A program made the translations under genes and the position numbers. Of a DNA stretch of 45,480 nucleotides, positions 1-45,480 are shown in pieces. The stretch is from Opitutales bacterium (GTDB taxonomy: Bacteria > Verrucomicrobiota > Verrucomicrobiia > Opitutales > T3Sed10-336). Numbering within the stretch: the first letter of the stretch is position 1; every line of letters starts with the position of its first letter. Location: positions 1-45,480 of the forward strand of contig SLTG01000038.1 of assembly GCA_007130045.1 (NCBI GenBank). Reading direction: 5' to 3'. The notes beneath the pieces are model-generated. The model saw nothing but the letters and a program-made list of their open reading frames with translations. It made no database searches and had not been told where the DNA came from.

Positions 1-64
1 GGCTTGGGAAAGCGACCGGAATAATCGGGGCGCACCAATCAACTGGCACTTCACAAACGAAAAG

Positions 65-132
65 GCCCGAGTAAAACTGAGGCGACTATACCCGAACATT
101 TAAATGTTACAAGATACTAGTTTCACTCGGGC
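65..132. repeat. Nested inverted-repeat element at the left edge
   Basis: A 13-base arm (GCCCGAGTAAAAC, 65-77) is repeated inverted at 120-132 with one mismatch. Between the arms, slightly right of the midpoint, lies a perfect 14-base palindrome, AACATTTAAATGTT (95-108). The layout suits a small palindromic repeat, a MITE-like relic or the transcription-end hairpin of a gene left of the window. It has no T-run next to an arm, so a terminator is not favoured. No gene is seen in 1-243 apart from this. Confidence 0.5.
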
Positions 133-243
133 GAAACCACGGCCAGGCTCAGGCATCGAAGTCGCCTATACCGCTCTACTGCCGGACGGCACAGGTGGTG
201 AACGGACATCCGTGTGGTGGGATCTGAAATCGAACACAGGCGG

Positions 244-1026
244 ATGAGGCAATTGATCAAACGCTTCGACCCGCCTCGAATGATGAGAAACACCGTTTGC
301 TTGCTCCTTGTCTGCGGCGGTTTCATCTCTGGCCCGGCGACGGTTTCGGGTGCGGAGTGGGCATGGATTGAATTTTCCGGTGCGCCACCCGGCAGTGCGC
401 CCGACCCCGCACACGAGGGTTGGAGCGCGGTGGAAGGTTTCGGGGTGGATACTGTGATTGGAAAGGGGCAGGCGGGGTCGTTTCAAGTGGTACGCGCCCC
501 CGATAGCAACAGCCCATGGCTATTTCTTGCGCTGGTCAGCGGCGAAAACATCCCGAAAGTGCGGGTGGATGTGGCGGCATCCGCCGACAGCAGAGATGAG
601 GTTTTTGTGCGCCTTGAGCTGGAGGAGGTCCGCGTAGTCGACAAGACAATGGCACAGGCGGGAATGAATCATCCGCCGCAGGAAATTTTGTCACTTGCCT
701 TCACGAAAATCCGCTACCGTTACTTATATCCCTCTGCAGAGGGCGGCGGCGGCTTGTTTACCGAATTTGATTACAATGCGGGGACGGGCCGCTTTGGTTT
801 GATTCCCGGCGAACGGCGTTTGACGCTCACGCGCTTGACGGATGAACCGGGAATGATGCGGCTTTCCTGGCGTACGGAGCCCGGGCAAACTTATGAAATT
901 GAGTGGAGTCCCGATCTGATTATGCCCTTCGAGCATCTCCGCACGGTTACAGCCGGAGGAGATTGGTATGAGTTCGATTTCAGCATGACCGGTCGCACCG
1001 GTTTCTACCGTGTGCGCATTCCATGA
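244..1026 (+). CDS. Secreted protein with C-terminal verrucomicrobial beta module
   Basis: Predicted 261-residue exported protein of unknown function. The hydrophobic stretch NTVCLLLVCGGFISG followed by a VSGAE-like cleavage site reads as a signal peptide. The ATG at 244 has a weak AGGCGG just upstream; ATGs at 280 and 283 would give a shorter n-region, and a GTG at 214 is also open. The last ~60 residues (LSWRTEPGQTYEIEWSPDL ... GFYRVRIP) match the module that ends many secreted Verrucomicrobiota proteins, where a 'W.....tYeie.S.DL ... ffRl' pattern recurs. The body has no motif I recognise. The gene stands alone and a stem-loop follows its stop. Confidence 0.7.
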   Translation: MRQLIKRFDPPRMMRNTVCLLLVCGGFISGPATVSGAEWAWIEFSGAPPGSAPDPAHEGWSAVEGFGVDTVIGKGQAGSFQVVRAPDSNSPWLFLALVSGENIPKVRVDVAASADSRDEVFVRLELEEVRVVDKTMAQAGMNHPPQEILSLAFTKIRYRYLYPSAEGGGGLFTEFDYNAGTGRFGLIPGERRLTLTRLTDEPGMMRLSWRTEPGQTYEIEWSPDLIMPFEHLRTVTAGGDWYEFDFSMTGRTGFYRVRIP

Positions 1027-1042
1027 GAAAATTTATCGGCAA

Positions 1043-1074
1043 GCGATTCCCCCGGGCCGTCGGCCCCGAATCGC
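1043..1074 (+). terminator. Stem-loop after the secreted-protein gene, possible terminator
   Basis: GCGATTC (1043-1049) pairs with GAATCGC (1068-1074) and GGGCC (1054-1058) with GGCCC (1062-1066), giving an interrupted GC-rich hairpin 16 bases after the stop codon. There is no T-run directly after it, so intrinsic termination is only a guess. Confidence 0.4.
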
Positions 1075-1254
1075 GTTCATCGGAACCGCAAACAAAAACC
1101 GTCATCTTCCTTTCTTGTGATTCTCTAAACACTTACCAAATGAACAGGGCTTTCTTTGAGAACCGTCCTCCTTTATGGCATTAAGCCACGACTCGCCGTA
1201 GCCGACGAGCCCCCTCGCTGATCCCGCGACGTCAAGCATAGCTCATGTCCACCT

Positions 1255-1485
1255 TTATACCCGTTCCTCTTGGTCATTCCGGAAGGTGTCCAGCTCGAAC
1301 AGCTCCCTGCCGTTCACCCGCCCCCGCCTCCCCACGACCACAACCAGGACCACCGAGACCCCCACCCACAACGCCACCGCCCCGGGCTCCGGGGAATGCG
1401 TCGTCGACCCCTGCAACGATGACCCTTTTCCCCGACTACGAAACCGAACCGGTGATGGGCAGTCTCCCCCAACTCTCTTCCCCAT
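1255..1485 (-). pseudogene. Orphan PEP-CTERM sorting tail, relic of an exported protein gene
   Basis: The minus-strand frame reads ...THSPEPGAVALWVGVSVVLVV... followed by GRRGR. This is the PEP-CTERM layout: a Pro-Glu-Pro motif, a hydrophobic helix of about 18 residues and a basic tail. In exosortase-bearing bacteria this signal ends long exported proteins. Here it is only 76 residues long, has no signal peptide, extends about 18 residues beyond the basic cluster, and an in-frame stop lies shortly upstream. I read it as the 3' end of a decayed gene. A chance match in a GC-rich stretch remains possible, since the plus strand here is Pro-rich. Confidence 0.35.
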
Positions 1486-1971
1486 GAGAGCGCTCCCGCG
1501 GACCGGCTGCAGATGGTGGGTGCCCGTACCGCCTTAAAAACGATTTCTTATCAATTCCTTTTTGTTATGCCACGAAAGGCCGATTTCCCTAGTCGCCCGC
1601 TCAATGACGAGCCTGAATTCCGAACGTTCCCCTACCTGTCCTCACGGACAATGCCTATGCCCTTCTTTTAACTTTTTACCTATACCTTTTTCTCGCCCTT
1701 CCCTCTCGCTCGGCAGCACCCATAACAATGCCGATCTAATGCTTTTGATCAGGTCATCACATACATTTTTATGCGGATGCCAATTCGTTTGATTCATTTT
1801 CATCCGTATGTTAAAGGAGCCCTTAGTTTTTGCATTGCAAGCAATTCCTGTAAATCAGAATTCCTTCACAATCATATAGGACCACCAATAATGCTCGCTC
1901 GGGCCGGTGCTCTATTTCTTACAACCGTAACCCCGCATTATGATCGGCGGGCACCTTGAGAATTTCGCGCA
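1486..1971. other. Intergenic stretch without a recognisable gene
   Basis: About 490 bases, partly AT-rich, with only short unconvincing frames. A weak inverted pair (ATGCGGATG near 1770 and CATCCGTAT near 1801) is visible. Nothing else is supported. It may hold the promoter of the SUMF1-like gene at 1972. Confidence 0.5.
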
Positions 1972-2455
1972 ATGAAACCACGAATGAAGTTAATCGGGTG
2001 CCTGGCGACCGCCTCGCTGCTGGCCGCAGCGGCTTTCACCGCTGAGACAACCTTACATTTGAAGCTGGAGCATTCGGAGGACCTGATCAGCTGGCAGGCG
2101 TTACCGGTTACACCGGAAATGTTGGGGGAAGACGGATCGCTGCAGTGGAAGTCCGATGCAGGGAGCGGTTTTTTCCGACTCAGCATCGAGACCGACGCGG
2201 GAACGGCACCGTCGGACTTGATACTGGTCGATGATGGCACGCTGGCCATGAGCATGGGGACACGCACGGTCGAAACCTTTCACATCGCCCGCCACGAAGT
2301 GACTTGGCGGGAATGGAAAGTGGTGCGGGAATGGGCACTGGAGAATGGGTATGACTTGGAGGGTGTGGGACAAGGCTGCGAAGAGGATCACCCGGTGCAT
2401 ACGGTGAATTGGCATGACGTACTGAAGTGGAGCAACGCGAAGAGCGAGAATACCG
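1972..2455 (+). pseudogene. SUMF1/formylglycine-generating-enzyme-like secreted protein, truncated
   Basis: The product begins with a signal peptide (MKLIGCLATASLLAAAAFTAE). A short module of the LEHSEDLISWQALP ... GSGFFRLSIE type follows, then the start of an FGE/SUMF1-like fold: DLILVDDGTLAMSMGTRTVETFHIARHEVTWREW, ending HPVHTVNWHDVLKWSNAKSE. In intact relatives this last motif lies early in the FGE domain and some 150 residues should follow. Here the similarity stops near 2450, where sequence antisense to an IS4-type transposase begins. The frame then runs open to a stop at 2727 and would encode a chimeric tail. Many verrucomicrobial FGE-like proteins are thought not to be sulfatase activators, and this one cannot fold into a complete domain. 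I call it broken. Confidence 0.75.
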
Positions 2456-2816
2456 GCCCGTTGCCCCAAGCCTTGGTTTCGTGTAGTTTGTTTTTGAAGA
2501 TATCAAAGACTTTTTCGATCCGCCAACGAAGCAGGTACAGCAGCGCGATCAAGCCCGGCTCCAGATCGCTCAGCGTGGTCAGGAATCGATATACACGCCC
2601 GGTTTCGGGGTTCCGGTACACAACCCGATGCATGGCGGCGCTTTGGAAAGCGGCGAATCCCGCCGCTTCATACGAGATTACTCCGGTGTTGACCGGATCT
2701 TCACGGTCGAATTCCAGATCCTCGTAATGATAAACCCTCAGATTCGATTTCTCCGGCATCACCATTCGCGCACCGGCGTTGCGCTACAGTCCCGCCGCGG
2801 TGTCCTTGAGTACTTC
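2456..2816 (-). mobile_element. IS4-family transposase fragment, 5' and 3' truncated
   Basis: The minus strand encodes VMPEKSNLRVYHYEDLEF ... YRFLTTLSDLEPGLIALLYLLRWRIEKVFDIFKNKLHETKAWG. The Y-(2)-R-(3)-E-(6)-K signature (YLLRWRIEKVFDIFKNK) of IS4-type DDE transposases is clear, with the catalytic Glu in RIEK. Just upstream in the same frame comes LEVLKDTAAGL, then a TAG stop at 2784-2786, then RNAGARMVMPEK, so the reading frame is broken by a nonsense codon. The N-terminal part with the first two catalytic Asp is missing and the C-terminus stops at the junction with the SUMF1-like gene. No terminal inverted repeats or target duplication were found. It is an inactive relic. Confidence 0.75.
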
Positions 2817-3475
2817 TAATCTTCGCGCTGAACCCAAAGCATCGAAGAAACAGAACAATGCCAAAGTTGAGAAATACACTCGGTGGACCTCCTCGATCAA
2901 GGCCACGAAAACGCCGAAGGATGCCCTTTGCCGCCCTGCTGGGTGATTGTCATTCCGGTGCCACCGAAACCCTCTCGTCACGGCCATCCTGCGGCACTTA
3001 AAAGGGCATTCCACTAAACGGAAATTTTTCCCGAGCCTTACTTGAAGCCGTTCGTTATGTGTCGTGCAAGCCCCCCGAATTTTCCAAAACTCGAGTACAA
3101 CGTCTTTCCTCGCAACGTTTGCCGTCCTCCTCTCGAATCCTTTAGATCAGCCTAATCCTGTGGACGGACACCGTTCTTTCACGTCGTTCCGTCAAGGACA
3201 CAAGGAAGGACCCCAGAGGCGGAAGCGATTCGACGGCACCGAAGCCTTTCAAGTCCGCAGGCTCGCTTCCCTCGAGGACGAGCCGCGGGGCTTCGCCCGC
3301 ATTGCCGGTTCAAATTGACAAAGACACGGAAATCCTATCGAATGATTTCCCTCAAATTCTTCCTCTCTCATCTCTTCATCCAGCGTCCGGGCGGCGAGTC
3401 GCTCAGCTTCGCCCTTTCCGCGGATCGGCAAACCGTCAAATCAACTCCGTTATTACCCACTCCAACAGGATCACC
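2817..3475. other. Gene-poor region with possible further transposon debris
   Basis: No convincing gene in about 660 bases. The minus strand from 2817 to about 2900 (FCFFDALGSARR) is in frame with the transposase relic and may be more of it. The rest has short frames only. Paired hairpins near 3260-3300 precede the coiled-coil gene. Confidence 0.45.
3260..3300. repeat. Two adjacent small hairpins
   Basis: GGCTCG (3260-3265) pairs with CGAGCC (3279-3284). Immediately after it, GCGGG (3285-3289) pairs with CCCGC (3296-3300) across a GCTTCG loop. The same GCTTCG loop closes the long hairpin at 45258-45291. The position, 176 bases before the coiled-coil gene, fits a REP-like pair, an upstream terminator or leader structure. 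Confidence 0.35.
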
Positions 3476-6364
3476 ATGAGAACCCAAAGCACATTCCGGC
3501 GCTACTTCGGACCGCTGGCTGTGGGGATGATCGTCCCGTTCGTTTCCCCCGCACCGGCAGCCGAACCGTCCGGCTTTTACCAGTTTGAAAATCTCGAGCT
3601 CGAAACCTTTGTGCCGGTTCCCGGCGAATTGGCCCTGAGTTGGATTTTGGTCGATCCCGCGACCGGCGAAGAGCTGGCATCTCCGGAAGGAATCGTCACC
3701 GCCATCACCATTTTCGCCGGTTTCGACGCCGACGCTCCCGGGGAACCGCTGATTCAGGCCGAAGTCGAGGATGTTTACAGTTTCGCCTTTGAAGCGCCGG
3801 AACCGGCGGAGGACGGACCATTTTTCTACTCAGCCGAACTCATCGCCTTTGACGACGACGGCAATCCGGTGACCGAAGTGACTTCGCGGCAGTTGGAACT
3901 CAGAGAAGAGGCGGATTTCGAATCCGAACCAACCGAGGAGTTTATAGAAATGCTGCTCGAGCTGATCGCCGAAACCCGCACGGAAAAGGCGCTCCTCGCC
4001 AGGGAATGCGAGGAACTGAAGGAACCTGTCGGCCCCCTGCGCGAGGCTATGGAAGAGGCTCATCACGAAATGGAAAAAGAGCGGGCCCGGCGTCGCGAGG
4101 CCCGCTCGCGCGTAGCCGAATATTTCCACAAGGCGCAGCAGTTGAACCTGTGCATCGACAAACTCGAAGACGAACTGCAAGCCGCCAAGGAGGACCTGCG
4201 CGACGCACTTCAGGCTCATTACGACAGCCGCAGCAGGGACGGCGAGGCCTTGCCGATCCATCTTGTGGACGAGGAGTTCGACGAAGATGGATGGGTGGTC
4301 TTTGAGGCGGCCCCGGGAGTGATGATGGGATTTTACGCGGGAACCGTCTTCAACGAGGCCCGACTCGAGCACTTTGCAGACGTCCAGGAACGGGATTTGG
4401 CAACGAGATTCGGGCGTACCGGCGAATACCGGGATCTGGTCGAAAAGATCGAAGACCTCCGGGAGGCTATCGAAGAGAAACTCGACGACCTCGAGGAAGC
4501 CGAACAGGCGTTGCACGAAGCCCAGCAGGATGCCGCTCATCAGCTTCCGGTCGACCTGGATTACAACGAGGCCCGGGACAATTACACGGACGCGAAAAAT
4601 GCGTACGAGGAATGCGTGGAGGAAAAGACGCGTCTCTGCGAGCAGATCGAGTTCTTGACGCGAATGCTCGAACGCAGCCGGGCTCACCGGAAGCTTGCCA
4701 GGAACTTCCGGGAAGCCGACGGGTTGAACGACGAGATGCGGGAGCTGCTCCGCGAACTTACCGATCGCCTGGAAGCGATCCTCGACGGAATCCCGAGCAG
4801 ACGGAAGGACGACCCGGCAATCAACGATGATCTCGATTGCGCCGCCAGCGAATTGGCGAAGGGACAGGCAAAAAAATGGGATGCCGAGGATCTCGTCGAT
4901 GAAGTGGATGAAATGATCGCCGATCCGCACACGCTTGGCGACGACGAACTCGAAGAGGCCGCCGATCTGGCCGAGGAGGCCCGCAAGTGCTCCGAAGAAG
5001 CGCGGGAGCATTTGGATAAAGCGCGGGAAAAACTCGACCGTGCGGCGCAGCGGCTGCGGGAACTCCAGGAACAGGAAGCCCGCCGCCTCCTCCGGGAAAA
5101 ACAATCGGAGATGAATCAGTTTCGCCGCTGGCACGAGCAGAGGGCGGCGGCGATGCGTTATTTGCGCGAATACCACTTCGACGGGGATTCCGAAGACGCC
5201 GACAGGATGGAAGGCCTGGAGGAGGCGATCAAGGCGATAATCGATCTGGCCGATTCGCTCGAAGAAGGCATGAGGGAATGGCTGGACATTCCTCTCGACG
5301 GGATCGACGGCGAGGATGGGCTCGAAGGGCTGGACGGGGACCTTTCCGAGCTTCTCGAGGCCATCGGCGTCGACAGCCCGCTCGAAGCCTTGCAGGAGAT
5401 TTCCGATTTCGCGGAAACGATCGCGGATGTCAGAGCGAACATTCGTGTCTTACTTGGAGGTGCGGAAACCCCCGAGGAACTCGCCCAACAACTCGCCAGC
5501 GTGCTCAGCCTCATTTCCACGATGCTGGATCAGACCGCCGGCAGGTCTCCCATCCTCCAGGCGGCAACGGGACTGTACGGCCCGCTGCTCGATGCAATTT
5601 CCGGACAGCTCGAACAACTGATGGAAAACCTTGCCGAACGGCAGAAACATTACGTCAGAACGGTCGTGCCTTCGAGAGCCCGCCTGATGCTGTATCTTAT
5701 GCAGGGCAAATGCCACGACGATATTAAACAGAAGATTTTGGATACAAGAGGCGGTATCACCGGTTATCTCGTCAGGAAACTCGAGCAAGCCCTCGGCGAA
5801 CAGCAGTTCCGCAACATTCTCCGCGCCGCGATTAAAGAAGCACTCGTCGAAGCAAGTCTCGGCCAACTTCGCGAAAAGGCGCCCGAAAACCCCTACGGCG
5901 ATTGGGTCACCGAGACGTTTCCGCAGCCAATGGGTATGGCGGTCGCCGGCTCGGCTTTCCACGAAGACCCTCAGGATCCGGAGGGCAATCCGGCGCGGGA
6001 TGGAATTCCCAATTTCGCCAAATACTATTTCCATCTCGATCCGTTACAGCCCGAAGTCTGGCCGTTCGAACAGATCGGCCTCCCGGTCGAAGCGGGCGGA
6101 GATCCCGTTGTGGCCTTTCAATTTCCGCGAACCCGGGGCGCCGTCGGTGTAATTCCCCGTCTCGAATTCACGGAGGATCTCGGGGACTCGGGAAGCTGGG
6201 AACCGGTGGAGGTGATCGAAACCTTCTTCCCCGACGCCGAAGGCGACCGTGAGAAAGTCGTCCTTTATCCCGATCCGCCCAAAGATTACGCGACCCTGCA
6301 GGGTCGGGGCTTCTACCGTCTGTTACTCGAATGGAGCGACTCCAATAACGATACCAACCAATAA
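3476..6364 (+). CDS. Large secreted coiled-coil protein with verrucomicrobial C-terminal module
   Basis: Predicted 962-residue exported protein. The ATG at 3476 is preferred over upstream in-frame codons because it starts a signal peptide (MRTQSTFRRYFGPLAVGMIV ... PAPAAEP) and has AGGA nearby. Residues ~30-140 look like a beta domain (FYQFENLELETFVPVPGELAL...). From ~145 to ~620 the sequence is Glu/Arg/Leu/Ala-rich with heptad spacing and many predicted coiled-coil segments, broken by a short non-helical insert near 260-290. A helical region with Asp/Gly-rich spacers (LDGIDGEDGLEGLDGDL) follows. The last ~130 residues carry the DGIPNFAKYYFHLDP ... GFYRLLLEW pattern typical of secreted Verrucomicrobiota proteins. 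Function is unknown; an envelope-spanning or surface structural role is a guess. It is flanked by relics on the left and a convergent operon on the right. Confidence 0.85.
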   Translation: MRTQSTFRRYFGPLAVGMIVPFVSPAPAAEPSGFYQFENLELETFVPVPGELALSWILVDPATGEELASPEGIVTAITIFAGFDADAPGEPLIQAEVEDVYSFAFEAPEPAEDGPFFYSAELIAFDDDGNPVTEVTSRQLELREEADFESEPTEEFIEMLLELIAETRTEKALLARECEELKEPVGPLREAMEEAHHEMEKERARRREARSRVAEYFHKAQQLNLCIDKLEDELQAAKEDLRDALQAHYDSRSRDGEALPIHLVDEEFDEDGWVVFEAAPGVMMGFYAGTVFNEARLEHFADVQERDLATRFGRTGEYRDLVEKIEDLREAIEEKLDDLEEAEQALHEAQQDAAHQLPVDLDYNEARDNYTDAKNAYEECVEEKTRLCEQIEFLTRMLERSRAHRKLARNFREADGLNDEMRELLRELTDRLEAILDGIPSRRKDDPAINDDLDCAASELAKGQAKKWDAEDLVDEVDEMIADPHTLGDDELEEAADLAEEARKCSEEAREHLDKAREKLDRAAQRLRELQEQEARRLLREKQSEMNQFRRWHEQRAAAMRYLREYHFDGDSEDADRMEGLEEAIKAIIDLADSLEEGMREWLDIPLDGIDGEDGLEGLDGDLSELLEAIGVDSPLEALQEISDFAETIADVRANIRVLLGGAETPEELAQQLASVLSLISTMLDQTAGRSPILQAATGLYGPLLDAISGQLEQLMENLAERQKHYVRTVVPSRARLMLYLMQGKCHDDIKQKILDTRGGITGYLVRKLEQALGEQQFRNILRAAIKEALVEASLGQLREKAPENPYGDWVTETFPQPMGMAVAGSAFHEDPQDPEGNPARDGIPNFAKYYFHLDPLQPEVWPFEQIGLPVEAGGDPVVAFQFPRTRGAVGVIPRLEFTEDLGDSGSWEPVEVIETFFPDAEGDREKVVLYPDPPKDYATLQGRGFYRLLLEWSDSNNDTNQ

Positions 6365-6497
6365 CCTCCGGGAAAGGGATGGGCTTTCCGAACGCTGAAA
6401 TTGCTCGCAACCGGGGTCTGATTCGGCGTCTTTTCCGTCAAAAATGTCGGAATTGCGTTGGAATTCGATCAATAGTCTCCTAACCCGACTTGAGTAG

Positions 6498-6537
6498 AGC
6501 AGATTGCGATTCTCGAGCAACGGATTCCCAATCTGCT
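6498..6537. repeat. Inverted repeat between convergent genes
   Basis: AGCAGATTG (6498-6506) is repeated inverted at 6529-6537 with a 22-base spacer. It lies between the convergent coiled-coil and DUF2784 genes, where a bidirectional terminator would be expected, but neither side has a clear T-run. Confidence 0.3.
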
Positions 6538-6646
6538 TCGGGGGTCTCTTTGATACGCGAACGATACGCGGATCCCGAAATCTCGCATAAAACGCGGTAA
6601 GGCTACGGATAAAGACATAAAAAACCGAATCGGCGGTCAAAGGGCC

Positions 6647-7021
6647 TTATTTCTCTGCCTTGCGGGAATGTCGAAGGAATACCCATGCGTACACCAGGCA
6701 GTTGAACGCGAGAAGCGCAACGCCCAGGATGAGCTGGATCGTCTGGGTCAATCCCGCCGGGTAAACCAGCGACAGGATGTAGTGCTCGATGAAACTTGCT
6801 TCGTATCCGGCCTGACCCGCAAGTTCCCGGAAACGGTTTTCGAGCGGGGTAAGCGGACAAACCCACCCGATGGTGACGATCGCCGTCCCCCAGGCGAGGC
6901 AGGGCAGGTGCACCCAGGAAACCCGCCTCCACTTCACCGCCAACAGCCCGCCGAATATAACGAAGAGAATAAAGAGAAAGTGGACGACCAGCACAATATC
7001 CGCAATTACCCGGTAAACCAT
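6647..7021 (-). CDS. DUF2784 family membrane protein
   Basis: A 124-residue protein with four hydrophobic helices. The N-terminus VYRVIADIVLVVHFLFILFVIFGG, the WVHLPCLAWGTAIV stretch and CPLTPLEN..R are hallmarks of DUF2784, a family of small inner-membrane proteins of unknown function. Length is normal for the family. It begins 19 bases after the stop of the hybrid kinase on the same strand, so the two are probably co-transcribed. That does not by itself show a functional link. Confidence 0.85.
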   Translation of the reverse strand: MVYRVIADIVLVVHFLFILFVIFGGLLAVKWRRVSWVHLPCLAWGTAIVTIGWVCPLTPLENRFRELAGQAGYEASFIEHYILSLVYPAGLTQTIQLILGVALLAFNCLVYAWVFLRHSRKAEK

Positions 7022-7040
7022 TGCGAAACCCGTCCTTCCG

Positions 7041-8762
7041 TCAGGGATCGACCACCTGGATAAGCGTCTCCCCGAGCTCCTCGATACTGAAGGGTTTGAT
7101 CAGCGCGCCCTTGAAACCGTAACGTCTGTATTCCTGAATCACGGGATCGTTCTCGTAGCCGCTCATTATGATCGCCTTCAGATCGGGATCCACCTCGAGC
7201 AGGGTTCGAACCGCCTCCTTGCCGCCCATTCCCGCCCGAACCGTCAGATCAAGAATCACCCCGTCAAACGGAATCCCGGAATCTTTCGCCGCGATGTACG
7301 CCTCCCTCGCCGTTCCTCCGTCTTTCGCCAACTCGACCTCATGGCCCATTTCGCGGATCGTCACCCCAAGAACCTCCCTCACCCATTCCTCGTCATCCAT
7401 CACCAGGATCTTCAACGATCCGCCTGAAACCGCCGTGGAGGCTTGTTTATCTTTTTCAATCTTCGTCGGCGTAGCGGGAAGGTAAACGTGAAAGACGCTC
7501 CCCTCGCCTTCCCTCGACTCGACGGTAATTGCGCCGCCGTGCTTCTGAACGATTGAATGGCAGATCGTCAGACCAAGCCCCATCCCCTTCTGCTCACCTC
7601 TTGTCTTCGTGGAGAAATAAGGGTCAAAAATCTTCGGCACCAAGTCCGCGGGAATCCCTCCTCCCCGGTCGGCAATGCTTACGCGCACGTACTCCCCGGC
7701 GGGCAGCGAAACCTCCTGGCCGGCATCCAGAACCACGTTCTCCGCATGGACGGACAGCGTTCCTCCGCGGGGCATGGCCTCCCTCGCGTTCAGGACCAGG
7801 TTGCGGACGGCCTGCCCGATCTGTCCCTTGTCGACCTCGATAGGCCAAAGATCCTTCGACAGCGAAAACTCGGAAAGCACGCGCGAGCCGCTCAACGCGC
7901 CCCGAACCCCTTCGCGGATGACATCGACAAGAGATATCGGCCTCCGCAACGGCGAACTCCCTTCGGCAAACGTAAGTAACTGCTGCGTCAGATTCCGGGC
8001 TCTCAAGGCCGTCTCCTCCGCCTGTTCCAGATGAGCCACAAGCTTCTTTCGGGCAGGCGCGATCATTCGGGCCATGTTCAGATTGAGAAGGATCACCGTC
8101 AGAAGATTGTTGAAATCATGCGCAATGCCGCCGGCCAGGATTCCCGTCGATTCGAGCTTGCTCATGACGAGCCGGTCCTTCGCGACCCGCTTTCGTTCGG
8201 TAACATCGAGGATCGCCAACCTGCACGTATCCTCCGTCCCGGAAACAATCGCTTCGAGGTCCGCTTCAAACATCCGGCCGCCCACCTTAACGAGTCTCGT
8301 CTCACAGGCATTCTGGGTTCTGGTTTCAAACACCTTCTTGAGAAACGCATCGAACGCCGGACGGTCGACCGATGAAACGAACTCCGAAAACGACCTGCCA
8401 ACCAATGTTGAGCCGCTCATCCCCATGAGTTCCACACCCGAGGCGTTGACATCGCGAATGGCGCCGGCTTCGTCGAGGGTGAAATACCCCATCGGCGCAT
8501 GATCGTAGAGGTCCGAGAATTTCCGCAGAGCCGCCGACGCTTTCGCCTTCGCCTCCTCCAGTTCCGCGTTCGCCGTCTCGAGTTCGGCTTCACGAACATG
8601 GAGTTCGTACAGGAGCTTTTCAAGATCGTCGCGGGAAACCTCCCCTTTCGGACCGACCCCGCTGAGCCGTTCTTTCAACCGGGCATCCGCATCGCGATGG
8701 AGGGCATCCCGACGCGCGGACCGCTTCGATGAAGACGGTTCGCATTTCCTTTCTTCGTTCAT
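7041..8762 (-). CDS. PAS-domain hybrid histidine kinase/response regulator
   Basis: A 573-residue soluble sensor kinase. Order: N-terminal coiled coil (~30-85), PAS domain (~85-195, FSDLYDHAPMGYFTLDEAGAI), dimerisation/H-box (GGIAHDFNNLLTVI, His ~215), ATPase domain with N-box (NLVLNAREAMPRGG), G1 (DRGGGIP) and G2 (GMGLGLTICHSIVQKHGG), then a C-terminal receiver (LVMDDEEWVREVL ... GVILDLTV, Asp ~505; conserved Lys in IKPFS). There are no membrane segments, so a cytoplasmic signal is sensed. The receiver is the only output in the protein and no DNA-binding regulator is adjacent, so a phosphotransfer partner must lie elsewhere or the receiver acts by feedback. Downstream of it in the likely operon is the DUF2784 gene. 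Confidence 0.92.
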   Translation of the reverse strand: MNEERKCEPSSSKRSARRDALHRDADARLKERLSGVGPKGEVSRDDLEKLLYELHVREAELETANAELEEAKAKASAALRKFSDLYDHAPMGYFTLDEAGAIRDVNASGVELMGMSGSTLVGRSFSEFVSSVDRPAFDAFLKKVFETRTQNACETRLVKVGGRMFEADLEAIVSGTEDTCRLAILDVTERKRVAKDRLVMSKLESTGILAGGIAHDFNNLLTVILLNLNMARMIAPARKKLVAHLEQAEETALRARNLTQQLLTFAEGSSPLRRPISLVDVIREGVRGALSGSRVLSEFSLSKDLWPIEVDKGQIGQAVRNLVLNAREAMPRGGTLSVHAENVVLDAGQEVSLPAGEYVRVSIADRGGGIPADLVPKIFDPYFSTKTRGEQKGMGLGLTICHSIVQKHGGAITVESREGEGSVFHVYLPATPTKIEKDKQASTAVSGGSLKILVMDDEEWVREVLGVTIREMGHEVELAKDGGTAREAYIAAKDSGIPFDGVILDLTVRAGMGGKEAVRTLLEVDPDLKAIIMSGYENDPVIQEYRRYGFKGALIKPFSIEELGETLIQVVDP

Positions 8763-9287
8763 TTCATCCTTCCGGTCGTTCGAGCAAGGCCAACTGCATC
8801 GGTTTACTCTTCGTCAGCCATCCCTATTGTATCAACATGCGCCGGTCCAGCCAACTTCTCCAATGTTTCAGGAGGGGTCCACCATTATGCCTTGATCGGC
8901 AACCTTGTTCCCCAAAGGGAAACGGGGGAAGGCAGCCTCATGAACTTCAAAAACAAACATAACGGTTCAACCCGGGAATTCAAGTGCATTAATATTTTAA
9001 TCGCCCGCTCGGACCGATGAACATTCGATGGTGGATTCATAAAAGTTTTTAGATTATCACAACCTTCCCGAAGTCGCACGGAGCCCGGGTATCCCGAAGT
9101 TTGCGCCTTTGAGAATGGTTTTCCAGCGAGAGACAATTCGAAAAGCATTCAGTTCAATGAAAGATCAAACCGATCTTGCGCGGGACTCGGTTTAACTGGG
9201 GCTTGCACCCCTTTCACAACACGCCCATGCCGGGCACTCACTGAGATGGCGGAGCAAAGCTCAAACCCACTCCCTCAACCCATATAG
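8763..9287. other. Divergent intergenic region upstream of metH
   Basis: About 600 bases separate the divergent kinase and metH genes; this part carries no supported gene. I looked for a cobalamin or SAM riboswitch, the usual metH leader elements, and did not find their conserved boxes. It presumably holds the kinase promoter. Confidence 0.5.
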
Positions 9288-9307
9288 ATATCAAGATATC
9301 GGGATAT
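9288..9307 (+). promoter_or_regulatory. Candidate SahR/ArsR-type operator of metH
   Basis: ATATCAAGATATCGGGATAT is an imperfect palindrome centred on GATATC, with arms ATATCAA and ATATCCC (inverted). From memory it matches 18 of 20 bases of the ATATCAAGATATCTTGATAT-type site described for SahR, the ArsR-family repressor that responds to S-adenosylhomocysteine and controls methionine-cycle genes in Proteobacteria. It overlaps the -10 hexamer of the putative metH promoter, as a repressor site would. The regulator gene is not in the window, and use of this motif in this phylum is inferred. Confidence 0.5.
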
Positions 9308-9310
9308 AAT
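9305..9310 (+). promoter_or_regulatory. Putative -10 element of metH
   Basis: A perfect TATAAT lies 66 bases before the metH ATG and overlaps the candidate operator. No good -35 hexamer is seen 16-18 bases upstream. A TTGACA at 9321-9326 is an alternative -35 but lacks a good -10 after it. Confidence 0.4.
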
Positions 9311-9375
9311 GATGGATCTATTGACATCATGGGCGCAAACTGCCATGGTTTTTGGTTTAACAAATTTTGAGAACT

Positions 9376-13137
<3,762 letters not shown>

Positions 13138-13297
13138 GGCGATTAACGGGAAGCGCCGCACAATCCACACTTGCAATGCCGCCGTCAGGAAACAGAATTT
13201 CCATCGTCGAACATTGAATTCAGTCTTCATGCCGATTCCTCCAGCACCTTCCGATCGACTCCGCGGATCCCCGATTCACCCGGCCGGGATCCGCCGG

Positions 13298-13807
13298 ATG
13301 AATCGCGGTCGACCTTTCCACGTCGTTTGCCGGTTGCTGGCGGTGCTGTTCTTCCTGGCTCCGATGGTCCGGGACGTCGGCGCCGCCGAGATCGTCCGGG
13401 TCATTCCCGAGTATCGCGAAGGGGAATCGTTTCACCGCGTTTCCGAATTCTTTACGGGCCGGGAAAATCCGGGTCGCCGGGCCATCCTGCGTTCCGATCC
13501 CGAAGTCCGCGACGGATTTTATGTGAAAGTCCGGCTTCGCCGAACCGACCGTCAGACCTTTCCTCAGGGAAGCGCGAAACTCGAAGTCGCCATACCCGAC
13601 GAGCAGAAGACACGCGAATACGAGTACGACCTGGAAACGGTCACCCGCCGGCGCCCTCTGGTTCTGATCGGAATTACCGGCGACCACTGGCCCGACGAGC
13701 TCGTGCGTCCGCTGGCATGGAAAATCAGCATCCTTGACTCGGACGGCAATGTTCTCGACTCGGAGCAAAGTTTTCTCTGGTCCATCAACCCGGACGATGA
13801 AAATTAA
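13298..13807 (+). CDS. Small exported protein of unknown function
   Basis: Encodes 169 residues from ATG 13298; an in-frame ATG at 13229 would add 23 polar residues. The start NRGRPFHVVCRLLAVLFFLAP ... VGAAE is a signal peptide. The mature part (IVRVIPEYREGESFHRVSEFF ... YEYDLETVTRRRPLVLIGITG) looks like a single beta-rich domain ending SFLWSINPDDEN. I do not recognise the family. It follows metH by 160 bases and its stop overlaps the start of the next small gene, so it probably forms a transcription unit with the genes to 16133. Confidence 0.7.
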   Translation: MNRGRPFHVVCRLLAVLFFLAPMVRDVGAAEIVRVIPEYREGESFHRVSEFFTGRENPGRRAILRSDPEVRDGFYVKVRLRRTDRQTFPQGSAKLEVAIPDEQKTREYEYDLETVTRRRPLVLIGITGDHWPDELVRPLAWKISILDSDGNVLDSEQSFLWSINPDDEN

Positions 13808-14051
13808 GCCCGGGGCAAGCATCAATCCCTTTCATTCAGCGAATTTCCCGATCGCAATCCGGGACGACGCCTCCGAAACACACGGCGAACTCAACACGGT
13901 CCGCCGCTGCTTTGGCCTCGACGACAGCGTCGCGGTTCCGCGGTTTCCCCTGCCGCGGCAGGCGGTTCGGTTGATCTTTCTCGAGTGGCGGGACCGTCCG
14001 CACGGATTCGATTTTGATCTCGCACAGACCTCATACCAGCCTTTGGGATAA
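13797..14051 (+). CDS. Hypothetical 84-residue protein
   Basis: The ATG overlaps the stop of the upstream gene (ATGAAAATTAA), as in translational coupling, and the stop lies six bases before the HAD-glycosidase start. Codon choice resembles the neighbouring genes (GAC, CTC, GTC and ATC preferred). The product has no signal peptide or membrane helix and no motif I recognise (LDDSVAVPRFPLPRQAVRLI ... WRDRPHGFDFDL). Function unknown. It may be a real gene or a long chance frame; tight packing and codon use favour the first. Confidence 0.45.
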   Translation: MKIKPGASINPFHSANFPIAIRDDASETHGELNTVRRCFGLDDSVAVPRFPLPRQAVRLIFLEWRDRPHGFDFDLAQTSYQPLG

Positions 14052-14057
14052 ATAAAA

Positions 14058-16133
14058 ATGGCGATACGATTCTTCTCATCCGACCTTGACGGAACGCTCC
14101 TGGGCAAACCGGACGCAACGATCGTCTTCAATCGTACCTGGGAAAGTCTTTCTCCGGAAAAGCGTCCGTTTCTATGCTACAACACCGGACGCGTACCCAA
14201 GGACACGCTCAGCATGATCCCGAGGGCGAATCTTCCGAAACCGGATTATCTGATTTGCGGGCTCGGAACCTCGATCTATGATTACAAAAAGAAGGGGTTC
14301 ATCGAAGGGTTCGAACACACGTTGCTTCCGGATTGGGACCGTGAAAAGATCGAGCGAATCGTCCACCAAACCTACGGCCTGGAACGGCAACCGGACCAGC
14401 GCCAGAATCCGTTCAAGTCGTGCTGGTACTACTTCGACGCCTCCCGGGAACAGATCCAGCGCCTGAGGCGGGACCTGTCCGAAGCCGGCCTTGATGTCAA
14501 CGTGATCTACTCGAACGCTAGGGACGTGACAATTCTGCCGCGCTCGGCGAGCAAGGGAAAAGGGCTCAAGTGGTTGATCCAGCACTTGAAGGTCAAACCC
14601 GGCGAAACGCTCGTCGCCGGGGACGGCGGCAACGACAGCAGCATGTTTCAGATCAAGGGCGTCAATGGAATCATCGTGGAGAACGCCCAGCCTGAACTCT
14701 ACGAAGCCACTGTGAAGATGTCCGTCTATTTCGCGCAGGGCTTCAACGCGGACGGCGTCCTCGACGGGCTGCAGCATTTCGGCGTCATTGAGAAGCCCGC
14801 GATCGTCGAGCATCAGGTGATTACCGAAGGGAACTTCGAGCCGGAAATCATCCAGTTGTTCGATCCGTGCGAGATCCAGGAACTTAACGTCGATCAGCGC
14901 GATTTCATCGGGCTTGCGTACGAAAAGGCGATTGATGCGCTTCGGAAGAACATCACTCCTCTCGGATTCTCGGCGTGTTCGGTCACAGACAACGACGCGC
15001 GCGGGACGGACGTAAACTATCACAGCGTGTGGGGACGGGACGGCGCGATCACTATCATCGGCACACTGTCATTGAAAGATCCGGAGTTTCGAAAGTGCCA
15101 GCGAAACACTCTTGAAACGCTCCTTCGCCATATTTCGCCGAACGGCCAGATTCCGGCCAACGTGCGGGTCAGCGACGACACACCGGACTATTCGGGTGTC
15201 GGAGGAATCTGCTCGGTGGACAGCGGCCTCTGGGTGATTATCGCCGCGTACGAGTACGTGCGGGTCACCAACGATCACCAGTTTCTGGATACATATATGG
15301 AAGCGCTTCAACGGGCGATGATCTGGCTGAGCGCGCATGACGGCAACAACGACGCGCTCCTCGAGATCCCGGAAGCCGGAGACTGGACGGATCTCTTCGG
15401 GCGAAGCTACAACGTGCTTTACGACGAAATCATCTGGTACCGCGCGAACGTGTGTTTCGGGCTGATGCTCGAGTGGCAGGGGGAACTCGCGCGCGCCGGT
15501 GACTACCTGCGTTGGTCGCAGACGATCAAGGACGCCATTCTCCGAAAGTTCTGGCCCTCGACGAACGGCTCGGACGTCGCCACCAAAACCTTCGCGGACC
15601 AGCAGTTTTCACTTGGCGATACGAGTTACCTGCTGGCGGAAGTCACCCCGTTCAATTTCAATTGGCGCTGCGACGTTTACGGCAACATTCTTGCCTTTCT
15701 CTACAACGTGCTCGACGTCGATCATGCCAAGATCGCGTTTCGCTTCATGTGGGGAGTGGGAGTCAACCATCCCTGGCCCGTGGCGAATCTCTACCCGGTG
15801 GTCACCGGCGGGGATCCCGATTGGAAGAGCTATTACACGGTAAACCTGCTCAACCTTCCAAACCACTATCACAACGGCGGGATATGGCCGTTTATCGGCG
15901 CGCAATGGGTGCGCTTCATCAACCGGCTCGGATTGCGTGATATCGCTTACCAGGAGTTGGTCCGCCTCGGCAAACTGAACCAGCAGGGCATCTCCGGGGA
16001 ATGGGAGTTCAACGAATGGGCGCACGGCAAGACCGGAATTCCCATGGGCAAGTCCTACCAGGCCTGGTCCGCGGCCGAATTCGTTCACGCGTGCCACGAC
16101 CTTCAGGTGGACAAAAAAGAGTTCCTGACATGA
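14058..16133 (+). CDS. HAD phosphatase (sucrose-phosphatase-like) fused to invertase/debranching-type glycosidase
   Basis: A 691-residue two-domain enzyme. Residues 1-~255 are a HAD-IIB phosphatase of the sucrose-6-phosphate phosphatase type: DLDGTLL (Asp9, Asp11), NTGR, Lys in SASKGKGLKW and GDGGNDSSMF. Residues ~280-690 are an (alpha/alpha)6-barrel glycosidase resembling GH100 neutral invertases and the glucosidase part of debranching enzymes: VWGRDGAITI (candidate acid Asp328), PNGQIPANV, EAGDWTDLFGRSYNVLYDEIIWY, YHNGGIWPF and a C-terminal GEWEFNEWAHGKTG with Glu650/Glu653 as candidate base. No signal peptide, so cytoplasmic. The fusion suggests release of a free sugar from a phosphorylated disaccharide and then its hydrolysis, or control of a compatible solute. 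Sucrose, mannosylfructose and glucosylglycerate are all possible substrates. No sucrose-phosphate synthase is in the window. A strong terminator follows. Confidence 0.85.
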   Translation: MAIRFFSSDLDGTLLGKPDATIVFNRTWESLSPEKRPFLCYNTGRVPKDTLSMIPRANLPKPDYLICGLGTSIYDYKKKGFIEGFEHTLLPDWDREKIERIVHQTYGLERQPDQRQNPFKSCWYYFDASREQIQRLRRDLSEAGLDVNVIYSNARDVTILPRSASKGKGLKWLIQHLKVKPGETLVAGDGGNDSSMFQIKGVNGIIVENAQPELYEATVKMSVYFAQGFNADGVLDGLQHFGVIEKPAIVEHQVITEGNFEPEIIQLFDPCEIQELNVDQRDFIGLAYEKAIDALRKNITPLGFSACSVTDNDARGTDVNYHSVWGRDGAITIIGTLSLKDPEFRKCQRNTLETLLRHISPNGQIPANVRVSDDTPDYSGVGGICSVDSGLWVIIAAYEYVRVTNDHQFLDTYMEALQRAMIWLSAHDGNNDALLEIPEAGDWTDLFGRSYNVLYDEIIWYRANVCFGLMLEWQGELARAGDYLRWSQTIKDAILRKFWPSTNGSDVATKTFADQQFSLGDTSYLLAEVTPFNFNWRCDVYGNILAFLYNVLDVDHAKIAFRFMWGVGVNHPWPVANLYPVVTGGDPDWKSYYTVNLLNLPNHYHNGGIWPFIGAQWVRFINRLGLRDIAYQELVRLGKLNQQGISGEWEFNEWAHGKTGIPMGKSYQAWSAAEFVHACHDLQVDKKEFLT

Positions 16134-16134
16134 A

Positions 16135-16162
16135 AAAGCCCGCGTCCGGAGACGCGGGCTTT
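16135..16162. terminator. Strong intrinsic terminator, possibly bidirectional
   Basis: A perfect 12-base stem (AAAGCCCGCGTC/GACGCGGGCTTT) with a CGGA loop starts one base after the stop codon of the HAD-glycosidase gene. The A-run on the left and short T-run on the right would let it also serve the convergent porin gene. Confidence 0.85.
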
Positions 16163-16188
16163 GGCAAGAACGAAAGGTAAAGTATCGC

Positions 16189-16917
16189 TCAAAACGACAT
16201 CGTTACCGAAGTCGTCCAGTAGAGGAAATCCCGGTCGCTTTCCAGAATAGTATCGTCCAGAGAGTTGCGCCCGACGTAATGAACGCCCGCGGACAATGTG
16301 GACACTTCGCTTAAACGGTAAGGAACCGCGGCGGACACGCCGTAATAGAAATAATCCTCTTCGAACCGGCGGTCCTCGTCGGTGAATCCGACAAACAAAC
16401 CGAGATCGAGGCTTGCCGGAATTTCGCCTCCAAACGGAGCTTTGTATTCGAGGAACGCTTCGGCGGTGAAGCTCTTGTCGATATCGTAATAGATATACCC
16501 CGCGGCGGTCAGCCAGGTGTCGGCAATCTCCTCCAGGCGAATTCCGAGGTAGGGCTCGACGGTATCCTCGCGCAGTCCGGCCATCGGGAAGTGGAAGTAC
16601 GTGGCGCCCAGATCAACAAAGAAATTATGCTGCAGTTCGGCATCGAACCCGGCGTAGACGTTGACTTCGTTTTCAGCGCCTGGAATCCTTGCCCGGGCCG
16701 GAGTGGCCGCCCAGCCGCCCAGATAAAGTTCCCCTGCCGGCGAGCCCTGGGATCTGATATCCACAGAGGGCATGATCGTTGGGCCGGCTTCCTTAACGCC
16801 CCGGAATAGGTACTCGGAAGCAAACCCCACTTCTGTGATGATAGCGTAGTCTTCGGCGTGAAGGGCGGTGCAGCCAACGGCTGACGCGAGAAGCAGTGAT
16901 GTGAGTTTCTTGTTCAT
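16189..16917 (-). CDS. TorF-like outer-membrane porin
   Basis: A 242-residue outer-membrane protein. Residues 1-21 are a signal peptide (NKKLTSLLLASAVGCTALHAED). The mature start contains GFASEYLFRGV, the signature of the TorF family of putative porins (Gcw_chp). Alternating beta strands follow and the protein ends in ...WTTSVTMSF, the terminal Phe expected for BAM-assembled barrels. Length is usual for the family. It probably forms a small barrel for solute passage; the substrate is unknown. A hairpin lies in its leader and the terminator at 16135-16162 is downstream of it. Confidence 0.85.
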   Translation of the reverse strand: MNKKLTSLLLASAVGCTALHAEDYAIITEVGFASEYLFRGVKEAGPTIMPSVDIRSQGSPAGELYLGGWAATPARARIPGAENEVNVYAGFDAELQHNFFVDLGATYFHFPMAGLREDTVEPYLGIRLEEIADTWLTAAGYIYYDIDKSFTAEAFLEYKAPFGGEIPASLDLGLFVGFTDEDRRFEEDYFYYGVSAAVPYRLSEVSTLSAGVHYVGRNSLDDTILESDRDFLYWTTSVTMSF

Positions 16918-16961
16918 TATTATACTTTATTGCGGTTGCTGTTGAGGTTAGAGAAAGAATG

Positions 16962-16981
16962 CCGGGATACCGGTGTCCCGG
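16962..16981 (-). other. Hairpin between recR and the porin gene
   Basis: The 20 bases are self-complementary apart from G:T pairs (CCGGGA ... TCCCGG outer stem). On the minus strand a T-rich stretch (CATTCTTTCTCT) follows, so it may end recR transcription. It could equally fold in the leader of the porin mRNA, 45 bases before the start codon. Confidence 0.4.
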
Positions 16982-17078
16982 AGACATGAATCAACAGTCT
17001 ATAGTTTTCGGACATTCCCCGTTAATCGAGCAATGATAAAAATCGCCGAACTCATAAAAAAGGAGTAAATTACGTGCA

Positions 17079-17672
17079 TTATGAGTACCTCCTCCGGGCC
17101 TCCAGCGCGCTTCTGAGCGTGACCGGGTCGGCATAAAGGACGCCGCCGCCGCTCGGAAGACCGAATCCGATCCGCGTCACCGTCACCTCGTTCGGCACCA
17201 GCGTTTCGGTAATATAATGACAGGTCGCCTCCCCCTCGACATCGTTGGGAAGCGCGAGCACCACTTCGCGAATGCCGCCGGAGGCGAGCCGTTGCGACAG
17301 GGAATCGAAGTTGAGGTCCGAGGGGCCCACTCCGTTGATCGGAGACAGCTTGCCGTGCAGGACGTGGTAGCGGCCTTTGAACGCGGAGGAGCGCTCGAGC
17401 GCCACCTGGTCGAGGACCTGTTCGACCACGCAAAGAAGCGAATCGTCGCGTTCCGTGTCGGAGCAGATGCCGCAAACCTCCGCTTCCGCCAGTCCCCCGC
17501 ATACACGGCACCGACGGATTTGAGAAGCACCCCGCTGAAGTGCCTCGACGAGCTGAGGAAGGCGCTCGGGCCGCTCGACCAACAGGTGAAGGGCCAGGCG
17601 TTCGGCCGAACGAAATCCCAGGCCGGGAAGTCGTTTCAGTTCTTTCTGCAGGTCATCAAACGCGGATCCCAT
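17079..17672 (-). CDS. recR: Recombination mediator RecR
   Basis: Acts with RecF and RecO to load RecA on gapped DNA. In 197 residues (normal length) it shows the N-terminal helix-hairpin-helix (LKRLPGLGFRSAERLALHLL), the four-Cys zinc finger (CRVCGGLAEAEVCGIC), the Toprim domain (LLCVVEQVLDQVALE ... YHVLHGKLSPINGVGP) and the C-terminal Walker-B-like part (ALPNDVEGEATCHYI ... TRIGFGLPSGG). ybaB lies 220 bases upstream on the same strand, the conserved ybaB-recR order, though the gap is wider than usual and dnaX is not next to it. Confidence 0.96.
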   Translation of the reverse strand: MGSAFDDLQKELKRLPGLGFRSAERLALHLLVERPERLPQLVEALQRGASQIRRCRVCGGLAEAEVCGICSDTERDDSLLCVVEQVLDQVALERSSAFKGRYHVLHGKLSPINGVGPSDLNFDSLSQRLASGGIREVVLALPNDVEGEATCHYITETLVPNEVTVTRIGFGLPSGGGVLYADPVTLRSALEARRRYS

Positions 17673-17892
17673 CTATCAAACATGCTGCCCGGAAATCCCT
17701 CCGATGGCAAGCGCAAGGAAAGGGAGCCCGGTCAACTCGATAAGACAATCCGTTACGGTCGATCATCAAACATTCGCACACGCGCACCACTATCCGCGAG
17801 CACGGCGGGCATGCGTCTGAATCGCCCGGGTATCCCGGTTCACGGCGCTGACCGCCTGAATGGATCGGAACGGCTTCCGGGCGCTACGAGAG

Positions 17893-18201
17893 TCAGAACA
17901 TTCCCGGCATGTTGAAGCCGGACGTCACCTTCTGCATCTCCGTCTCATTGTACTCCTTAGCCTTCGTCGCCGCTTCCTGAAACGCCGCGAGAAGCGCCTG
18001 CTCGACCATCTCCTTATCCTCCTTCAAGAACTCCTCGTCGATGTTCAACGAGAGAAACCGCCCGGCTCCGTTGACCTTGATATTGATCGCGCCGCCGCCG
18101 CTGGAAACGTCAAACTGCGTTTCCGCCAGTTCGTCCTGCAGCGACTCGATCTGTCGCTGCATTTTCTGCGCCTGTTTCATCAATTTGCCGACACCTGCCA
18201 T
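17893..18201 (-). CDS. ybaB: YbaB/EbfC nucleoid-associated protein
   Basis: A 102-residue DNA-binding protein of the YbaB/EbfC family, which forms dimers that bind DNA with tweezer-like arms. The start MAGVGKLMKQAQKMQRQIESLQDELA, the central GGGAINIKVNGAGRFLSLNID and the C-terminal LLAAFQEAATKAKEYNETEMQKVTSG are typical. It precedes recR on the same strand, the usual neighbourhood. The role in recombination or nucleoid structure is known only in outline. Confidence 0.93.
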   Translation of the reverse strand: MAGVGKLMKQAQKMQRQIESLQDELAETQFDVSSGGGAINIKVNGAGRFLSLNIDEEFLKEDKEMVEQALLAAFQEAATKAKEYNETEMQKVTSGFNMPGMF

Positions 18202-18350
18202 AAATCACCTGCTGTATAAAGTTTCGTGAAAAGGTTCTCGTTTCAGGTTCTCCGATCGGCCCGGCAGGTCAAGTAAAAGCGAAAGAGAGTTCCTTCCGGT
18301 TTCTCAATCCCGCAGACCCGTTCGAGCAACGTTGCGCCATGCCTTCGATT

Positions 18351-19271
18351 CTACGGGACCGCGCGCTTGAGGATCCGTTCGTAGCCTTCCCTGAAGGTGG
18401 GAAAGACCGGACGCCAGGAGAAGACTTGTTTCAACTTTTCGTTGCTGATGCGGCGATTGCGGGCACGGCGTCTTCCCGGTCTGAAACCTTCCGCTTCGAC
18501 GTCAAACCGCGGCACCCTCCGTCCCGTTTTCATCGCCAGCCACCCGGCCACCTCGCTGCGTTTCGCGGGGCAGTCGTCCACCACATTGTAGATTCCGCCG
18601 GTCCCTGCTTCGCTTCCCTCAATCACCGCCCAAGCGGCCCCGCAAACATCGTCCAAGTGAACCGCGTTCATTATGTCTTCGCCATTTCCGCGAATCGTCC
18701 CGGCCTCCGAAAGAACCCGGTCGAGCATGTAATGCCGGGCCGGGCCGTAGATTCCCGCGAGACGCAGCACGTAGCGCAGCTCCGCCCGCCCGGCGTCTTC
18801 GATCACTTTTCTTTCCGCCTCGAGCAGGACGTCCGCGTATTCGGAGTGACCGCCCGCGGGACATGTTTCATCAACGACCGACCCGTCATCCTGCGGATAC
18901 ACGCCGGTGCTTCCGGTGTACAAGAGGATCGAGGCCCCTCCCCGTGAAAGCCACCGGTTGATCGACTCTTGGCCTCGAACGTAAGACCGCCGATATCCCT
19001 CGACCCCTCCCCCGCCCGAACCGACACAGTTGACCACGATATCCTGCCGGGGCGTGATACGGTCGTGCCAGGCTTCGCTCTCCAGATCGGTGCAGACCAC
19101 GTTGACCGCTCCCATCCTGTTCAGGGCGGCGGCGGTCGCCGGATTCCGAGTCAACGCGCTGACCCGCATTCCCTTCTCCAGTGCCCGGCGGACCAACGCG
19201 CCGCCGACGTACCCGCCGCCGAGTACGGCAATGCTTTCAGTTTTTCGGCCGGAATTTGGATTCATAACCAA
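18351..19271 (-). CDS. NAD-dependent epimerase/dehydratase family protein (extended SDR)
   Basis: A 306-residue atypical extended short-chain dehydrogenase. The N-terminus has the dinucleotide motif IAVLGGGYVGGALVRRAL. A Ser/Thr-rich strand (LYTGSTGVYP) and the RLAGIYGPAR motif follow, as in YeeZ-like epimerases. The usual YxxxK pair is not obvious: the region reads GGHSEYADVLLEAER, with Tyr but no Lys three residues later, so classical SDR catalysis is doubtful. Substrate is unknown. It is divergent from the DJ-1 gene with 45 bases between starts, so the two share a promoter region. Confidence 0.82.
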   Translation of the reverse strand: MVMNPNSGRKTESIAVLGGGYVGGALVRRALEKGMRVSALTRNPATAAALNRMGAVNVVCTDLESEAWHDRITPRQDIVVNCVGSGGGGVEGYRRSYVRGQESINRWLSRGGASILLYTGSTGVYPQDDGSVVDETCPAGGHSEYADVLLEAERKVIEDAGRAELRYVLRLAGIYGPARHYMLDRVLSEAGTIRGNGEDIMNAVHLDDVCGAAWAVIEGSEAGTGGIYNVVDDCPAKRSEVAGWLAMKTGRRVPRFDVEAEGFRPGRRRARNRRISNEKLKQVFSWRPVFPTFREGYERILKRAVP

Positions 19272-19316
19272 ACTTTACGCTTGGCATTCGCACAGTCCAC
19301 GATAGAATAAGAAGTT

Positions 19317-19862
19317 ATGAAAACCGCCGTAATTATTCTCCCCGAAGGATTTGAAGAAATTGAAGCAATCGCCCCCATCGATATCCTTAGAAGGGGCGAG
19401 GTTGCCTGCACGGTCGCCGCCCATCACGAAAACAAGTTTGTCACCGGCAAGACGGGCATCCAAGTCGTGGCGGACAAGCTGTTCAAAGAAGTGGCGGATA
19501 CGGAATTCGATCTTCTGGTCATCCCGGGCGGGCCCGGAATTCGCCATTTGCGAAAGGACCGGAACATTGCCGGATACGTCAAGGCGCATGTCGAAGCAGG
19601 GCGGCTTGTGGGTGCAATTTGCGCCGGTCCGACCCTTCTCAATGACGCGGGTCTTCTCAACGGGAGAAAATACACCGCCCACTTCTCGGTATCCGCCGAA
19701 CTCCCCTCGATCATCGAAGATCAGGCTGTGGTTCACGACGGCAATATCGTGACCTCACGCGGCGCGGGAACCGCCGTCGCCTTCGGCCTTTATCTTCTGA
19801 GCCTCATCCGCGGAAAGCAAACCAGCATGGAAGTTCGGAAAGCGATATGCGTCCCGGCGTGA
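19317..19862 (+). CDS. DJ-1/PfpI family protein (YajL-like)
   Basis: A 181-residue DJ-1 family protein. The nucleophile-elbow Cys102 in GAICAGPTLL, the partner Glu16 in PEGFEEIEA and His in YTAHFS form the expected active site. The N-terminus KTAVIILPEGFEEIEAIAPIDILRRG matches the DJ-1/YajL subgroup more than the PfpI proteases. Family members are linked to oxidative-stress protection and reported glyoxalase or deglycase activity, which is disputed. It is divergent from the epimerase gene. Confidence 0.92.
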   Translation: MKTAVIILPEGFEEIEAIAPIDILRRGEVACTVAAHHENKFVTGKTGIQVVADKLFKEVADTEFDLLVIPGGPGIRHLRKDRNIAGYVKAHVEAGRLVGAICAGPTLLNDAGLLNGRKYTAHFSVSAELPSIIEDQAVVHDGNIVTSRGAGTAVAFGLYLLSLIRGKQTSMEVRKAICVPA

Positions 19863-20072
19863 GCGTTTAAAAAACTGGTAAATTTTTAGTAAGATTCCCG
19901 GTAATCGTCCCCCAACCGGGCTCGCTATGCGAAAGCGGCCTTTACAAGGACCAAAGGTGGGCTTAATTGGTTGTTCATGTCCGGAACGAAAGGCGTCTCA
20001 ATCACACCAGCAACACAGAGCACACCAGGTTGATACTCTTCGCGTCCTCGATTTTGAGAATCTCATCGATTA

Positions 20073-21944
20073 ATGAACCACCGCGCCAAAACGATCCTGC
20101 TGTTTGCGTTAATTTTCACGATACTGTTCAGTCTCGCCTTTCTTATGGTTGATCGCGTCGCGGTTCAAGGGCTCGGGTCGCGATTTTACATTATAGCCTT
20201 CGCGTTGATCGGGTCCGTTCTGCTGATACTCAGCGGATACGTTTGGGACCGAACAACGGTTTCGCACCTGAGGTTTCTTAGACAGAAGGCGGAAACGGCG
20301 AAATCCGAAGAACTCATCGACACCGCCCAGGAACCGATCGATTTCACGTTTGAAGGCCAGAACGAGATTCTTGGCATCGCCCGTAAAATCGAAGAGATGG
20401 CACAGTCCCTTCAAAAGGTCGACGCGCGTTACCGTGCAATCGTCGAAGACCAAACCGACCTGGTTTCCCGCTACCTGCCCGACGGCAAACTGACTTTTGT
20501 CAACAACGCCTACTGTACCCTGATCTCGGAGAAACGGGAGGAAATTGTCGGCCGGACCTTCTTCCCGTTTATCGGTGCGGAGAACGCCGAGATTCTTGAC
20601 ACGATCACACACCTGACACCCGACAACCCCATTACCTCCTTCGAACACAAGATGAGCCTTCCGGGCGGAGAAACCAAGTGGTACCAGTGGACAAACCGCG
20701 CCATCTTCGACACCTATGGCAGACTGTTCGAACACCAGGCGGTCGGCCGCGATATAAGCGAAGTCAAGAACCTCGAAGCCCAGGTTCGGCAATCCCAGAA
20801 ACTCGAGTCGGTCGGCCAGTTGGCCGCCGGGATCGCTCACGACTTCAATAATATCCTCACCGTAATTCAGGGGCATGCCAATCTGCTGATGAAAACCGAT
20901 CGCCCGGCCGAACGGATGAAACACTCGGCCGAACAGATCTGCCTGGCCACCGATCACGCGAGCAATCTGTCACGACAACTTCTCGTTTTCAGCAACAAAC
21001 AGGTCACGCACGCCACGGCGCTCGATTTGAATGAGATCATCCAGCGTTTGACCCGGATGCTGGGGCGCATCCTGAACGAGGATATCAGCCTTGAGCTCGA
21101 CTGTGCACAAAAGTTGCCCTTGATCGAAGCCGACAGCGGGATGATGGAACAGATCGTCTTTAATCTGGCTGTAAACGCGCGCGATGCGATGCCGGAGGGC
21201 GGAACGCTGAGCATCCGGACATCCACCGAAGTCGTGGGACGGCAGGAAAGCAAGCGGCATCCCGAAGCCTCCCCCGGACGATTCGTTCTACTTTCCATCA
21301 CGGACACCGGAACTGGAATCAGTCCGGATGACCTGCCGAAGATATTCGAACCGTTTTTTTCAACAAAGGGCGTCGGCAAGGGATCGGGGCTGGGACTGGC
21401 GACCGTTTACGGAATCGTCAAACAGCACGACGGATGGATCGAAGTTTCCAGTGCACCCGGTGCCGGAACAGAGTTCAACATCTATCTGCCGGCCGTCGAG
21501 ACAAGAACTCGGGAACGGGTCTCCGAACCGAGTGACGCACACCTGAACAGCATTGGAAACGAGACAATCCTCCTCGCGGAAGACGAACCCGTTCTCAGGG
21601 AACTCGTAAAAGGCATCCTCGAAGACCACGGCTATGTCGTACTGGACGCCGAGTCGGGCGTTGTCGCGCTCGAAGTCTGGAGTGAACACAAGGACCGAAT
21701 CGACCTGCTGCTGACCGATATAGTCATGCCGGACGGAATTACGGGAAAGGATCTGGCGCAAAGGCTTCACGAAGAATCGCCCGATTTGAAAGTCGTCTAT
21801 ACAAGCGGTTACAGCGCAGGTGTCGTAGGTAAGGAACTCACCTTGAAGGAAGGCATCAACTTCCTGCAGAAGCCGTTTGAACCCGCCAAACTCGCCCGAC
21901 TCATCCGTCAGAGGCTCGACGAACCGGTGGAGGCGCGTGTCTGA
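20073..21944 (+). CDS. Membrane-bound PAS hybrid histidine kinase
   Basis: A 623-residue sensor kinase. Two N-terminal helices (residues ~8-26 and ~36-55) leave almost no periplasmic loop, so they act as an anchor rather than a periplasmic sensor. A short helical linker (~60-125) is followed by a PAS domain (~125-240, YRAIVEDQTDLVSRYLPDG). Then come the H-box (AAGIAHDFNNILTVI, His256), the N-box (NLAVNARDAMPEGG), G1 (DTGTGIS) and G2 (GSGLGLATVYGIVKQHDG), and a C-terminal receiver (ILLAEDEPVLREL; Asp549 in LLLTDIVMPD; Lys in LQKPF). No output regulator lies nearby. It converges on the flavoprotein gene. Confidence 0.92.
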   Translation: MNHRAKTILLFALIFTILFSLAFLMVDRVAVQGLGSRFYIIAFALIGSVLLILSGYVWDRTTVSHLRFLRQKAETAKSEELIDTAQEPIDFTFEGQNEILGIARKIEEMAQSLQKVDARYRAIVEDQTDLVSRYLPDGKLTFVNNAYCTLISEKREEIVGRTFFPFIGAENAEILDTITHLTPDNPITSFEHKMSLPGGETKWYQWTNRAIFDTYGRLFEHQAVGRDISEVKNLEAQVRQSQKLESVGQLAAGIAHDFNNILTVIQGHANLLMKTDRPAERMKHSAEQICLATDHASNLSRQLLVFSNKQVTHATALDLNEIIQRLTRMLGRILNEDISLELDCAQKLPLIEADSGMMEQIVFNLAVNARDAMPEGGTLSIRTSTEVVGRQESKRHPEASPGRFVLLSITDTGTGISPDDLPKIFEPFFSTKGVGKGSGLGLATVYGIVKQHDGWIEVSSAPGAGTEFNIYLPAVETRTRERVSEPSDAHLNSIGNETILLAEDEPVLRELVKGILEDHGYVVLDAESGVVALEVWSEHKDRIDLLLTDIVMPDGITGKDLAQRLHEESPDLKVVYTSGYSAGVVGKELTLKEGINFLQKPFEPAKLARLIRQRLDEPVEARV

Positions 21945-22010
21945 GGACGCGCGACCCGTGCTTCGCAGGGCGCGGCACCCGGGAACGAACAACAGACAAC
22001 CGACAGCCGG

Positions 22011-23177
22011 CTAATAAACGTCACGCTGGTAGCGTTTCTCCTTTCGCATCAGCTTGATGAAATTGGCGGCTTCCTCTTCGTTCATCCCCCCCTGCTCCCG
22101 CACGATGCGGTGGAGAGCGGCGTCCACGTCTTTGGCCATGCGGTGAGCGTCGCCGCACACGTAGAGAATGCTTCCCCTGTTAATCCATTCCCAAAGCGCT
22201 TCGGCGTTCTCGAGCATGCGATGCTGAACGTAAATTTTTTCCGCCTGATCGCGTGAGAATGCCAAATCCAGGCGGTCCAGGACCCCGCCTTGATGATACC
22301 GGTCGAACTCCTCGCCGTAGAGATAATCGTATTCCCGTCGCTGGTCGCCGAAGAAAAGCCAGTTTTGTCCCGTACTCTGCAAGGCGATGCGTTCCTGTAT
22401 AAACGCCCTGAACGGAGCAATCCCGGTTCCAGGTCCGACCATGATGATGTCGCGGGACGGGTCGTCGGGCAGCCTGAAATGCGATTTGGCGACGAAGACG
22501 GGCACCTCCTTCGCTCCGGCGGAAACCCGCTCCGCCAGATAGGTCGAACAAACCCCCAGGCGGTCGCGGTCGTTTGTCCGGTATCTCACCACCGCGACCG
22601 TCAAATGCACTTCCTCCGGGAACTGGAGCGGCGACGAAGCGATCGAATACAGGCGCGGCACCAGCCGCTTCAACCCGTCGACAAGCTCCTGGGGCGTGAA
22701 CCGGACACTCGGGTGTTCTTCGAGCAGGTCGATACATTCCCGGTTCTTCAGGTACTCGGTCATCTCCGCCCTCGCCTCGGATCCCAACAGCGATTCCAGG
22801 CGTTCCCGCTCGGCGGAATCAGTCGCCCGCTCCAGCATCGATTCGAGAAATTTCTTATTCTGCATCGCGATGTTGAGGTGACGCATCAGCGCCTCCCGCA
22901 GCGAAACCGGTACCTCGTGCTTCGGCAGCGTGACCTTCTCGTTCCCCTCCGCGCCGAGAATGGCGATGAGTTCATCGACCGCCCGGGGATCGTTGGCGGG
23001 AAAAACACCCAGCGAATCGCCCACCTCGTAAGCGAGACCGCTCTCCGAAATGTCGATCGCAATGTGGCGCGTATCCTTCCACGAACCTTCCTTGTTCAGT
23101 CTCCTGTTTTCGACAATCGATGAAAGGAAGGGATTGTTCTTGGAATAAATCGACGGTGTTTGCACTTCGTTGGTCAT
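22011..23177 (-). CDS. CysJ-like FAD/NADPH flavoprotein lacking the flavodoxin domain
   Basis: A 388-residue ferredoxin-NADP reductase-type protein of the sulfite reductase alpha/cytochrome P450 reductase group. The FAD domain carries RLYSIASSP and GVCSTYLAERV with the helical connecting domain between; the NADPH part carries MVGPGTGIAPFRAFIQER and CGDAHRMAKDVDAAL and ends in an aromatic residue (RDVY), as diflavin reductases do. The N-terminal FMN (flavodoxin) domain of CysJ is absent, so electrons would pass to a separate flavodoxin, ferredoxin or hemoprotein. The start MTNEVQTPS at 23177 was chosen because the upstream extension is low-quality; its ribosome site is weak. No sulfite reductase beta subunit is adjacent, so the role in sulfur assimilation is inferred. 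Confidence 0.85.
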   Translation of the reverse strand: MTNEVQTPSIYSKNNPFLSSIVENRRLNKEGSWKDTRHIAIDISESGLAYEVGDSLGVFPANDPRAVDELIAILGAEGNEKVTLPKHEVPVSLREALMRHLNIAMQNKKFLESMLERATDSAERERLESLLGSEARAEMTEYLKNRECIDLLEEHPSVRFTPQELVDGLKRLVPRLYSIASSPLQFPEEVHLTVAVVRYRTNDRDRLGVCSTYLAERVSAGAKEVPVFVAKSHFRLPDDPSRDIIMVGPGTGIAPFRAFIQERIALQSTGQNWLFFGDQRREYDYLYGEEFDRYHQGGVLDRLDLAFSRDQAEKIYVQHRMLENAEALWEWINRGSILYVCGDAHRMAKDVDAALHRIVREQGGMNEEEAANFIKLMRKEKRYQRDVY

Positions 23178-23410
23178 GAGACATCGTAAGGTGTTGCAGG
23201 AATATCGTCTTCCGCTGCAAAGTGCTTTTCGGCGCGCGGGCGTCGAGACCACCTCGCTGGAATCGGTCAACTTGCCTGAATCAACCTAATAAAACATCCT
23301 TTGAAGGAAAGAAAAACAATAAATCCGCTTTTGGCACCCGGTCAAAAGCACCCGGCGAGACGTGCCGCTGGAATTCGCCATCGCGAATCCACAGACCCGG
23401 CCCATTTCCC

Positions 23411-24160
23411 ATGGAAATAACCAGGGAACAGCGGATTCAGAAGCTGATCGCCGACGCCGGATATTGTTCCAGGCGCGCCGCTGAGGCGCTCATCGCCGAC
23501 GGAAAGGTCACGGTCAACGGCAGGCTCGCCGAATTGGGCCAGAAAGCGGTCTCCGGGCGGGATCGAATTCTCATTTCGGGAAAGCCGCTCTCCGCTCCTC
23601 CTTCGCGGAAGCTTACGCTCGCCATGAACAAACCCAGGGGGTATCTCTGCACCAACAGCGATCCGCACGACGACAGGACCGTCTTCCGCCTTCTCCCCCC
23701 GGAGTTCGCGGGATTCCGGCTCTACTGCGCGGGTCGCCTGGACAAGGACAGCGAAGGGCTCCTGATACTCACCACGGACGGCGATCTCACCCACCGCCTT
23801 CTCCATCCGTCGCAGCAGATCACCAAACGTTACCGTGTCCGTCTGCGCGACCCGTTTCCCCGCAAGGATCTTCCCCGACTCCTCAAGGGAGTGCGTGTCG
23901 AAGGCGACCTCTTGCGCGCCGAAAAGGCGTTTCTCCTCGGGCCCGGCAATGCGCCGGAGAGTTCGGACCAACTCGAGGTTCACCTTCATCACGGCCGCAA
24001 GCGGGAGATCCGGCGGCTCTTCGAAGGGTTGCGCCACCGGGTGAAACGCCTCAAACGCATTCAGATCGGCAATTTCGCGCTTAAAGGCATCGGCCCCGGA
24101 CAGATCCGCGTGCTCGGACGCGCTGACATCCGGGCGTTGCTGGAAGAAGAAAAACGATAA
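23411..24160 (+). CDS. RsuA/RluB-family rRNA pseudouridine synthase
   Basis: A 249-residue RNA pseudouridine synthase. The S4 RNA-binding domain (RIQKLIADAGYCSRRAAEALIADGKVTVNG) precedes the catalytic domain, whose Asp lies in GRLDKDSEGLLILTTDGDLTHRL. The motifs NKPRGYLCT, KRYRVRL and HHGRKREIRRLFE are also typical. It resembles RluB/RluE/RluF; which rRNA site is modified cannot be told from the sequence. The start MEITREQRIQK at 23411 fits the family; the open frame upstream lacks similarity. Confidence 0.92.
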   Translation: MEITREQRIQKLIADAGYCSRRAAEALIADGKVTVNGRLAELGQKAVSGRDRILISGKPLSAPPSRKLTLAMNKPRGYLCTNSDPHDDRTVFRLLPPEFAGFRLYCAGRLDKDSEGLLILTTDGDLTHRLLHPSQQITKRYRVRLRDPFPRKDLPRLLKGVRVEGDLLRAEKAFLLGPGNAPESSDQLEVHLHHGRKREIRRLFEGLRHRVKRLKRIQIGNFALKGIGPGQIRVLGRADIRALLEEEKR

Positions 24161-24343
24161 CGCGGGTCCTGCCGCCTCAGCCGCCAAGCGAAAAAGGAAT
24201 GGACCACCGGATTCGGAACCTCTCAAGAAGCGCGTTTGACGAATTCCCCTCGACACCCGGCCTTCAAGACCCAACATCCCGTAAACGACCCAATACCACC
24301 ACCAAACAATCACCAACCTTACAGCCAAACCACAGAAGCCATT

Positions 24344-25216
24344 ATGGAACTCATCGACGGAAACCGGATATCGGCGGAAATCATCGAGGAACTTAAGACA
24401 GACGTCGCCGCAATGGACGGGGCGAAACCCTGCGTGGCATTTATCCGGGTGGGGGAAGACCCCGCATCCGTATCCTACGTGCGCAAGAAGGAAAAAGTCG
24501 CACGCGAAATAGGGATCGAAAGCCGCCTGACCGTCCTGCCGGAAACCGTCTCCCAGGACGAACTGTTCGCGCTCATCGACGGTTTCAACCAGGACCCATT
24601 CGTATCGGGAATTCTCATTCAGTCGCCCCTTCCTTCGCACCTCGACGAACTCGCGGCCTTCCGGAAGGTGCTTCCGGAAAAGGACGTCGACGGCTTCCAT
24701 ACGGTCAATCTCGGTTTGCTTTGCCAGGAGGACGACGCCGGCTTCGTCGCCTGCACCCCCGCCGGAATCATGGAGCTCCTGCGGCGCTCCAAGGTGGATC
24801 TTGCCGGAAAGCATGTCGTCGTTCTCGGACGCAGCCTGATCGTAGGCAAACCCGTCGCCCTTCTTGCCCTTCAAAAAAAAGACTGGGCCAACGCAACCGT
24901 CACGGTCTGCCACTCGCGCACAAACAACCTCGCGGAAATTACACGGCAGGCCGACGTATTGATCGCCGCCATAGGGAAGGCGGGCTTTGTTTCGGGGGAC
25001 ATGGTCAAAGACGGCGCCGTGGTGATCGACGTCGGCATCAACCGCATTCCGGACCCGTCCCGGAAATCCGGTTATCGCCTGACCGGCGACGTTCAATTCG
25101 AAGCGGTCTCGGCAAAGGCCTCCAAACTCACCCCCGTTCCCGGAGGCGTCGGCCCCATGACCGTCGCCATGCTCATGAGGAACACGGTGAAAGCGTTCCG
25201 CCGGCAGCATTTCTGA
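24344..25216 (+). CDS. folD: Bifunctional methylene-THF dehydrogenase/methenyl-THF cyclohydrolase FolD
   Basis: Interconverts 5,10-methylene- and 10-formyl-tetrahydrofolate using NADP. In 290 residues it shows the folate site with the YxxxK motif ([10 protein letters not shown]), QSPLPSHLD (usual QLPLP, here QSPLP), [19 protein letters not shown], the nucleotide motif [15 protein letters not shown] (usually GRSxxVGxP) and the C-terminal [14 protein letters not shown]. The ATG at 24344 starts the family's normal N-terminus ([13 protein letters not shown]) with AGAAG upstream. It likely feeds the folate pool used by MetH. Confidence 0.97.
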
Positions 25217-25393
25217 GCGAACGCCCGGCAAAGGCGGATGCCGTTGGACCAAACGATCCCCCCATCGGGATTTCACCGGATGATCCATCCGGCTTCGCGA
25301 CGTTTCCCACGCGCTCACGCGTCCACCTTTCCGATTTCATTGTTGCCAAACCAGTTCGAACCTTCCACAATCGTTTGAGGATATTTTGTCCCA

Positions 25394-25693
25394 ATGATAA
25401 AAAACACGGATTTCGCCAAAGCATTCTTTTATCTCCTTCTGACGGCTTTTGTCGTCGTGGGGGTGTTTTCGGCCATTTTCCTCCAACAGACCTACCGCGA
25501 ATACACGACCCTCAAGCAGCGCCAGGAACAATACGCCCGCCAGCTCGAGCAAGCCGAAAGGGATCTGGTTTACAAGGAGCACTATTACAAGAATCTCCTG
25601 AACGACCCGGAGTTCGTCGAGCGGGTCGCTCGCCAGCAACTCGGTTACGCCCGGCCCGGAGAGATCCTGTTTCGCTTCGAGAGCGAGGAGTGA
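25394..25693 (+). CDS. FtsB/DivIC-like septum formation initiator
   Basis: A 99-residue single-pass membrane protein. A short cytoplasmic start precedes a helix at ~10-30 (AFFYLLLTAFVVVGVFSAIFL). A coiled coil follows (~33-65, TYREYTTLKQRQEQYARQLEQAERDL), then NDPEFVERVARQQLGYARPGEILFRF, the conserved C-terminal motif of FtsB/DivIC. Family members join FtsL and FtsQ in the divisome. It follows folD by 177 bases and converges on uvrB with an 8-base gap. Confidence 0.88.
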   Translation: MIKNTDFAKAFFYLLLTAFVVVGVFSAIFLQQTYREYTTLKQRQEQYARQLEQAERDLVYKEHYYKNLLNDPEFVERVARQQLGYARPGEILFRFESEE

Positions 25694-25701
25694 GCCCGCT
25701 C

Positions 25702-27729
25702 TCACTTTCGCTTTGCCGCACCGCGCCGGGCGCCTGACTTCTTTTTCCTCCCAGCCGAATAGCCGCCCTCCTTCCGGCTTTTCAACGCCTCGATCTGGTC
25801 CCTGAGAATGGCCGCTCGCTCGAATTCCAGGTTTCGCGCCGCCTGCAGCATCTCATCCCCGAGTTCGGCAAGCACCCGGCCAACATCCTGATCCCGCGTT
25901 CCCTCGCTCACGGCCAGCGCTTCTTCCGTCACCGCTTCCTCGTACCGGTGGAGACTTGCCTGGTCGCCGCGCTTGACGCTTCGCGGAGTGATCCCGTGCT
26001 CCCGGTTGTAGGCGATCTGCTTTTCCCGCCGCGCATTGACGATCGCCAGCGTGCGCTCAATCGACCCGGTCATCACGTCGGCGTAAAAAATCACCCTGCC
26101 CTTCTCGTGACGCGCCGCGCGTCCGGCGGTCTGAATCAGGCTCGTCTCGCTTCGCAGGAACCCTTCCTTGTCCGCGTCCAGGATCGCAACCAGGGCCACT
26201 TCGGGAAGATCGATCCCCTCGCGCAAAAGGTTGACACCCACCAGCACGTCAAAATCGCCGCGGCGAAGGTTTCGAAGGATTTCCACGCGTTCGATCGCAT
26301 CGATATCGGAGTGAAGGTATTCAACCCTGACATCGGATTCCCGCAGATACGTGGCGATATCCTCCGAGGTTCGTTTGGTCAATGCGGTCACCAGCACGCG
26401 TTCCCCTTCGCCGGCGGCCATCCTGATTTCACCGATCAGATCCTCCACCTGTCCGCGCGTGGATCGGACTTCGATGGCCGGATCGAGGAGACCCGTGGGT
26501 CGAATGACCTGCTCGGCCACGACGGTCGACTTCTCAATTTCGTATTTCGCCGGTGTGGCGGAAACGAAGACAATCCGCTTCGCCAGCTCCTCGAACTCCT
26601 GATAAGCCAGGGGCCGGTTATCCAACGCCGACGGAAGCCGGAATCCATGTTCGACCAGAGTCGATTTCCGGGAGCGGTCTCCCGCGTACATTCCCCCGAT
26701 CTGCGACACCGTGGCGTGGCTTTCATCAATGAACACCAGGAAATCATCCGGGAAAAAATCGATCAGGCACCACGGCCGCTCGCCTTCGCGCCGTCCCGAG
26801 AGGTGGCGCGAGTAATTTTCGATGCCGCTGCAAAAGCCCATCTCCTGCAGGAGTTCCAGATCGTATTCGGTCCGCATGCGAATGCGTTGCGCTTCCAGGA
26901 GTTGCCCCTTCCGTTCGAACTCGGCCACGCGTCTCTCCAGTTCCCGCCGGATCTCGTTTATCGCCGCGTCGATCTTCCTTTTCGGCGTAATGAACTGGTT
27001 GGCGGGATAGAGATTGAACGAATCCAGCGGTTTCGTGCTTTCACCGGTATCCGGATCGAACTCAGCGAGGCTCTCGATTTCGTCGCCGAAGAATTCGACC
27101 CGAAGCCCTCCTTCCGTGTAGGCCGGCATCACGTCCACCACGTCGCCTCGGACACGGAAACGTCCCCGGGCAAGCTCGTAATCGTTTCGATCGTAAAGAT
27201 TCTCAACCAGCCGCCCGAGAAACGCGTCACGGTTGAACTCGCTTCCGCTCCGCAGCGGAATCATCATTTCCTCGAAATCCTCCGGCGATCCAAGACCGTA
27301 AATGCAGGAGACGCTGGCGACGACAATCACGTCGCGACGCGTGATCAGGCTGCTGGTGGCGGAGATCCGCAGCCGTTCGATCTCGTCGTTGATCGACGAG
27401 TCCTTTTCGATGTAGGTGTCGGTCTGAGGAACGTAGGCTTCCGGCTGGTAGTAGTCGTAATAACTCACGAAGTATTCGACCGCGTTCTCGGGGAAGAAGC
27501 TTTTGAACTCGGAGTACAACTGGGCGGCGAGGGTCTTGTTGTGGGAAATGATCAGGGTCGGCCTCTGGCAGCGTTCGATGACGTTGGCCATTGTGAACGT
27601 TTTTCCCGAACCGGTGACCCCGAGCAGAGTCTGATGGCGGTTGCCCGCGTCAACCGACGCCGCGAGGGCGCGAATGGCCTCCGGCTGGTCACCCGTCGGC
27701 TGGTAATCCGATGCAAGTTTGAATTTCAT
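25702..27729 (-). CDS. uvrB: Excinuclease ABC subunit UvrB
   Basis: DNA damage-recognition and helicase-like subunit of nucleotide excision repair. In 675 residues (normal) it has Walker A (LLGVTGSGKTFT), the beta-hairpin that locks onto damaged DNA (YYDYYQPEAYVPQTDTYIEK), the DESH box (VFIDESHATVSQIGGMY), later helicase motifs (EGIDLPEVALVAILDADKEG; QTAGRAARHEKG) and the C-terminal UVR helix pair that contacts UvrC (LEFERAAILRDQIEAL). A Lys/Arg-rich tail follows. Two 13-base direct repeats lie just before its start. It is divergent from the DUF5069-type gene with a 65-base gap. Confidence 0.98.
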   Translation of the reverse strand: MKFKLASDYQPTGDQPEAIRALAASVDAGNRHQTLLGVTGSGKTFTMANVIERCQRPTLIISHNKTLAAQLYSEFKSFFPENAVEYFVSYYDYYQPEAYVPQTDTYIEKDSSINDEIERLRISATSSLITRRDVIVVASVSCIYGLGSPEDFEEMMIPLRSGSEFNRDAFLGRLVENLYDRNDYELARGRFRVRGDVVDVMPAYTEGGLRVEFFGDEIESLAEFDPDTGESTKPLDSFNLYPANQFITPKRKIDAAINEIRRELERRVAEFERKGQLLEAQRIRMRTEYDLELLQEMGFCSGIENYSRHLSGRREGERPWCLIDFFPDDFLVFIDESHATVSQIGGMYAGDRSRKSTLVEHGFRLPSALDNRPLAYQEFEELAKRIVFVSATPAKYEIEKSTVVAEQVIRPTGLLDPAIEVRSTRGQVEDLIGEIRMAAGEGERVLVTALTKRTSEDIATYLRESDVRVEYLHSDIDAIERVEILRNLRRGDFDVLVGVNLLREGIDLPEVALVAILDADKEGFLRSETSLIQTAGRAARHEKGRVIFYADVMTGSIERTLAIVNARREKQIAYNREHGITPRSVKRGDQASLHRYEEAVTEEALAVSEGTRDQDVGRVLAELGDEMLQAARNLEFERAAILRDQIEALKSRKEGGYSAGRKKKSGARRGAAKRK

Positions 27730-27736
27730 GACTCCA

Positions 27737-27776
27737 CGTTCCGCAACATGCCGGCACCCGCGCCGTTTCGCAACAT
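27737..27776 (-). repeat. Tandem 13-base direct repeats at the uvrB start region
   Basis: On the minus strand ATGTTGCGGAACG (27749-27737) and ATGTTGCGAAACG (27776-27764) differ at one base and are 27 bases apart. They lie 8 and 35 bases before the uvrB start codon, in the shared divergent promoter region. The site could bind a damage-response regulator. It is not a standard GAAC-N4-GTTC or TGTTC-N4-GAACA LexA box. Confidence 0.45.
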
Positions 27777-27794
27777 TCCAGGCGAAAGAAGACG

Positions 27795-28370
27795 GTGGAC
27801 GCAGTTCCGAAAACAGGTACGTTGCCGGATATGCAACACTATCTCTTCCAGCAACGACTCAAGGCAATCTACGGCAAAGCCGTAGAAACCTACGCCGGCG
27901 GCGGACGGAACGTGAACACGTTTTTCGACGGCGCCGAGGTCGAGTTTCTCCGCGGGATCGGCGCGATTCCGATGGAAATCTACGACTTTGCCGAAGACGC
28001 GAACGAGGACGGGGAGCCCGACTGGGAAACCGCTCTCATGATCCAGACGATTCGCAGGGACTATTTTCTTCAGGTCCAGAACGGAATGCACTCCGCCACG
28101 ACCCTCCGCGAACCGGATTTTCCGGCCAAGGAAGACGAGGTCAAGGGGGTTTCCTGGCTCCCTCGCCTCATCCTGAAGGCGAAATCGAAGCTCAAGGGCG
28201 AGATGCCGACCGACCTGATGTACTGCTGTGGCGGCGATCGCAACTTTTTCCGCACCCACGACATTCACCCCGCCGAATTCCTTTATATGACATGGCGCCA
28301 CATGGACCGGGACGAGGCGATCGTCGAATGGGTGCTCTGCCGAAAAGCCAAAGCCGGAGCGACGGTTTGA
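27795..28370 (+). CDS. DUF5069-type protein
   Basis: A 191-residue soluble protein, GTG start at 27795 with GAAAGAAG upstream; an ATG at 27831 is an alternative. The C-terminal ~80 residues (SWLPRLILKAKSKLKGEMP ... NFFRTHDIHPAEFLYMTW.H.DRDEAIVEWV) follow the DUF5069 pattern, a family frequent in Verrucomicrobiota and without known function. The N-terminal half (IYGKAVETYAGGGRNVNTFFDGAEVEFLRGIGAIPMEIYDFAED) is a second conserved-looking part. The promoter region is shared with divergent uvrB. Confidence 0.7.
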   Translation: MDAVPKTGTLPDMQHYLFQQRLKAIYGKAVETYAGGGRNVNTFFDGAEVEFLRGIGAIPMEIYDFAEDANEDGEPDWETALMIQTIRRDYFLQVQNGMHSATTLREPDFPAKEDEVKGVSWLPRLILKAKSKLKGEMPTDLMYCCGGDRNFFRTHDIHPAEFLYMTWRHMDRDEAIVEWVLCRKAKAGATV

Positions 28371-28421
28371 AGCGCGCGGATCGCCCCCCTCCGCCCGGGT
28401 TCCCGCAATCTTCCAACCTGC

Positions 28422-29390
28422 ATGTCCGCTTCCCACAAAGTGCTCTCCAACTGGTACCTGCAATTGGCGCAGCACCTTGAAGCGGGCACGACGCTGGCGG
28501 AAGCTCTGAGAGTGACGTCCGGCCCGCCGGCCGGGGACCGCCTCCGCCTCGCGGCGGAGATCAGTGCCGGCCGTCCGATCGAGGCCGTTATACGAAACGC
28601 GCCGCCCTGGCTGCCACGTTCCGACCGCGCCTCGATCAATGCGGCCATGCAGACCAGCCGTCTCCCGCAGACCCTGCGCAATCTCTCGGACCGGCATGCC
28701 CACGTAGGCGCAACCCAACTCAAGGTGGTCCTCGGACTCCTTTACCCGGTCGGCATCCTGCACTTCGCCGCAGTCATTCTGCCTCTGCTTCGGATGATCG
28801 ATTTCGAATCCGGCTTTAATTGGAGTCCCGGGACGCACCTCCGGTACACCGCCGCATTGCTTCTTCCGATCTGGGGAATCGTCGCGCTGATTGACTTTCT
28901 GGTCAAAACTGAGAATCCGCTCCTTCCCCGGATTCTGCGCGGCATCCCCATTCTTCGCCGCTACGACAAAGCCCAGGCAATGGCGGATTTCTCCTACACC
29001 CTGGGCACCCTGCTCGACGCCGGCGTCCCGATCCGGCCGGCCTGGAAAACGTCCGTCGACGTGGCCCGCGACCCCGCCCTGGCCCGGGCGCATCAAAGCA
29101 TTGAACCCCTTTTCGCCAGGGGCGAGAGTCCGTCCGCACACCTCGGCGAACACAAATATTTCCCCGCCGACTTCGTCGCTTTCTATGAAACCGGAGCCCG
29201 GACGGGAACGCTCGACCAGACGCTGCTCCATGCCGGGCGGGAATTCCAGAACCGGGCGAACAATGCCATGACCCTTGCCGCCATCGTCTATCCCTCGCTG
29301 CTCTTCCTCTGCATCGCCGGGGTTATCGTCACGGCCATCTTTCAAGCCTACGCCGGCTATCTTGATCTGATCCGCGAGATGATGGAGTAA
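28422..29390 (+). CDS. Orphan GspF/PilC-like type II secretion/pilus platform protein
   Basis: A 322-residue inner-membrane protein with the duplicated type II secretion F domain: a cytoplasmic helical bundle (LAQHLEAGTTLAEALRV), two helices at ~106-126 and ~144-165, a second helical bundle (FSYTLGTLLDAGVPIRPAWKTS ... FYETGARTGTLDQTLLHAG) and a last helix at ~286-312. GspF/PilC proteins form the platform above the assembly ATPase. Family members usually have about 400 residues; this one lacks the N-terminal extension. No GspE/PilB ATPase, pseudopilin or secretin lies in the window, so its partners must be elsewhere. Confidence 0.8.
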   Translation: MSASHKVLSNWYLQLAQHLEAGTTLAEALRVTSGPPAGDRLRLAAEISAGRPIEAVIRNAPPWLPRSDRASINAAMQTSRLPQTLRNLSDRHAHVGATQLKVVLGLLYPVGILHFAAVILPLLRMIDFESGFNWSPGTHLRYTAALLLPIWGIVALIDFLVKTENPLLPRILRGIPILRRYDKAQAMADFSYTLGTLLDAGVPIRPAWKTSVDVARDPALARAHQSIEPLFARGESPSAHLGEHKYFPADFVAFYETGARTGTLDQTLLHAGREFQNRANNAMTLAAIVYPSLLFLCIAGVIVTAIFQAYAGYLDLIREMME

Positions 29391-29703
29391 AGTTGAGCTT
29401 TTCAGTTCCAAGGCAGCATGTTTATGCCGCCTGGCCCTGCGGCAATATGCTGTGGTGGAGAGAAATCCAGCACTCCGGGCCGGGCGATCCCGACGGCAGG
29501 GCACCGGAGACCTCAACTATCAATCCGCAGGCGATCCTCATGGTTGAAGCGATTCTCCTCCCGGTGGCGGAAGGACGATCCGCCGCGGGCGCTGTCCCGG
29601 CGAGGGGTGACGGATCGCGCCATCCGGCACTGTGTGCCTGGTAGCCCAACGAGTGAAGCGGGAAGGCTTGATCCTGCAGAACGGGTGGTTCGTGACTCCG
29701 CCG
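29391..29703. other. Intergenic region without a gene
   Basis: About 310 bases between convergent genes. Several short frames are open, but none has a good start site or a recognisable product. I see no terminator hairpin with a T-run. Confidence 0.5.
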
Positions 29704-30666
29704 TTACCGCAGCGGTTTCAGATTCGCCTCAATCTCCTTTCGCCGCTCCTCGAGAAATGGCGGGAGGGCAAGGCTTTCGCCGAGGCTCTCCAGAGGCTCA
29801 TCGGCGCTGAAGCCCGGTTCATCCGTCGCCAATTCAAACAGGATTCCGTTCGGCTCACGGAAATAGAGGCTGCGGAAATAAAACCGGTCCACCGGCCCGC
29901 TTGAGGGAACGTGGAACTCGTTCAAACGCCGGTTCCAGGAGTCGTGCTCCTCGAACGCGGGCACCCGGAACGCCACGTGATGCACGCCCCCGGCGCCCTG
30001 CCGCGCCGGAGGGGAATCGGGCTCGACCGCAACATGAACCTCGGCGGACGGGCCGCCCTTCCCCATCGAGAAGACATGGACTTCGGCTCCGGACCTGCTT
30101 AAGACATACTCGCGCACGCGCCGCATATTAAGGAGGTTTGTAAGAATGAGGTTCGTGGGCACGTAATCCCGAACGCTGAGCGTGACCGGGCCGAGCCCCC
30201 GGACCTGGTACGCGGACGGCACCGAACTCTTTTCCCAGGTTTCCGCTTCCTCGGGGTCGGGATCCACGACAAAACCGAGCCGCTGGCCCTCCGGATCTTC
30301 AAAATCCAACGTCAGGCGTCCGTCACGGATTGCCGGTTCGTCGTGGCGAACCTCGAGCTCCTCCAACCGCCGGGCCCACCAGTCGATTGCCTCGTCGCCC
30401 GCAACCCGCAACGCGGTTCGTACGATACTGCCGGCGCCTCGCCGTTCAGGGGGGGCCGGCCATTCGAAAAACGTCAGGTCCGTGCCCGGCGTCCCTTTCG
30501 CATCCGCGTAAAAAAGGTGGTAGGCCGAAACATCGTCCTGGTTGACCGTCTTCTTCACCAAACGCATGCCGAGCGTGCGCGTATAGAACGCGTGATTCCG
30601 GGAGGCTTGCGCCGTGATGGCGGTCAGGTGATGAATTCCGGAGAGTTGAAGACTCGTCGTATCCAT
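29704..30666 (-). CDS. Ring-cleaving-type dioxygenase (MhqO/PcpA-like, vicinal oxygen chelate)
   Basis: A 320-residue two-module glyoxalase-fold protein. The N-terminal module begins [38 protein letters not shown]; the second begins [17 protein letters not shown]. The probable iron ligands are the first His of GIHH, His in GVHHVAF and Glu in GILFELATD. This matches the MhqO/MhqE/PcpA-like hydroquinone-type dioxygenases, which open the rings of hydroquinones or catechols; actual substrate unknown. A small gene with a good ribosome site lies 12 bases upstream on the same strand and probably shares the transcript. Confidence 0.88.
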
Positions 30667-30678
30667 GGAATCGAGCCC

Positions 30679-30855
30679 CTAAAACGCGTTTCCCAGCCGG
30701 CGCTTCGCCTCGTCGGTTTCGACGCCATCGAACTGTTGTCCGCCGTCGGTCCGGCGGAGCGCGAAGTCGGCTCCGGCCTCTCGAAGAAGCGACGCCGAAG
30801 AGTCTTCTCCGGGTACCAGGCGATGAACGAAATAGTTGGGTTGGGGATTTTCCAT
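30679..30855 (-). CDS. Hypothetical 58-residue protein upstream of the dioxygenase
   Basis: The ATG at 30855 has GGAG six bases upstream, a good ribosome site, and the stop lies 12 bases before the dioxygenase start. Codon use (GAC, GCG, CTC, CGC) resembles the neighbours. The product (MENPQPNYFVHRLVPGEDSS ... DEAKRRLGNAF) is hydrophilic with no membrane helix. I recognise no family. It may be a small partner or regulator of the dioxygenase, or simply a leader frame. Confidence 0.5.
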   Translation of the reverse strand: MENPQPNYFVHRLVPGEDSSASLLREAGADFALRRTDGGQQFDGVETDEAKRRLGNAF

Positions 30856-31097
30856 ACCGAACTCCGGATGCAATTAGAGAGGATTCAGGTTCGTGAAGCA
30901 ACCACGGAGATTGGGACCAGGGGGAAGGGGGAATCGGACGCCGGATGACATGGACAGGTCGATCGTCTTGGAGACCGTCGCTACGGGGCGCGGGAACCAT
31001 GCGCGAAATGACAGCGTGACCAAGGGGCACGCTCAAGATCCGGATTTCCGGGAACGAGGATTTGACCTGTGCATGGGTTTGGGAATAGCGTTCCCGC

Positions 31098-31976
31098 ATG
31101 GAGTTCAGAAAATTAGGCAGAACCGGCTGGGAGATCAGCGCAATCGGCCTGGGAGCCATGCCCCTCTCGCTGAAGGAAGACCGTCCCGGAGAAAAACAGG
31201 CGATCGCCGTCATCCGGGCCGCACTTGACGCGGGTATAAATTTAATCGACACCGCCGACGCCTACTGCCGCGATGACAGCGAGACGGGACACAATGAACG
31301 CATCATCGCCAAGGCCCTTTCCGGCCTTTCCCCGGGGGATCGGGAAAGGATCGTCGTGGCGACCAAGGGCGGGCACGTCCGCCCCGAGGGTCGCTGGCAG
31401 TGCGACGGGCGTCCCGAACACCTTCGCGAGGCCTGCGAAGCCTCCCTGAAAAACCTCGGGCTTGAAGCGATTCCCCTTTACCAGTTTCACCGCCCCGACC
31501 CTGAGGTGCCGTTTGCAGACAGCCTGGGCGAACTCAGGGATCTCAAGGAGGAAGGAAAGATCATCAGTGTCGGCATCAGCAATGTCACCATGTCCCAAAT
31601 CGAAAACGCGGAGAAGGAAGTCGAGATAGTGAGCGTACAGAACCGCTTCTCCCCCAATCATCGAAACCCGGAGACCGACGGGTCCTTTGCGATTTGCCTG
31701 GCCCGCAACATCGCATTTCTTGCATGGAGCCCCCTGAACGGCATGGACAATGCGAAAAAAGTGGGAGAGAACACCCCCGAGGTCCAGGAGATCGCGTCCA
31801 ATCACGGGTTAAGCCCTCAGGCGGTCGTCCTTGCATGGCTGCTTAGCAAAGGTCCCAACATCGTTCCGATACCCGGCGGCAGCCGGGAAGAAAGCATCCG
31901 GGACTCGGCCAAAGCGGCCGACGCAAGACTTTCGCTTGAAGAGATCGTGGCACTCGATACATGCTGGAAGCAATGA
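31098..31976 (+). CDS. Aldo/keto reductase
   Basis: A 292-residue NADPH-type aldo/keto reductase barrel. The catalytic tetrad is visible: Asp51 and Tyr56 (DTADAYCRDD), Lys90 (ATKGG) and His131 (YQFHRPD). The N-terminus LGRTGWEISAIGLGAMPLSL and the C-terminal cofactor part (IVPIPGGSREESIRDSAKA) are typical. Substrate cannot be told. The baeRF-like gene starts 67 bases after the stop and may share the transcript. Confidence 0.93.
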   Translation: MEFRKLGRTGWEISAIGLGAMPLSLKEDRPGEKQAIAVIRAALDAGINLIDTADAYCRDDSETGHNERIIAKALSGLSPGDRERIVVATKGGHVRPEGRWQCDGRPEHLREACEASLKNLGLEAIPLYQFHRPDPEVPFADSLGELRDLKEEGKIISVGISNVTMSQIENAEKEVEIVSVQNRFSPNHRNPETDGSFAICLARNIAFLAWSPLNGMDNAKKVGENTPEVQEIASNHGLSPQAVVLAWLLSKGPNIVPIPGGSREESIRDSAKAADARLSLEEIVALDTCWKQ

Positions 31977-32043
31977 GACGCGCAGCCTTTTCCCGTTTCG
32001 CCCCGAACACGAATCGAATGCGCCAATATCAACGAATTACGCT

Positions 32044-33219
32044 ATGAAAATCGTACTGAAGAACGAAATCGCTCATTTCATGGAAAACCAGGAGTCGCCT
32101 TGTATATCAATATACATGGATACGTTTCGGGCGGGCTCGGAAACGCGTCAGAACCCGGTCAAACTCAAGAATCACCTGAAGGAAGCGGACAAACAGCTCC
32201 AAAGCTTCAAACTGCCGGATGAAGCGCGAAACCGGATTCTTCAACCTGCCCGGAAGCTCCTCGAAGACTACGATTTCTGGCAGCACCAGCATCAGGGCCT
32301 CGCGCTGTTCCTGTCTCCGAAAGGCGCCCGCCACTACCAGCTCCCCTTTCCGGTCAAGGAATCGACCGTCGTGGCAAACGCATTCCACTTGAAGCCGTTA
32401 ATGCCGCTATACACCCGGGACGACCAGTTTTTCCTCTTGTCGCTGGATCAGAAACACGTACACCTTTACGAAGGCAACCGTTACAGCATCCGCGAAAAAC
32501 CCGTGCCGGAACTCCCCAAGAGCCTTGCGGAGGCCCTGCAGTACGACGATTTTGAACCCCTGCTCAACTTTCACGTCGCCGGCCCGACCGGCGCCGGCGC
32601 CGGCCAGCAAAGCCCGGTCTACCACGGTCAGGGCGGCGAGAAAGACCAGCGCCGCGATCAACTGCTGCGCTTTTTCCGTGAAATCGACAAGGCGCTTCAC
32701 GAGTACCTTCGCGAATCCAGAAAACCATTGATTCTTTCCGGGGTCGATTACTACTTCCCGATATATCAGGAGGCGAGTTCATACCCTCATCTCGTCAAGA
32801 AAGGGATCAAGCGCAACTCGGAGAACATGACCGAGCGGGAACTTCACTCAAAAGCATGGGAATTGGTGGACCAGCTTTTCAGGGAAGAACAGAACCGCGC
32901 AGCGGAGCGCTACAAAAAGCTCGCCATGGCGGACAGTGACTCGGGAAAAATCAAAACGGCGGACCAATTCGAAGATGTGATTCCCGCCGCTTTCCAAGGG
33001 CGGGTGGACACCCTTTTCGCGCTCCGGGATCACCGCCAGTGGGGCACGTTCGACGAGCGGACGCTGGAGGTGGAAACCGACGGCAAGGACAGTCTGGACC
33101 GAAAGGATCTCCTCGATTTGGCCGCGCTGTACACGATTCAGCACAATGGCAGAGTGTTCCTTGTTTCGCCGGAGAACATGCCCGAGGACTCCTCTCTTGC
33201 TGCAATCCTGCGGTTTTAG
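32044..33219 (+). CDS. Bacterial archaeo-eukaryotic release-factor-like protein (baeRF)
   Basis: A 391-residue protein related to the bacterial archaeo-eukaryotic release-factor families, most like baeRF3/baeRF7. The start (CISIYMDTFRAGSETRQNPVKLKNHLKEADKQL) is characteristic, followed by LYTRDDQFFLLSLDQKHVHLYEGN and the C-terminal eL30-like part (LIYTIQHNGRVFLVSPENMP region). A Gly/Gln loop, GPTGAGAGQQSPVYHGQGG, lies near 180-198 and recalls the GGQ loop of release factors, though it is not identical. These proteins are predicted to act in ribosome rescue or RNA metabolism; no function is proven. ATG 32044 was chosen because the open frame upstream has no similarity. Confidence 0.78.
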   Translation: MKIVLKNEIAHFMENQESPCISIYMDTFRAGSETRQNPVKLKNHLKEADKQLQSFKLPDEARNRILQPARKLLEDYDFWQHQHQGLALFLSPKGARHYQLPFPVKESTVVANAFHLKPLMPLYTRDDQFFLLSLDQKHVHLYEGNRYSIREKPVPELPKSLAEALQYDDFEPLLNFHVAGPTGAGAGQQSPVYHGQGGEKDQRRDQLLRFFREIDKALHEYLRESRKPLILSGVDYYFPIYQEASSYPHLVKKGIKRNSENMTERELHSKAWELVDQLFREEQNRAAERYKKLAMADSDSGKIKTADQFEDVIPAAFQGRVDTLFALRDHRQWGTFDERTLEVETDGKDSLDRKDLLDLAALYTIQHNGRVFLVSPENMPEDSSLAAILRF

Positions 33220-33238
33220 CCCGCCGGCAAGGATCTGG

Positions 33239-34399
33239 CTAATGATCCCGGTACTGTTTCCCGAACCCCGGATCGGCAGGCGGCAGATAGATCGAAAATG
33301 TCGTCCCGTCCCCCGGCCGGCTGTCCACTTCGATCCATCCGCGATGCCGGTTTAGGATCCCGTAACTGGTCGCCAGGCCGAGCCCGCTCCCCTTCCCGCT
33401 TTTCTTTGTCGTAAAAAACGGCTCGAAGATCCGCGACGTCGTCTCCATATCCATCCCAATCCCGGTATCCGATACCCGGATGCAGATAAACTCCCCCGGC
33501 CTCGAGTCCTGATGATCCTGCGTGCGCGCCTCGCCGACAATCTCGGCGATGGCGCTGAGCACAATACGGCCTCCGTCCGGCATCGCATCTCTGGCATTAA
33601 ACAAGAGATTAAGAAGCACCCTCTCCAACATTGCCCTGTCGCCCGCGACCCAAAGGTCCGCTGACGTCCTTTTTGCAGCGATTTCAATCCCGGCCGGCAT
33701 AGATTCGGTCACCGCCGCGGTGACTTCATGGATCAGCGCGTTCACCTCAACCGGCTGTGCTTTGACGGGTCGTTTCCGGCCGAACATCAGCAGCTCCTGA
33801 ACCAAATCCCCGGCTTTGTCGGCCGCGTCGGCAATCTGATTCAACGACCGGATCGCCGATTTCGGAACCCCCGTCTCTTCACGGATCAAATCCACGTGTC
33901 CCTGGATTATTGTGAGAGTATTGTTGAAGTCGTGCGCGATACCGGATGCGAAATTCCCGACCGCCTCCATTTTCCGGGAATGAAGCAATTGAGTCTCAAG
34001 CGAGGAGCGCTCGATCGCGTAGTGCAGGGAGCGCACCAGAACCGTCGTTTCTATTTGTCCCTTAATCAGATAATCCTGGGCGCCCTCGCGCACCGCGGTA
34101 ACGGCGAAGGCTTCGTCGGTGTGTCCTGTCAAAATCACGATCGGAATCTGAGGCGCTACTTCCCGAATACGCCGAACGGTGTCGATCCCTGTAGCGTCGG
34201 GAAGCGTGATGTCCAGAAGGATTGCGTCAAAGGGTTCATCCGTCAGGCGTTTCACCGCTTCCGAGAGCCGTACAACGTGCGAAAGCACGAAGGTCATCCC
34301 GCTTTCCTCCGACAACAACTCACGCAAGAGCCGTGCATCTCCGGCGTTGTCCTCGACCATGAGAATTCTCATCGTATGATCGTGCTTTGAATGAGTCAT
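33239..34399 (-). CDS. Receiver-histidine kinase (REC-HisKA-HATPase)
   Basis: A 386-residue soluble protein with an N-terminal receiver (MRILMVEDNAGDARLL; Asp63 in AILLDITLPD; Lys in DYLIKGQ) fused to a kinase core. Its H-box is SGIAHDFNNTLTII (His156), N-box NLLFNARDAMPDGG, G1 DTGIGM and G2 GSGLGLATSYGI. This order lets an upstream kinase phosphorylate the receiver and control the second kinase. It lies 19 bases after the stop of the membrane kinase and is the last gene of the receptor-YfiR-kinase block. An ATG at 34372 is an alternative start. Confidence 0.9.
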   Translation of the reverse strand: MTHSKHDHTMRILMVEDNAGDARLLRELLSEESGMTFVLSHVVRLSEAVKRLTDEPFDAILLDITLPDATGIDTVRRIREVAPQIPIVILTGHTDEAFAVTAVREGAQDYLIKGQIETTVLVRSLHYAIERSSLETQLLHSRKMEAVGNFASGIAHDFNNTLTIIQGHVDLIREETGVPKSAIRSLNQIADAADKAGDLVQELLMFGRKRPVKAQPVEVNALIHEVTAAVTESMPAGIEIAAKRTSADLWVAGDRAMLERVLLNLLFNARDAMPDGGRIVLSAIAEIVGEARTQDHQDSRPGEFICIRVSDTGIGMDMETTSRIFEPFFTTKKSGKGSGLGLATSYGILNRHRGWIEVDSRPGDGTTFSIYLPPADPGFGKQYRDH

Positions 34400-34418
34400 C
34401 GGCAGTCCGTTTACATTA

Positions 34419-35912
34419 TCAGTTTGAGCGGGTCAGGGAACGGGGAATCGTGAAGAAAAACACGGAACCCTTCCCGGGTGTCGATTCCACCCACATGATA
34501 CCTCCGTGGCGCTCGACGATCTTCTTGCAGATGGCAAGCCCGATTCCGGTGCCCGGATATTCGGAGTAGCCATGGAGGCGCTGAAAAACATCGAACACCG
34601 AATCGACAAACTTCTCTTCGATTCCAATCCCATTGTCCTCAAAACGGAAGACCCACTCACTCTCGTTCCGCGTCACCGCGATATGGATGCGCGGGGCCTC
34701 TTCTCTCCTGAACTTTATCGCGTTTCCGATCAGGTTTTGAAAAAGTTGAACCAATTGCCGGGCATCCGCAACCACTTCGGGAAGCGATTCGAATGTCACC
34801 TCCGCGCCGCAGTCGTCGATCGCTCCGCGGAGATTCTTGAGCACTTCGCGCATAACCGAGGCGCAATCGACAGTAGTAAACTCCCGACCGCGCGTCCCCA
34901 CCCTGGAGTATTCGAGGAGATCGTTGATGAGGTTTTGCATACGAGCGGAGCCGTCGACCGCATAGTCGATAAACTCAACCGCATCCTGATCCAGTTTGTC
35001 GCGGTAGCGCCGAACCAGCAACTGCATATAGCTCGAAACCATCCGTAACGGCTCCTGAAGGTCGTGCGAAGCCACGTAGGCAAACTGTTCGAGTTCCGCA
35101 TTCGACCGTTCCAGATCCCGGGTCCGGGATTCCAATTCGAGAGTCCTCTCGTGGACGCGCTCCTCCAATTCGTTCTTGGCTCGCCTAAGAGCCGCGTCCT
35201 GCTGCTGAATTTCATCGAGCATCCGGTTGAACGAGTTGACAAGCACGCCGAGTTCGTCCTTCGAATTTCCCGGCACCCTGACCGAATAATCCTTGTTGCG
35301 TGAAATCGTTTCGGCGGCGGAAGCAAGACGTCGAACCGGCTGGAGGACAAGCGACTGGAAATAGACGGACAGAATGAACGTCACCGTCAGCGACCCGGCG
35401 AGCGCGATGCCCACAACGACCGCGTAAAACCCCATTCGTTCGCGCATCCTCCGAAAATCCGCCGTGAGGAAGAATGTGCCCACGATCTCATCCGTACGTT
35501 CGTCGAAGATGATCGTCGAAACGGAAACGTATCCATCCTCGAAATGCGCCCCCTCCGCCGGAGGAATCCAGGGAAACGGATAATCGGAATCCTCGCTGGA
35601 ATATTCGGCAAACAGTTCGCCCTGAGAATCGTAGATTGCCGCTGCGATGATTTGCGAATCGGCCTCCAGGGCGGAAAGGATCTCGGTTGCCTCGGCCTCG
35701 CTCTGGAATTCGACGGCCGGAATACTTGTTTTCCCGAGCATTCGAGCGGTGGTTTCCAGGTCTCTGACCAATGTCTGCCGAAACGTCATGTATTCCTGGA
35801 GGAAAAGCGCCGCACACGCAAGAATCAGAGCGATGGCGCTGGTCAGAACGATGACCAGTGTCAGTTTTTGGCGCAAAGGCAGATTGGGTGACAGGAAAGC
35901 CATCTCAAGCAC
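34419..35912 (-). CDS. Membrane histidine kinase with CHASE8-like sensor and HAMP
   Basis: A 497-residue sensor kinase. Helix 1 at ~15-38, a periplasmic segment ~40-160 resembling CHASE8 (LVRDLETTARMLGKTSIPAVEF ... ATEILSALEADSQIIAAAIYD), helix 2 at ~163-187, HAMP (~188-240, LVLQPVRRLASAAETISRNKDYSVRV), a coiled coil, then a phytochrome-type kinase core: H-box FAYVASHDLQEPLRMV (His283), N-box NLIGNAIKF, G1 DNGIGIE, G2 GTGIGLAICKKIVERHGG. There is no receiver. CHASE8-like sensors also occur in YfiN-type diguanylate cyclases, which YfiR controls. The YfiR-like gene directly upstream, with one base between, suggests the same control here. GTG 35912 or ATG 35903 may be the start. Confidence 0.88.
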   Translation of the reverse strand: MLEMAFLSPNLPLRQKLTLVIVLTSAIALILACAALFLQEYMTFRQTLVRDLETTARMLGKTSIPAVEFQSEAEATEILSALEADSQIIAAAIYDSQGELFAEYSSEDSDYPFPWIPPAEGAHFEDGYVSVSTIIFDERTDEIVGTFFLTADFRRMRERMGFYAVVVGIALAGSLTVTFILSVYFQSLVLQPVRRLASAAETISRNKDYSVRVPGNSKDELGVLVNSFNRMLDEIQQQDAALRRAKNELEERVHERTLELESRTRDLERSNAELEQFAYVASHDLQEPLRMVSSYMQLLVRRYRDKLDQDAVEFIDYAVDGSARMQNLINDLLEYSRVGTRGREFTTVDCASVMREVLKNLRGAIDDCGAEVTFESLPEVVADARQLVQLFQNLIGNAIKFRREEAPRIHIAVTRNESEWVFRFEDNGIGIEEKFVDSVFDVFQRLHGYSEYPGTGIGLAICKKIVERHGGIMWVESTPGKGSVFFFTIPRSLTRSN

Positions 35913-35913
35913 G

Positions 35914-36570
35914 TTATTCCGGTGCCGGCCGGGAGGATTCGTAAACTACCGTCGCGAGGCTCAACAAACGCGAACTCATCTCAAGCCTGTTCCGCTCGGA
36001 AGCAGACACGTTCACGCGGAACGCGATCCGCTGGTCCCTGAAATAAAACTCGATGATTCCTCCGCGCTCGGCGAATCCGTCGATGTCCGAAACGGTGAGC
36101 ACCGGATGATAAGGATGATCGTGGAGAGCATTCACGATATATTCCACAACCTCGGCTTCCGAATCGCTGACAAACAGAAGATGCGACTCAATAAGATCGA
36201 CCATACGCCCCCGGTTGACCTCGACCGAACGCCCGTCGATGGTGCGATCGGCAACGACCGCGTCCAGGATCTCGCCGAAGGGATCCACTCCCAATATCCC
36301 GATTCTGAAAGGCTCGTCGGGTCCATCAAACGCATCCTCCGGCCAATCCACAAATCGAAGAAAATTGTACAGAAAAGCCGCCTTGATCTCATATTCATCC
36401 GCGCCGTCGCTGCTCGAACCGGCGGAAGCGGTGGCCAATAAAGTCGAGAGCACTGCCATCAACACCCACAAGGCGCCCGATACCAAGGTTGCTCCTGCCG
36501 CGGGACTGCGATTCAGCGGGTGGCCGCCCCGATGAGACAACCCTGCTCCACTCTTCCTCAAAACTGCCAT
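35914..36570 (-). CDS. YfiR-like periplasmic protein (DUF4154)
   Basis: A 218-residue exported protein. A hydrophobic stretch (VSGALWVLMAVLSTLLATASAGSSSDG) serves as signal peptide after a long n-region. The mature start EYEIKAAFLYNFLRFVDWPEDAF is the hallmark of the YfiR/DUF4154 family. Then come FRIGILGVDPFGEILDAVV, LLFVSDSE and LTVSDIDGFAERGGIIEFYFRDQRIAFRVN. In Pseudomonas, YfiR in the periplasm inhibits the cyclase YfiN. Here the neighbour is a CHASE8-like kinase. The start overlaps the receptor's stop by 13 bases (the shared ...TGGCAGTTTTGA), so translation is probably coupled. Confidence 0.87.
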   Translation of the reverse strand: MAVLRKSGAGLSHRGGHPLNRSPAAGATLVSGALWVLMAVLSTLLATASAGSSSDGADEYEIKAAFLYNFLRFVDWPEDAFDGPDEPFRIGILGVDPFGEILDAVVADRTIDGRSVEVNRGRMVDLIESHLLFVSDSEAEVVEYIVNALHDHPYHPVLTVSDIDGFAERGGIIEFYFRDQRIAFRVNVSASERNRLEMSSRLLSLATVVYESSRPAPE

Positions 36571-38642
36571 GTGAGCTTCCCGTACACCCCGCGTTCAACC
36601 TCGCCGCTCTGAGAATCGATAAATGACGGCTTTGCCTCGGCGTGCTGCCTCCGTATAAGGTTCTGGCCGACGACCGAAAACTCGACGCCCATACCCTCCG
36701 GTCGCCACGCAAGACGGGCGTCCAACTGTGTATAACCCGGCACATCGATTGACGGCAACCCGTCCACATACCGCGCCCCGACATCCAGTTCCCATCCTTC
36801 GGGAAGAGTCACGGAAGATCGGGCAAAAAACTGGTGGCGGGGACTTCTTTCTTCGGTTTCTTCGACGGTGGTCACGTCCAGGCTGCTCTGGGATGTCCGC
36901 AAGTGCATCCGCAGCAGGCTGTATCCAAAATGCCAGCGCCACTGCTCGCTGGCCTGCAATACCATCGCCGCTTCGCCGCCATACGTCTCTCCCGATATCC
37001 TGTTTTCAGCCTGGAACTCAAATGGCGGATTCGCCGGGTCGCCCCTCGGCTCAAGACTCCGAAGGTTATTGTAATGATTGTAAAAGAGGGAAAAATCAAA
37101 ACGCACATGATCTTCCGGTTGCATACGGTAGCCGAGTTCGTAGGCGATCATATCCTCCGAACGAAATCCGTCCTGGCCGAAAATCGAAACCAGCGCACCG
37201 GATTCCGGATCGTGCCGGTTCAACCGGATGTCGTGCTCGGCGCGCGAGGGTGTGCGAACCGCCCGTGCAACAGACGCCCACACCGCGTAACGTGGTTGCG
37301 GCACCCACAGCACCCGGGTACTTGGCTGGACCTCGAACCCGGTATAATCGTTATGCTCGAACTTCGAGCCCAGAGTCCATGAAAGCCGCTCTTCAATCAA
37401 TTCGATCTCATCCTGGACGAAGGCGCTGAACAGATGATCGGTCCGGTCGTCCGGATCCAGCGTAAGGTCGAAGGAATTCTCGATTCGGTCCGTTGTCATC
37501 CGGTATCCGGCGCCCCACATCAGGTAGTGACGATCGTGATCTTCGAACGGAAACCCATGCTGGAACTGCAAATCAAGGGTCCGTCTATCCTCCCGGAAAA
37601 TATCGGAATCGCGTACGTTTTGGTCGTAATACGCCTGAAACTCCGCATCGGACTCAGCGAGGCCGGAATGCGTCAGGCGGCCCAACAGGTGCCCGCCGCT
37701 GATATTGGTTCTTGCATCACTGAAGGATGCGGGATGCGGAGGGTCGGGATCGACGCGACCGAAGGTATTGTTCAGTGTTCCGTCGTAAATGTCGCCCTGC
37801 ACGGTCAACCGCCCCGGGCCCGGCGACTCGTAATCCGTCCGAAACCCGCCCCGTCGAACGTACCAGCGGTCGTTGGCCTCGCTCTCGTCCGGGGTACGGA
37901 GATTATCACGCTCGAAATGCTTCCCATATATCCGAAAATGGCCGTAATCCCCGAACTCCCCGCCGTAACGCGCGCCGGCGAATCCTCGTTCGTGATTGCC
38001 CGAACCGGCGTACATAAGGCTGCCCTGTGTATCCTCCGCGCCTTTGGTTACGACGTTAACGACTCCGCTGACGGCATTGGCGCCCCACAGGCTTCCTCCC
38101 GGACCGCGAACGACCTCGATCCGGTCGATATCCTCCATAAATGTGTCATGCATATCCCAGAACACACCCGAAAACAGCGGGGTATTAACACTGCGTCCGT
38201 CGATCATCACCAATTGTTTGTTGGCGAACACGTCGGAAAACCCTCGCGAACCGACCGCCCACGTGTGGGAATCCACCCGGCCGACATGCAATCCGGGAAC
38301 CATTCGAAGCGCCTCGGGAATGGAAGTCGCACCGGATCTCCGGATTTCCTCACCGGTGACCACGTGCACTGCCGCCGCCGAACGGTGCAACTGCCGTGAG
38401 CGCCGGGAAAGCGAAATTATCTCGATGTTCGCAAGTTCCTCGATGCTCAAGTCGGCAAGTCTGGATGGCGGCATCGGATCAATCGGAGTCTCCCATGAAT
38501 CCGCGGCGCTCCCCTCTTTCAACGCCGCAAAAAAGAGGCCCAGCGCCCCCAGAACGAATAATGGAATGGACGCTCCGGCAAAAGGATTGCGCCGCAGGCG
38601 GACCCGAAATTCGCCGCGCCCCCGTCCGTTGCCCGCGGACAC
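36558..38642 (-). CDS. TonB-dependent outer-membrane receptor
   Basis: Predicted 694 residues from GTG 38642, which has AGGAAC upstream; the frame is open to TTG 38777 and another GTG lies at 38735. There is no ATG before the signal-like stretch FAGASIPLFVLGALGLFFAALKEGSAAD. A short conserved helix (LADLSIEELANIEIISLSRR) leads into the plug domain (AAAVHVVTGEEIRRSGATSIPEALRMVPGLHV ... IEVVRGPGGSLWGANAVSGVVNVVTKGA) and a 22-strand-type barrel ending GVYGKLTWQF. The terminal Phe is the usual barrel signal. The LSIEELANIEI prefix occurs in receptors linked to YfiR genes. The substrate cannot be told; no TonB, ExbB or ExbD is in the window. It is the first gene of the block. Confidence 0.9.
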   Translation of the reverse strand: MSAGNGRGRGEFRVRLRRNPFAGASIPLFVLGALGLFFAALKEGSAADSWETPIDPMPPSRLADLSIEELANIEIISLSRRSRQLHRSAAAVHVVTGEEIRRSGATSIPEALRMVPGLHVGRVDSHTWAVGSRGFSDVFANKQLVMIDGRSVNTPLFSGVFWDMHDTFMEDIDRIEVVRGPGGSLWGANAVSGVVNVVTKGAEDTQGSLMYAGSGNHERGFAGARYGGEFGDYGHFRIYGKHFERDNLRTPDESEANDRWYVRRGGFRTDYESPGPGRLTVQGDIYDGTLNNTFGRVDPDPPHPASFSDARTNISGGHLLGRLTHSGLAESDAEFQAYYDQNVRDSDIFREDRRTLDLQFQHGFPFEDHDRHYLMWGAGYRMTTDRIENSFDLTLDPDDRTDHLFSAFVQDEIELIEERLSWTLGSKFEHNDYTGFEVQPSTRVLWVPQPRYAVWASVARAVRTPSRAEHDIRLNRHDPESGALVSIFGQDGFRSEDMIAYELGYRMQPEDHVRFDFSLFYNHYNNLRSLEPRGDPANPPFEFQAENRISGETYGGEAAMVLQASEQWRWHFGYSLLRMHLRTSQSSLDVTTVEETEERSPRHQFFARSSVTLPEGWELDVGARYVDGLPSIDVPGYTQLDARLAWRPEGMGVEFSVVGQNLIRRQHAEAKPSFIDSQSGEVERGVYGKLTWQF

Positions 38643-38905
38643 GAGGCCCGTTCCTGATGATTCAATAAAACCGGGCCGGTTTCGAGGGAACGAGACCGCG
38701 GAACCCGGGAGATTTTCTGCCCGATTAATTTCCACTAAAATCCTACCGTAGGCCCTGGGCGCCCGAAGACAATTCAAATTGTCCCCGATCCTGCGGGTCC
38801 GGTGCAGGAAGCGGTTCGCCCGGCGTCCTGGAACCAGTCGGGCGCTCGCCGGTCAAAGTCGGCGGAGCGCCCGGGTAAATCAGGCATGCCCGTTCAGGAC
38901 GGACT

Positions 38906-39964
38906 TCAGGCGACGGTCACCTGCTTGCACAGGTACACGTCCTGGATCGCGTTAAGCAACTGAACACCTTCCTTCATCGGGCGTTGGAAGGCTTTTCGCC
39001 CGGAAATCAATCCGGTTCCGCCTGCGCGCTTGTTAATCACAGCCGTGCGGACGGCATCGGCGAGATCATTGGCTCCCGAGCCGCCGCCGGAATTGATGAG
39101 CCCCGCACGGCCCATGTAGCAGCAGGCAACCTGATAACGGGTAAGATCCACCGGATGGTCGCTGCTCAGCTTTTCATAGACGTCCTTGTGGGTCTTGCCG
39201 AATTTCAGAGCCTGGTACCCGCCGTTGATCAGCGGCTGTTTTTGCTTGATGATATCCGCTTCAATCGTGACACCCAGGTGATTCGCCTGGCCGGTGAGGT
39301 CGGCGGAATCGTGATAATCCTTGTCTGTCTTGAACCCGTTGTTCCGCAGGTAGCACCAGAGGACGGTCGCCATCCCCAAATCATGCGCCCGCTGAAAGGC
39401 CTCGCTGGTCTCCTGGATCTGCCGCCGGGATTCGGGCGAACCGAAATAGATCGTCGCCCCCACGGCAACCGCGCCCATTTCGTACGCCTGCTCCACCTGC
39501 CCGAAATAAATCTGGTCGAACGTATTCGGATAGCTGAGGAGCTCATTGTGATTGAGCTTCACCATAAACGGAATCCTGTGCGCGTACTTGCGGGCCACCG
39601 CGCCCAGGACGCCAAGCGTGGACGCGACGGCGTTGCAGCCGCCCTCTATCGCCAGCTTCACGATGTTTTCCGGATCGAAGTACTCGGGATTCGGGGCGAA
39701 ACTGGCGCCGGCCGAATGCTCGATCCCCTGGTCAACCGGCAGGATAGACAGGTAACCGGTCCCTCCCAGCCGGCCATTGCCAAAAATCTGAGCCAAGCTT
39801 CTCAGCACGGGCGGCGTCCGGTCGGTCTGAGCGTAAACGCGGTCCACAAAATCAGGACCCGGCAAATGGAGACTCTTCTTTGGAAAAGTCTTGCTTTCGT
39901 GCTCCAGAAGGCTTTCCGCCTCATCTCCCAGTAACGATTCGATTTCGTCAATCTTCATTTTCAT
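38906..39964 (-). CDS. fbaB: Class I fructose-bisphosphate aldolase (FbaB/DhnA type)
   Basis: Cleaves fructose-1,6-bisphosphate into two triose phosphates through a Schiff-base lysine. The 353-residue protein matches the bacterial FbaB/DhnA family: [28 protein letters not shown], the [13 protein letters not shown] stretch, [24 protein letters not shown] and [37 protein letters not shown] (the phosphate-binding Gly-rich loop). ATG 39964 has GGAAG upstream and starts a normal N-terminus; the longer frame lacks similarity. It is divergent from the Na/Pi gene and separated by ~260 bases from the TonB-receptor start. Confidence 0.95.
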
Positions 39965-40159
39965 TGCATACTTCCGTTGTGGCACGTGCCTCACGTCGGG
40001 CACGTTCGATCCCACATTTGAAAAATCCTTCCACCTCTGCAATACCGAATTGCCGCACGGGCTCGGCAATACTGAAAAATCGCTCGAACGGCCCTCCGAT
40101 TTTCGCAAGCATGCGGAATGTCGGGGGCGGATTCCCGGAAACAGCCCACGGATTTGGTT

Positions 40160-41854
40160 ATGACCGCAGAAGAATTGATTTCCCTGGTTTTCGTCGCAAC
40201 AGGTGGTCTCGCGCTTTTCCTGTTCGGCATCCACATCATGACGGGAAGCCTGCGCGCGGTCGCAGCCGAAAGGCTACGTTCCGTGCTCGCACTGGCCACG
40301 CGAAGCCGGGTGACCGGCCTCTCTCTCGGCGCGGCGCTCGGATTTCTGATTCACAGCAGCGCGGCTTCAGTGATGACGGTCGGCCTGGTCAACGCCGGCC
40401 TCGTCCGGCTGGCCGGGGCACTGCCGATCCTGTTCGGCGCGAATATCGGCACCACGCTTTCGATGCAGGTTGTTTCACTGCGGCTGACCGATCTCGCATT
40501 CGGCGCGATCGCAGTCGGGTTCGCGGTCCACATGATCGCTCCCAGAGAGGGTTTGAAACAGGGAGGGCGGGCCTTGTTGGGCATCGGAATTCTGTTTCTG
40601 GGGATGGAGATAATGAGCGGAGCGATCGAACCTCACCGCGACGCGATGCGGCCCTGGCTGGAACGGATCGACGGCACCTCCTGGACCGGCATGTTCCTTG
40701 GGATCGCCGCGGCGGGCCTGTTCACCGCAGTCATTCAAAGCAGCGGCGCGACGATCGGAATGTGTTTCGTTCTGATTTCGGCCGGGGTGTTCACGGAACT
40801 GGAACAGGTTTATCCCATCGTTCTCGGGGCGCATATCGGAACCTCGGCAACAGCGCTTCTCGCGAGTATCGGGGTGTCCATCGAGGCGCGCCGGGCGGCG
40901 GTCGGGAACCTGATATTCAATCTGTTCAACACGCTCCTCGCGCTGGCCGCGGCGCCTTTGTTCCTTCGGCTGCTCCCGCTCACCGCCGAAAGCCTCGTCC
41001 ACCAGACCGCCAACCTTCACACCGCGGTGATGACCGTTGCCGCGTTGCTCCTTCTTCCGTTTGTTGCCGCATACGCCGCGATGATCGAGAAGACAATCAT
41101 CTCACGCAAACCCGCCGTTCCCGGGACTTTTCTCGATACCGAACTGATTCCGACCCCGGAGAACGCCATTCGTGCGGCGGTACGGGAACTGAACCGGTGT
41201 GCGGGAATCTGTCTCGTCAGCCTCGGAAACGCCAACGAACTGCTGAACGGGGTTCGGAATGGCAGGCTTCGAACCATCCGGAAGAACGAAGAGGTCGTCA
41301 ACGAAATCAAGACGGCATTCCGAACCTACCTGACCGCGCTTGCGCGCCGGTACCTGTCGAGAAGGCAGGCTCTCTTCACCACGTACCTGAATCGGATCGT
41401 CGCCAACCTCGAAAGAATCGGTGACCATATCGAAAACCTCGGCAATCTGGCCGCGACTCTTCAAAGGGACAACGGCGGAATGCCCGTTGACAAAAGAATC
41501 GGCGGCCCGCTTGCCGGCCTGAACGACAAGGCCCGGGACGTCCTCGCCGCCGTCGAAAAGTCGCTGAAAGCCGACGGCAACAATTTCCACGACGATGCCG
41601 CCGCAATCATGCGCGCCCGGGACGCCTACGTCGAGGCCAGTACGGCGCTTCGCGAAGAAATTGACAGGAAAGTCGCCGCGCACGAGATCTTCCCGACTTC
41701 GGGACTGCGCCTCAGCGAATACATCATGACGAGCGACAGGATGGTGCGCCACTGCAAGCTGATTGCCATCGAGGAGCAACAACCGTTTTTCGGATTCAAG
41801 GAAAAGAAGCTGGGCCGCGTTGCCGACCCACTGGACGACGACCAGGCGGGCTAA
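40160..41854 (+). CDS. Na/Pi cotransporter family protein with C-terminal PhoU-like domain
   Basis: A 564-residue membrane protein from ATG 40160 (ATG 40118 would add 14 residues). Two inverted repeats of the NptA/PNaS fold are seen: [25 protein letters not shown] with GANIGTTLS, and [24 protein letters not shown] with [16 protein letters not shown]. About eight helices span to residue ~310. Residues ~330-545 form a PhoU-like helical bundle ([22 protein letters not shown]). It probably imports phosphate with sodium, with the PhoU-like part regulating it. In the first repeat the usual QSS motif reads HSS, which is unusual. Its stop overlaps the convergent Sel1 gene by four bases. Confidence 0.92.
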
Positions 41855-43581
41855 CGCATTGCCGCGCGCGTGGCGAGCGTGCGGGCCATCTGTCGATCGG
41901 AATCGGTCAACCGTTCGCTCAAAACCCGACTCATCGCGGCTGCTTCCTCGTGTCCCTGATCCGCGGCCAGCAGAAGCCACTTCAACGCCTCGATCGAATC
42001 GCCGACGACAAACCGTCCCTCATTATAGATTCTGCCCATGCGCCATTGCGCCTCCGCCAGCCCCTGCCCGGCGGCGTACTCCATGTAGGAAAGTCCTTTC
42101 TCCATGTCCCTCTCAACTCCGAGCCCTTCCAGGAGCATGCCGCCCACGTTCATCGCCGCGAGCAGATGCCCCCCCTCCGCCGCCGCCTTGAATTGGTTGT
42201 AAGCCGACTCATAATCCGGGGAAACACCGCGGCCTTCGTAATAAAGGGATCCGAGGTAGAAATGTCCCAGGACGTGACCGGATTCAGCCAGCCCGGACAG
42301 GTAACGATAACTTTCGCCGTAATCGACCGGCACGTAATTACCCGTGTAGTAAATCAACCCCAGATTGAATACGGCCGCCTGGAATTCCTGTTCGGCGGAA
42401 CGCTCGAGCCAGCGGAGCCCTTCCTCAACGTTCCGCTCAACGGTCTCCCCCCTCAGATATATCAACGCAAGATCGTTCTGCGCGGCGGGATTCCCGCCCC
42501 GGGCCGCAAGGAGATACCAGTGATAGGCGCTTTCGGGATCCGGGCTCACTCCCAGACCGCGCTGGTAAAGGCGGGCGAGTTCGTTCCGAGCATCCGAGTC
42601 GCCGATCTCGGCCGCTTCGAGGTAATACTGATACGCCAGATTCTCGTCCCTGTCCACTCCCCGCCCGTCCATGTAGGCGCGCGCCACTTCCTTCGCCGCG
42701 ACCGGATTCCCGCTTTCCGCCGCCTCCAGGAAGAAGTCGAACGCCTTCGACGCGTCCACTTCCGTCCCATGTCCGTCGCGGTGGATGTACCCAAGGTTCA
42801 AATTCGCCTCCGGGTGACCCTGGCCGGCGGCAAGTTGAAAGAACTCCAACGCTTTCGCCGGGTCGTTCCAATACTGCGGGTGGCTCTCATCATAATAAAC
42901 CATGGCGAGGCGGTATTGCGCCTCGGGGATCCCGGCGGCGGCCGCTCTGGAGAGGTAGGCCAGCGAACTCCAGTTTTCTTCCAGAAACTCCGGGATGCGA
43001 ACCGTCCGGGTCTCGTCCCGGCCCTCTTCTTCGATCTCGGCAAGCGGAAGCTCGTCCGGAATGACCTGATAGAGGCAAATCGCCCCGGCCATGGCGGCAA
43101 CGGCGGCGACGGCCCACTCGCGTCGCGCCTCGCTCTTCCGCCGTGTTTGCAGTTTCCCGGTGTACTCCGGATACTCCTTCGGCAACTCACCCGCCTCCTT
43201 GAAGCGAAGCGCCGCCGCGATCAGATAAATCAGCGACGCCGCCAGGGGCGCGTAGCCGAACAATACGGTTCCCCAGAATCCGAGACGGGCTCCGGGCAAC
43301 ACTCCGAACAACAACGCCAGACTCGCCCCAAGACAGAACAGGGAGGAACCGATCAGAAACAGACGTTCGTGAAAGACGGTCAGGTAGTCGCCGTTCTTAT
43401 AGGCGCGATACGCGAGCCATCCCCCGCAACCAAGCGCCGCCGCCACTCCCCCTAGAAAATAAACCAAGCGAAACGCCGGAAACGTCTCGGTCAAATGGGC
43501 GTAAACAAACGCCAGCACAAAAAACACGAGAAGCACCCCGAGGGCGAAAACGCTGATTCTCCGAATCAATGGAATTATCAT
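41851..43581 (-). CDS. Sel1-repeat protein with N-terminal membrane helices
   Basis: A 576-residue protein. The N-terminal ~175 residues hold about five hydrophobic helices (first ISVFALGVLLVFFVLAFVYA; last AVAAVAAMAGAICLYQVI). Residues ~205-565 form about nine Sel1-type tetratricopeptide repeats (for example ALEFFQLAAGQGHPEANLNLGYIHRDGHG). Sel1 repeats make scaffolds for protein contacts. The topology suggests a membrane-anchored scaffold with the repeats in either the periplasm or the cytoplasm. The partner is unknown. The gene lies convergent to the Na/Pi gene. Confidence 0.88.
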   Translation of the reverse strand: MIIPLIRRISVFALGVLLVFFVLAFVYAHLTETFPAFRLVYFLGGVAAALGCGGWLAYRAYKNGDYLTVFHERLFLIGSSLFCLGASLALLFGVLPGARLGFWGTVLFGYAPLAASLIYLIAAALRFKEAGELPKEYPEYTGKLQTRRKSEARREWAVAAVAAMAGAICLYQVIPDELPLAEIEEEGRDETRTVRIPEFLEENWSSLAYLSRAAAAGIPEAQYRLAMVYYDESHPQYWNDPAKALEFFQLAAGQGHPEANLNLGYIHRDGHGTEVDASKAFDFFLEAAESGNPVAAKEVARAYMDGRGVDRDENLAYQYYLEAAEIGDSDARNELARLYQRGLGVSPDPESAYHWYLLAARGGNPAAQNDLALIYLRGETVERNVEEGLRWLERSAEQEFQAAVFNLGLIYYTGNYVPVDYGESYRYLSGLAESGHVLGHFYLGSLYYEGRGVSPDYESAYNQFKAAAEGGHLLAAMNVGGMLLEGLGVERDMEKGLSYMEYAAGQGLAEAQWRMGRIYNEGRFVVGDSIEALKWLLLAADQGHEEAAAMSRVLSERLTDSDRQMARTLATRAAMR

Positions 43582-43901
43582 AATGCAGCTTAACCGATAA
43601 TACCTTTCACCCCCAACCGGGCAATCGTGAATAGGCGATTAATTAAGAATGCTTCCGGCGGAACTGTCGATCCCCGAGTGTCCGGTGTGGGAATCGGCGA
43701 ATCGGGGACCGGGGGGGGCCGGCCCCGTATCGCGCGCGGGCTCCGTTCAGCCCGCCGCGCCCCCTCCGTTCCGGGGAAATCCCTATGATCCGGTTCGTGT
43801 TCGGGGCCGGGTGATTTTTGTTGTCCATCACCGCGAACTGATTTTTGCTGAACGGAGAACCCTCCACTTCCATCCCGGAAGCCATACACCGATTGATTTC
43901 A
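43582..43901. other. Intergenic region with GC palindrome
   Basis: About 320 bases between the divergent Sel1 and anchored-protein genes, with no supported gene. An 8-base G-run opens a perfect palindrome, GGGGCCGGCCCC (43715-43726), of unknown role. Both promoters should lie here but no clear hexamers are seen. Confidence 0.45.
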
Positions 43902-45227
43902 ATGAAAACAAGGAAACACAAACGACTCGACGCAGCCCTCCTGGTTCTGTTTCTGCTCGCCGTGGGCGGCCTCGGTTACGGGGTTTACTCCATCTTCGGA
44001 GGCTCAAGCGACGGCCCGGTCGAAGCGGCGGCTCTCGATGAAGCCGAACTCATGTTCCACGTGCATTTCGGTAATCTCGAAACGTCGGCATTCGCCCGCA
44101 GCCTGGATACCGGTCAGGCTGAGGACCTGGCCGGAATGCCCCCGGAATTGATCCGCTTTCGCGAGGCATTGGGGATTGGGCGGGAGGACCTGGTTGAAGG
44201 ACTCGTTTCGCTGGCGGGGTTGAATGCGATCCAGGAGGGCCGATTTGACGCCGTTGGAATCGCGGGCGCCCTGCGAATAGACGCGCCGCTCACCCTCGAT
44301 AGAATCGAATCGGCCATCACCGATGCGGTCCCCGCCGAACAGCGCGAGTCAATCAGCCGCATGGAAATCGAAGGCCGCCCGGCTCTCGGGTTCGCCGTCC
44401 CGGATATTGGAATCACCGTTGCCGTGGCGGTCTTCGAGCGCGATGAAACCGCGTCCACTCTTTATTTTGGAGATGAGCGCTCCCTTCGATCAACCCTCGC
44501 CAAACTCGGCACTCGCGGTGAAAGCCGCCTTCCCGGCGCGATGCGTGAAGGCAAGGAATCGATGATGCCCGACAGTCACGCCATGCTGATCGTCTCGATA
44601 CCTTCTCAGGCTCAGGCACAGCTCCGTGAGGGAGTTGCCACATCTCCGATTCCCCTGGGTCCGGCCGGCGACGCAATCACGACCCTACGGCGGGCCGGCC
44701 TGGCGATCCGGGCCAACCAGTCCCTTGCCGTTCAACTCGTTCTCGGGCTCGGAAGCGCCGCGGACGCCCTGGCCGTTCAAACGGCGGTAAATGAAACCTT
44801 TCTTCCGATAGCACAGATGGCGGCACAGCAACAAACCGGATCCATCCCCCCATTTCTCGGACAGCCCCGAACAGAGGTCGTTGACAACAATTTTTCCCTC
44901 TTTTTATCGCTTTCAGCCGACGAAGTCGAACAGCTCATGGAATCCGCCCCGCAACAGATTCCGATGACCGCGGAAGGGCCTGTGGCCGGCCCGTCTCAGG
45001 ACGATCCCGGAACCGCGGAACCCGAGACGACGCCCTGGCCGACACTTCGAATCGATGCAACAACACCTGAAACCGGCGAAGCCGTGATCAATGGACTGGT
45101 CGTCTCGAAACGCAGCGAGATCGAGGGTGTCATCCTTTTCGACCTCGACGAACGGGGGGTTATTCTGAGGCGCGACCGGGAATACCGGTACGTCAATATC
45201 GGGGATACCGTGGGAACGGCCGATTGA
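43902..45227 (+). CDS. Membrane-anchored protein of unknown function
   Basis: A 441-residue protein from ATG 43902. A basic start (MKTRKHKRLD) and one helix (AALLVLFLLAVGGLGYGVYSIF) anchor it, with the rest probably periplasmic. The body has alternating beta and alpha parts (ELMFHVHFGNLETSAFARSL; ALAVQTAVNETFLPIAQMAAQQQ), a Pro/Thr/Glu-rich linker near 370-390, and a C-terminal beta stretch (AVINGLVVSKRSEIEGVILF). I recognise no family. The repeated 'beta-helix' design recalls anchored solute-sensing proteins but no function is supported. Confidence 0.75.
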   Translation: MKTRKHKRLDAALLVLFLLAVGGLGYGVYSIFGGSSDGPVEAAALDEAELMFHVHFGNLETSAFARSLDTGQAEDLAGMPPELIRFREALGIGREDLVEGLVSLAGLNAIQEGRFDAVGIAGALRIDAPLTLDRIESAITDAVPAEQRESISRMEIEGRPALGFAVPDIGITVAVAVFERDETASTLYFGDERSLRSTLAKLGTRGESRLPGAMREGKESMMPDSHAMLIVSIPSQAQAQLREGVATSPIPLGPAGDAITTLRRAGLAIRANQSLAVQLVLGLGSAADALAVQTAVNETFLPIAQMAAQQQTGSIPPFLGQPRTEVVDNNFSLFLSLSADEVEQLMESAPQQIPMTAEGPVAGPSQDDPGTAEPETTPWPTLRIDATTPETGEAVINGLVVSKRSEIEGVILFDLDERGVILRRDREYRYVNIGDTVGTAD

Positions 45228-45257
45228 CAGGACGCGCTCGAACGTTCTTTTATACGC

Positions 45258-45291
45258 CAGGAGTCTGTCGGGCTTCGCCGACAGACTCCTG
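45258..45291. repeat. Long perfect hairpin
   Basis: A perfect 14-base stem (CAGGAGTCTGTCGG/CCGACAGACTCCTG) closed by GCTTCG lies 30 bases after the anchored-protein stop. It has no T-run on either side, so a repeat-type element is more likely than a terminator. It flanks the inverted-repeat element to its right. Confidence 0.7.
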
Positions 45292-45294
45292 AAA

Positions 45295-45446
45295 GAGGAA
45301 ATATCATGGCAAAAGAAGTAGGAGTTTTTATTTTGGATCACTGTCCGAGAACCATGTTTATTGAAATTCCACATCAATTACGGACTTGTTCATCAATCCA
45401 TTAAATATTGGAGCCTTATGCACCCATTTTGCCATGAAATTTCCTC
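45295..45446. mobile_element. AT-rich inverted-repeat element, possible MITE
   Basis: GAGGAAATATCATGGCAAAA (45295-45314) recurs inverted at 45427-45446 with 19 of 20 bases identical. The intervening 112 bases are AT-rich, unlike the flanks. Each arm carries a good ribosome site and an ATG pointing inward: a 32-residue frame on plus (45306-45404) and a 25-residue frame on minus (45435-45358). Neither is recognisable. A non-autonomous mobile element, an inverting segment or the end of a larger element beyond the window could all fit. Confidence 0.45.
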
Positions 45447-45466
45447 CGTTAGCAGCTTGCCGGACT

Positions 45467-45480
45467 TAGCCCGCGGGCTA
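45467..45480. repeat. Perfect palindrome at the window edge
   Basis: TAGCCCGCGGGCTA is fully self-complementary and ends the window. It may be part of a larger structure that is cut off. It lies on the far side of the inverted-repeat element, opposite the hairpin at 45258-45291. Confidence 0.5.

Follow-up and report, generated by a model that had tools for sequence, protein, structure and literature searches.

The window analysed here is a stretch of 45,480 nucleotides whose end is also the end of contig C130 in the source assembly (G000), a draft of 3.4 Mb in 146 contigs. Its last gene (43845–45227, + strand) encodes a protein of 460 aa with no Pfam match. Downstream of this gene lies a REP-like hairpin (hairpin A, 45258–45291, + strand; CAGGAGTCTGTCGG-GCTTCG-CCGACAGACTCCTG) with a perfect 14-bp stem and a 6-nt loop, followed by an inward-facing arm (GAGGAAATATCATG..., 45295–45314, + strand), an AT-rich, non-coding core of ~110 bp (45315–45426), the inverted arm (45427–45446, − strand), and the 5′ half and centre of a long hairpin B (45450–45480, + strand). 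The initial annotation had described two 20-base arms matching at 19 positions in inverted orientation, and both direct reading of the sequence and a self-match (95% over 20 bases) bear this out. Each arm also carries the reported ribosome site and start, a GAGG followed after 7 bases by an inward ATG-GCA-AAA, with the ATG at 45306–45308 on the + strand and at 45435–45433 on the − strand.

The hairpin and the palindrome noted outside the arms are both present, although the palindrome (TAGCCCGCGGGCTA, 45467–45480) is not a separate feature. It is the centre of hairpin B, which is ~48 bp long, because the other half of this hairpin starts the reverse complement of contig C14, whose first 11 bases are the last 11 of C130; C14 ends in the same half-hairpin. 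A PP2C gene (Pfam) lies near this end of C14, and the join is independently supported because the left gene and the PP2C gene are neighbours in relatives. Once joined, the repeat copy is 242 bp long, starts at position 45257, overshoots the window end by 18 bases, and has a right end (GCTGCTAG) that recurs in several relatives. The outer ends of the unit, AGGAGTCTGTCGG... and ...CCGACAGGCTGCT, are imperfect inverted copies of each other. Several contig ends of the same assembly carry hairpins of this repeat family: at G000:C37:87-118 and G000:C100:6552-6583 one hybrid hairpin recurs together with its left flank, and these two contigs probably overlap because both end near it. Such repeats fragment draft assemblies, as the window shows by ending inside one.

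A search of 53 genomes with the region, in which scoring was limited to 14 candidates per genome, gave strong matches in G000 and G002 of the same genus and in G003 and G006 of another genus of the family, among the matches listed; the next-best genome among them outside these four carriers was G001 (E = 0.010). The carriers make up four of the eight genomes of the family, and their copies lie at different loci. Allowing up to 3 mismatches, a scan for the arm pattern located 7, 16, 30 and 20 places in G000, G002, G003 and G006, respectively, against 0–1 in each for a reversed control; the four remaining family genomes had 1–3 places each, against 0–2 for the control. The 73 arm places in the carriers form 19 pairs within 400 bp, all of them inward-facing (19/19) and 13 of them spaced 134–135. 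Copies were thus found in the source genome and in relatives, as the initial annotation had proposed to check, and the sequence is neither single-copy nor covered by a normal gene.

We aligned 23 copies (G000, 2; G002, 5; G003, 10; G006, 6), in which the conservation of arms and hairpins is partly a matter of ascertainment, since the copies were found through them. Two core types occur among the aligned copies: a majority type and the type of the window, which is shared with G002:C84 (74% identity) and, over a partial stretch of 96 bases, with G002:C96.

Beyond the family, a scan for the exact 19-base arm in named genomes returned 15 stretches, eight of them in Opitutia/Opitutales MAGs (PXBO, PWMU, SLOW), which we take from the isolate names to be of soda-lake sediment origin. 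The remaining seven hits occur singly in other groups, and three of these lie in Tannerellaceae MAGs (L124, L128, L135), where a chance match is possible. In a class-wide search of 384 evenly drawn genomes, five matched (G002, G003 and G006 are missing from this list, probably because they were not drawn), and a hairpin together with an arm was found in the source genome only; the other four matches are partial, hairpin-like in three genomes and a 31-base arm-side stretch in G397. Among plasmids and phages, nothing matched the one full copy compared with them (L031) at E 0.001.

Gene order in relatives indicates that the window copy is inserted. Orthologues of the left gene adjoin the PP2C gene in all three relatives in which both neighbours were found (G001, G002, G003), and none of the three stretches contains an element match. 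In G001 and G002 the left gene stop and the PP2C start are 16 bp apart; in G003 the two genes adjoin after a longer gap, with only the first 26 PP2C residues falling within the stretch compared. In the source genome the two genes lie 417 bp apart and the element takes up 242 of these, so the relatives clearly have an empty site, though one that is not base-exact. The copy on C17 lies between divergent GST and ResB genes (Pfam), a pair that occurs without the element in G006. An insertion shared with G002:C170 was considered and rejected, as the two elements flank the orthologous GST gene on different sides. The element of C82 is absent at the orthologous gene in G002, and we do not count this as an empty site because the second neighbour was not found there.

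The inward start signals had been read as a means of starting translation on both strands, and they are indeed conserved in the aligned arms, with ATG in 44 of 46 (GTG and ATC in one each) and GAGG in 40 of 46. The frames that follow these starts run for 4–99 codons on either strand and share neither length nor product. In the window, the two arms open frames of 32 and 25 codons, and the 32-codon frame (45306–45404, + strand, with its stop) is carried by no relative and was judged not to be a gene. A 43-residue core peptide had no convincing relatives in the eight genomes, the only other matches reaching E values of 0.54 and 0.56; with such a peptide and with frames from both arms that are not conserved, the core was rejected as a gene. 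Because the arm start codons lead to no conserved frame, we do not regard the element as a gene. That ribosomes initiate at both arms as a working two-way start is extremely unlikely in view of these frames and the missing protein relative, and the start signals belong to the sequence partly used to find the copies, so their retention leaves translation from both strands unsupported as a function. It is very unlikely, too, that ribosome loading, on the strand that happens to be transcribed, is what maintains the arms, for instance by protecting the transcript or coupling its translation through the hairpins; if so, this would be an intergenic repeat with orientation-independent ribosome entry sites. 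The available parts of the literature on such repeats yielded nothing on mirror-image start sites, which is weak evidence of absence. Most likely, the mirrored SD-ATG arms belong to the unit simply as sequence in inverted orientation, possibly a former transposase start, and do not work as start sites.

The claim that the region is more structured than chance would give holds, both in the excess of arm hits over the reversed control and in its folding. As single-stranded DNA, the window copy folds to −46.4 kcal/mol, compared with −23.2 ± 3.5 for shuffled sequences (0/200 as low; z = −6.7). Paired changes, whose counts are weakened by the relatedness of the copies, occur in 5 of 14 pairs of hairpin A (shuffled mean 1.7; 1/500 shuffles as high) and in 9 of 22 pairs of hairpin B (shuffled mean 2.3; 0/500), the latter based on the eight of 23 rows that keep both halves; the window copy also keeps both halves after the C14 join. 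The 18-bp stem formed by the arms shows two (2/18; shuffled mean 1.3; 193/500 as high), and 12 of the 23 copies fail to form one of its pairs. Because paired changes exceed shuffles in the hairpins and not in the arms, we consider structure to be conserved in the hairpins and sequence in the arms. For the whole structure, including 15 rows with hairpin B broken or cut, 26 of 54 pairs show paired changes (15.3 ± 2.3 shuffled; 0/500), and sliding the partners lowers the share of paired cells from 78.8% to 51.2% or less. RNAalifold alone recovers the stems of hairpin A and of the arms and misses hairpin B; its covariation term, +0.32, amounts to no bonus.

The stable fold, the paired changes in the hairpin stems and the intergenic position of the copies (0/22 element loci with flanks spanned by a larger ORF under a crude longest-ORF rule, some copies overlapping the end of a called ORF by up to 63 bp) are what one would expect of a structured RNA or a regulatory element retained because it serves the host, for instance by protecting mRNA 3′ ends or insulating genes from one another. 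We regard this as quite unlikely: the two comparable sites are not common to relatives, the orientation of the surrounding genes is not constant (11 tandem, 3 divergent and 3 convergent among 17 loci with both neighbours called), four loci gave no Rfam match, and the arm stem lacks covariation beyond shuffles.

Hairpins also occur alone. In the four carriers we found 92 hairpin-A-type matches at up to 3 mismatches, compared with none in the other four family genomes and none for the reversed control; 21 of the 92 have an adjoining arm match at up to 3 mismatches and 71 do not, although in some of these the arm may be too degraded to match. The hairpin B half is present in the same four genomes and once in G001, where we found one A/B hybrid hairpin and no whole element. 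Many of the lone hairpins are such hybrids, with A's left end fused to B's right end as a deletion between the two CCGACAG copies would leave them. Three further genomes of the class contain similar hairpins with no arm within the ~40–75 bases examined. The lone hairpins beside whole elements resemble REPIN singlets beside doublets, and the available part of PMC3116915 regards REP singlets as remnants of REP doublets.

The element has many copies, a fixed architecture, empty sites in relatives, no conserved frame, paired changes in its hairpins and lone hairpins. We propose, with a probability of roughly 60%, that the window copy belongs to a short, non-coding, non-autonomous mobile intergenic repeat that behaves like a REP dimer of the REPIN/BIME type. 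Going by the available parts of PMC3116915 and PMC8266576, the likeness to REPINs and BIMEs lies in the inverted REP-like palindromes, the spacer with pairing ends, the intergenic position, the occurrence as singlets and doublets, and the paired changes in the hairpins. Two inverted palindromes and a spacer able to fold together are seen in the 23-copy alignment and in the fold of the window copy, and the many hairpin-A-type matches and unspanned element loci agree with numerous intergenic copies. Judged against the same parts of these sources, the element differs in its long spacer with strongly conserved arms, its near-perfect palindromic end hairpins, its missing GTAG tag and the lack of a cognate RAYT found nearby.

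According to the available part of PMC3733652, the tags of described REP families are GTAG or CGTC, the spacers of REP dimers may be complementary at their ends, and Opitutus terrae is rich in GTAG repeats. This species belongs, as does the source, to the class Opitutia. As far as this source describes them, those families share with the element their small, palindromic and intergenic nature, hetero-dimers, complementary spacer ends and the class Opitutia; here, by contrast, the outer bases are mostly CTAG or CCAG and stem-paired, and the hairpins measure 32–48 bp. Among 63 hairpins, the outer four bases are CTAG in 36, CCAG in 17 and others in 10, and they lie in the stem, whereas GTAG or CGTC near the left end occurs in 2 of 63. 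Since nearly all ends lack such a tag and no linked RAYT (TnpA-REP) gene was found among the transposase loci described below, we do not file the element as a REPIN. Because the available part of PMC3733652 reports both the GTAG-rich Opitutus terrae and spacers with complementary ends, the kind of object is already known, and the initial statement that no ordinary feature explains the structure fails, as an intergenic palindromic repeat is an ordinary kind of feature that does. Its description as an inverted-repeat element stands, in that it has relatives in its own and other genomes and is inserted; the two-way translation attached to that description does not.

Mobilisation by a transposase encoded elsewhere is the further step that we infer. 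A tyrosine (HUH, RAYT/IS200-like) transposase made elsewhere would act in trans on the element, recognising the end hairpins on single-stranded DNA, and the lone hairpins would be leftovers of the element. Y1 (RAYT/IS200-like) transposase genes are present in all eight family genomes (86 matches). Among 30 of these 86 loci, which include all 15 matches of the four carriers and were covered to ±1.5 kb where the contigs of these draft genomes allow, none has an element hairpin or arm close by; only two matches reach E ≤ 1, one 13 and one 18 bases long (E = 0.64 for each). G005 and G007, neither of which carries the element, hold 30 and 32 of the Y1 matches, far above the 1–8 found per genome in the rest of the family. 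By eye, four RAYT-like genes of G000 and G001 (L053, L054, L060, L067) are flanked by inverted GGGGTCAG / CTGACCCC, a terminal repeat different from the hairpins of the element, which end TAGGAGTCTGTCGG / CCGACAGGCTGCTA.

The unit could also be a classical MITE, an internally deleted insertion sequence of the DDE-transposase type in which the arms or outer ends are the terminal inverted repeats and the SD-ATG is a left-over transposase start, a possibility that we rate well below the REP-dimer reading. It would account for the SD and ATG in the arms, and the size of 242 bp, the inverted ends and the lack of coding capacity match the bacterial MITEs that the available part of PMC3733652 lists (RUP, NEMIS, ERIC), which are 70–300 bp long, non-coding and situated beside genes. 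Unlike those, the element has no identified parent insertion sequence or target duplication. Beside single arms (13 loci in draft genomes), Pfam found no transposase among nine inward ORFs of at least 90 aa, eight of which match non-transposase families and one none; at four of the 13 loci the inward side is short or cut by a contig end and has no such ORF. An autonomous parent between two hairpins 3 kb apart on G006:C31 was rejected, as the contents are a sigma-54 regulator and an M50 peptidase. The initial annotation had suggested looking for an adjacent transposase and for target duplications: no transposase was seen adjacent to the element, and in copies with both ends no duplication is visible by eye, the CTAG ends being palindromic and hence ambiguous. 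CTAG at both outer ends could conceal a TA or CTAG duplication; however, the outer T-A looks like element sequence and not duplicated target because its two bases pair within hairpin A and 3 of 23 rows have C-G in its place. That lone hairpins outnumber hairpins with an arm also speaks against a MITE.

The element represents a new repeat family, with an unusual conserved inverted arm, for a group of uncultured Opitutia, though of a kind already familiar. Its transposase, once found, would tell whether REP dimers without the GTAG tag move in the same way; apart from the arm and the transposase question, the element is ordinary genome furniture. A second short palindromic repeat, about CAACCCGGCGGAGCCGGTACCA, was seen by eye near single arms or truncated copies at L083, L089 and L096 (G002, G006 and G003, respectively).
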